Shown here: positions 1-39,101 of the stretch, piece after piece
Position numbering within the stretch: position 1 is the stretch's first letter
Layout: each line of letters opens with the position of its first letter
DNA from: Saprospiraceae bacterium
GTDB lineage: Bacteria > Bacteroidota > Bacteroidia > Chitinophagales > Saprospiraceae
DNA length: 39,101 nucleotides
Reading direction: 5' to 3'
Assembly (NCBI GenBank): GCA_029262975.1
Contig: JAJCYJ010000801.1
Span: 1 to 39,101, forward strand
Notes under the pieces: model-generated
Seen by the model: the letters and a program-made list of their open reading frames with translations, nothing else
What the model was told of the DNA's origin: nothing
Database searches by the model: none
Made by a program: the position numbers and the translations under genes

Positions 1-147
1 ATGTTATAACTCAATGTACTGTAGCGATTTACATAGCCCTACCTAAAGTGTTTATTTAATTATTTTTTTCTCAATGGTATAGGTGGTATGGATGGGTGGT
101 GGGTATACATATCAGGCAATGACAGCCACTTACGTATAAACATCATG

Positions 148-435
148 CTACAGGTTGGTCTTGAGTGTGTCTATGTACATTTCTAGTATATTGATTGGTA
201 ATCTTCCATTATTATTTTCTCCCACTGCTGACGATGCCTCATATAAAGCATCAAGACACTTATTGTACTTCTCTTTGAACTTCCCCAACCTGTTAGTCTT
301 TAGCTTAGACTTATTCAGTATGAGCCTGAGTGTAGGGAGTGGTATGTAGTCATTACCATAAGCAACACATACCTTGTTACACGTCTCGTATATCTTATCG
401 AATGACTTTCGTATTATTATGTGCTGCTCACTCAT
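148..435 (-). CDS. hypothetical protein
   Basis: ORF; ATGA overlap with the upstream Fis-like ORF at 432-435 suggests translational coupling. Confidence 0.7.
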   Translation of the reverse strand: MSEQHIIIRKSFDKIYETCNKVCVAYGNDYIPLPTLRLILNKSKLKTNRLGKFKEKYNKCLDALYEASSAVGENNNGRLPINILEMYIDTLKTNL

Positions 436-605
436 AGGTTATGCCTGTATAGCTTATTATATAATGTCCTTTCTGTTATATGTAGCAGGTTAGCCGCCTT
501 GTGTCTCACGCCCTCTGACTCTCTCATCGCTTTCTTTATATACACCTTCTCCATAGCCTTAATGTTAAATAGTCCCTTGTAGTCCTTCTCTGTATACTTC
601 TTCAT
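432..605 (-). CDS. small Fis/HTH_8-like DNA-binding protein (57 aa)
   Basis: Not in the ORF track (<60 aa). Translates to MKKYTEKDYKGLFNIKAMEKVYIKKAMRESEGVRHKAANLLHITERTLYNKLYRHNL; C-terminal half matches the Fis-type HTH pattern (kAAnLLhItErTLYnKLyrhnL). Confidence 0.7.
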   Translation of the reverse strand: MKKYTEKDYKGLFNIKAMEKVYIKKAMRESEGVRHKAANLLHITERTLYNKLYRHNL

Positions 606-622
606 TTATTTCTAATAATAAA

Positions 623-654
623 CCTCCCTAATAAATAGCCCACTACTAAGGAGG
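623..654 (-). terminator. possible terminator/stem-loop after HNH gene
   Basis: Minus strand CCTCCTTAGT-loop-ATTAGGGAGG (10 bp with 2 G-U) followed by TTTATTATT. Confidence 0.4.
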
Positions 655-732
655 CGTCTCTATCAGAAAGGTCTTTATTAATACATTTATTTGAAATCAT
701 TAGTAGTGTATTTAAAGCAAATATAGTAAAGA

Positions 733-1053
733 TTATTTACTCCTACCACTTTTTTTATTATGGCACTTATGGCATAGGCTTCTTAAATTATCAGAACTAA
801 ATTTATTACCTCCCTTGTCTATTGGGATTATATGATCGGTTATCTGTACCGCAGTTACTATTCCTTTATCTAAGCACTCCTCGCAAAGTGGGTGCTTTGT
901 TTTATGTCCTTTTGCTATCTTTCTCCATCTTGTTGAATTGTAAAAGCTCTGATTTGCTGTATTAATTCCTTCAAAAGGCTTTTTTTTACATCTATCGCAA
1001 TCGTCTTTTTTGATTTTTCTGCATATAGAGCATATTTTTTTAGGGATCTTCAA
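733..1053 (-). CDS. HNH endonuclease
   Basis: CxxC pairs plus TDHIIPIDKGGNKFSSDNLRSLCHKCHNKK HNH motif. Confidence 0.9.
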   Translation of the reverse strand: MKIPKKICSICRKIKKDDCDRCKKKPFEGINTANQSFYNSTRWRKIAKGHKTKHPLCEECLDKGIVTAVQITDHIIPIDKGGNKFSSDNLRSLCHKCHNKKSGRSK

Positions 1054-1316
1054 AGCATTAAATTACTTATTTTATCAGCTAAATCAGCGTTGCTAATTGG
1101 TGCTACGGTGTCAACTTTATCAACGTCTGTGTGTATTAAACTTATTATTTCTCCAGTAATTAATACTAACTGTACGCAATCATTTTGGTAAGGGAAATCA
1201 CTAGAAAAAATATGTGCCCTGTTTATATTTCTAATTTCACTTTTGAAATCAGAGGCAAGAGTATTATAAGTTATAATCATCTTGACCGCTGTTTTGGTTA
1301 TCACTATTTTTGCCAT
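1050..1316 (-). CDS. hypothetical phage protein
   Basis: ORF overlapping HNH start by 4 bp, in late operon. Confidence 0.65.
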   Translation of the reverse strand: MAKIVITKTAVKMIITYNTLASDFKSEIRNINRAHIFSSDFPYQNDCVQLVLITGEIISLIHTDVDKVDTVAPISNADLADKISNLML

Positions 1317-1317
1317 A

Positions 1318-2094
1318 TCAATTATCTATTAATAATAATGAAAAAGAAACCTCTACTTCTGCATTGACTGATGTTGAAACAGCCGCTGTCCATAAATCTG
1401 TCTTTTGTAAAAATTTCTGCATTAATCCATCTCTATTTCTACTCATTTGATCTGTTACTCCGTCCATCATAAAAACAATTCTCATAGCATCAAATGGAGT
1501 AGCTACGTCATCTGCATTTTCCCTTTTGAAAAAATATACATCAGCGACCTTAGAAGTATCAACACTCCTTGTAAAATCTATTAAATATCCAGTCTTACCA
1601 TTAGGAATTGTGTATCTCGCTGCCTGTGTCTGGCCGACTGCTAGAGGACTTGTTGATATTAACAACTGATCTGCGCCAGCAGAGGACAATCTTATTTTTA
1701 TGTCCCCTAAATGAGACCCCGATCCTGTGCCAGAATAAGTGCCGCTGGTAACAACATACGCTCTGTGAACTCTGATAAATGATGCTGAAGTGGCTGAAGT
1801 GGCTGAAGTTCCAAGCATCGTTAACGATTCACTTATTTCGTTGAAAGACGCGTCTAAACCCTCAATCATTATTGTTTGAGCACCACTACCTCCTGCTGTA
1901 TCGTTTACATCTGTACTGATAGCTTCCAATGTAGATGCTGATTGTAGCCAAGAGTAATTGACATCTAACATATTTATGTCAACAATTACCGTGTCTACAT
2001 CTTCGTTTCTTCCGAATTTTTGTATTAATTTATGTCCTGAAACATTTCCCCTTGCGACATCTATTAAAAAATCTCTATCTAATACGTTACTCAT
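1318..2094 (-). CDS. hypothetical structural/tail protein
   Basis: Ser/Thr-rich beta-type composition; position after tail tip genes. Confidence 0.6.
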   Translation of the reverse strand: MSNVLDRDFLIDVARGNVSGHKLIQKFGRNEDVDTVIVDINMLDVNYSWLQSASTLEAISTDVNDTAGGSGAQTIMIEGLDASFNEISESLTMLGTSATSATSASFIRVHRAYVVTSGTYSGTGSGSHLGDIKIRLSSAGADQLLISTSPLAVGQTQAARYTIPNGKTGYLIDFTRSVDTSKVADVYFFKRENADDVATPFDAMRIVFMMDGVTDQMSRNRDGLMQKFLQKTDLWTAAVSTSVNAEVEVSFSLLLIDN

Positions 2095-2096
2095 AA

Positions 2097-3293
2097 TTAA
2101 TCTACTATATGTTCAGTTCCTGTGTATATTGTCGTAATTGCATCATAACCACTCAACACATTTAATGTGGTATTGCCATTTATATTTTTTCCATTACCAT
2201 CTAAAATTATCTTATTCTGATCGTTTGTTATTTTTATTATTTCATATCTCTTTGACGTGATAGGTGAAACAGGAAATGTAATAGTAATATCTCCAGATGA
2301 TGTGTCAACAAATATAACACTATCAGTATCAATCAATGTATAATCTGTTGTCTTGGTCTGTCCCGAATCTATAATTCCATTTTTTGATAAGCAATATATT
2401 TTTTTTGCAGCCGTCAGTACCTCACTTGATTGAGAAATTGCGTCATAAAAACATAATTCAGGAGTGTCGTCTATTTTAAATTGCCACTGCCTATCCGTGT
2501 CCCACAAATGACCTACTCTAGCAAATCCCATTCCGCCAGATATATTATCAGAAAGTGGCAGAAACCTGAAGTCAGTTTCTGTACCAACAAACGTAACTAT
2601 GCCGTATTTTGGTGATCCGAATAGATCAGACCCTATAATATCGCCTAATGAAAATTCATTAATCTCTCTTGAATCAGAATTAATTCCATTTTGCTCTGCT
2701 ATTACCGAATCAATTATTGTAGTAGTTATTGAGGTGTCATATAATTTAAATTCATTCAACCTAAATGATGCACTTGATAATGATTCTGGATTATTTCCAA
2801 AATATAATACGCTTTCATCACTAGCTATATTTCCACTTTTCGTGTCATCTGTAGCAACACTCACCCCATCTATGTATAATGTTAGAATATTTGAGGAATA
2901 AACAATATCTATGTCTTCATAGGTTCCTGTGTTTAGTGTGTTTGATACTGTTGCTGTTCCTGTCGCAACGAATAAATTAACAGTGATATTTCCTGATACA
3001 GTAGTTATTTCTAACTGCCCTGACTTAGAGCAGATATTCGTCAATAATCCAGCTGAGTCTAATTGCAATCCTATATGGCAAGCCATAGATGGCTGACTGC
3101 TCAGGATTGTTATGTTACCTGAATTAATCTGATCTGTGCCTAAATTAAAAATAACTTCATTACCCACCCTACTAGATGAAGAATTTGTTAATCCTGATCC
3201 TACGCCGTCATTCCCTCCACCATCCGCATAATCTCTTATAGTAGTTGCACTACCCTCATTAAAATTATATGCTATTTTAGGTAAAATTGCCAT
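2097..3293 (-). CDS. tail protein with LamG/concanavalin-like domain
   Basis: YNFNEGSATTIRDYADGGGNDG...DIDIVYSSNILTLYIDGVSVATDDTKSG LamG-like pattern. Confidence 0.65.
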   Translation of the reverse strand: MAILPKIAYNFNEGSATTIRDYADGGGNDGVGSGLTNSSSSRVGNEVIFNLGTDQINSGNITILSSQPSMACHIGLQLDSAGLLTNICSKSGQLEITTVSGNITVNLFVATGTATVSNTLNTGTYEDIDIVYSSNILTLYIDGVSVATDDTKSGNIASDESVLYFGNNPESLSSASFRLNEFKLYDTSITTTIIDSVIAEQNGINSDSREINEFSLGDIIGSDLFGSPKYGIVTFVGTETDFRFLPLSDNISGGMGFARVGHLWDTDRQWQFKIDDTPELCFYDAISQSSEVLTAAKKIYCLSKNGIIDSGQTKTTDYTLIDTDSVIFVDTSSGDITITFPVSPITSKRYEIIKITNDQNKIILDGNGKNINGNTTLNVLSGYDAITTIYTGTEHIVD

Positions 3294-5485
3294 TAAATAT
3301 ATCCATTTAAGTTGGTTTGATCTACTAATAGTGTTGGTGAAGGTGCAATCATTAAATTTTGAGGAGGAGAAGGAGGTGGGATGACATTTGTAGTCAAATC
3401 TCCTGATTCTTCTTGCAAAACACCTCCTACAATGCTAACATTTGTAGCTATTAAATTTAAAAATGTTTTTAATTCCAGTAAACCTAATGTCCATTCATTA
3501 TTCTCCACACTCCATTCATAATCATTTATATAATATTGCGTAGTAACGTCTGTTGTGTCTTCTATTGTATTAAAGGCGTTAAATTCCCCTATTACTGAAG
3601 CACTTAATTTCCTCTTAAAATCTCCTCTTAAATCTCTTAGCTGAAGAAGTAACAATTGAAGTATTCCTTCAGTCTCAGCGACACCCCTTCTATTCCATGT
3701 GTCAGTTATTAATCCACTAGTTAATCTAAATGAGTTTACAGTAACAGAATTAGTCCCATCCCCGTGTAGAACTTCTATTTCTTCCAAATTTTCATCCTCA
3801 TCTATTTCGGAATATAATATTAATTCGTCAACAGGAGCAACCTCGGAAGGTAGATAAAGTAATTTAAAGCATCTTTGATATAGATGCACAAAATTTACAT
3901 TATAATCTGTAGTTATCGTTTGAACGTAAGTGTTGAAATTCGAGTAAGGGCGATAAATTATTACATCCATATCTACGATTGCAGAGACAGGGGCATTAGG
4001 TAATGTTGTTACAATTTCGTGCACCCCATCGTGATTGATTGTGTATGATCCAGTAACAAAAAAACCTATTTTTTCAAATGTTGCTCTTGAAACAGCAGTT
4101 GTCCAGGAATAACCAGCTACTGGATCTCCCTTTAAATAATACGCCCCCAATTTGACCTGTACTTCATATCTGACAAATAAATTATTATTCAAAAATGCAG
4201 CTACACTGGTTGAAGAAGTGCCGCTAGATTTTAAATTTATTAACCACTTCATATTGAATTTAAAAGAAAATTGCAGGCTGTCAGTAGTCGAGATAATTAT
4301 TCCTGTCTTGCTGTAAGTCATATTAATACCACTATTGAAAGTAGTCGCTGTCTCTTGTGAGGTAGGCTCGAAAGTATACCATATCATACCTAAATGAGAG
4401 TTCATCGCCTGATAAGTAGTGAAATCAGATCCATTTATCGTCCAAAATTCAGGGAATGATTGAGAAGGTAAGGAGGCATTTGGAATGCTCAATATATCCC
4501 AACATCCATTTTTTATTAAATTGCTATTTACAATTTCGAGATTATCTTGATTATATGTCACTTTCACCCTATTGAGAGGTACTTCCATTTCCATATTACT
4601 AGACTGAGCCTGTAACACCAATTCATTTGACAACCCATTTACTCCCGTCACTGTCCTTTTATTGCTTGTAAAGCTACCTGTTGCATCTACTGTAACTGTA
4701 CTTTCCGTCCCAACATTCGCGTTAAACTCTCTAAATAACATCGTTGTGTCTAAATACTCTTGTGGTCTGATTATATACCAAATGCCATCCCATTGATATA
4801 TGTGCGCATTGAATGGCTTTAAAATCTCTTTGATCACTTGATTTGCAAAAAAAGCAGCCTCAATAGTGTCTCCACCTTCCTGTTTTTGCTCTTTATATAC
4901 TTCAGAAGCCACCGTAATTTGATTTAACATTGAATCTGTTGTAGCTGAAAGTATGCTATCTTCATATATATTAACAAATTCTCGAATCTTCAGAGGACTA
5001 GGCAATAAATTTAAAGCTAATCTAAGGACTTCAATTATTGTTTTTTGACCAGTGTGTAATACTCCTGAAGCATCCCATCTAACGTGGTCTAAATGACTCA
5101 GCCCATCTGTAAATTCTAAGGCAGAATCATAAGGAGGTTGGTCATAGGGCTCGGAATAAATTTCGCTTTGATTATATCCTACAAATTTATTCATAGGCGT
5201 CCCATTTGGGTCTTGAATTAATATCACTTTATAATCTCCCCAAGCTGCTGTCCTAAACTCTTTAAACTGTGCTTCAGTAGTATTTTTTATAGAAAAGGAC
5301 ATTGTCGTAGGCTGTACATTTTGCAACAAATCACCTTCTCTACTAACCTTTATAGAATCTTTAGCTAAGGTTAATTCCATTTCGCCACCAACATATCCCT
5401 CTAAATAAATTTCTATTTTATATTGATCTACAGTGTAGTTTTTTATCTGATTAAATGAATGGGTATATTTTAATCCAAACGCCAT
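3293..5485 (-). CDS. tail tip / baseplate protein (Dit/Tal-like position)
   Basis: 730 aa, immediately downstream of tape measure. Confidence 0.6.
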   Translation of the reverse strand: MAFGLKYTHSFNQIKNYTVDQYKIEIYLEGYVGGEMELTLAKDSIKVSREGDLLQNVQPTTMSFSIKNTTEAQFKEFRTAAWGDYKVILIQDPNGTPMNKFVGYNQSEIYSEPYDQPPYDSALEFTDGLSHLDHVRWDASGVLHTGQKTIIEVLRLALNLLPSPLKIREFVNIYEDSILSATTDSMLNQITVASEVYKEQKQEGGDTIEAAFFANQVIKEILKPFNAHIYQWDGIWYIIRPQEYLDTTMLFREFNANVGTESTVTVDATGSFTSNKRTVTGVNGLSNELVLQAQSSNMEMEVPLNRVKVTYNQDNLEIVNSNLIKNGCWDILSIPNASLPSQSFPEFWTINGSDFTTYQAMNSHLGMIWYTFEPTSQETATTFNSGINMTYSKTGIIISTTDSLQFSFKFNMKWLINLKSSGTSSTSVAAFLNNNLFVRYEVQVKLGAYYLKGDPVAGYSWTTAVSRATFEKIGFFVTGSYTINHDGVHEIVTTLPNAPVSAIVDMDVIIYRPYSNFNTYVQTITTDYNVNFVHLYQRCFKLLYLPSEVAPVDELILYSEIDEDENLEEIEVLHGDGTNSVTVNSFRLTSGLITDTWNRRGVAETEGILQLLLLQLRDLRGDFKRKLSASVIGEFNAFNTIEDTTDVTTQYYINDYEWSVENNEWTLGLLELKTFLNLIATNVSIVGGVLQEESGDLTTNVIPPPSPPQNLMIAPSPTLLVDQTNLNGYI

Positions 5486-7671
5486 TACTGAGTGTATCTA
5501 GCTGTTTTACCTTGCCTCCTTAACGTGGCTACTAATTGATTTCCTTCTGCTACCATTTTTATAACTGATGGTAATTGTGCTGCTTGTGGAGCTATAAATT
5601 TCTTTAATTGATCTAAAGGTGCTATCACCTCTGGATTGCTTCTTGTTGTACCTGCACCTTCACCTATTAAGGCATTCACTGGGCCTGTCACCAATCCGCC
5701 TGAAGCGAAGCCAGTCGAGCTAGCCTCAGCCATTTGACCTTTGATAACGCTAGCAATGGCTATTAATGCGATGCCTCCTGCTATCGCCAAACCTGCACCT
5801 AATGGTCCTAATGCCAACGCTGCCCGTAATGCTATCATACCTAACCCTAATTGAATCATCTGCTCTCCGAAAGACCTCAATAAATTGCTAAACCCTCCTA
5901 GTAGTGCGTCACCAAAGGCAGAGACATCACCTGTGCCTAATGCTTCTCCTAATCCTACTAAACCCTCTTGTGCTGCTGATACTAATGAACCAGACAATGC
6001 TGATCCTGCATCTTTCCCAGCTTGAATCATTTGTTCTGAGATTCTAGGATCTTCTCCAATAATTCCTTCATCTATTTCTAATTCTACTTTCACTGGAATT
6101 GCCAACCTTGCTTTCTGACCCTCTTTTTTAATATCCTCAAATATTCCCTTAACCGCGTCACTTATTCCCTTAAATTTTGCTACGTCAATCACATTTAGAA
6201 CATCCTCTAAGCTATTTTTTAGATTCCTAGCCTCTAGTGCTGTCGCTTTCTGGGCAGCAGACAGAGCAATCAATGATTGCTCTGTCTGCTCTGCTTCATC
6301 ATCCACAACAGGCATAACTTCAGCTATACCTAAGAGACTATTCTTAGTGTTTAAAGTAGCAGAACTTATTGAATCTAATCCGTTCTTGAAACCCTGAGAA
6401 CTTAATTGTCCTGCTTCAAATTGTATTTTTAAAGCATTCACTGATCTTGTTGTTCTATCTTGTAATTGAGCTAGATTTTCGGATGCCGATACAGACTTAA
6501 CCAGCCTAGACGTAAACCCATCAACGGAAGTTGCAGCAACTCCAGTTAATTCTGCAAAACGTTGCATAACAGTAAAGTCAGTGTTATTAAATGCTGTAAA
6601 TCTTCCTAGTAAATCTGTGAAACTATCTACTATTGCTTTCATAGACTTACTAATCACCCCATTTCCATCTTCAACGCTTAAAATAAAGCCTTCGTAGGCA
6701 GAACTCGCCTTTGTCATACTTCCTGAAACATTATCGAGCATAGTTTCAGCCATATCTTTTGCTGTGCCGTCCACTTTTCCTAATTCTGTCGCCAATGAAC
6801 CTAATTCGTCCTTTTGTTCTGTTAAAATTAACAACGCCCCCTTTGCCCTATCTCCAACTAATTTTTCCGCAATTCCTAATTTTTCCGCCTTTGATCCAGC
6901 AGCTTTCATTTTTTCCGCTATTTCTTCTAATGAATCTTGAAATGGTTTACCGTCTTTTACTAATTCGCTGAATATTTTCTTTAAATCTGTGCCAGCCTTT
7001 GATCCAGTTATATTCGCATCTGCTAATTTTCCAGCAGCAGCAGTAGCAACCTCTAAACTCACTCCTGTAGCCTTAGCAATTGGAGCAGCATTTTTCATCG
7101 TTTCGCTGAATTTCTCCATATCTAAAGCAGACTTGGAGAAACTAGTAGCCATTATATCTGTTACTTTCTTAGCATCCTTACTTTGTAATCCAAATGCATT
7201 TATAGTAGATCCTGCCACGCTTGCAGCTTCGGACAACTCTGTCCCAGAAGCAGCTGCTAGATTTAACGTAGCCTCAGTCATATTTTGAATCTGAGAAGGA
7301 TCAAATCCTAATTTTGCAAATTCCTTGCTTAATCCTAGAACTTCTGTAGCTGTAAATGCTGTGCTAGCACCCAATTCTTTTGCCTGAGTGGTGAGTAATC
7401 TCATTGCCCCAGCAGTACCTTTATCTCCTAATACCGCTTCTAAATCACTTCCTGCCTTTTGAAACCTATTGATTATCCCTACAGCATCTACGATGGCTGC
7501 ACCAAGTGCAGCAGCAGCAGCGACACCAATAGTAAGAGGATTAAACATACCTTTTAATCCTGAAACTCCTTTTTGGAATCCAGAAAGCTGACCTTTCGCA
7601 CCTTTAATTCCCCTCTGAAAATTAGCAGTCTTCAGACCTAAGCTCACCCATATAGAACCACTACTCGCCAT
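5485..7671 (-). CDS. tape measure protein
   Basis: Ala/Lys-rich, TP901-type TMP motif (STAFTATEVLGLSKEFAKLGFDPSQIQNMTEATLNLAAASGTELSEAASVAGSTINAFGL), hydrophobic segments. Confidence 0.93.
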   Translation of the reverse strand: MASSGSIWVSLGLKTANFQRGIKGAKGQLSGFQKGVSGLKGMFNPLTIGVAAAAALGAAIVDAVGIINRFQKAGSDLEAVLGDKGTAGAMRLLTTQAKELGASTAFTATEVLGLSKEFAKLGFDPSQIQNMTEATLNLAAASGTELSEAASVAGSTINAFGLQSKDAKKVTDIMATSFSKSALDMEKFSETMKNAAPIAKATGVSLEVATAAAGKLADANITGSKAGTDLKKIFSELVKDGKPFQDSLEEIAEKMKAAGSKAEKLGIAEKLVGDRAKGALLILTEQKDELGSLATELGKVDGTAKDMAETMLDNVSGSMTKASSAYEGFILSVEDGNGVISKSMKAIVDSFTDLLGRFTAFNNTDFTVMQRFAELTGVAATSVDGFTSRLVKSVSASENLAQLQDRTTRSVNALKIQFEAGQLSSQGFKNGLDSISSATLNTKNSLLGIAEVMPVVDDEAEQTEQSLIALSAAQKATALEARNLKNSLEDVLNVIDVAKFKGISDAVKGIFEDIKKEGQKARLAIPVKVELEIDEGIIGEDPRISEQMIQAGKDAGSALSGSLVSAAQEGLVGLGEALGTGDVSAFGDALLGGFSNLLRSFGEQMIQLGLGMIALRAALALGPLGAGLAIAGGIALIAIASVIKGQMAEASSTGFASGGLVTGPVNALIGEGAGTTRSNPEVIAPLDQLKKFIAPQAAQLPSVIKMVAEGNQLVATLRRQGKTARYTQ
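6256..6290. repeat. perfect 17-bp-arm palindrome inside tape measure gene
   Basis: AGCAGACAGAGCAATCA-A-TGATTGCTCTGTCTGCT. Confidence 0.9.
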
Positions 7672-8069
7672 TAATTTACATGTTCAAATTTTCCGTTTTT
7701 ATCAGTATACCCCCTTATTTTTCCATTGGAAATAACAGGGTCTTTTCTATCAAAGAAAGCTAAAATCTGCTCTTTTGTTGCCTTTACCTTTGGCTTATCT
7801 CCTGGTAATTTATAAAGCATTTCAGGAGTAATAGTTTTTTTCACTTGAATATTTACTAACATAGAAGTGTTTAATCTATTTACTATCATTTTTTCCAAAT
7901 GTATATTCTCCTCGTATTTTCGTTTTTGCTCAAAACCTTCGTGCATCAATATAATGTCTTTGGGTTGCGAATCCCAAAACTCTTTAGGAGTTAGATTTTT
8001 AATACCGCAAGCAAATCTTTGAATTTCATTCCAATCCCATTTAAATTCGTCACTGTAGTCTGATTCTAC
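7671..8069 (-). CDS. tail assembly chaperone GT extension, translated by -1 frameshift from 8066..8338
   Basis: Open without stops from 8069 in the same frame as track ORF 7671..7949: VESDYSDEFKWDWNEIQRFACGIKNLTPKEFWDSQPKDIILMHEGFEQKRKYEE... Confidence 0.85.
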   Translation of the reverse strand, partial: VESDYSDEFKWDWNEIQRFACGIKNLTPKEFWDSQPKDIILMHEGFEQKRKYEENIHLEKMIVNRLNTSMLVNIQVKKTITPEMLYKLPGDKPKVKATKEQILAFFDRKDPVISNGKIRGYTDKNGKFEHVN

Positions 8070-8338
8070 TTTTTTTTTCCAGTATTAAACGCTTTATTTA
8101 ACGCTACCCCTACTTCTGTAGCAGCAGGGACATACTGATCAATTTGTATATCCCCTGAAAAAACATCCCAAGTAACTTCTTCTTTAACACTATGCCAAAT
8201 AAATTGTGCCATTTTTTTGAATCTCATATCTTTAATATTCGTCATAATATTTGCAATCCCATCCTCAAAATCTTCCTCAATATCCCAAATAATTTGATTT
8301 GATATTTTTGCAGTATATTCTTTATCTCCTATTTTCAT
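8066..8338 (-). CDS. tail assembly chaperone (G-like)
   Basis: Position between tail tube and TMP; ends in A-tract followed by TAG. Confidence 0.85.
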   Translation of the reverse strand: MKIGDKEYTAKISNQIIWDIEEDFEDGIANIMTNIKDMRFKKMAQFIWHSVKEEVTWDVFSGDIQIDQYVPAATEVGVALNKAFNTGKKK

Positions 8339-8342
8339 AATA

Positions 8343-8744
8343 TTAAGTTAATGTAACGTAAGAAAGCACTCCTGTTCCTGTTAAGCTAAAACTAAATGTT
8401 GCAGTCTCTTCAACTCCAGCAGTACCACTCAATGAATCAATATACGCCATTCCCTGATAATATTTTTCTGTACTTGTCTCAGAAGACCATCTAACTGATA
8501 TAGGTGTCCTAGTGTCATAAGCTGAGTCTAATTCATCAAAACCGTACGTTGCAGCAGGATCAATAAAGCCCTCACCAGACATTGTCCAAGACTTTAATCC
8601 TTCTAAGGATTCAGAATTACCACCACTATCCTTGCTTGTTGCATCTCTAGGTGACATTTCTCTACTTACCTCAGCAGATGTTGCTCCTGCTATTTTTACG
8701 CCAGCTACATACATAGCTATATCTGTTGCATTTTTCTTTGCCAT
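8343..8744 (-). CDS. major tail (tube) protein
   Basis: MAKKNATDIAMYVAGVKIAGATSAEVSREMSPRDATSKDSGGNSESLEGLKSWTMSGEG, TP901-1 major tail protein pattern. Confidence 0.85.
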   Translation of the reverse strand: MAKKNATDIAMYVAGVKIAGATSAEVSREMSPRDATSKDSGGNSESLEGLKSWTMSGEGFIDPAATYGFDELDSAYDTRTPISVRWSSETSTEKYYQGMAYIDSLSGTAGVEETATFSFSLTGTGVLSYVTLT

Positions 8745-8749
8745 AATTT

Positions 8750-9010
8750 CTATTTTTTATCTGTTAATTTTTTCGCTTCTTCTATTATAGCTAATTCAGA
8801 TTCAGCTTTTTCTTTTGCTTCTGCTGTTTTTCTAGCCTTAGTTTCTGCCTTTTGTTGCTTTTTAGCTTCTATTTTATATTGAAAAGTGACATCTTTAGCA
8901 ATTCCTGCATCAATAAGTTTTTTGCCTATTTCGTATGTCACTTCTGCTCTGTGATTTACTGGTAGAAGCTTTTGTACCAATATGTGTTCTTTTATCAATT
9001 TTATTACCAT
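8750..9010 (-). CDS. hypothetical protein, KOW/coiled-coil C-terminus
   Basis: Track ORF 8750..9094, but start MVIKLIKEH at 9010 avoids overlap with the upstream gene. Confidence 0.55.
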   Translation of the reverse strand: MVIKLIKEHILVQKLLPVNHRAEVTYEIGKKLIDAGIAKDVTFQYKIEAKKQQKAETKARKTAEAKEKAESELAIIEEAKKLTDKK

Positions 9011-9014
9011 ATCT

Positions 9015-9413
9015 TTAACTTTTGTCGATTCGTGCTTTATAATTCTGTATTTTAATATAGACCCTTTCGTCATCTGAATAATCTCCATCTTCACCTAAAT
9101 AAGTTATGGATTGTATTTTTATTGTTTCTGTTGTCCCAGAATGTCTGTCTAATACATTTCTAACTTTAATGTTTAAATCCTTCAATTTTTGCGGAGTCTT
9201 GGTATACATTTCAACATCAAACTCAACTGTATCTAAATCACTTACTCCATCCTTTGTGTCTGTTGGCTCCAATCCTATTATATCATAAACTATATATGGA
9301 GACGCAACATCTTCAATAGATATAAAGGGCTTAATCTTAGTCCCAACAATAGCAGAGACAGCAGAGTCGTTGCTTAATAAATTATATATTACATCCCCAA
9401 TATCTTTAGCCAT
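9015..9413 (-). CDS. DUF3168-like tail completion/terminator protein
   Basis: LLSNDSAVSAIVGTKIKPFISIEDVASPYIVYDII...FDVEMYT pattern; gene order. Confidence 0.75.
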   Translation of the reverse strand: MAKDIGDVIYNLLSNDSAVSAIVGTKIKPFISIEDVASPYIVYDIIGLEPTDTKDGVSDLDTVEFDVEMYTKTPQKLKDLNIKVRNVLDRHSGTTETIKIQSITYLGEDGDYSDDERVYIKIQNYKARIDKS

Positions 9414-9931
9414 TATAATCTATCTATCATTTTTTGCTGTTGAATAGCTATCCTTCTCGCTAATTCACGACCCAGTATTTTTCTAGCTCCACTTTCTGTC
9501 GGCTTTACAATTCGTTTTAACGTTCTACCTCCACTAAAACCAAAAGCATTATCTTTATGAGGTCTGTCGTAGACAAATTTTGCAAAAAATCCGTCATCAT
9601 TCTTTTTTCCTTTACCACGTCCTTCATTAAACCATACGGCCCCTAAAAATACATCTCTAGGGGTTCTCACCTTGTTTCTCAACCCACTCTTAAGTGAGTT
9701 TCTTAATTGTCCGACAGACACATTCCTTGATCCTGTTTTAAAACCAATTGTATCACCTAAATTTGTTTTTGGAATCTTTGGTTTCATTCCTTTTCTCACG
9801 CTAGCAGAAGCTTTTCTAATTGATCCATTAACTATTTTACTAGCAGTAGACTGATGTGTAATAGCCATTCTGGACAAGGCTCTATCTAACCTAGCACCTC
9901 CAACTAATCTTATATTTATACCATCTGCCAT
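9413..9931 (-). CDS. HK97 gp10-like tail/neck protein
   Basis: Basic protein starting MADGINIRLVGGARLDRALSRM; gene order. Confidence 0.75.
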   Translation of the reverse strand: MADGINIRLVGGARLDRALSRMAITHQSTASKIVNGSIRKASASVRKGMKPKIPKTNLGDTIGFKTGSRNVSVGQLRNSLKSGLRNKVRTPRDVFLGAVWFNEGRGKGKKNDDGFFAKFVYDRPHKDNAFGFSGGRTLKRIVKPTESGARKILGRELARRIAIQQQKMIDRL

Positions 9932-10251
9932 TATGTCTGTGTTAATAAACTTGTAAAAATAATCAAGCCATCTTCTCTACCTAATTCTTTTATGTCCTCA
10001 ATCTTATAGTGACCGCCATTCCAAACTATTCTCATTTCATTTGTTATTGTAGAATGATATCGCGTTTTAAATTTTATCATTCTTTCAGTTGAACGGTTAT
10101 TGTCATCTGTTTTTTCTTTTCCTGTTTCGTGCATTTTTTGAGCCCACATAGACAAAAAATTACCCCAAGTAATATTCTCAAATCCGTCAGTCTGCCTAAC
10201 TATCGATTTTGATTCTATTATTATCCTTCTATCTAAATCTCCTGACTTCAT
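9931..10251 (-). CDS. head-tail adaptor (SPP1 gp16-like head closure)
   Basis: MKSGDLDRRIIIESKSIVRQTDGFENITWGNFLSMWAQKM typical of phage_H_T_join family. Confidence 0.85.
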   Translation of the reverse strand: MKSGDLDRRIIIESKSIVRQTDGFENITWGNFLSMWAQKMHETGKEKTDDNNRSTERMIKFKTRYHSTITNEMRIVWNGGHYKIEDIKELGREDGLIIFTSLLTQT

Positions 10252-10931
10252 AAATCTAATATAGCATCTATTTGTTTAGTCCCCAATCCTTCCATAGCTG
10301 TTTCAAAAGGTATAATTTCTCCAGGTAACTCTTTATAATTCCAAATGTTAATATCACTTTTTATGTCATATATCATATTATAATCATTCGCTATTTCAGT
10401 ATGTGAATGTCTTGAAAATTTTCTCATACTATTAGCATCAAACCCACATTCAATATTATTATCATACATTTCTCCTCTTTCTAAGAGTTCTTCTATTAAG
10501 TCCCTCCTTATACACCTTCCTGCCCCTATCAAGACTTTATAATCAAACGTTTTAGCTACCTTCTCTTCACTATCTATAAATGTTAACCTAGTGCATCCAA
10601 ACATCTTTAGGTTGTCATCAAAATAAGGTTCATAAAGCTTAAATAAGCTGCTAGTAATTATATCATCACTACCTAAATTCATTAAATAGTCAAACTTATA
10701 CTTCATAGCTTCCCGAACCCCTATGTTCATTTTAGTGCCTAAACACTCATTCGGTGCAGACACATATTTGAAACCATACGTAAAGGCTGCTATCTTAGCC
10801 CAACTTTCGCTAACTATGCAAAGAACGTTTAAATCAATTTCTTTTTTTAACTCTCTCAAATTTTCTAAACAAATTTGAGTAATTTTTTCTCTTTTCCAAA
10901 TTGGTAATAATATTAATATTTTTTTATCCAA
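10248..10931 (-). CDS. glycosyltransferase (GT-A/GT2-like)
   Basis: ILILLPIWKREKITQICLENLRELKK...MNLGSDDIITSSLF; probable TTG start at 10931 (TTGGATAA overlaps upstream stop); track start 11009 overlaps the connector gene. Confidence 0.75.
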   Translation of the reverse strand: MDKKILILLPIWKREKITQICLENLRELKKEIDLNVLCIVSESWAKIAAFTYGFKYVSAPNECLGTKMNIGVREAMKYKFDYLMNLGSDDIITSSLFKLYEPYFDDNLKMFGCTRLTFIDSEEKVAKTFDYKVLIGAGRCIRRDLIEELLERGEMYDNNIECGFDANSMRKFSRHSHTEIANDYNMIYDIKSDINIWNYKELPGEIIPFETAMEGLGTKQIDAILDL

Positions 10932-11511
10932 AATGTTTAACTCTAAAATCTGCCAATATATCTCTAACATTTTTAGGCATTGGTATTGGCTGTATAAAGC
11001 CAGCACCAATATTTATAGAATCTCTATTTTCATATAAATGAGTAACCATTAACTTGATTGCTCTTTTGATTTGAACAGGGACAGCACTTGCCGCACCATA
11101 TCCACAAACATAAATAATCTCAATGGGGTTAATTGTTAAGCTAGATATGCTAGGGAATCCAGCACTAACACCCTCGAAAATTGACCCAGTATCACTTAAT
11201 AAGTCAACTTGATAATTTGCAGTAGGCAAAGTCTGCTGTACTTCTGCTGTGTCAACATATTTAACGCTAGTTACACTGATGACTGGCGAAACTGCTAAGT
11301 CAATGTAAGCCCCAAATCTGCTTTCATTCTGTCGCCAAGTTTGAGTTATAAACACCCTATTACAATAACCCTCGCATATACTTCTTGCCTCTTTTATCAA
11401 TTCAGTAATAAAAGTGTCGTCAAAAGTTTCTGACTCCGCTCTTAATTGTGACCTAGCTTCAGCTAATGTGATTGGCTCAGTAACAGGTTGAGATGTTATT
11501 TGGTGGCTCAT
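10924..11511 (-). CDS. head-tail connector (HK97 gp6-like)
   Basis: PVTEPITLAEARSQLRAESETFDDTFITELIKEARSICEGYCNRVFITQTW. Confidence 0.9.
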   Translation of the reverse strand: MSHQITSQPVTEPITLAEARSQLRAESETFDDTFITELIKEARSICEGYCNRVFITQTWRQNESRFGAYIDLAVSPVISVTSVKYVDTAEVQQTLPTANYQVDLLSDTGSIFEGVSAGFPSISSLTINPIEIIYVCGYGAASAVPVQIKRAIKLMVTHLYENRDSINIGAGFIQPIPMPKNVRDILADFRVKHFG

Positions 11512-11726
11512 TTTTTGTTTTTGGCAAGTCTTTTGTTTTCTTTTTTGAGGTTAATTATCTGTTGTTTCAATTCTAAAACCTCGTCACTATCCACAAAATA
11601 ATTAGCAGTACCTTGTTTTATAAGTCTTTCTGCTTTATCTTTTGGGAACTCAACAATCTCTCCGCCTGAATATGACTCATTAACACCAGCCATCGCCTCA
11701 TTTAATTTTACTTTTACTAATTCCAT
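11508..11726 (-). CDS. hypothetical small protein (Rho-N/head fibre-like position)
   Basis: ORF between capsid and connector. Confidence 0.6.
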   Translation of the reverse strand: MELVKVKLNEAMAGVNESYSGGEIVEFPKDKAERLIKQGTANYFVDSDEVLELKQQIINLKKENKRLAKNKK

Positions 11727-11739
11727 AATTCTTTATTTA

Positions 11740-11770
11740 AAAAAAGAGTGAGCAGAACCCACTCTTTTTT
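11740..11770 (-). terminator. Rho-independent terminator downstream of capsid gene (bidirectional)
   Basis: AAAAAAGAGTG-GGTTCTGCT-CACTCTTTTTT on minus strand. Confidence 0.85.
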
Positions 11771-11791
11771 AAAGTTTAACCTAATTATCTG

Positions 11792-13051
11792 TTATGTTAC
11801 GATTTGTCTCATATACTTAATGCCTGCGCTATCCAAAATCCTAGAGTCTGTCCTCCAAAATCCTATAAATACTACTTGATCAGTTTCCATGTAAATCTGA
11901 TCTGACCGCTTAATTGCCATTCCTGAAACATCTCTAATAAGAAAGTTGTTAAAGTCCCCATATAACCAAGATCTAGTGTTATCAGCCATATCATCTAAAT
12001 CTTGATTAATTGTGTATCTGTCACCGTCAATAGTTGCTGGTGCAGAACCTACGATTCCAGCTTGCCATATTGATTGATTTGCAGTTGTCATAGATAGTTT
12101 TTTAATAACATTTAGAGAATTATCATTCATCATCCAAGTTGCATTTAGTCTGTATGCTGGATCAACAGAACTTTTAAGATCAAGTAATTCACTAAAAGTA
12201 GTAGTTGTAGATGCAGCACTTAATTTACCTTGTGTTGCTCCATTAATTACTCCTTGTGGTTGTGAACTACCTGTTCCAAACCCTCCTGTACCTGTGTAAT
12301 ACTCATTTGTCCCTCTAGCAATTCTAGTTGTTAATTGTTTTGTAACAAATGATTCAACATCAAAGGCAGAATCCTGAATTAACTCATTAGGAACTCTAAT
12401 AGCATTAGAACTAAATTTGTAAGCATTTAATTGAGTAGTACCGAAAACTAAGTCTTGTTCACTCGCCTTAGTATTGATTGCTATTAAAACAGCTTTATTA
12501 GTTGTATCATCATTTGTAGGGAAGTCAATGTTATTTCCACTTGCAGTAGGTAAGATTTGGGAAACTGCTCTCATTCCACCAAAGGAAACTAACGATTCAA
12601 TTATCGTGTCACTTAAGTCTGTAGGAATTAAATAACCACCACCAGTAGTTGTTACTGTTTGTGCTCTTGCAGCATTAACTAACAGGTTTTTTTCATTATC
12701 TGTTATTCCTCCATTCCCAACTCTTAAATAATTACCGTAAGCAGCTCTATAATCTTTCTTTGCATCGTCAATTTGTTCAACATCTACATTTACTTTAGCA
12801 GCAAGTTCTTCTACGTTTTCTAAGTCTTTTACTTCTTTAGCGTTTAATGCGTCTAAACGAGTAATATTGCCTTCTAATTTAGTGTCTCTGGCATTTAATT
12901 CGTCAAATTTTGCTTCATCATCTCTTGACCAACCACCCTCAGTTTCTTGCGCTCTTTTTGCAATAGCTTGCATTTCATCATTGATTTGACCTCTTTCGTC
13001 AATCAACTTTTTAGTATCGTGTTTCATTTTATTTGTTTTAGTGTGAGACAT
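11792..13051 (-). CDS. HK97-fold major capsid protein
   Basis: N-terminal coiled-coil delta domain then GGGYLIPTDLSDTIIESLVSFGGMRAVSQILPTASGN and WMMNDNSLNVIKKL. Confidence 0.95.
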   Translation of the reverse strand: MSHTKTNKMKHDTKKLIDERGQINDEMQAIAKRAQETEGGWSRDDEAKFDELNARDTKLEGNITRLDALNAKEVKDLENVEELAAKVNVDVEQIDDAKKDYRAAYGNYLRVGNGGITDNEKNLLVNAARAQTVTTTGGGYLIPTDLSDTIIESLVSFGGMRAVSQILPTASGNNIDFPTNDDTTNKAVLIAINTKASEQDLVFGTTQLNAYKFSSNAIRVPNELIQDSAFDVESFVTKQLTTRIARGTNEYYTGTGGFGTGSSQPQGVINGATQGKLSAASTTTTFSELLDLKSSVDPAYRLNATWMMNDNSLNVIKKLSMTTANQSIWQAGIVGSAPATIDGDRYTINQDLDDMADNTRSWLYGDFNNFLIRDVSGMAIKRSDQIYMETDQVVFIGFWRTDSRILDSAGIKYMRQIVT

Positions 13052-13078
13052 CTTCGTCCCATTAATAATAATTTAGTA

Positions 13079-13744
13079 CTAGGCTTCTTTTCCTAGTGAT
13101 TTAACTTGTTTACTCAATGATTTTCCTTTCAAAAGTAATATTTTTTCTCGAACATTACAAACTATTCCTTTATTATCAATTAATTGTTCTTCAATTAGTT
13201 GACTATCATCATCTAAAGTTCTAAATGAATCCTCTACTTCTATCTCATTTTCACACACTTTAGAACGTCCTATTCCGATTGTTTGATCTGCTGGTACGCC
13301 TACTATGCTAATTTCAAACGGTTGCCAGTCTGTACTTCTGTATACTGGGTTTTCTTCCGAGCTTGATTTTTCTAAAACTAAATTATTAACTCGATATCCG
13401 AAGGAGACATTCCGTCTGATTCCGTCTGTAATATCTTGGAACACTTCTGATCCTCTACCGTTTTTAGAAAATCTTAATCTAGCTAGCCCCCTTTTTTCTT
13501 TGATATTTGCCGTTTCAACTACCCCTACTTGATCTCCTTGATGATCCACTAAAACTGCTGCTCCATCATTTAATCTAGACAGATTAACGCTAGACTTTTT
13601 ATGGTCTAATATCTCTCCTCCAAACCATCTTTCAACTGGTTCTTCTGAGCTGAATGATAAATCTACGGTTCTGTTTTCTTCATTAATATCTCCGCTCTTT
13701 ACGCTTAATGTTCTATATTGATCTTGTAATTTTATTTTTTTCAT
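13079..13744 (-). CDS. prohead protease (S78 family)
   Basis: VLVDHQGDQVGVVE, DGIRRNVSFGYRV, PFEISIVGVPADQTIGIGR. Confidence 0.93.
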   Translation of the reverse strand: MKKIKLQDQYRTLSVKSGDINEENRTVDLSFSSEEPVERWFGGEILDHKKSSVNLSRLNDGAAVLVDHQGDQVGVVETANIKEKRGLARLRFSKNGRGSEVFQDITDGIRRNVSFGYRVNNLVLEKSSSEENPVYRSTDWQPFEISIVGVPADQTIGIGRSKVCENEIEVEDSFRTLDDDSQLIEEQLIDNKGIVCNVREKILLLKGKSLSKQVKSLGKEA

Positions 13745-13749
13745 AATTT

Positions 13750-15030
13750 CTAAGTTAATTGCTCTGTTTCTTCAGTTTCTTCTTCCTCTACTTCTTCTTT
13801 TTCTGGCTGATTAGTTCCTTCTTCGTTTACTGGCGCTGAATTTAATTGTACAAATTTACTATCTCCACCATCATAAGGATTCATTTCCTCTAAAGCTCTT
13901 ATTTCGTTTGGGGAAATTCCCCCAACAGCAAACAGATTTTTATAAGCCTCCGTACGTGTTTTAATATCACCTCTTAATAATCCCTCTAAATTAAACTTAC
14001 TTTTTAATGTTTGTTTTTCCTGCTCCCTATATAGCTTTCTATTTATTTCTTCTTCGATGCTTATTACGAATGGTAAGACAGATTGTTTTACGAAGTTTAA
14101 ATCCTGCTGCGTTAAATTTGAGAATGTAGCGTGTGTTAAATCTCCTATCTTATCTGGAGGTAGAGTAAACCATCTTGCAATATCTTCTATAGAGAATCGT
14201 CTTGTTTCTAAAAATTGGCTAGCATCAGGAGGTATGGTTATTTGTTGGTACTTCATACCTTCTTCTAGGATTGATGTTTTATTTGACTTATTTACACCCT
14301 TATGTTTCTTGTCCCAAGAATCAGATATATTGTCTTGAGCTTTCTGAGTTAAAGAACCTGGATGCGTTAGAACTCCACTTGAACTCGCAGAGTTGGCATA
14401 AAATGAATTACCAAAATCTTCTGTTGCTTGTCCTAGCCCTAGATTATCTCTAGCATAATCTATAACACTTTTACCCATTATATTATCACCCTTACCCCTA
14501 AAATGTAACATTTGTGTTTGATCTGCAACTATTTTTGTGCCGTCTTCTAAAGAAATGTGATAAACTAAGACACCGTTAACTATCTCAATCTTTTCAACGC
14601 TATTAGGGTGTATTGGCATTATGGCGATAGGTCTAAAACTACCCCCTTTTTCAAACTCAATTAAATTAAATGAATTTCCCCACAATAGTATTTGAGGTAT
14701 AATAATTTGAATCCAAGTAGAATGCGTCATTAATGCGTTTGGTTCTCGCATCAACTGTGCTACAGGGTGTGAATTTTCTCTTATCTTTAAAGTGTCTGTA
14801 GTTCTTAATGTGGGAATAGGCAAGCTTAAAACAGCATTGGTATAAACACTAACAGCAGAATAGACTCCAGACAAATTCATTGCATTATCTGATGTAATTC
14901 TTATTCCTGATTTTGATTTTGTGCCAATTGAAAAAACATCCCAATTACCCTTTAAGAAATTATCAGATGAGCCACTGTGATTCCGTGTATCTTCTCTAAG
15001 TATATGAAATCGCGTAAAGGGTATTCTCAT
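13750..15030 (-). CDS. portal protein (HK97 family)
   Basis: SGVYSAVSVYTNAVLSLPIP...WGNSFNLIEFEKGG...MLHFRGKGDNIMGKSVIDYARDNLGLG; RFSIEDIARWFTLPPDKIGD. Confidence 0.95.
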   Translation of the reverse strand: MRIPFTRFHILREDTRNHSGSSDNFLKGNWDVFSIGTKSKSGIRITSDNAMNLSGVYSAVSVYTNAVLSLPIPTLRTTDTLKIRENSHPVAQLMREPNALMTHSTWIQIIIPQILLWGNSFNLIEFEKGGSFRPIAIMPIHPNSVEKIEIVNGVLVYHISLEDGTKIVADQTQMLHFRGKGDNIMGKSVIDYARDNLGLGQATEDFGNSFYANSASSSGVLTHPGSLTQKAQDNISDSWDKKHKGVNKSNKTSILEEGMKYQQITIPPDASQFLETRRFSIEDIARWFTLPPDKIGDLTHATFSNLTQQDLNFVKQSVLPFVISIEEEINRKLYREQEKQTLKSKFNLEGLLRGDIKTRTEAYKNLFAVGGISPNEIRALEEMNPYDGGDSKFVQLNSAPVNEEGTNQPEKEEVEEEETEETEQLT

Positions 15031-15077
15031 TTCTGTGCTATATATAAGTGATATAGTTAAGTCACAAATATAATAAA

Positions 15078-15755
15078 TTATTTCATACCAAAATAATCAT
15101 TAACTACTTTAGTTTCATAGTCGCAGTTTTGATGCTTATCGTGCCATATCGTGCTGTCCATTGGTTGGTATTTAATATAATCTTTTAGATGTGGTAAAAC
15201 TGTTATTGGTAATCCTTGCCTATCTACTTCTATTCCAACCCAAATATCCGCCATATTTGACTTTTTAAATATGTCGAATTTAGGACTAAAGTGTTTAGTG
15301 TGAAATCCCATTACTCCCGTACCTCCAAATTGAACGGTATCAATTTCTTTTACCTCATCTAGGCATCTATGCCTTTTCGTTGCTGAATGGTAATAATTAG
15401 ATATAGGGAAAGCGTTAAATGACCTACTATGATGCGTTACTATTCCATATTTATCTATTGCTTTAATCATATCTTTTACGTATGTTTTTGGGTAAATAAG
15501 GTCATCGTCTCCAGTTAGATAATATCCGTCTACTATAGCCACGAAAGCAAACTTATAAGCATCTCCTAATGTGTTATCTTTTTTCCAAAATGAGACAGAG
15601 GGGTATAGTTTTTTTAAATCTATTGTATCATTAAAACTGTAGCAATTTAGGGCTACATTAACCTTGTCAACTTGATTTATTATTGAAGCAACAGTTTTTA
15701 TTAGTTCATTTTTACGGCTTGGAATTGAAGCAATATTGAAGGTTATCTTATCCAT
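15078..15755 (-). CDS. glycosyltransferase (GT-A fold, DDD motif)
   Basis: NIASIPSRKNELIKTVASIINQVDKVNVALN...YYLTGDDDLIYPKTYV. Confidence 0.8.
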   Translation of the reverse strand: MDKITFNIASIPSRKNELIKTVASIINQVDKVNVALNCYSFNDTIDLKKLYPSVSFWKKDNTLGDAYKFAFVAIVDGYYLTGDDDLIYPKTYVKDMIKAIDKYGIVTHHSRSFNAFPISNYYHSATKRHRCLDEVKEIDTVQFGGTGVMGFHTKHFSPKFDIFKKSNMADIWVGIEVDRQGLPITVLPHLKDYIKYQPMDSTIWHDKHQNCDYETKVVNDYFGMK

Positions 15756-16365
15756 TAATTAAATAAGTTTTACGATTATTATTTCCAGTTGAATCATCTT
15801 TAGAATTATCTATTATTAATTTGATATTACAATCCTTAAAAAATTCTAGTTGTGGTTTACCTTCTTTATCGTTATTTGTTTCTAGTATTAATATAGCTCC
15901 AGTATCTAAAGACTTTTGATAAATCTCTTTCCAATTCTTAACCCAACTTCCAATACTAAGAATAAAGATAATGTCAGGATTAGACTTAAAATAACTATCC
16001 AAATCATTGTCTTTGTCAAAATCTGCTTGATATAAATGAACATTTCTTTCTAATATTTTAGTTATATTATTTCCAGCATTTATGGAATTAATATCATAAT
16101 CTAATCCTAATCCAATTTTAATCTCAGGTAAATGGTGTAACATTGCACCCACGTTGCAACCTAAATCTAACACTCTTTTATCTTTAAAATCTACGTACTT
16201 TCTCATTTCATCCAATCTCATTTTTGGATTTCTCTGGCCTTGAATATGTACATTTCCTATATCATAGGAATGATAGCCATAAGTGGTCCTGTTATTCCAT
16301 CCGTTATAATGTACTTCTCCTACTGTTTTTTTAAGTTGCTCTTTAATTAATGCCGAAATACTCAT
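15748..16365 (-). CDS. SAM-dependent methyltransferase
   Basis: KRVLDLGCNVGAMLHHLPEIKIGLGLDYD motif I. Confidence 0.85.
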   Translation of the reverse strand: MSISALIKEQLKKTVGEVHYNGWNNRTTYGYHSYDIGNVHIQGQRNPKMRLDEMRKYVDFKDKRVLDLGCNVGAMLHHLPEIKIGLGLDYDINSINAGNNITKILERNVHLYQADFDKDNDLDSYFKSNPDIIFILSIGSWVKNWKEIYQKSLDTGAILILETNNDKEGKPQLEFFKDCNIKLIIDNSKDDSTGNNNRKTYLING

Positions 16366-16687
16366 CCTTTAATTTTATATTATTAAATAACATTATTGCT
16401 AATCTATGGCATCCATCCAGCACAATGTATTTTTTTAAATCGTTACTCCATTCTAATTTTATCTTATCAATCTTATTTATGTCAAATGTTCTTTGTAATT
16501 TTTTAAATTTGATATATGAATGTTCTTTTTGGTTTTTTACCAAAATTCTATAATCTTTATAATCTTTAGTTATTAGCGATTTATGTTGTACAGAATCCTC
16601 TAATTTATAAACATAATGAGGATTAGAAAAACAAATGCTATTGTCTACTTTAATTAAATGCTTTACTAAAATATCCTTATAATCCAT
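16343..16687 (-). CDS. ParB-N-like domain protein
   Basis: KYIVLDGCHRLAIMLFNN resembles ParB/Srx-like VLDGxHRL motif. Confidence 0.6.
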   Translation of the reverse strand: MDYKDILVKHLIKVDNSICFSNPHYVYKLEDSVQHKSLITKDYKDYRILVKNQKEHSYIKFKKLQRTFDINKIDKIKLEWSNDLKKYIVLDGCHRLAIMLFNNIKLKDEYFGIN

Positions 16688-17333
16688 GTGATTTTAGTAA
16701 TCCTTTTATATCGTGTGTTTTTGTATTGAAATTGCTATTTTCGTGGATTCTGTGATGCACTAGTTCTTCATTTATGTTTTCAAAAGTACAACCTTTTTTA
16801 ATAAGTTTTAACCAAAAATCGTAATCTTCTATCCCGTCTAAATCTTCATTCCATCCTCCAACATCTATAGCATCTTTCTTATTAAACATAGCAGAAGTAT
16901 TAGCGATTTGATTAATTCCGTTCTTGGAATAATCTACTATATCTTGATGCTTTAAAAATAAAGTTGGACTACCTGTTATTTCTCCTAACTCATTGACGTA
17001 AAATATCTTAGAGCCAACTACCTCAACCATTACTTTAATCTGCTCCTGTAGTTTATTAGATAGCCAAATATCATCTCCATCTTGAATGCAAATCTTGTCT
17101 CCTTTAGTTTCCTTGAGAAGCTTATTCAAAGTCTTAGCCCTACCTTTTTCCTTATACTCAAATAGATTAATTCTATCGTCATTATAAGAGCATATAATCT
17201 CTTTACTTGAATCGGTAGATGCATTTAATCCTATCAATAATTCAAAATCTTTAAAACTTTGATTTAATACAGAATCAATAGCATCTTTTAAATAATTTTC
17301 TTCATTATGTATTGCCAATAAAATACTAATCAT
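16677..17333 (-). CDS. family 2 glycosyltransferase
   Basis: MISILLAIHNEENYLKDAIDSVLNQSFKDFELLIGLNASTDSSKEI...CIQDGDDIW. Confidence 0.93.
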   Translation of the reverse strand: MISILLAIHNEENYLKDAIDSVLNQSFKDFELLIGLNASTDSSKEIICSYNDDRINLFEYKEKGRAKTLNKLLKETKGDKICIQDGDDIWLSNKLQEQIKVMVEVVGSKIFYVNELGEITGSPTLFLKHQDIVDYSKNGINQIANTSAMFNKKDAIDVGGWNEDLDGIEDYDFWLKLIKKGCTFENINEELVHHRIHENSNFNTKTHDIKGLLKSHGL

Positions 17334-17336
17334 AAT

Positions 17337-17987
17337 TTATCCTCTTATTTCCTTATGATTTTTATCTAATGCGATTAATTTTGAATTATTGTTTTGATCT
17401 TTTTCTGGCGTGCAATAATCCCTATTTAAAATCAAGCTCGGCTTAACTTCTGTTAGGTATTTATTATAGTGCGTTTCATCGTGCCATCTAGCTATTATTC
17501 CTCTATCTAAATCCTTATCGATATTATCTGCTATCTCTTGGCTCATTTTCAAAAATGACTTACTTGTACCACCCTGAAAACCTCCACAACAATAAGTCTC
17601 AATATCCTCTGAATAAGCCGTAGATTCTTTATTTAGTTCAAAGGTGTTTTTGAAATTCCTAGACCCTGAATAAGGGTGGATGCAAGCCGTTAATCCATCG
17701 CCTAATATTTCACTTCCCACATCTTTACAAAATAACATGTCTACGTCAGAATAGAAAATATAATCAAAGGTTTTTAATATGTCTTTTTGCTTATTAAATT
17801 GGTGATACCTCATTAATGTTGGGTATGGAAATGGTTTATGTTTCATATAAAAAGTACAATCCTTGTCTCCAAAAGTAAATATGGTTATTTTATGACTTTT
17901 TAAAAAGAATTTAACAATAGAATCTATTAATGGTTTTAAAAACACATTATATTTTCCTGTTGCTATGACAGCCATCGCTATATTCAT
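17337..17987 (-). CDS. family 6 glycosyltransferase (ABO histo-blood-group transferase family)
   Basis: FDYIFYSDVDMLFCKDVGSEIL...IHPYSGSRNFKNTFELNKESTAYSEDIETYCCGGFQGGT...WHDETHYNKYLTEVKPSLILNRDY...KNHKEIRG, matching the ABO pattern (CLDVDMEF..GGFFGGS..WHDESHLNKYL..KNHQAVRN). Confidence 0.9.
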   Translation of the reverse strand: MNIAMAVIATGKYNVFLKPLIDSIVKFFLKSHKITIFTFGDKDCTFYMKHKPFPYPTLMRYHQFNKQKDILKTFDYIFYSDVDMLFCKDVGSEILGDGLTACIHPYSGSRNFKNTFELNKESTAYSEDIETYCCGGFQGGTSKSFLKMSQEIADNIDKDLDRGIIARWHDETHYNKYLTEVKPSLILNRDYCTPEKDQNNNSKLIALDKNHKEIRG

Positions 17988-18187
17988 TTTATTAATCTTG
18001 TTATTGCTCTATGAGGTGATTGCCATTGTCTATTGTCGTTATGACATTTACCAAAATATTTAACAATCTCAGAAGTAAATTCATCTCCCTTATAATGCAC
18101 CACCTTTTCAATAGTCATTATTTTTAAACCAATATCTGTCTTAAATTCAATCTTATCACCTACCTCGTACTTCATAATACGATCCAT
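17984..18187 (-). CDS. small beta-rich hypothetical protein
   Basis: ORF coupled on both sides (overlaps GT11 and GT6 genes). Confidence 0.6.
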   Translation of the reverse strand: MDRIMKYEVGDKIEFKTDIGLKIMTIEKVVHYKGDEFTSEIVKYFGKCHNDNRQWQSPHRAITRLIK

Positions 18188-18822
18188 TCAGCACAATACA
18201 AATCGCTAACATTAACATCCGATTTGCTTCCTGCAAACCATAATTTAGGGGCTATCACAACTTTGTTAGGGTTTTGATTCAGCCAAGCAGCCCACCAACT
18301 GAATGAACTATTACTTATAATATTATGCTCACATCTGCTCATTAATTCCATATCTTCCAGTTCATTTCCCTCTGCTATTTCAAAGGGGAAATGCTCTCCA
18401 CACCAAGTTCTGTCATCTGTAAATATTAAAAAATCTCTGTCTTTATATCCTACGTTTTTGAATCTTTGTATTGCTTCATTTAAATACTCTAAAGTTACTA
18501 CTGGATGACATTCTATATTAACATAATCACCTCGTCTTACATGTATAGACACTTTATCGATTGGCTCTGAGTTGAAGTTAAAATACTCCAATATCTCTCC
18601 TCTACAGTGGCTAAAATATTTTTCTGATTGAAAATATCCACTTAAGCAAATGTTGTCAAAATAGGGGACCTCTTTGTATTCAAAACAAGGCTCTTTATAT
18701 ATTGGATAATTCAAGTCTTGCTTAAAATTATAATCCATTCCATTCTTAATTGCGTAACCAATCACAGTTGCTTTTTGAAACATGTTATTTCCGAGCCTCC
18801 CTACAAATTTAATGCTTACCAT
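18172..18822 (-). CDS. family 11 glycosyltransferase (alpha-1,2-fucosyltransferase)
   Basis: GRLGNNMFQKA, LSGYFQSEKYF, VSIHVRRGDYV, DMELMSRCEHNIISNSSFSWWAAWLN motifs. Confidence 0.95.
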   Translation of the reverse strand: MVSIKFVGRLGNNMFQKATVIGYAIKNGMDYNFKQDLNYPIYKEPCFEYKEVPYFDNICLSGYFQSEKYFSHCRGEILEYFNFNSEPIDKVSIHVRRGDYVNIECHPVVTLEYLNEAIQRFKNVGYKDRDFLIFTDDRTWCGEHFPFEIAEGNELEDMELMSRCEHNIISNSSFSWWAAWLNQNPNKVVIAPKLWFAGSKSDVNVSDLYCAEWIVL

Positions 18823-19414
18823 ATCTTAAGTGTTTGTTATCAGTTTCGATATTTACCAAGTCACTGTAACCTTTTTTTTGCCAGGACAATTCAGGATAAG
18901 CAATAAAGCAATTATTGTTTTTTTGGTATTCAGTTAAGAGGACATCTACTTTAAATGCACGTTTTTCTAAATGATTTATTAACCCATCTATTGCATTCTT
19001 ATTAACCATATATGATTGTGTACATAACACATTTTTAGCTTTCTTAAGATGGGTAGAATAGTCTTCAATTGCATTTTTCCAAAGCAATGAACCGCCTAAA
19101 AATAAAATGTGCCAATCTCTGGGTAGTTCATTGAAGCTTTCGTTAAATCTTTTTATCAGATCAAAATCAAAAACGCAATCATCTTCCAATATTAATCCAT
19201 TTTCACCACTTTTCTGTATGAGTTTTAATGCTCTTAAGTGGCTTGCATAACACCCCATAGCGCCCTGCATAATTCCTGTATGTTCTGGAAAGTCTGTTTT
19301 ACCATCGGAAGCCTGAACTAAAATCATCTCCATCTCAAATTTTTTACATTCTTTAGTGATATGCTTGAGTCTATCAGGTCTTCTCTTAAGATTAATTACG
19401 TATGCTTTATTCAT
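18809..19414 (-). CDS. family 25 glycosyltransferase (LPS galactosyltransferase-like)
   Basis: AYVINLKRRPDRLKHI...GAMGCYASHLRALKLIQKSGENGLILEDDCVF. Confidence 0.9.
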   Translation of the reverse strand: MNKAYVINLKRRPDRLKHITKECKKFEMEMILVQASDGKTDFPEHTGIMQGAMGCYASHLRALKLIQKSGENGLILEDDCVFDFDLIKRFNESFNELPRDWHILFLGGSLLWKNAIEDYSTHLKKAKNVLCTQSYMVNKNAIDGLINHLEKRAFKVDVLLTEYQKNNNCFIAYPELSWQKKGYSDLVNIETDNKHLRYGKH

Positions 19415-20036
19415 AATGGTTCATTTTTGAGATTCCTTTTCTATGTATTACTAAACTTTCTATCGAGTGATACTGATTTAATCCTTTAGCATATAATTGC
19501 CTTGATATTTGTGCTCCAACTCCACTACTTAATTTATGATTTTCATCCCACCTATCTTTTGCAATTGGCTTTATATTCACTTCTTTAAAAAATTCACTAG
19601 TACAAATAAAACATAAATCTGACCACTGTGTTAAAATAACATTCCCTTTTATAAGAGGGTCAATTCCCGTCCAGCATTGTTTTTTTATCCTAACATCAGA
19701 AAGCAAAGATAAGCATATCTTTTTTTCATCTTTAATTTTCTGAAATAATTTTATAGATTTATTTACAAAGTCACAACAAAGTTCGACATCGTCTGGAATG
19801 AAAATAAAATAATCGTAATCTTCTGATTTTAGCTGTCTAAAAATTTGTCTATACTTAATCCATGCCTGTTTTTTTCCATAGTTTTTATGAAATTTATAAA
19901 AATAAAATTCACCTTCTATGTTAAAATTTGAGTTATCATCCCATACAATTATGTCTTCGCCTTTTAATTCCTCTAAGAGATTCAGCAATAGTTCTCTTCT
20001 ATCATAGGATGTTATGTTAATTAGAACTTTAGCCAT
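19407..20036 (-). CDS. glycosyltransferase (GT-A, GT2-like)
   Basis: VLINITSYDRRELLLNLLEEL...DIIVWDDNS...YFIFIPDDVELC. Confidence 0.75.
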   Translation of the reverse strand: MAKVLINITSYDRRELLLNLLEELKGEDIIVWDDNSNFNIEGEFYFYKFHKNYGKKQAWIKYRQIFRQLKSEDYDYFIFIPDDVELCCDFVNKSIKLFQKIKDEKKICLSLLSDVRIKKQCWTGIDPLIKGNVILTQWSDLCFICTSEFFKEVNIKPIAKDRWDENHKLSSGVGAQISRQLYAKGLNQYHSIESLVIHRKGISKMNHYE

Positions 20037-20250
20037 TTTTATTAATCACATTTATCTGTTCTTGTAATCCTGTGTATTGCATTATAGTACAGTCATCAAT
20101 CTCTAATGATGGTCTTGGGTTGTCATTAGTATTCCAATTTTCATTTCCAACAAAACGTTCTTCGTCAGAGTTTTTTAGGATATCGTGTAAATCAGCGTAT
20201 GCCATTCTACTTCCATCCCACGCTCTAAACTTTATTTCTCTCTTTTTCAT
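20029..20250 (-). CDS. YopX-family protein, short
   Basis: MKKREIKFRAWDGSRMAYADL...CTIMQYTGL; start at 20250 rather than track start 20325. Confidence 0.75.
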   Translation of the reverse strand: MKKREIKFRAWDGSRMAYADLHDILKNSDEERFVGNENWNTNDNPRPSLEIDDCTIMQYTGLQEQINVINKNG

Positions 20251-20276
20251 AGTATTTGTTTTAATGCTATTGGGGT

Positions 20277-20468
20277 TTAAACTTGAAATGGTGGTTGTAT
20301 TCCTTTTCCACACATCCACCCCCAATACATTGCTACATATAAATGTTTAGTAGCCTCATCTGTAAATACATTGGGTTTTTTAAATGTTTTATCGTAAATA
20401 TCAAATTCATTATTGAATGTTAAATCTTTTTTAGCAATATCAAATAGCTGTTTAATTTTTGGACTCAT
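20277..20468 (-). CDS. hypothetical protein
   Basis: ORF in early gene run. Confidence 0.6.
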   Translation of the reverse strand: MSPKIKQLFDIAKKDLTFNNEFDIYDKTFKKPNVFTDEATKHLYVAMYWGWMCGKGIQPPFQV

Positions 20469-20569
20469 AATCTAATTTTTAAGTTTAATAGTTTCATGAC
20501 AGCACTTAAACAACATTGTTCATACTTCGCAACGACACTTATGTTTTGTTTAGTTGCGTGTCTATAATA

Positions 20570-20830
20570 CTACTTTAGTGGTAAATTCAACCAATTAGCA
20601 TTAGACCAAGTAACTTCTTCATCTATTCGTTTACTACCATAGTGTGGTATTTGTTCCATAGTATCGTAATCTATTGGTATTCCGTTACAATCTTCGTGCG
20701 CAAAAACTTGGCTTAAATCTCGCATATCAAATTCTTGTCCGCAATTACCACAATTGTTTTTGTGTTTTTTGTCTAATAGTTCTGTAAGTTTTTCAATAGA
20801 TTCACTCATTAAATTTTCAATTGGTTTCAT
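20570..20830 (-). CDS. hypothetical zinc-binding protein
   Basis: CGNCGQEFDMRDLSQVFAHEDC. Confidence 0.6.
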   Translation of the reverse strand: MKPIENLMSESIEKLTELLDKKHKNNCGNCGQEFDMRDLSQVFAHEDCNGIPIDYDTMEQIPHYGSKRIDEEVTWSNANWLNLPLK

Positions 20831-21192
20831 AGCTTTAATATTTTTAAAAGATTTTGTTTCATATTGTTTTTGCCAGTAATTAATTTGCCAATATCCTGAA
20901 TCTGTAAGAGGGCATTATTTGCTTTACCAATTCTTTTTTTATGTTCTTCGATTTCCATTAAATAATTATCTTGCATTTTAGTGATATATTGAATAAGATC
21001 ATTAAAATCTTTCTCCGTTGAATTATCAAGCAGTAAATTCTTCTTTAATATTTCAGATAAATCATCCTCCTCCCTTGTATATTCTGATAGATTATTTCTA
21101 ATCCAAAAACCCTCATGCCCATCGAAAAAATATTTAATTGAATAAGGAATTTTTGTGAACTCTAATGGTGTAATATATTTTATTGTTTTCAT
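20827..21192 (-). CDS. hypothetical protein
   Basis: ORF, 4-bp overlap with neighbour. Confidence 0.6.
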   Translation of the reverse strand: MKTIKYITPLEFTKIPYSIKYFFDGHEGFWIRNNLSEYTREEDDLSEILKKNLLLDNSTEKDFNDLIQYITKMQDNYLMEIEEHKKRIGKANNALLQIQDIGKLITGKNNMKQNLLKILKL

Positions 21193-21249
21193 AATTATTT
21201 GTTTTTAAATTTTATTAGTTAATTCCTATTCTTTAATTTATATCTGTGT

Positions 21250-21615
21250 TTACTTTAATTTTAAATAACAATCTATTTCATCCATTACCTTATCCAATGA
21301 CCAACTTACTAATGTTTTGTAATTATTCATTTTAAGCCTCTCTAAGAACTTTTTTTGATTTTCTGAGGGTTTATTATACCCAACCTTTAATTCGATGAAT
21401 AAGCCACCCCATTTGCCTTTAGGTTCTAAAATTACAATATCTGGAACACCGCTTTTCACTCCTAACGATTTTCTCTTCTTTAAATAACTCACATTTGTAC
21501 GAATCTCATTTGGTGGATGGAACCATAAAACACCCAAAGAATCTAAATAACAGGCAACGGTCTTTTGGAAGTTCTCTTCTTTGCCGATATATTTATTTTG
21601 TTTTAGTTTTTTCAT
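21250..21615 (-). CDS. VRR-NUC domain nuclease
   Basis: FHPPNEIRTN...LGVKSGVPDIVILEPKGKWGGLFIELKVGYNKPSENQKKFLERLK. Confidence 0.92.
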   Translation of the reverse strand: MKKLKQNKYIGKEENFQKTVACYLDSLGVLWFHPPNEIRTNVSYLKKRKSLGVKSGVPDIVILEPKGKWGGLFIELKVGYNKPSENQKKFLERLKMNNYKTLVSWSLDKVMDEIDCYLKLK

Positions 21616-21851
21616 TGGTATTTCTTAATTTCTTTTAGTACTTCGTTATCATAGTCTGAATCTATTCCGTGATTTTTAAGTTTTTTAATTATGCCTTCCT
21701 GAAAAGTAATTGCACAACCTTTAGATGTATAATTAAATATTTCTTCTGAAGTAATTGTTTCTTCTACAATTATGGTTTTAAATTTTCTAATTATTTTACT
21801 TGCTCTTTCTATTGGAGTAAAATCATATTTCGGTGTACTTTTCCAACTCAT
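21612..21851 (-). CDS. hypothetical protein
   Basis: ORF. Confidence 0.6.
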   Translation of the reverse strand: MSWKSTPKYDFTPIERASKIIRKFKTIIVEETITSEEIFNYTSKGCAITFQEGIIKKLKNHGIDSDYDNEVLKEIKKYQ

Positions 21852-21852
21852 C

Positions 21853-22533
21853 TTAATTCAATTTATTTTTATTTAATTTAAACCAATCCACAACTTCTAG
21901 TTTATAAAAGCAGGGTGGGATTTTACTATCATTTCTTTTTTTATTTAATGACATCCCAAATGCTTTTTTAGGATTCTTTTGTTCTAATACCTCAGCCCTT
22001 TCAGCTTCAGCGATTCTGTCTTTTAATTCTACTCCCATTTTTTCATTTAACATCCTTTCACTCAACATATAGTCGTAGATGTCTTTAAAACTTGCTATTA
22101 ATATTTCAGGGAATTGACCGCTAGAACCATTTTTTTTGCTAGATTCTAAAAATACCTTATCTCTCAGCCATTCAAAATGCTTTTTCTTTTCCCACATTTC
22201 CCATTGTTTATTATTTTCAGGCTCAGGAAGTTTAAAAGTATCTAATTTTCTTTTATTGATTTTAAAGCGTCTGTACGCACCAAAAACATTTGCTACATAC
22301 ATAGTATTAAAATTCTGATAAGTGTTTAGATTTACGTCTAATTTTCCATTTGCACCCAATTCAAAAGCCTCTCTAAAGTTTCCTACTGAAATATTTTTGT
22401 GATTTAATTCGATGTTATTAATTATGATGTGTAAAGAATGCTTATCAAAGTTTTTAGGATTAAACCCGACCAACTCCATACCATAAAAAAGAGCTTTTTT
22501 AATTGGACTTACTTGTTTTTCTATTTCATTCAT
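21853..22533 (-). CDS. hypothetical replication-region protein
   Basis: 226 aa ORF in replication block; no motif I can name confidently. Confidence 0.65.
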   Translation of the reverse strand: MNEIEKQVSPIKKALFYGMELVGFNPKNFDKHSLHIIINNIELNHKNISVGNFREAFELGANGKLDVNLNTYQNFNTMYVANVFGAYRRFKINKRKLDTFKLPEPENNKQWEMWEKKKHFEWLRDKVFLESSKKNGSSGQFPEILIASFKDIYDYMLSERMLNEKMGVELKDRIAEAERAEVLEQKNPKKAFGMSLNKKRNDSKIPPCFYKLEVVDWFKLNKNKLN

Positions 22534-22549
22534 AATATCAGTTATTTAG

Positions 22550-22720
22550 TTAGAGTGTTAAATTCTCTTTAATGTATTCTTGGAGCTTTTCCGCCCACTT
22601 TTTTGGCAATCCTTGCTTTCCTTGAATAGCTTTCTGAAGTGTTGAATTAGGACATCCTATTGCTTTTTCTAAGCCACTTATTGATAGAACTTCTTTGTTT
22701 TTTATTAGCCAATTGGTCAT
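22550..22720 (-). CDS. small HTH (Cro-like) protein, 56 aa
   Basis: Below ORF cutoff: MTNWLIKNKEVLSISGLEKAIGCPNSTLQKAIQGKQGLPKKWAEKLQEYIKENLTL. Confidence 0.7.
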   Translation of the reverse strand: MTNWLIKNKEVLSISGLEKAIGCPNSTLQKAIQGKQGLPKKWAEKLQEYIKENLTL

Positions 22721-22757
22721 AATTAATACCTCCTTTACTTGATTAATTTTGTGTGTG

Positions 22758-23006
22758 CTAAATTATTTTAATGCTTAATATGCAATACCCTTTCATCAAT
22801 CCAAATTCTTCACAATTACTTAGTATTCCGATTATTCTATAGCTCAAGCATCTACCCAAGTATTCATCTTTTAAAGGACAATAATCTGATAAAGTAATAA
22901 TATCATCAACCTTATAATCCCTATCGTCTTTTCTTAGCTCAAACGTTTTTTCTCCCTGCTGTAATTGATTGAAGTATTTTGTGTAAGTCTTTAAGTCGTG
23001 CTCCAT
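22758..23006 (-). CDS. DUF3850/ASCH-like protein
   Basis: HDLKTYTKYFNQLQQGEKTFELRKDDRDYKVDDIITL...YRIIGILSNCEEFGLMKGYCILSI. Confidence 0.85.
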   Translation of the reverse strand: MEHDLKTYTKYFNQLQQGEKTFELRKDDRDYKVDDIITLSDYCPLKDEYLGRCLSYRIIGILSNCEEFGLMKGYCILSIKII

Positions 23007-23011
23007 ATTAT

Positions 23012-23347
23012 TTATAATTTAATTTCTGCATACCATTCACCATCACCCATCGCACCAGTGTATATAATAGTTAACTTCTTTTTTGTAGCCCTCCAATTAA
23101 ATGGCTCTAAATGTCTCTCTTTATAGCCTCTAGAGTACTTATAAAAGTAGTTTGATACGGGGGTCTCATTAATTCCAACTTCTTCAATGAAATCAATAAG
23201 ATTACAACTCCTCAATTCACATTCAATGTCGTATAAACAACGGTCAGTATCTAAATCAATACCGTCATTATTACACATATCAATAAACGTCTGTTGTTCG
23301 TCAAGATTTGTTGTTACTTGGAAGCCTTCAATTTCTAATGTTTTCAT
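23012..23347 (-). CDS. hypothetical protein
   Basis: ORF. Confidence 0.55.
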   Translation of the reverse strand: MKTLEIEGFQVTTNLDEQQTFIDMCNNDGIDLDTDRCLYDIECELRSCNLIDFIEEVGINETPVSNYFYKYSRGYKERHLEPFNWRATKKKLTIIYTGAMGDGEWYAEIKL

Positions 23348-23438
23348 AATATAAAGTTTAAAAGTTTATCCAAATATACGGATAATATATTTACTATCCT
23401 AATTTTGAGATAAATATTTTAGTTAATAATTCCTATCT

Positions 23439-24050
23439 TTAAATTAAGTGTGCGTATTTATCTTCTAATGTTTTCGGCATATTCTTTTTTACGTTCTTTA
23501 TTTGGATATTTAGCCAATTAACAAAATGTGCCTTAATGTCTTTTTCGGGCTTATCTAAATCAGCCTTTAACTCTAAGTCATCTAAAAATAACGTGAGATA
23601 TTGTTTTACGTCATTTAATTCTAACCTTTTTTTCATACATATTTGTTCAATCCAAGAGTGGGAGTTTATTACACTCTCTTTAACTATTACTATATCTGTT
23701 ACATTAACATTAACTATATCATTAACTATAACAGGTTTTTTGGGTTCGTCTGGGTTATCATTTAACCCATTGGGTTTTTTGGGTTTAGTTGGGTTTTTAG
23801 GCCTACCACCTTTAGAACCATTATTTCTTGACCTGCCAGCTCTTTCTTCCCATTTTATTAAATCCCTTTTTAATACCTGTTTTATTAAAGTGAAAGCCAT
23901 TTTTAAAATAGGGTCTTCAACTGTTGGATTCTCATCATTGACGTAAGAAAATATTATCGATATTAATTCACCCCTTTTTTCTAATGGTAACTGTTCAAAA
24001 ATTTCTTTCTGGTCAGTATAAAGAATAAATGCTTTTTTATTATCTGCCAT
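23439..24050 (-). CDS. DUF6291-like replication-region protein with low-complexity linker
   Basis: KKAFILYTDQKEIFEQLPLEKRGELISIIFSYVND...KMAFTLIKQVLKRDLIKWEERAGRSRNNGSKGGRPK. Confidence 0.7.
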   Translation of the reverse strand: MADNKKAFILYTDQKEIFEQLPLEKRGELISIIFSYVNDENPTVEDPILKMAFTLIKQVLKRDLIKWEERAGRSRNNGSKGGRPKNPTKPKKPNGLNDNPDEPKKPVIVNDIVNVNVTDIVIVKESVINSHSWIEQICMKKRLELNDVKQYLTLFLDDLELKADLDKPEKDIKAHFVNWLNIQIKNVKKNMPKTLEDKYAHLI

Positions 24051-24052
24051 AA

Positions 24053-24328
24053 CTAAAACGGTAAACAGTCGAAATGACTACTTTTATTTATATATTTTCC
24101 AAACCTAGTAATGGGCTTATTACAATCACAACACCTTGAAAAACACCAATTCTTTAATCTTCTAAGAAATAATTTAAACCCAAGCTTAAATGTTGACATG
24201 GTAAGGTGAAACCTTCCATAATCATAATACTCGTGCTGTTTACATCTTTGGCAATATTGATAACCGCAATCAGTTTCTTCATTAAGATTATGACCGACTA
24301 TGAAACACATTGTTCTTTTTATACTCAT
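24053..24328 (-). CDS. zinc-ribbon DUF1660-like protein
   Basis: MCFIVGHNLN...CGYQYCQRCKQHEYYDYGRFH; CCDC cysteine clusters. Confidence 0.6.
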   Translation of the reverse strand: MSIKRTMCFIVGHNLNEETDCGYQYCQRCKQHEYYDYGRFHLTMSTFKLGFKLFLRRLKNWCFSRCCDCNKPITRFGKYINKSSHFDCLPF

Positions 24329-24330
24329 TG

Positions 24331-24399
24331 CGTTATTGGTTTTATATACCTCCCCAAAATACTAAGTGCAACCAATAACGACAGAGAATGCACAAAGTA
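24331..24399 (-). promoter_or_regulatory. candidate structured 5' leader with interleaved alternative stems
   Basis: CGTTATTGGTT (24331-24341) / AACCAATAACG (24370-24380) perfect 11 bp; TACTAAGTGCA (24360-24370) / TGCACAAAGTA (24389-24399) 9/11 bp. Confidence 0.5.
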
Positions 24400-24580
24400 C
24401 CTTAGTTCGGTTTGTTTTAATAATAATTAAAGTAGTTTGTCGCCATTGGTTTTGTAAATATACAATTATATTCTATATAAACAAATTTAATTTTTCTTTA
24501 ATTCCTCATAAAAATCTTCAAGTGAGCTATCTACTTCGTGTGACCATTCAAAACCTATTAATACTTCCATAATTATTATA

Positions 24581-24955
24581 TTAATTTACTAATCTTATAT
24601 TAATTTCTGATTCTACTCGCTCAAATAACACTCTATATATGCTATCAAATTTAATATCTCTTTCAACTGTTTTGCAACTATGTAGGACAGTTGAATGGTC
24701 ATTAGATGTTATTTTACCAACCTCAGAAGTTGATAGCTGTGTATATTTTCTAAGGAAATAATGCGATAACTGTCTTGCTATCCTTATTTCTTTTTTTCGG
24801 CTACTTGACATTATATCTGAACAACTAACACTTGTTAGTTCTTGTACTGTTGAAAATACAATTCTTGTTATTTCAAATTCTGTTTTTCCGAATGTTGTCA
24901 TCCTATTAATACCTACTGTTTTAAATTCCATACCTGCACGCGAATAATAATTCAT
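24581..24955 (-). CDS. stand-alone DnaA C-terminal (domain IV) DNA-binding protein
   Basis: SSRKKEIRIARQLSHYFLRKYTQLSTSEVGKITSNDHSTVLHSCKTVERDI = DnaA domain IV signature; no AAA+ domain. Confidence 0.9.
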   Translation of the reverse strand: MNYYSRAGMEFKTVGINRMTTFGKTEFEITRIVFSTVQELTSVSCSDIMSSSRKKEIRIARQLSHYFLRKYTQLSTSEVGKITSNDHSTVLHSCKTVERDIKFDSIYRVLFERVESEINIRLVN

Positions 24956-24959
24956 AACT

Positions 24960-25178
24960 CTAGTTATTTAATTGATAAACAGCATAATTAGTTAAATTAC
25001 CGTAACGATTAACTACTTGTCTGTTAAGAGTTTTAATGCTTAACCCCTCTTTTCTGAGTAGATAAATCTTATCTAATAATCTAGTAATGCCATATTCATT
25101 AATAGCGTCAAGGCTTGTTAAGTGTCCGAATCCTTTTAAATGGATTCTCACTTCTTCTAGTTGAGTTTTTGCTTTCAT
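24960..25178 (-). CDS. HTH-domain protein
   Basis: LTSLDAINEYGITRLLDKIYLLRKEGLSIKT, common phage HTH domain. Confidence 0.7.
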   Translation of the reverse strand: MKAKTQLEEVRIHLKGFGHLTSLDAINEYGITRLLDKIYLLRKEGLSIKTLNRQVVNRYGNLTNYAVYQLNN

Positions 25179-25378
25179 TTGATTACGATTTGTACTGTGA
25201 ACTTAAATCTATTTTTTAGCTTCTTTAAAAGTTTTGATTTATTAGCCATTAACATATCTTGAGGATCAGACCAAACCCCAACCACCTTAATTGGGGTGGT
25301 TTTTACGTAAGCACAATAATTTTGCAGCCTAGTTTTTTGGATCGTTTCATCTTCTACGCTTATTTTTTCTTTCGCCAT
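25175..25378 (-). CDS. hypothetical protein
   Basis: ORF. Confidence 0.5.
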   Translation of the reverse strand: MAKEKISVEDETIQKTRLQNYCAYVKTTPIKVVGVWSDPQDMLMANKSKLLKKLKNRFKFTVQIVIK

Positions 25379-25593
25379 TAGTATTTATTTAGGAATATTT
25401 CTAATTCTTGTTGATTAATATTGTCTAATTTTTCGAACAATAAAGCTATATTCGCAGCAGCAATAACGCCTATTTTAGATATATCATATTTTGAATCAAT
25501 TCTATCAAGATATTCATTTAATAACTCTTTTTCAGAAAATTCGCTTAAAATATATTCTAACTGCCCTTCGTCTAAATCAATTTCTACTACCAT
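25378..25593 (-). CDS. hypothetical acidic protein
   Basis: ORF. Confidence 0.5.
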   Translation of the reverse strand: MVVEIDLDEGQLEYILSEFSEKELLNEYLDRIDSKYDISKIGVIAAANIALLFEKLDNINQQELEIFLNKY

Positions 25594-25595
25594 AA

Positions 25596-25784
25596 CTAAT
25601 CTAATATTACAAATTCTTTAACATCATAAATGCCATACTTCTTTTCCACAGCATTTTTTACTTGAACCTCAACGTTTTCTTCACTGGGGACTGTTTTAAC
25701 ATCCATATATTCTACGCGATTATTATCCCAGTTCATTATTACTTTTACTTTTGTCATAACTTGATTTTTAATATTCTGATTCAT
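25596..25784 (-). CDS. hypothetical protein
   Basis: ORF. Confidence 0.45.
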   Translation of the reverse strand: MNQNIKNQVMTKVKVIMNWDNNRVEYMDVKTVPSEENVEVQVKNAVEKKYGIYDVKEFVILD

Positions 25785-25829
25785 AGTCTTTTAAATTTTG
25801 AGTTACTTATATATCATTGTTAGGTTTAA

Positions 25830-26033
25830 TTACTTAATCTTTTTCCACCCTTTTATAAAAGTGCATCTTTCCATCTTAAAAACTTTCTTCATAAAGAGTT
25901 CAAATAAATAACCAATCAGATGTATTGAAGGGTTTATCATCCAAACTATTGCAACTACTATAAAAACCTGAACCCAATCATAGGCATCAAAGTTTTTTAC
26001 CATTTCCCACATTCCGTTTATTTCTTCTCTCAT
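25830..26033 (-). CDS. small membrane protein
   Basis: One to two hydrophobic segments VQVFIVVAIVWMINPSIHLIGYLFELF. Confidence 0.55.
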   Translation of the reverse strand: MREEINGMWEMVKNFDAYDWVQVFIVVAIVWMINPSIHLIGYLFELFMKKVFKMERCTFIKGWKKIK

Positions 26034-26243
26034 ATCTATATTTTTTAAATTAAACTAAACCTAACACTCTGTAAGTTGCATTAAAACGACAACCAACAGT
26101 AGCCGTTAATTTTCTTACTTCTTTATTCATATTTATAAAATTTAATTGTTATTTAATCGTAAAATTACTATCCATACCCAAACCGTTAGCAAAAATAAAA
26201 AAGTGTGCCTAATGCCTTGTTTATCTCTTTAAGTGCTTTTTCG

Positions 26244-26660
26244 TTAATCATAATTTTCTTTAATTTCTAAACAAGGAAACTCAATTACAACACCTTGGTC
26301 GCCAAAGAATTTAACTATTACATCAATAATTTGATTCATTTCATCGGTCTTTAGTTTTGTCGTACTTTTAAACTCAAATAACGTCATCTGTATTGGTTTC
26401 CAGAAAAATTCCTTTACTATATCTGGTGTATATCTAAGGCTCATATCCGCACCCTTTATGCCTGTATAAGAAAACTCCATACCCAACTCATTTAACTGTT
26501 CAGAAATCATCATAAAAAACTTGTGTAATGCCCTATTTTGCCTTAATGTCCTTATGTTTTTACATTCTTTAAGCTCAACTATTTTATTGGTAGCTTTAAA
26601 ATGAACAGACTGAGCATCAAAATCTTTTAATTCTTTTATGTCGGACAGGTCGTATTTCAT
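26244..26660 (-). CDS. NinB-like recombination protein
   Basis: RTLRQNRALHKFFMMISEQLNELGM...VKEFFWKPIQMTLFEFKSTTKLKTDEMNQIID. Confidence 0.75.
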   Translation of the reverse strand: MKYDLSDIKELKDFDAQSVHFKATNKIVELKECKNIRTLRQNRALHKFFMMISEQLNELGMEFSYTGIKGADMSLRYTPDIVKEFFWKPIQMTLFEFKSTTKLKTDEMNQIIDVIVKFFGDQGVVIEFPCLEIKENYD

Positions 26661-27259
26661 AGAGATTTAATTATGTCTTTAATTTCTGACACTGCCTCAT
26701 TAATTCTAGTTATCAATGTAGCTTTCATTTCAGCATCAGGATAAACCCTTAAAATAAACGGTTTAATGTTTGGGTAATAACTCATAAAATCACACCATTC
26801 AGCACCCGTAATCAATAATTGTCCTTGTACTTGCCACTTGTAAGTATTAGGTAATTTATCTGCTCTTAGATAGCCTATATGAGTTTTGCCTAGTGGGCAT
26901 TTGATTTCCAGAAGGTTATTATCTATCATTCTATCGGGGCTAACCCCAATGTATTCAGGATGGATTAATTCATTGGTAACAAAGCCAACCTCACTAGCAT
27001 CAACCCCAAGAATTTCTTCATAGTCTTTTGCTGCCTCTGGCTCTAAATCAACTCCCCTCTGCATTATGTCGTTGAAATAAGTTTCTTCAGTCTCACCAGA
27101 TAGAATCTGACAAACAATTTCATTAATCAAGCCCTTGTAAGTTGCTGTGCTTTTCCCTGCAACAACATCTTTAAACTTTGAAGCAGTTATACGCCCACAC
27201 CTTAATTCGTGCCAAGCATCACTACCCTGTTCTACTTTGTATATATTTAGATTATCCAT
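26657..27259 (-). CDS. YqaJ-type viral exonuclease/recombinase
   Basis: EQGSDAWHELRCGRITASKF...MQRGVDLEPEAAKDYEE...GVSPDRMIDNNLLEIKCPLGKTH...YKWQVQGQLLITGAEWCDF. Confidence 0.95.
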   Translation of the reverse strand: MDNLNIYKVEQGSDAWHELRCGRITASKFKDVVAGKSTATYKGLINEIVCQILSGETEETYFNDIMQRGVDLEPEAAKDYEEILGVDASEVGFVTNELIHPEYIGVSPDRMIDNNLLEIKCPLGKTHIGYLRADKLPNTYKWQVQGQLLITGAEWCDFMSYYPNIKPFILRVYPDAEMKATLITRINEAVSEIKDIIKSL

Positions 27260-27650
27260 TAGCTAAAAGTTTATCTTGCTCTACCATCCAGTCCAACATT
27301 CCTTTTGCTTCAATGTATAGCTGTTCATATTCGATTTTTCCTGCAACAACTAAATCCTTTGAATAGCTCATCGCAAAGCCTGAATATTTAGATTGTTCTT
27401 TTTTAACATTTCTTGAATAATTAGAGCCACCACTTTTGATGGCTGCAATATTATAGTAAACAATGCCATCATATTTTCTTTCAGTTTCTGTGAACTCATT
27501 TTCTGCACCAGCTTTAAACTTTGATTGTTCTCTTTCTTTAGCCAAAAAAGTGCCTTTCTTACCGTTATAATTCACAATGAATCTACACATTTCCCCATAT
27601 TTAGTTGAAACTTTTTTATCAAAAACTATGCTATCAATTGTTGCTTTCAT
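27252..27650 (-). CDS. OB-fold/ssDNA-binding-like protein
   Basis: Small beta-rich protein directly upstream of YqaJ; weak assignment. Confidence 0.4.
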   Translation of the reverse strand: MKATIDSIVFDKKVSTKYGEMCRFIVNYNGKKGTFLAKEREQSKFKAGAENEFTETERKYDGIVYYNIAAIKSGGSNYSRNVKKEQSKYSGFAMSYSKDLVVAGKIEYEQLYIEAKGMLDWMVEQDKLLANG

Positions 27651-27653
27651 AAT

Positions 27654-27770
27654 TTATTTATTATCATATTCATATTCTTTTTTACATTCTTTAGAACAAA
27701 ATTTTTTTTCACATTTTATTCCACAATATTCGCAAGTATGCTCCTCTATTTCTTGTTGATAATTATACAT
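27654..27770 (-). CDS. 38-aa zinc-ribbon micro-protein
   Basis: MYNYQQEIEEHTCEYCGIKCEKKFCSKECKKEYEYDNK; CxxC...C..C; below ORF cutoff; ATG overlaps upstream stop. Confidence 0.65.
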   Translation of the reverse strand: MYNYQQEIEEHTCEYCGIKCEKKFCSKECKKEYEYDNK

Positions 27771-27939
27771 TTTGTATTAATTCTGTTTGCTTTAATAATA
27801 ATCCTAAATATAATTTAGTTATCCCAAATTGATTCCGATAATTCGTTAGAAGATTTCTAACAGCCATTAAATGACTCGCTGTATTATCTTTGTTTTTGAT
27901 AATCTGAAGTATTCTATTGTGATGTAAATGCTCTAACAT
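27763..27939 (-). CDS. small hypothetical protein (58 aa)
   Basis: MLEHLHHNRILQIIKNKDNTASHLMAVRNLLTNYRNQFGITKLYLGLLLKQTELIQNV; overlaps neighbours at both ends. Confidence 0.6.
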   Translation of the reverse strand: MLEHLHHNRILQIIKNKDNTASHLMAVRNLLTNYRNQFGITKLYLGLLLKQTELIQNV

Positions 27940-28109
27940 AGCTCTCCAATTACGTGAGTAATTTGATAATCTGCAATCGCATCATCTTCTTGAAACAACT
28001 CGTCCAATTCTTTTTGGATTAATTTACTTAAATTATAATCTAATTCTCTGGAAATAGTAATGTCTATTTCTTGAAACTTATCTGATATTTCAATTCTAAA
28101 TTGCTCCAT
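27933..28109 (-). CDS. small hypothetical protein (58 aa)
   Basis: MEQFRIEISDKFQEIDITISRELDYNLSKLIQKELDELFQEDDAIADYQITHVIGELC. Confidence 0.6.
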   Translation of the reverse strand: MEQFRIEISDKFQEIDITISRELDYNLSKLIQKELDELFQEDDAIADYQITHVIGELC

Positions 28110-28110
28110 T

Positions 28111-28242
28111 TTACTCCTTTAAATATTCAATAATAAACCTTCTTAGCTCCACAGAAGCGTTGCTTCCTTGCATCTTACATTTCTTAATAAATCTTAACCA
28201 GATTTGACGATTAATTCTAAATGGTGCTGTAATGTACTTCAT
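28111..28242 (-). CDS. ribbon-helix-helix-like regulator (43 aa)
   Basis: MKYITAPFRINRQIWLRFIKKCKMQGSNASVELRRFIIEYLKE; RHH pattern. Confidence 0.65.
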   Translation of the reverse strand: MKYITAPFRINRQIWLRFIKKCKMQGSNASVELRRFIIEYLKE

Positions 28243-28263
28243 AATTTATTTTAAGTTTATAAA

Positions 28264-28340
28264 TGGTTGGCGTAACCAAATCCTCGCTATGAAAATAGCG
28301 AGGTTGGATTCTCCTGCTGACCTTGCAGGGAACAACAGGA
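28264..28340 (-). ncRNA. candidate structured RNA: three consecutive hairpins
   Basis: 28312-28340 TCCTGTTG/CAGCAGGA; 28282-28303 CCTCGCTAT-TTTC-ATAGCGAGG; 28264-28278 TGGTT/AACCA. Confidence 0.5.
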
Positions 28341-28928
28341 TTATTTTTTAATCAAAAAATAAACACATTCACCAGAAACTCCTTTTGGTGGGTAGAACTG
28401 ATATAATTCACCTTCATTTGTTTGGTAATTTTCAAAGCTACATTCCACTTTTCCAGTTGCTTTATTTTTAAAATCCTCAAAATGAGTTTCAATTAATTCA
28501 ATTCCTTCTTTGTGATTTTCAACTATGTTAATTTTTTCATTTTCTAAAATGTAATTTACTTCTTCATTATTTTTTATTACTTCACTTTCTACCTCTTCAA
28601 ACAATGAATATTCTTTAACGGCAGAAAGATAAATTTCTAAATTATTTTTGATTTGGTAAGCTAACGCCCATTTTTGTTTATAAGATAAAGAATCTTCTAA
28701 ATTTCCTTTTTCAGCTACATCTTTTGTGAAATCATTTGAATTTTCGATGATCATATCTAATAAACAAGATGCTATTGGCATAGCGTCACCATCACGTTTA
28801 ACTAAATAATCTAATTCATCAAAAATGTTTTTAACATTAAACTTGTTGAATAATTCGTTAAGTCCGTTTAAATCCTGTTGTGATAATGTTTTCATTTTGC
28901 AAGGTTTTAATGTAGTGGTTAGTTCCAA
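28341..28928 (-). CDS. hypothetical early protein
   Basis: First gene of early operon; internal start MKTLSQQ at 28895 also possible. Confidence 0.7.
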   Translation of the reverse strand: MELTTTLKPCKMKTLSQQDLNGLNELFNKFNVKNIFDELDYLVKRDGDAMPIASCLLDMIIENSNDFTKDVAEKGNLEDSLSYKQKWALAYQIKNNLEIYLSAVKEYSLFEEVESEVIKNNEEVNYILENEKINIVENHKEGIELIETHFEDFKNKATGKVECSFENYQTNEGELYQFYPPKGVSGECVYFLIKK

Positions 28929-28937
28929 ACTACCCTA

Positions 28938-28958
28938 CAAATATATACATTGTATATA
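28938..28958 (-). promoter_or_regulatory. candidate early promoter -7 box with overlapping palindromic operator
   Basis: TATATTTG on minus (28938-28945) overlapping TATATACA-T-TGTATATA (28942-28958). Confidence 0.6.
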
Positions 28959-29141
28959 CATCTGCCTAATAAAAATACATTTATTTTTATAATTAATAGC
29001 TAACTAACTGATAATCAAAGAGATTAATTTTTTGAATGGGAATGTGTGGTGGCGAAAGCTCAAACTGTTTCGTGTAAAATTGTGTAGAAATGAAATTTCG
29101 AGAACAATTTAAGCGAATAATTTAATGATTAATCCACTGAA

Positions 29142-29915
29142 CTATCGCAATGCTTTAGACAATTCATAACAGTCTTTAATCGCGAGCTTATCTTTTGATG
29201 ATAAGATAATGTCATCCTTAAATTCTCTGCCGATAAATCTAACTTTTATTACCTTATCTGAATTTTTAGCAATAGCTTTCAGTATTCCATTGTCTCTACC
29301 TTTCGAGTATTGTATTACTTCCCAAATTTTACCCCCTGAATTATCAGATTTATTAGAATCATCAAATCTTTTAATCTCAGAACTTGTATAGGTTGTGCCA
29401 TTTACAATCACTTTAATTTTAGTATGAAACAACCAATCGCTTGAATGATAATTGCTAACTAGATAGCAATATCCATCTGTGTTAATGTCTGCTCTTAGTC
29501 CTTTTCTATTCAACCATCTTGCTCCCCAAGATTTATGGTAATACCATCCAATGCCATTAAACTCGTCAACTTTCTTTTTAAACTTTTTTTCAAGTTTAGT
29601 GATAATTTTTTGATTCAATTCATCACTTTTTTTCTTCTCATCAAGTCTAATCTTTTTTTGTTCTTTACTTTTTAACATCAAACCTGGTATGATTTCACTG
29701 TAGGTTTTATTTGTAAAGCCATCAATAAAAGAAGGGTTTTCCTTTATTGCTTTAGATAACTCATAACCATTATCTAATTTGTTTTTATTTTCGAGCATAA
29801 TTAGATGGACGGTATATTTCTCTGGATTAAACTTGGTATTCATTGTTATTTCAGGTTCTTCTTTACAAGAAAATAAAATGGTTGAAATGAATAATGATAA
29901 CAATAGTTTTTTCAT
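29142..29915 (-). CDS. predicted lipoprotein (moron candidate)
   Basis: MKKLLLSLFISTILFSCKEEPE lipobox signal peptide. Confidence 0.8.
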   Translation of the reverse strand: MKKLLLSLFISTILFSCKEEPEITMNTKFNPEKYTVHLIMLENKNKLDNGYELSKAIKENPSFIDGFTNKTYSEIIPGLMLKSKEQKKIRLDEKKKSDELNQKIITKLEKKFKKKVDEFNGIGWYYHKSWGARWLNRKGLRADINTDGYCYLVSNYHSSDWLFHTKIKVIVNGTTYTSSEIKRFDDSNKSDNSGGKIWEVIQYSKGRDNGILKAIAKNSDKVIKVRFIGREFKDDIILSSKDKLAIKDCYELSKALR

Positions 29916-29947
29916 AGCGGTTTTTTTTAATTAATTAAATAAAGAAA

Positions 29948-30075
29948 GCGTGAGCCCCCATTTTATCGAAGCACCGCTAAGGCTCCATCCAAATAGACAA
30001 CCCACGCCTGAAGCGTTGTAAATCTGTTTAGATGATTCGGAAAATAGCGGTTTTCGATTTTACAGATATTACAAC
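29948..30075 (-). ncRNA. candidate structured leader/ncRNA upstream of lipoprotein gene
   Basis: GCGTG(29948)/CACGC(30003) with inner AGCC/GGCT; GTTGTAAATCTGT(30015-30027)/ACAGATATTACAAC(30062-30075). Confidence 0.4.
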
Positions 30076-30540
30076 AAACTTAATAAAATTAATTGGGCTG
30101 GCTATTAGGTAAAAATACGTAATTTATTTTAAGTATTTACACGTATTATGTTAAAAGTATTTATACAGATCGTAGTGGTGGCGTGGCTATTTAACATAAA
30201 ATTACGTTATAAGGCATTTTGTAGCTGAATCAAAATAACAATATTGAAGCCTTCAAAATGTTTTATGAACGAATATTATGTTAATTAGCTTTGGGGAAGA
30301 AAAATACGTTAATTGACATATTTTAGGGTCAATTAATCTCTGTAGGGGGAGATAGTATTTTTCAACAGAAGGGGTGGTGTAGAGTAAATAGATTGGCATC
30401 CACCTGGGATAGTAATGTAAATATATCTACCTATGTAGATATACTTAGTATATTATACGTGTTTTAACGGATTGACAGCTAAAGTTTATTTAATTAGTTT
30501 TCGTTATTAATTCAATAATACTGGAAAAAATGTTAATATA

Positions 30541-30572
30541 TTGTAAATATTATAACTTATAAGTTATATTTG
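30541..30572 (+). promoter_or_regulatory. Bacteroidetes-type promoter with 18-bp palindromic operator
   Basis: TTG-N21-TATATTTG; TATAACTTATAAGTTATA perfect palindrome at 30551-30568. Confidence 0.7.
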
Positions 30573-30574
30573 CG

Positions 30575-30949
30575 TTGAATAGGAGAGCGGTCATATTATT
30601 TCCAGGCAATAAATATAATATTTGTTGTGATGTTGATTATGTAGATGAATTTTTGCAATACTTAATGACAGATGAAAGACATATGAATGAAATCAAACAG
30701 ATTATAAATTGTCTTAGAGAAGGAGTAATTCATAAAAAAGCTGGTCGAGAAGGGGATGCTTACGCCCTTAAGCCATTTATGAATACTAAAAATGATAGAA
30801 TAATATGCAACATAACTAAAAGAAAAAATAAAACTCAGTGTATTGTTATGGCAGAATTATTTCCTAGTAAAAAAACAATGAAAAATGACAAAAAAATAAA
30901 GACTAGATACCAAATCGTCTCAAATTATAGATATGAAATCATTGAATAA
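30575..30949 (+). CDS. RelE/HigB-like toxin candidate (TTG start)
   Basis: Size, basic C-terminus and overlap with XRE gene; start codon uncertain. Confidence 0.55.
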   Translation: MNRRAVILFPGNKYNICCDVDYVDEFLQYLMTDERHMNEIKQIINCLREGVIHKKAGREGDAYALKPFMNTKNDRIICNITKRKNKTQCIVMAELFPSKKTMKNDKKIKTRYQIVSNYRYEIIE

Positions 30950-31412
30950 AATAAAAAAACTTTTTGAAGCTAAGGAATTTGATTTAGGATATGAATCTGG
31001 TATGGTTCAGGCAAGAATTTTAGGACCAATAGTAGGATTAATTCAAAAAAGGAATATCAAACAAGATGAATTAGAAAAATTAACTGGACTTAAACAGCCA
31101 TTTCTAAGTGGGCTTTTTGGTGGTGTTAGAAGATTAAATATGGAGCATATTGCAAAACTGCAATATGCTTTAGATATAACGCTACAACAACCAGAGTATC
31201 TTACAAATATCGATCATAAGGAAAAGCATTATTCTACTAAAGACAACCAGACAACGGACTTGTCTGCTGTAGACTCAATATATGATAATGAAAAAAGTAC
31301 AATATTTATAAAGTTTGACACATATCGCTTCAATGAATTTGAAAATGAACATATTGCTGTATCAAGGTCTTCAACATCATCAAGCAGAATGTTGAGTAAT
31401 CTGCTGGGGTAA
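30933..31412 (+). CDS. XRE-family HTH antitoxin/repressor
   Basis: LIQKRNIKQDELEKLTGLKQPFLSGLFGGVRRLNMEHIAKLQYALDITLQ. Confidence 0.85.
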   Translation: MKSLNKIKKLFEAKEFDLGYESGMVQARILGPIVGLIQKRNIKQDELEKLTGLKQPFLSGLFGGVRRLNMEHIAKLQYALDITLQQPEYLTNIDHKEKHYSTKDNQTTDLSAVDSIYDNEKSTIFIKFDTYRFNEFENEHIAVSRSSTSSSRMLSNLLG

Positions 31413-31424
31413 AAGAAAACACTT

Positions 31425-31814
31425 ATGATAAAATGTAGACACATAATTTTTGCAAATGATGTTATCGTTGATAAATTTTCTAATGATTCATCTGTAATAA
31501 GTATATATGATTATTTTGAAGTAACTCAGTTTCCAGGAATACTAACACCCTCAAAATTATTATTAGTTTTAGAGAGAACTTCAAAAACAGATCCATATAA
31601 TATTGATTGTATTTTGAAAGTCAAGTATCTTAAACACGAAGTGGAAACAAATTTGAATATTGATTTTGAAGATAAAGAGTTTGCACATCACGTAGTGAAA
31701 ATGCCTGCTTTTAATTTAACCAATGAAGGAGCCATTGAGTTTAAATTACTTAAAGGAAAAAAAGAGATTATCTCTCATATTGTAAGGGTTAATTTATCAA
31801 CCTCAAAAGACTAG
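31425..31814 (+). CDS. DUF6941-like protein
   Basis: MIKCRHIIFANDVIVDKFSNDSSVISIYDYFEVTQFPGILTPSKLLLVLER pattern. Confidence 0.55.
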   Translation: MIKCRHIIFANDVIVDKFSNDSSVISIYDYFEVTQFPGILTPSKLLLVLERTSKTDPYNIDCILKVKYLKHEVETNLNIDFEDKEFAHHVVKMPAFNLTNEGAIEFKLLKGKKEIISHIVRVNLSTSKD

Positions 31815-31863
31815 AATGTTTTACATTTTTCGTATCTTTGTGATAACCAGATAAACAAACTCG

Positions 31864-32247
31864 ATGAGTATAAAAAACAAAGAATTTGAAGAACTTATAA
31901 GTTTCACTAATAAAGGAATAGAATTTTCTTTAACGGTGTTTACAGGAAAAGATAAAGAAACAAATTCTTTTGTATCATTTATTCCATCTCTCAATATTTC
32001 TGGTTACGGTGAAACTGAAGAAGAATCTGATGAAATGTTAAGAGATTGTTCTAAAGATTATTTCGATAATCTTAGTAAACTGTCTGTGAAAAATAGAAAT
32101 ATAGAATTAGTTAATAATGGATGGAAAAAAACACCTTATAGAAATAAAGAATTTAGACCATTTATTGATTCTGAAGGCAGATTGAAAAACTTTAATTTTG
32201 ATGGAGAGCTTGTTAGGCATAATGTTAATGAGCTTGTTGCTGCATAA
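31864..32247 (+). CDS. HicB-like antitoxin
   Basis: NSFVSFIPSLNISGYGETEEESDEMLRDCSKDYFDNL; adjacent to HicA-like ORF. Confidence 0.65.
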   Translation: MSIKNKEFEELISFTNKGIEFSLTVFTGKDKETNSFVSFIPSLNISGYGETEEESDEMLRDCSKDYFDNLSKLSVKNRNIELVNNGWKKTPYRNKEFRPFIDSEGRLKNFNFDGELVRHNVNELVAA

Positions 32248-32252
32248 AATAT

Positions 32253-32489
32253 ATGAGTATAAAAGGATCCGTAAAACCAAAATGCTTGATTAAATTTCTT
32301 TTGTTTCAAGGATGCGTAAAGAAAAAAACAGTAGGCAGTCATACTAAATACACCAAAACAGGAATACTTCGGTCATTGACAGTTCGAGAAAATGACAAGG
32401 AAGTTCCAAGATTACATATTCATACTACATTAAAAACATTAGGAATAAGCAAGAAAGTGTTTTACGCTTGGGTTAAAGATAATTGTTAA
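32253..32489 (+). CDS. HicA-like toxin
   Basis: KCLIKFLLFQGCVKKKTVGSHTKYTK...EVPRLHIHTTLKTLGISKKVFYAW. Confidence 0.7.
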   Translation: MSIKGSVKPKCLIKFLLFQGCVKKKTVGSHTKYTKTGILRSLTVRENDKEVPRLHIHTTLKTLGISKKVFYAWVKDNC

Positions 32490-32580
32490 TTCTATCTTTT
32501 ATTATTATTTCTAAGTGTTTTACACCGTATCAAGTCGTAGGTGTTTATACGGATAGGGGTAGATTGTTTATGTTTGGTGA

Positions 32581-33018
32581 ATGGATTATGTAGAAAAATG
32601 TCAAGCTGAAATAATCTTATTCTTAGAAAAGCCTAAAAAAATCAATAGGGTAATAAGAAAGTTTAAGGGGACTTTAAAAGAAACTCATATAAAGAACTTC
32701 ATTGAAGGTAATCTTAATGTAAGATTCATAAAAGATTCAAAGGATCGATATAAATCAACTGATGAAGTTGTATTAGAGGCAAAAAGATTTTTGAAACCTT
32801 TTAAGACTAAAATAGATTATTGGAAATATGTTTATGGTGCTGCAACATTAGTTTTAGCTGGATTCGCATTATATCAAAATAATGAGATAAGGTCTTATGA
32901 TGAGGATTTTAAAATATTAGACAATAAAGTACGATTGCTAATACAAAAGCAAGAACAAAATACGGAAAGCACTTATCAAATAATCGAAATAGATTCCTCA
33001 TCAATAGAAGTAAAGTAA
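32581..33018 (+). CDS. single-TM hypothetical protein
   Basis: YVYGAATLVLAGFALYQNN TM segment followed by coiled-coil. Confidence 0.65.
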   Translation: MDYVEKCQAEIILFLEKPKKINRVIRKFKGTLKETHIKNFIEGNLNVRFIKDSKDRYKSTDEVVLEAKRFLKPFKTKIDYWKYVYGAATLVLAGFALYQNNEIRSYDEDFKILDNKVRLLIQKQEQNTESTYQIIEIDSSSIEVK

Positions 33019-33046
33019 GTTAAACAACCTCCAACGGTTGTTTAAC
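33019..33046 (+). terminator. strong hairpin after plus-strand island
   Basis: GTTAAACAACC-TCCAAC-GGTTGTTTAAC, 11-bp perfect stem. Confidence 0.75.
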
Positions 33047-33114
33047 ATAATATTAATTATTCTTCAGTTTAGCATTCACCTAACATTAATCGTTAAATTA
33101 AAGTTTGAGCTTTC

Positions 33115-33171
33115 AAAATTCCTTGATTGGGTTGGGAGTTCGTAGAACGTAAACACAAGTCAAGGAATTTT
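33115..33171. repeat. 12-bp perfect inverted repeat between convergent operons
   Basis: AAAATTCCTTGA ... TCAAGGAATTTT with 33-nt spacer containing GTTC-GTA-GAAC. Confidence 0.8.
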
Positions 33172-33293
33172 CTACAAATATAGTTATTTAAATTCAATTG
33201 TCGAATTATGTTTGAAAAACATAAGGATAGTCGCTGAGGTAGCCTTGTGTAGAGGTGATGGAATTTTTGAGGGAAAGAAGTTAAATGCTGAGG

Positions 33294-33692
33294 TTATTTC
33301 AGCAACATTCCGATTAGAACACCTCCTACTAGAGTGGTGGGGATGCCATAAAATGTTAATCTCTTAGCTAATCTCAATTTTTTATCAGCTACTTGAAGCG
33401 ATTTAGAAAGTTCTAAGAGTCTTTTATTGTTTTCTGCTATAATTTGGTTGTCTTTGTTTAAAACAGCCTTAAAATTGATTATTTGTAGGCTTAGGTTAGA
33501 TATTAAACTGTCTTTCTTGGGTGAGTTAATTAAACACTCTAAACACCTCTTGTCTTGATTGTCAGTATAACAAATACAACTATCCTGGATTGATGGCTGA
33601 GCGTATGCTGTCTCGTTTATCCCTATCAGCAGACCAAATAATAAGGCTGTCAGAATGTATGTTTCTCGTAATTTCTTCATATCTAAATTCAA
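33294..33692 (-). CDS. exported coiled-coil protein (spanin-partner candidate)
   Basis: Signal peptide-like N-terminus, coiled coil, C-terminal TM; overlaps 33580..33867 out of frame. Confidence 0.55.
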   Translation of the reverse strand: MNLDMKKLRETYILTALLFGLLIGINETAYAQPSIQDSCICYTDNQDKRCLECLINSPKKDSLISNLSLQIINFKAVLNKDNQIIAENNKRLLELSKSLQVADKKLRLAKRLTFYGIPTTLVGGVLIGMLLK

Positions 33693-33867
33693 GTTGATTA
33701 TTCTTCTTTAAAAGTAGTGCTTTTTCTTGGTTTAAATCGTGTATTTTTAAACGATACAATTCTTCTTCTGGACTTATTCCTTCAGAAGAACTAAAAAATC
33801 CACTACCTATTAAATAAATAAGTAAGACTATTATTAAATTTTCTTTTGTCAGATATTTATTTAACAT
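33580..33867 (-). CDS. Rz-like i-spanin candidate
   Basis: N-terminal TM (NLIIVLLIYLIGSGFF) plus coiled-coil, in lysis block. Confidence 0.55.
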   Translation of the reverse strand: MLNKYLTKENLIIVLLIYLIGSGFFSSSEGISPEEELYRLKIHDLNQEKALLLKKNNQLEFRYEEITRNIHSDSLIIWSADRDKRDSIRSAINPG

Positions 33868-33874
33868 AAATATA

Positions 33875-34054
33875 CTATTCTTTTGGTTTCAATCCAATTA
33901 ATGAGTCTTTAGAACGTAGAAATATCAACCCAAAACCAGCCAATGACAACGCCCTTTCATTATCTTGCTGCACGATAAATATATATCCTGCACCAATCAT
34001 AAATAATATCCCTAATAGGGTGGTAATTATACCATCTTTAAATAATCTCTTCAT
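33875..34054 (-). CDS. 2-TM holin-like protein (59 aa)
   Basis: Below ORF cutoff: MKRLFKDGIITTLLGILFMIGAGYIFIVQQDNERALSLAGFGLIFLRSKDSLIGLKPKE. Confidence 0.6.
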   Translation of the reverse strand: MKRLFKDGIITTLLGILFMIGAGYIFIVQQDNERALSLAGFGLIFLRSKDSLIGLKPKE

Positions 34055-34057
34055 AAT

Positions 34058-34534
34058 CTAAACGTTAAATAAATAAACTTTTTTGTTTTTTTCATTACTA
34101 ATACAGTCTAAATGACACCAATTAATGGGTTTTCCATTCATCTTATTTTCTAACCTTATTTTATAAGGTAGTTTTTTATGAATGCCTTTTAAATACTGTC
34201 TTACCTCTATGGATGTCATACCTTTAACATCAAAATCTGCTGCACATCCTAGTACGTGACCGCTTAAATAGATTCTCATCCGTTTAACCATTTTCAAGAC
34301 AATATATCCCACATTACTTCTTAGTCCTCTTTGTTGAAATTTACCACCCCATTTCCAGTTGTTAATTGTAATTGATTTACCTAAATCCTCTCGGATTATA
34401 AGCATTGTATGAAGAAGTCGTATGGATAAGAATTGCCAAGCGTTCTCTCCGTGTTTTTTAAACACCTTTTGGCTAACAAATTCCTCAATACAGAAGTATT
34501 CTTTAATGCCTTGTAATATTTCCTCATCTGTCAT
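34058..34534 (-). CDS. peptidase M15-like endolysin
   Basis: SGHVLGCAADFDVKG and WCHLDC zinc-ligand motifs. Confidence 0.85.
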   Translation of the reverse strand: MTDEEILQGIKEYFCIEEFVSQKVFKKHGENAWQFLSIRLLHTMLIIREDLGKSITINNWKWGGKFQQRGLRSNVGYIVLKMVKRMRIYLSGHVLGCAADFDVKGMTSIEVRQYLKGIHKKLPYKIRLENKMNGKPINWCHLDCISNEKNKKVYLFNV

Positions 34535-34538
34535 AATT

Positions 34539-34787
34539 TTATTCTTTAGATGCTATGCTCACTTTAATTTCACTCATTAAACTAAAAATTTTATCAATCT
34601 TAATTGTTAATTTGTCATAATTATCTTTATTCGCTGATTTTTCCGACTCCAATTCCTTTTGAATGTATTCCATTTTTGTCTTTAAAGATGCCACATTAAT
34701 TCTCATATGTATCCACCCACCTACTATAGCAATAATCACTCCGCCACAGCTAATTAATAATTCAAATAATGTTACTTTTGTTTCCAA
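34539..34787 (-). CDS. membrane protein, holin candidate
   Basis: N-terminal TM LLISCGGVIIAIVGGWIHM plus coiled coil. Confidence 0.6.
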   Translation of the reverse strand: METKVTLFELLISCGGVIIAIVGGWIHMRINVASLKTKMEYIQKELESEKSANKDNYDKLTIKIDKIFSLMSEIKVSIASKE

Positions 34788-34792
34788 ATTCT

Positions 34793-35626
34793 TTAAGTTA
34801 ATACTGCTAGTCTTTGAGCTGAAACAGCCTGCTCTCCAGCACTTGTTAAATGTGTGTTATCTCCTTGTAAACTCGTTATGTAATTTGTATTTGGTAAAAA
34901 TACGAAATTTGTCAAGCTTCCTACTGCTAATTGTGCTGCTCTTACTGTATCATTTGGTGCTTGTGGTCTACCTCCTACGGCTCCCCAGTCTGGGCTTTCT
35001 TGAATATAAATAGTTACATTTTCAAAAGCATCTCCAAACTTCGCTAGTCCAGCTCTTAATCTAGTATTTAAAATTTCAGTTAAATTAACCTCATAAGCAT
35101 TTGCGTGTGCTGCTGTATCTGAGTCGCTAAAGCCTTGAAACCAAAATACACCCTGAAAGTCTACATAATGCCCTAAAGCAACTATTTTAGGAATAGCTAC
35201 ATCACTAAGCCAATCAATATATCTGGTTAATAAATCAGGAACTAAAGCATCATTCCAGGTAGTTTGTGATAGTCCGTGAATGTTTGTTCCTCCAACCCCT
35301 TGTTTAATCATATAAATAGGCTTTCCTTTATCTGCCACGTAATCATATCCCAGAAACAATTCTGACCCGTGCAATGCTGTGGAAGCAGGACTATTTAATG
35401 GGCTAGATGGTGTTACTTGCCAAACGTTATTCTCATTGTATTCTAAAGTTTGCCAAGTTCCATTGTCTGCTGATGAATTGGTAGATTTTTGATATATATT
35501 AGCATCTGTTATAGCCGTTCGATAAGGAGCATTCAAATCAGAATCAATAGCACGACCATCTTCATTAGATTGTCCTAACGCAAGAATTAAAGTTACTCTT
35601 TGTATGTTATTTGAAAATTTACCCAT
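34793..35626 (-). CDS. SGNH/sialate O-acetylesterase-like carbohydrate esterase
   Basis: LILALGQSNEDGRAI, GVGGTNIHG, VFWFQGFSD, DNTHLTSAGEQAVS. Confidence 0.85.
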   Translation of the reverse strand: MGKFSNNIQRVTLILALGQSNEDGRAIDSDLNAPYRTAITDANIYQKSTNSSADNGTWQTLEYNENNVWQVTPSSPLNSPASTALHGSELFLGYDYVADKGKPIYMIKQGVGGTNIHGLSQTTWNDALVPDLLTRYIDWLSDVAIPKIVALGHYVDFQGVFWFQGFSDSDTAAHANAYEVNLTEILNTRLRAGLAKFGDAFENVTIYIQESPDWGAVGGRPQAPNDTVRAAQLAVGSLTNFVFLPNTNYITSLQGDNTHLTSAGEQAVSAQRLAVLT

Positions 35627-36384
35627 TATGCATAAAAATTACCCAAATCTGCTCTATCTTGTGCTGTTAGTAATTTATCAAAAAATAATATGTCTCCCAA
35701 TGAATTATCTCCATGTAAATCATCCACTCCATTATTATTTCTAGCCCCCAAAAACATATTGACATCTGAACTCCAAGTACTTGTATCTATTGTGCTTGTA
35801 TCTCCATTATTTGTTGCGTCTAAAGTTTCTTTAACTCCATTAACATAAATGTTTATTTGCTGTGCAGCAGTATCGTGATTAACTTCTATAATATATGTAT
35901 TAGCAGTACTAAACGCAGTTGTTGTTTGAGCTTTAATTGTCGTATTATTTATATTAAACTCAACATAAAAGGTATTATCCGAATGAAAATAGTGATAATA
36001 ATGGAATTGTATAGGTGTCACATATAGCTCTCCTAAGACAAATTGGAAATTAATACCTAAAGTGTCAGGTTTAATGATATAATAAGTTGTAAAGTCTCCA
36101 CTTAATGTAGCATTGAAAAAGCTATTCATGTCTAAATGCTCTTTATTCGTTTCATCAAATTGAACAAAAGATTTTGAACTTATTAAAATGTCGGATGGTC
36201 TTTCTATTGAAACTGATTGCGTAGCATCATTCCCCACCGTTGCATTCCAACTACTTATATTTGTAGGGTCAAGCGTATAATGGACGTTACCTGACTCTAA
36301 CCATAAACTAGGGCTTAAATCTAAAGGGCTGAATGCAGCATCACCAACTGAGCCGATTGATATTTTATTTTGAATGCTTAACAT
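35626..36384 (-). CDS. LamG/concanavalin-like appendage protein
   Basis: LSPSLWLESGNV...WNATVGNDATQS...INIYVNGVKETLDATNNGD. Confidence 0.75.
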   Translation of the reverse strand: MLSIQNKISIGSVGDAAFSPLDLSPSLWLESGNVHYTLDPTNISSWNATVGNDATQSVSIERPSDILISSKSFVQFDETNKEHLDMNSFFNATLSGDFTTYYIIKPDTLGINFQFVLGELYVTPIQFHYYHYFHSDNTFYVEFNINNTTIKAQTTTAFSTANTYIIEVNHDTAAQQINIYVNGVKETLDATNNGDTSTIDTSTWSSDVNMFLGARNNNGVDDLHGDNSLGDILFFDKLLTAQDRADLGNFYA

Positions 36385-36644
36385 TAATTAAACACTCTTA
36401 TAATGTTTGTAGCTGTTGTTCCTGTTAATAATACTTGATCTACATTTACTGGTAAAAAAGTGCCATTTGGTACATTTTTATATGTTGCTGTTGTTGAACT
36501 ACCTATTAATCTTAACGCTATGTCTCCACCAACACCAACATATATCGAACTTTCTTCATTAAAAACTGTTATATCTGATGCTGTTACGTCTGCATGGTTA
36601 TTTGCACTTGTTACTGCCATAACTTCTATTTTTGAACTAAGCAA
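36384..36644 (-). CDS. small structural protein
   Basis: Beta-rich; likely start MAVTSANNHADV inside ORF. Confidence 0.55.
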   Translation of the reverse strand: MLSSKIEVMAVTSANNHADVTASDITVFNEESSIYVGVGGDIALRLIGSSTTATYKNVPNGTFLPVNVDQVLLTGTTATNIIRVFN

Positions 36645-36682
36645 CTTTACTTAGTCATATATTACAAATATAATAAAAATTA

Positions 36683-38362
36683 TCAAACATCTATTATACC
36701 TCTGGTTTCATATACACTTGTATCTTCTTTTTCATTTCTTAATGCAGTCCAACATCCTATTGCCATAACAACAGATACCGGCCCATCTACTTTTTCTCTA
36801 CTTTTTTTCTTGTCTATTTTTATATTTTCAGCAGGGTCAATACTCAATTCTATATTTCCAATCATCCATCTCATCATAGGGTTTCCATCGTGAATTATCT
36901 TACCAGCCTTAACAAGTGCGATAAATTCTTTTGTTGGCTCGCTCATATCCTTAAATCCTTGACCAAATAATAATCCTTCTATTCCTTCTTTCTCTAAATT
37001 CTGTAATAAACCATTGAATGCACCCCACCTATCAAAGGTAAAACTTTCTATATCGTAAATTTCGTGAAGATTTAAAATATCACTAGTCATTTTATCATAG
37101 CTAATAATATCCTCCCCACATTCATTGACCCATCCGTCCATCTTCCATTGTTTATAATTTCCTATTTCATTTTTCTTTTCGATTGTATTTTTTGGAATCC
37201 AAAAATTTGTCTTTAAATATATTGGCTCGCCTTCTTTGTCGGGAGGAAATAATAATGGGAAGGAATTGGTGTCCATTTTTGCTGCTAAATCTAATCCTCC
37301 ATAGCATCTTCTACCAGTCAGGTCTGGTAATTCACCCCTACAAGATTGCCATTCTTCATCTGAAATACAAGCCATGCTGGAATCTGTCCATATATTGAGA
37401 TTTTTCGTCTTGAATTGCACCTCTTTCACTACCCCTTTATTAATAGCATCGTTTAATTCTTCCCTCATATACCTCCAGGTCGGAGTAATTCCTATGTTTG
37501 GATTTGATTTTACCCATACTTTTTCATCCTTCCAATCATCATCTTCGTCCAAAGTGAAGATGATGGCGAATAAACTATCGTCTTTTTTGATTCCCTGTAG
37601 TACTTCTGTAGCTAATTTACGCTCTATAGAATAGCAAGGATATTGTTTTTCAAATCCTGCCGTAGTAATAATAAACAACATTGGCTGTTCTCTAGATCCC
37701 ATTCCAGTTCTTATAACTTCTAATAGATCACTATCTACGTGCGCGTGGTATTCATCAATAATTCCTGCGTGAGGATTTAATCCATCTTCTTTATCTGAGT
37801 TGTTGCTCAGCGGTTCAAACTTAGAATTTGTTTCTAACATTGAAATATTACTTACTCCAACTATGGTTTGTTTTCTAATCGAAGCACTATCTTCTCTTAA
37901 TTTGATAATCATTTGTCTGGCAGCGTTAAAGACTATCTTTGCCTGTGGTAATTTTGTTGCAGCAGTGTAAACTTCTGCCCCAAATTCACCATCCTTTAGA
38001 AATAAAAAATTAGAAACTACTGCTGCCTCTTCACTTTTTCCATTCTTTCTCGCTACTTCTTGGTATGATTTTCTATATCTACGCGTCCCATCTAGATTCA
38101 TCCATCCAAATAACACCCAATATTTAAAAACTTGCTGTGGTGAAAACTCAATATACCTACCTTCTTTAGCTAATTTACCCTTGGTGTACTTACAATAAGA
38201 TGAAAAAGTAAGAAACCTGACGGCTGCTGCCTCATCGAAATAAATATCATCCCTTTCTAAATCTTTCAAATGTCTGTCTATTGCAAGTTTCACCCAATTA
38301 CAAACTAAGACTTTACCACTCTTCGCATCTCTGATATATTTATCTGTTATTTTTTTATACAT
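36683..38362 (-). CDS. terL: terminase large subunit
   Basis: FSPQQVFKYWVLFGWMNLDGTRRYRKSYQEVARKNGKSEEAAVVSNFLFLKDGEFGAEVYTAATKLPQAKIVFNAA; GIIDEYHAH; LDLAAKMDTNSF. Confidence 0.97.
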   Translation of the reverse strand: MYKKITDKYIRDAKSGKVLVCNWVKLAIDRHLKDLERDDIYFDEAAAVRFLTFSSYCKYTKGKLAKEGRYIEFSPQQVFKYWVLFGWMNLDGTRRYRKSYQEVARKNGKSEEAAVVSNFLFLKDGEFGAEVYTAATKLPQAKIVFNAARQMIIKLREDSASIRKQTIVGVSNISMLETNSKFEPLSNNSDKEDGLNPHAGIIDEYHAHVDSDLLEVIRTGMGSREQPMLFIITTAGFEKQYPCYSIERKLATEVLQGIKKDDSLFAIIFTLDEDDDWKDEKVWVKSNPNIGITPTWRYMREELNDAINKGVVKEVQFKTKNLNIWTDSSMACISDEEWQSCRGELPDLTGRRCYGGLDLAAKMDTNSFPLLFPPDKEGEPIYLKTNFWIPKNTIEKKNEIGNYKQWKMDGWVNECGEDIISYDKMTSDILNLHEIYDIESFTFDRWGAFNGLLQNLEKEGIEGLLFGQGFKDMSEPTKEFIALVKAGKIIHDGNPMMRWMIGNIELSIDPAENIKIDKKKSREKVDGPVSVVMAIGCWTALRNEKEDTSVYETRGIIDV

Positions 38363-38805
38363 TATAAATTAGCCAAAGGATCAATATCCTTCTTCTTCTT
38401 TTCTACCTCAATTTTAGTCCTTGCTAATGGTGTTAACCCAAACTCTTTAGCTAACTTATACGCTATCTCGAATGCTTTTGTTTTTATAGTAAAATGAGGA
38501 CTAACATTTTCATAATCGGATTTTTTAAACTTTATAGTATTTCCTTTTTTTCTTAAAATATCTATTGAGTCGAAATATATTCCAACTTCATTGCAATACA
38601 TTAGCAACATTGTAGTATCACATTCTGAAAATACTCCCCCATCTATCAACAATTTAGTTTGAGCATTCCACTCTTCGATAGCATAACTATTTATTAAGCC
38701 TTCGGGGACAAAAGATTCAGTTACGGCAGGAAGTTCTAAAGTTTCTTTCTCTCTACTTTTTTTTAACGTTCCTTTTAATTTCTTTTCCGCAGCAGTCTTG
38801 GTCAT
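38362..38805 (-). CDS. terS: terminase small subunit (P27 family)
   Basis: MTKTAAEKKLKGTLKKSREKE..., P27-like pattern, adjacent to TerL. Confidence 0.85.
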   Translation of the reverse strand: MTKTAAEKKLKGTLKKSREKETLELPAVTESFVPEGLINSYAIEEWNAQTKLLIDGGVFSECDTTMLLMYCNEVGIYFDSIDILRKKGNTIKFKKSDYENVSPHFTIKTKAFEIAYKLAKEFGLTPLARTKIEVEKKKKDIDPLANL

Positions 38806-38999
38806 AAGTCTATAAATGTTATTATTAATTTTTTTTTCGTTACCGATGCTATCCTTTCTAAAATATTTATAGTAATATTTATCCTACCACTTTCTAAATT
38901 AGAATAGTGAACCCTAGACACTCCTATGGCTTCAGCAAACTGAGTTTGATTATTTCCATACTCATTTCTAACCCTCTTTATTTCCTTATGTAATTTCAT
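38802..38999 (-). CDS. XRE-family transcriptional regulator
   Basis: RNEYGNNQTQFAEAIGVSRVHYSNLESGRINITINILERIASV. Confidence 0.92.
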   Translation of the reverse strand: MKLHKEIKRVRNEYGNNQTQFAEAIGVSRVHYSNLESGRINITINILERIASVTKKKLIITFIDL

Positions 39000-39029
39000 T
39001 GTTTACTAAATATCGAATATTGTAAAGTA

Positions 39030-39037
39030 CAAACATA
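39030..39037 (-). promoter_or_regulatory. candidate -7 box for XRE-terS-terL
   Basis: TATGTTTG on minus strand, ~30 bp upstream of the ATG. Confidence 0.45.
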
Positions 39038-39101
39038 CTAATTATATTTTATATGTCACACACCCCCCCTCCTCTAAAAAGTGGATGCAAAAAAGCGAGA
39101 G

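Follow-up and report, generated by a model that had tools for sequence, protein, structure and literature searches.

Why does a phage genome carry genes of the glycosyltransferase (GT) families GT25, GT11 and GT6 in one block, and could their products together build a glycan resembling the ABO antigens? A first-pass annotation had proposed that the three enzymes could act consecutively, adding galactose, then fucose, then galactose or GalNAc, to form an A/B-antigen-like structure on the virion or the host surface. The DNA is contig C801, one of 1026 in a binned genome of 6.7 Mb, and the whole stretch analysed here, 39,101 nucleotides long, is referred to as the window. Because the contig encodes a portal, a major capsid protein, a head-tail adaptor, a major tail protein, a tape measure, a terminase and an endolysin, the window is a siphophage-type (HK97-type) genome of 39 kb. 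The host is probably a Saprospiraceae bacterium, linked to the phage by binning only. The rpoB of the binned genome shares 91% identity with the one in a Saprospiraceae MAG, a search of 297 other genomes of the family turned up distant portal homologues (27-33%) in three of them, and GC content is 32% in the phage vs 34-39% in seven sampled host stretches. Among 50,697 phage records, no relative with more than 60% identity was found by capsid or terminase. A terminal direct repeat, which would have marked the genome as complete, was looked for at the contig ends and not found. Joining the ends would place an HNH-like gene (733-1053) immediately ahead of the genes for the putative small and large terminase subunits (36683-38805, minus strand). 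This order is a common one and gives a hint that the genome may be complete and circularly permuted, though it has no end repeat. At 34793-36384 on the minus strand, a gene for a SASA-type carbohydrate esterase (PF03629, 1.3e-14) comes after that of an unassigned protein that looks LamG-like by eye, downstream of the terminase, so that the phage may also strip sugar modifications.

The genes, coordinates and quoted motifs of GT25, GT11 and GT6 given in the first-pass annotation are all present. However, the cassette of three genes proposed there is part of a larger, nearly unbroken block of nine genes at 15078-20036, all on the minus strand, which comprises predicted glycosyltransferases and a methyltransferase and lies directly upstream of the portal gene (13750-15030, minus strand; phrog_12, 6.9e-105), the fixed landmark after the cassette. 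The upstream bookend is a GT-like gene (19407-20036; 63% identity to its homologue in L004, a related viral contig), followed by GT25 (18809-19414), GT11 (18172-18822), a 67-aa ORF (17984-18187) that separates GT11 from GT6 and overlaps both, GT6 (17337-17987), a GT2 glycosyltransferase (16677-17333; PF00535, 1.3e-20; 57-65% in relatives), a 114-aa protein with a DGCHR motif (16343-16687), a MetW-like SAM-dependent methyltransferase (15748-16365; PF07021, 2.7e-5) and, beside the portal, the downstream bookend, a KfiA/heparosan-synthase-B-like GT (15078-15755; profile matches to heparosan synthase B at 7.4e-23 and to KfiA at 2.3e-15). The family assignments, on which the first reading had staked its case, hold up well: GT25 (PF01755, 1.3e-16, 61 bits against a curated cut-off of 24, which places it in CAZy family GT25 by sequence), GT11 (PF01531, 8.2e-27, 95 bits against 23.9) and GT6 (PF03414, 2.7e-29, 102 bits against 25) all score far above the Pfam cut-offs and also match PHROG families of phage glycosyltransferases. 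Two other members are less clear. A homologue of the first gene (L380:3424-4089) matches PF00535 at E=0.0013, below the curated cut-off; the DGCHR-motif protein has neither a family above cut-off nor a solved relative, and is ParB-like by eye only. Sequence searches gave no usable solved relative for these two proteins or for a further candidate GT at 10248, and a profile comparison between the GT2 protein and these candidate GTs gave no signal, the profiles being too shallow.

The GT6 protein matches BoGT6a in the PDB at 1.7e-24 and the human ABO transferases at about 1e-19. As expected of a CAZy GT6 member, it combines a score above the curated cut-off with the DXD motif, the WHDE motif and a C-terminal Lys; D81xD83, WHDE (W168-E171), K209 and R215 are invariant across 29 viral GT6 proteins. 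Its metal-binding DXD is shared with vertebrate and cyanophage GT6. DXD goes with metal dependence in this family, and the C-terminal Arg is kept in most metal-dependent members but not conserved in the bacterial ones, as described in a study that also mentions GT6 genes in two cyanophages (PMC3961637). The protein is predicted to be a metal-dependent retaining alpha-1,3-Gal/GalNAc transferase. By our own mapping to human numbering, made via the conserved HP and GG motifs, the donor-determining positions are mixed, with Cys at the equivalent of 266, Gly at that of 268 and Tyr at that of 235. The small Cys and Gly would allow a GalNAc donor, as in GTA, while the Tyr is the residue of neither human enzyme. 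A pattern scan of GTDB genomes found no relatives of this GT6; one further GT6 relative was found among 100 related genomes, in the same order.

GT11 is a compact form of 216 aa. Its AlphaFold model is confident (pLDDT 95.3, pTM 0.91), and the best Foldseek matches are the fucosyltransferases FUT1, FUT8 and POFUT1, at a moderate TM-score of about 0.5. Together with the score above cut-off, the HxRRGD motif (HVRRGDY) and the modelled GT-B fucosyltransferase fold agree with CAZy family GT11. The possibility that the gene is a short dead truncation was rejected, since its relatives are of the same size (215-217 aa) and the fold is confident. The family also holds the alpha-1,3-fucosyltransferase HhFT2, so that not all its members are alpha-1,2 enzymes (PMC4202792), and the GT11 of the window may make either linkage. 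GT25, a predicted member of a galactosyltransferase family, matches procollagen galactosyltransferase 1 at 1.7e-6. A collagen-like Gly-X-Y acceptor for GT25 was considered and discarded, because none of the structural ORFs checked has five GXX units in a row.

Does the GT11-GT6 pair recur elsewhere? The first-pass annotation was aware of no phage in which such a pairing had been described, yet the database records of the cyanophages Bellamy, B23, S-8S56 and DSL-LC03 show GT11 and GT6 as adjacent genes, each carrying its own glycosyltransferase annotation, and in P-SSM2 the two lie within 1.5 kb. The literature searched, from which most subscription journals were outside coverage, yielded no paper interpreting a viral GT11-GT6 pair, a weak absence. 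In non-redundant IMG/VR loci, a GT11 gene lies no more than 8 kb from GT6 in 49 of 64 cases, a figure that, like those that follow, is indicative, as the loci are not independent of one another by descent and some of the genes used to build the GT6 and GT11 models came from such pairs. Of these 49 pairs, 28 are within 2 kb and 12 within 150 bp, and in 40 GT11 is upstream of GT6 and co-directional with it. A quick GT6 tree requires the adjacency label to change eight times. Well-supported branches force four or more of these changes, any of which may be a loss rather than a gain. The reciprocal count is low, with GT6 in just 11 of 75 GT11 loci. GT-rich clusters also bring any two GT families together; GT11 is found in 21 of 41 GT25-centred loci (odds ratio 3.1 in the comparison with GT6-centred loci, p=0.011) and in 0 of 28 capsid-centred loci, though the latter are shorter. 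On sequence grounds, then, the pair is not unique to the window phage but recurs in other phages, and its recurrence and several separate adjacencies on the GT6 tree support a functional GT11-to-GT6 pair.

The cassette as a whole can be followed in related viral contigs. In L003 and L004 (IMG/VR), which are nearly identical and count as one lineage, the block stands in unchanged order upstream of the portal, with only the 67-aa ORF swapped. The first two genes are 62-63% identical to those of the window; the values for the others are 68% for GT11, 66% for GT6, 57% for GT2, 50% for the DGCHR protein (with DGCHR invariant), 72.5% for the methyltransferase and 57% for the KfiA-like gene; across the block this gives 50-73% gene by gene, where portal, protease and capsid reach 55-56%. 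A 15.9 kb contig, of which L002 and L180 are both parts, has retained GT11, GT6, GT2 and the KfiA-like gene ahead of its portal. The ORF between GT11 and GT6 is swapped from one relative to another: the 67-aa form is found in the window and partly in L002 (47% over 62 aa), and a 197-aa ORF takes its place in L003/L004 (L004 9411-10004). Farther away, the KfiA-like gene stands alone before the portal in G104, G111 has the first GT-like gene and the KfiA-like gene, and G113 reads terminase, first GT-like gene, HNH-type ORF, KfiA-like gene, portal. Across the 18 related contigs searched, many of them fragments in which absences are weak, the KfiA-like gene was found in 10, whereas the contigs of L002 and L004 were the only ones found to have both GT6 and GT11, and G117 has a distant GT6. 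In G117 a 1000-aa phage ORF (L382 9372-12374, minus strand), directly upstream of a terminase-like gene, fuses Galactosyl_T, DXD sugar-transferase-like, GT6 and GT2 regions. The position of the terminase differs among relatives: it directly precedes the GT slot in G113 (L381) but lies about 21 kb from the portal in the window, and in L004 early genes precede the slot. From these few contigs, the locus looks like a fixed slot with old bookend GTs and exchanged middle cargo. In every gene compared, differences are fewest at second codon positions, more at first and most at third, a pattern consistent with purifying selection. The cassette is real and conserved, and it is probably active.

How might it act? 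Our leading, though tentative, reading is that the cassette is a phage glycosylation system making a fucosylated, GT6-capped oligosaccharide, most likely on a virion protein. Its soluble enzymes would use sugar nucleotides in the cytoplasm, one enzyme after another. First, an acceptor would be lengthened by galactose or related sugars through GT25 and the other GTs. L-fucose, drawn from the GDP-fucose of the host, would then be attached by GT11, and the DXD-type GT6 would cap this fucosylated sugar with Gal or GalNAc in alpha linkage, so that the chain ends in a branched, A/B-antigen-like structure. The gene order GT25, GT11, GT6 is the one that a Gal, Fuc, Gal/GalNAc pathway needs, though gene order alone proves nothing. 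The fucose donor, on which the first-pass annotation had made its proposal depend, has a plausible source: the binned host genome has gmd (594 bits) with fcl adjoining, which would supply GDP-fucose if binning has named the right host. The two ingredients of an ABO-type pathway, a co-located GT11 and GT6 and a source of GDP-fucose in the binned host, are at hand, and an 'ABO-like' product is plausible. The coat of sugar on a virion protein may protect the particle, make it more diverse or help it to attach, and phages that exchange the cargo of the slot would come to differ in their coats. We infer the order of action, the linkages, the donor sugar, the acceptor and the virion target.

We favour the virion as target because the enzymes are soluble (no hydrophobic or membrane-spanning stretch was found in the cassette proteins), because the cassette stands before the portal, and because a candidate GT lies among the head-tail genes. 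This tentative GT-A-like gene among the head-tail connector genes (10248-10931, minus strand), whose start was moved to a TTG at 10931, has homologues in 17 related viral contigs (e.g. L004 17002-17679 and L180 4139-4816), most with 51-77% identity and three with 32-36%. Searches for a Pfam domain or a PDB sequence match found none for it; its model is of low confidence (pLDDT 48.7), with Foldseek matches mostly to GT-A glycosyltransferases over about 100 residues. Precedent exists in mycobacteriophages, where phage-encoded GTs glycosylate capsid and tail proteins (PMC12363180).

Alternatively, the cassette may serve the host surface, modifying LPS/LOS or capsule, for example to block superinfection or change a receptor. 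Seroconverting phages alter the surface glycan of their hosts, and the pathways that make LPS and capsule typically include enzymes of the GT25, GT11 and KfiA-like kinds. The GT11-GT6 pair WbwK and WbnI of E. coli O86 works in O-antigen assembly (PMC4202792), and fucose genes of cyanophage S-SCSM1 were read as cell-wall modification (PMC9602691). Early genes adjoin the cassette, which lies on their side of the portal, and this leaves late expression together with the virion genes uncertain. However, neither a flippase nor a lipid-carrier enzyme was found in it, nor any membrane-spanning stretch in its proteins, and the Gtr-type seroconversion set (gtrA flippase, gtrB bactoprenol GT and the membrane-embedded gtr transferase) found no family match in it. 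Moreover, no integrase was identified among the phage proteins searched, so lasting lysogenic conversion is not indicated. Given its early-gene neighbours and the LPS- and capsule-type relatives of its enzymes, we keep the host surface as a serious but less likely target.

Two further readings were weighed. GT11 and GT6 may simply be unrelated GTs that ended up in one cluster and use different acceptors, so that no A/B-like structure is made. The two are often kilobases apart or alone, 15 of the 64 GT6 loci lacking GT11 and 64 of the 75 GT11 loci lacking GT6, and the Tyr at the GT6 equivalent of 235, unlike either human enzyme, would fit such independence. Nevertheless, the upstream, co-directional placement of GT11 in 40 of the 49 pairs and the adjacency arising several times on the tree speak for a joint role, and characterised GT6 enzymes with such a role take fucosylated acceptors (PMC3961637, PMC4202792); we regard a chance cluster as rather improbable. 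The other reading, in which the substrate is neither protein nor lipid but hypermodified phage DNA, we consider very improbable. Phage GTs are able to glucosylate modified DNA, and the ParB-like look of the DGCHR-motif protein would suit that role. However, no base-hypermodification gene was found among the window proteins searched, and the enzymes known from GT6, GT11 and GT25 work on oligosaccharides and glycoproteins.

Returning to virion glycosylation, one may ask how far it extends. It could be that the GT11-to-GT6 relay is conserved, depends on metal, belongs to a viral lineage and serves Bacteroidota phages and cyanophages alike to coat their virions with histo-blood-group-like glycans, and that such GT cargo is swapped at a fixed locus beside the portal to vary the coat, a generalisation that we regard as rather unlikely. 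If the relay works, phages of aquatic bacteria would make ABO-like glycans, a source seldom considered, and a compact soluble enzyme pair would be at hand for glycan synthesis. If the coat is indeed on the virion, glycosylation of phage particles would extend beyond mycobacteriophages, and the locus would offer a testable instance of coat variation through cargo exchange at a single site.

The cassette is a variant of phage GT clusters already known, with an ABO-family enzyme pair. Mycobacteriophages Che8, Corndog and Myrna resemble the favoured mechanism in that their GTs act on their own structural proteins (cited in PMC12363180); there the glycan was shown on capsid and tail tube, whereas in the window it is gene position that points to the virion. 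E. coli O86 offers a close pathway, as WbwK (GT11) makes an H-type structure that WbnI (GT6) caps to B-type (PMC4202792). In contrast to that bacterial O-antigen pathway, the window genes are phage-borne and have no O-antigen export genes in the cassette. The cyanophage pairs (Bellamy, B23, S-8S56, DSL-LC03 and, within 1.5 kb, P-SSM2) are like the window in that a DXD-type GT6 is preceded, directly or at a short distance, by GT11 on the same strand of a GT cluster, but they sit in large myovirus genomes with cyanobacterial hosts and epimerase or phosphatase neighbours, their GT11 is about 262-269 aa long vs 216 in the window, and their GT6 is 31-42% identical to ours. Bacterial GT6 enzymes are mostly of the NXN type. 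The window GT6 is shorter (216 aa) than BoGT6a and human GTA/GTB and has no signal or stem region, but it shares with them the catalytic motifs and the conserved C-terminal Lys, and with GTA and BoGT6a the Gly at the equivalent of 268, and it carries the DXD of the vertebrate enzymes where BoGT6a has NXN.
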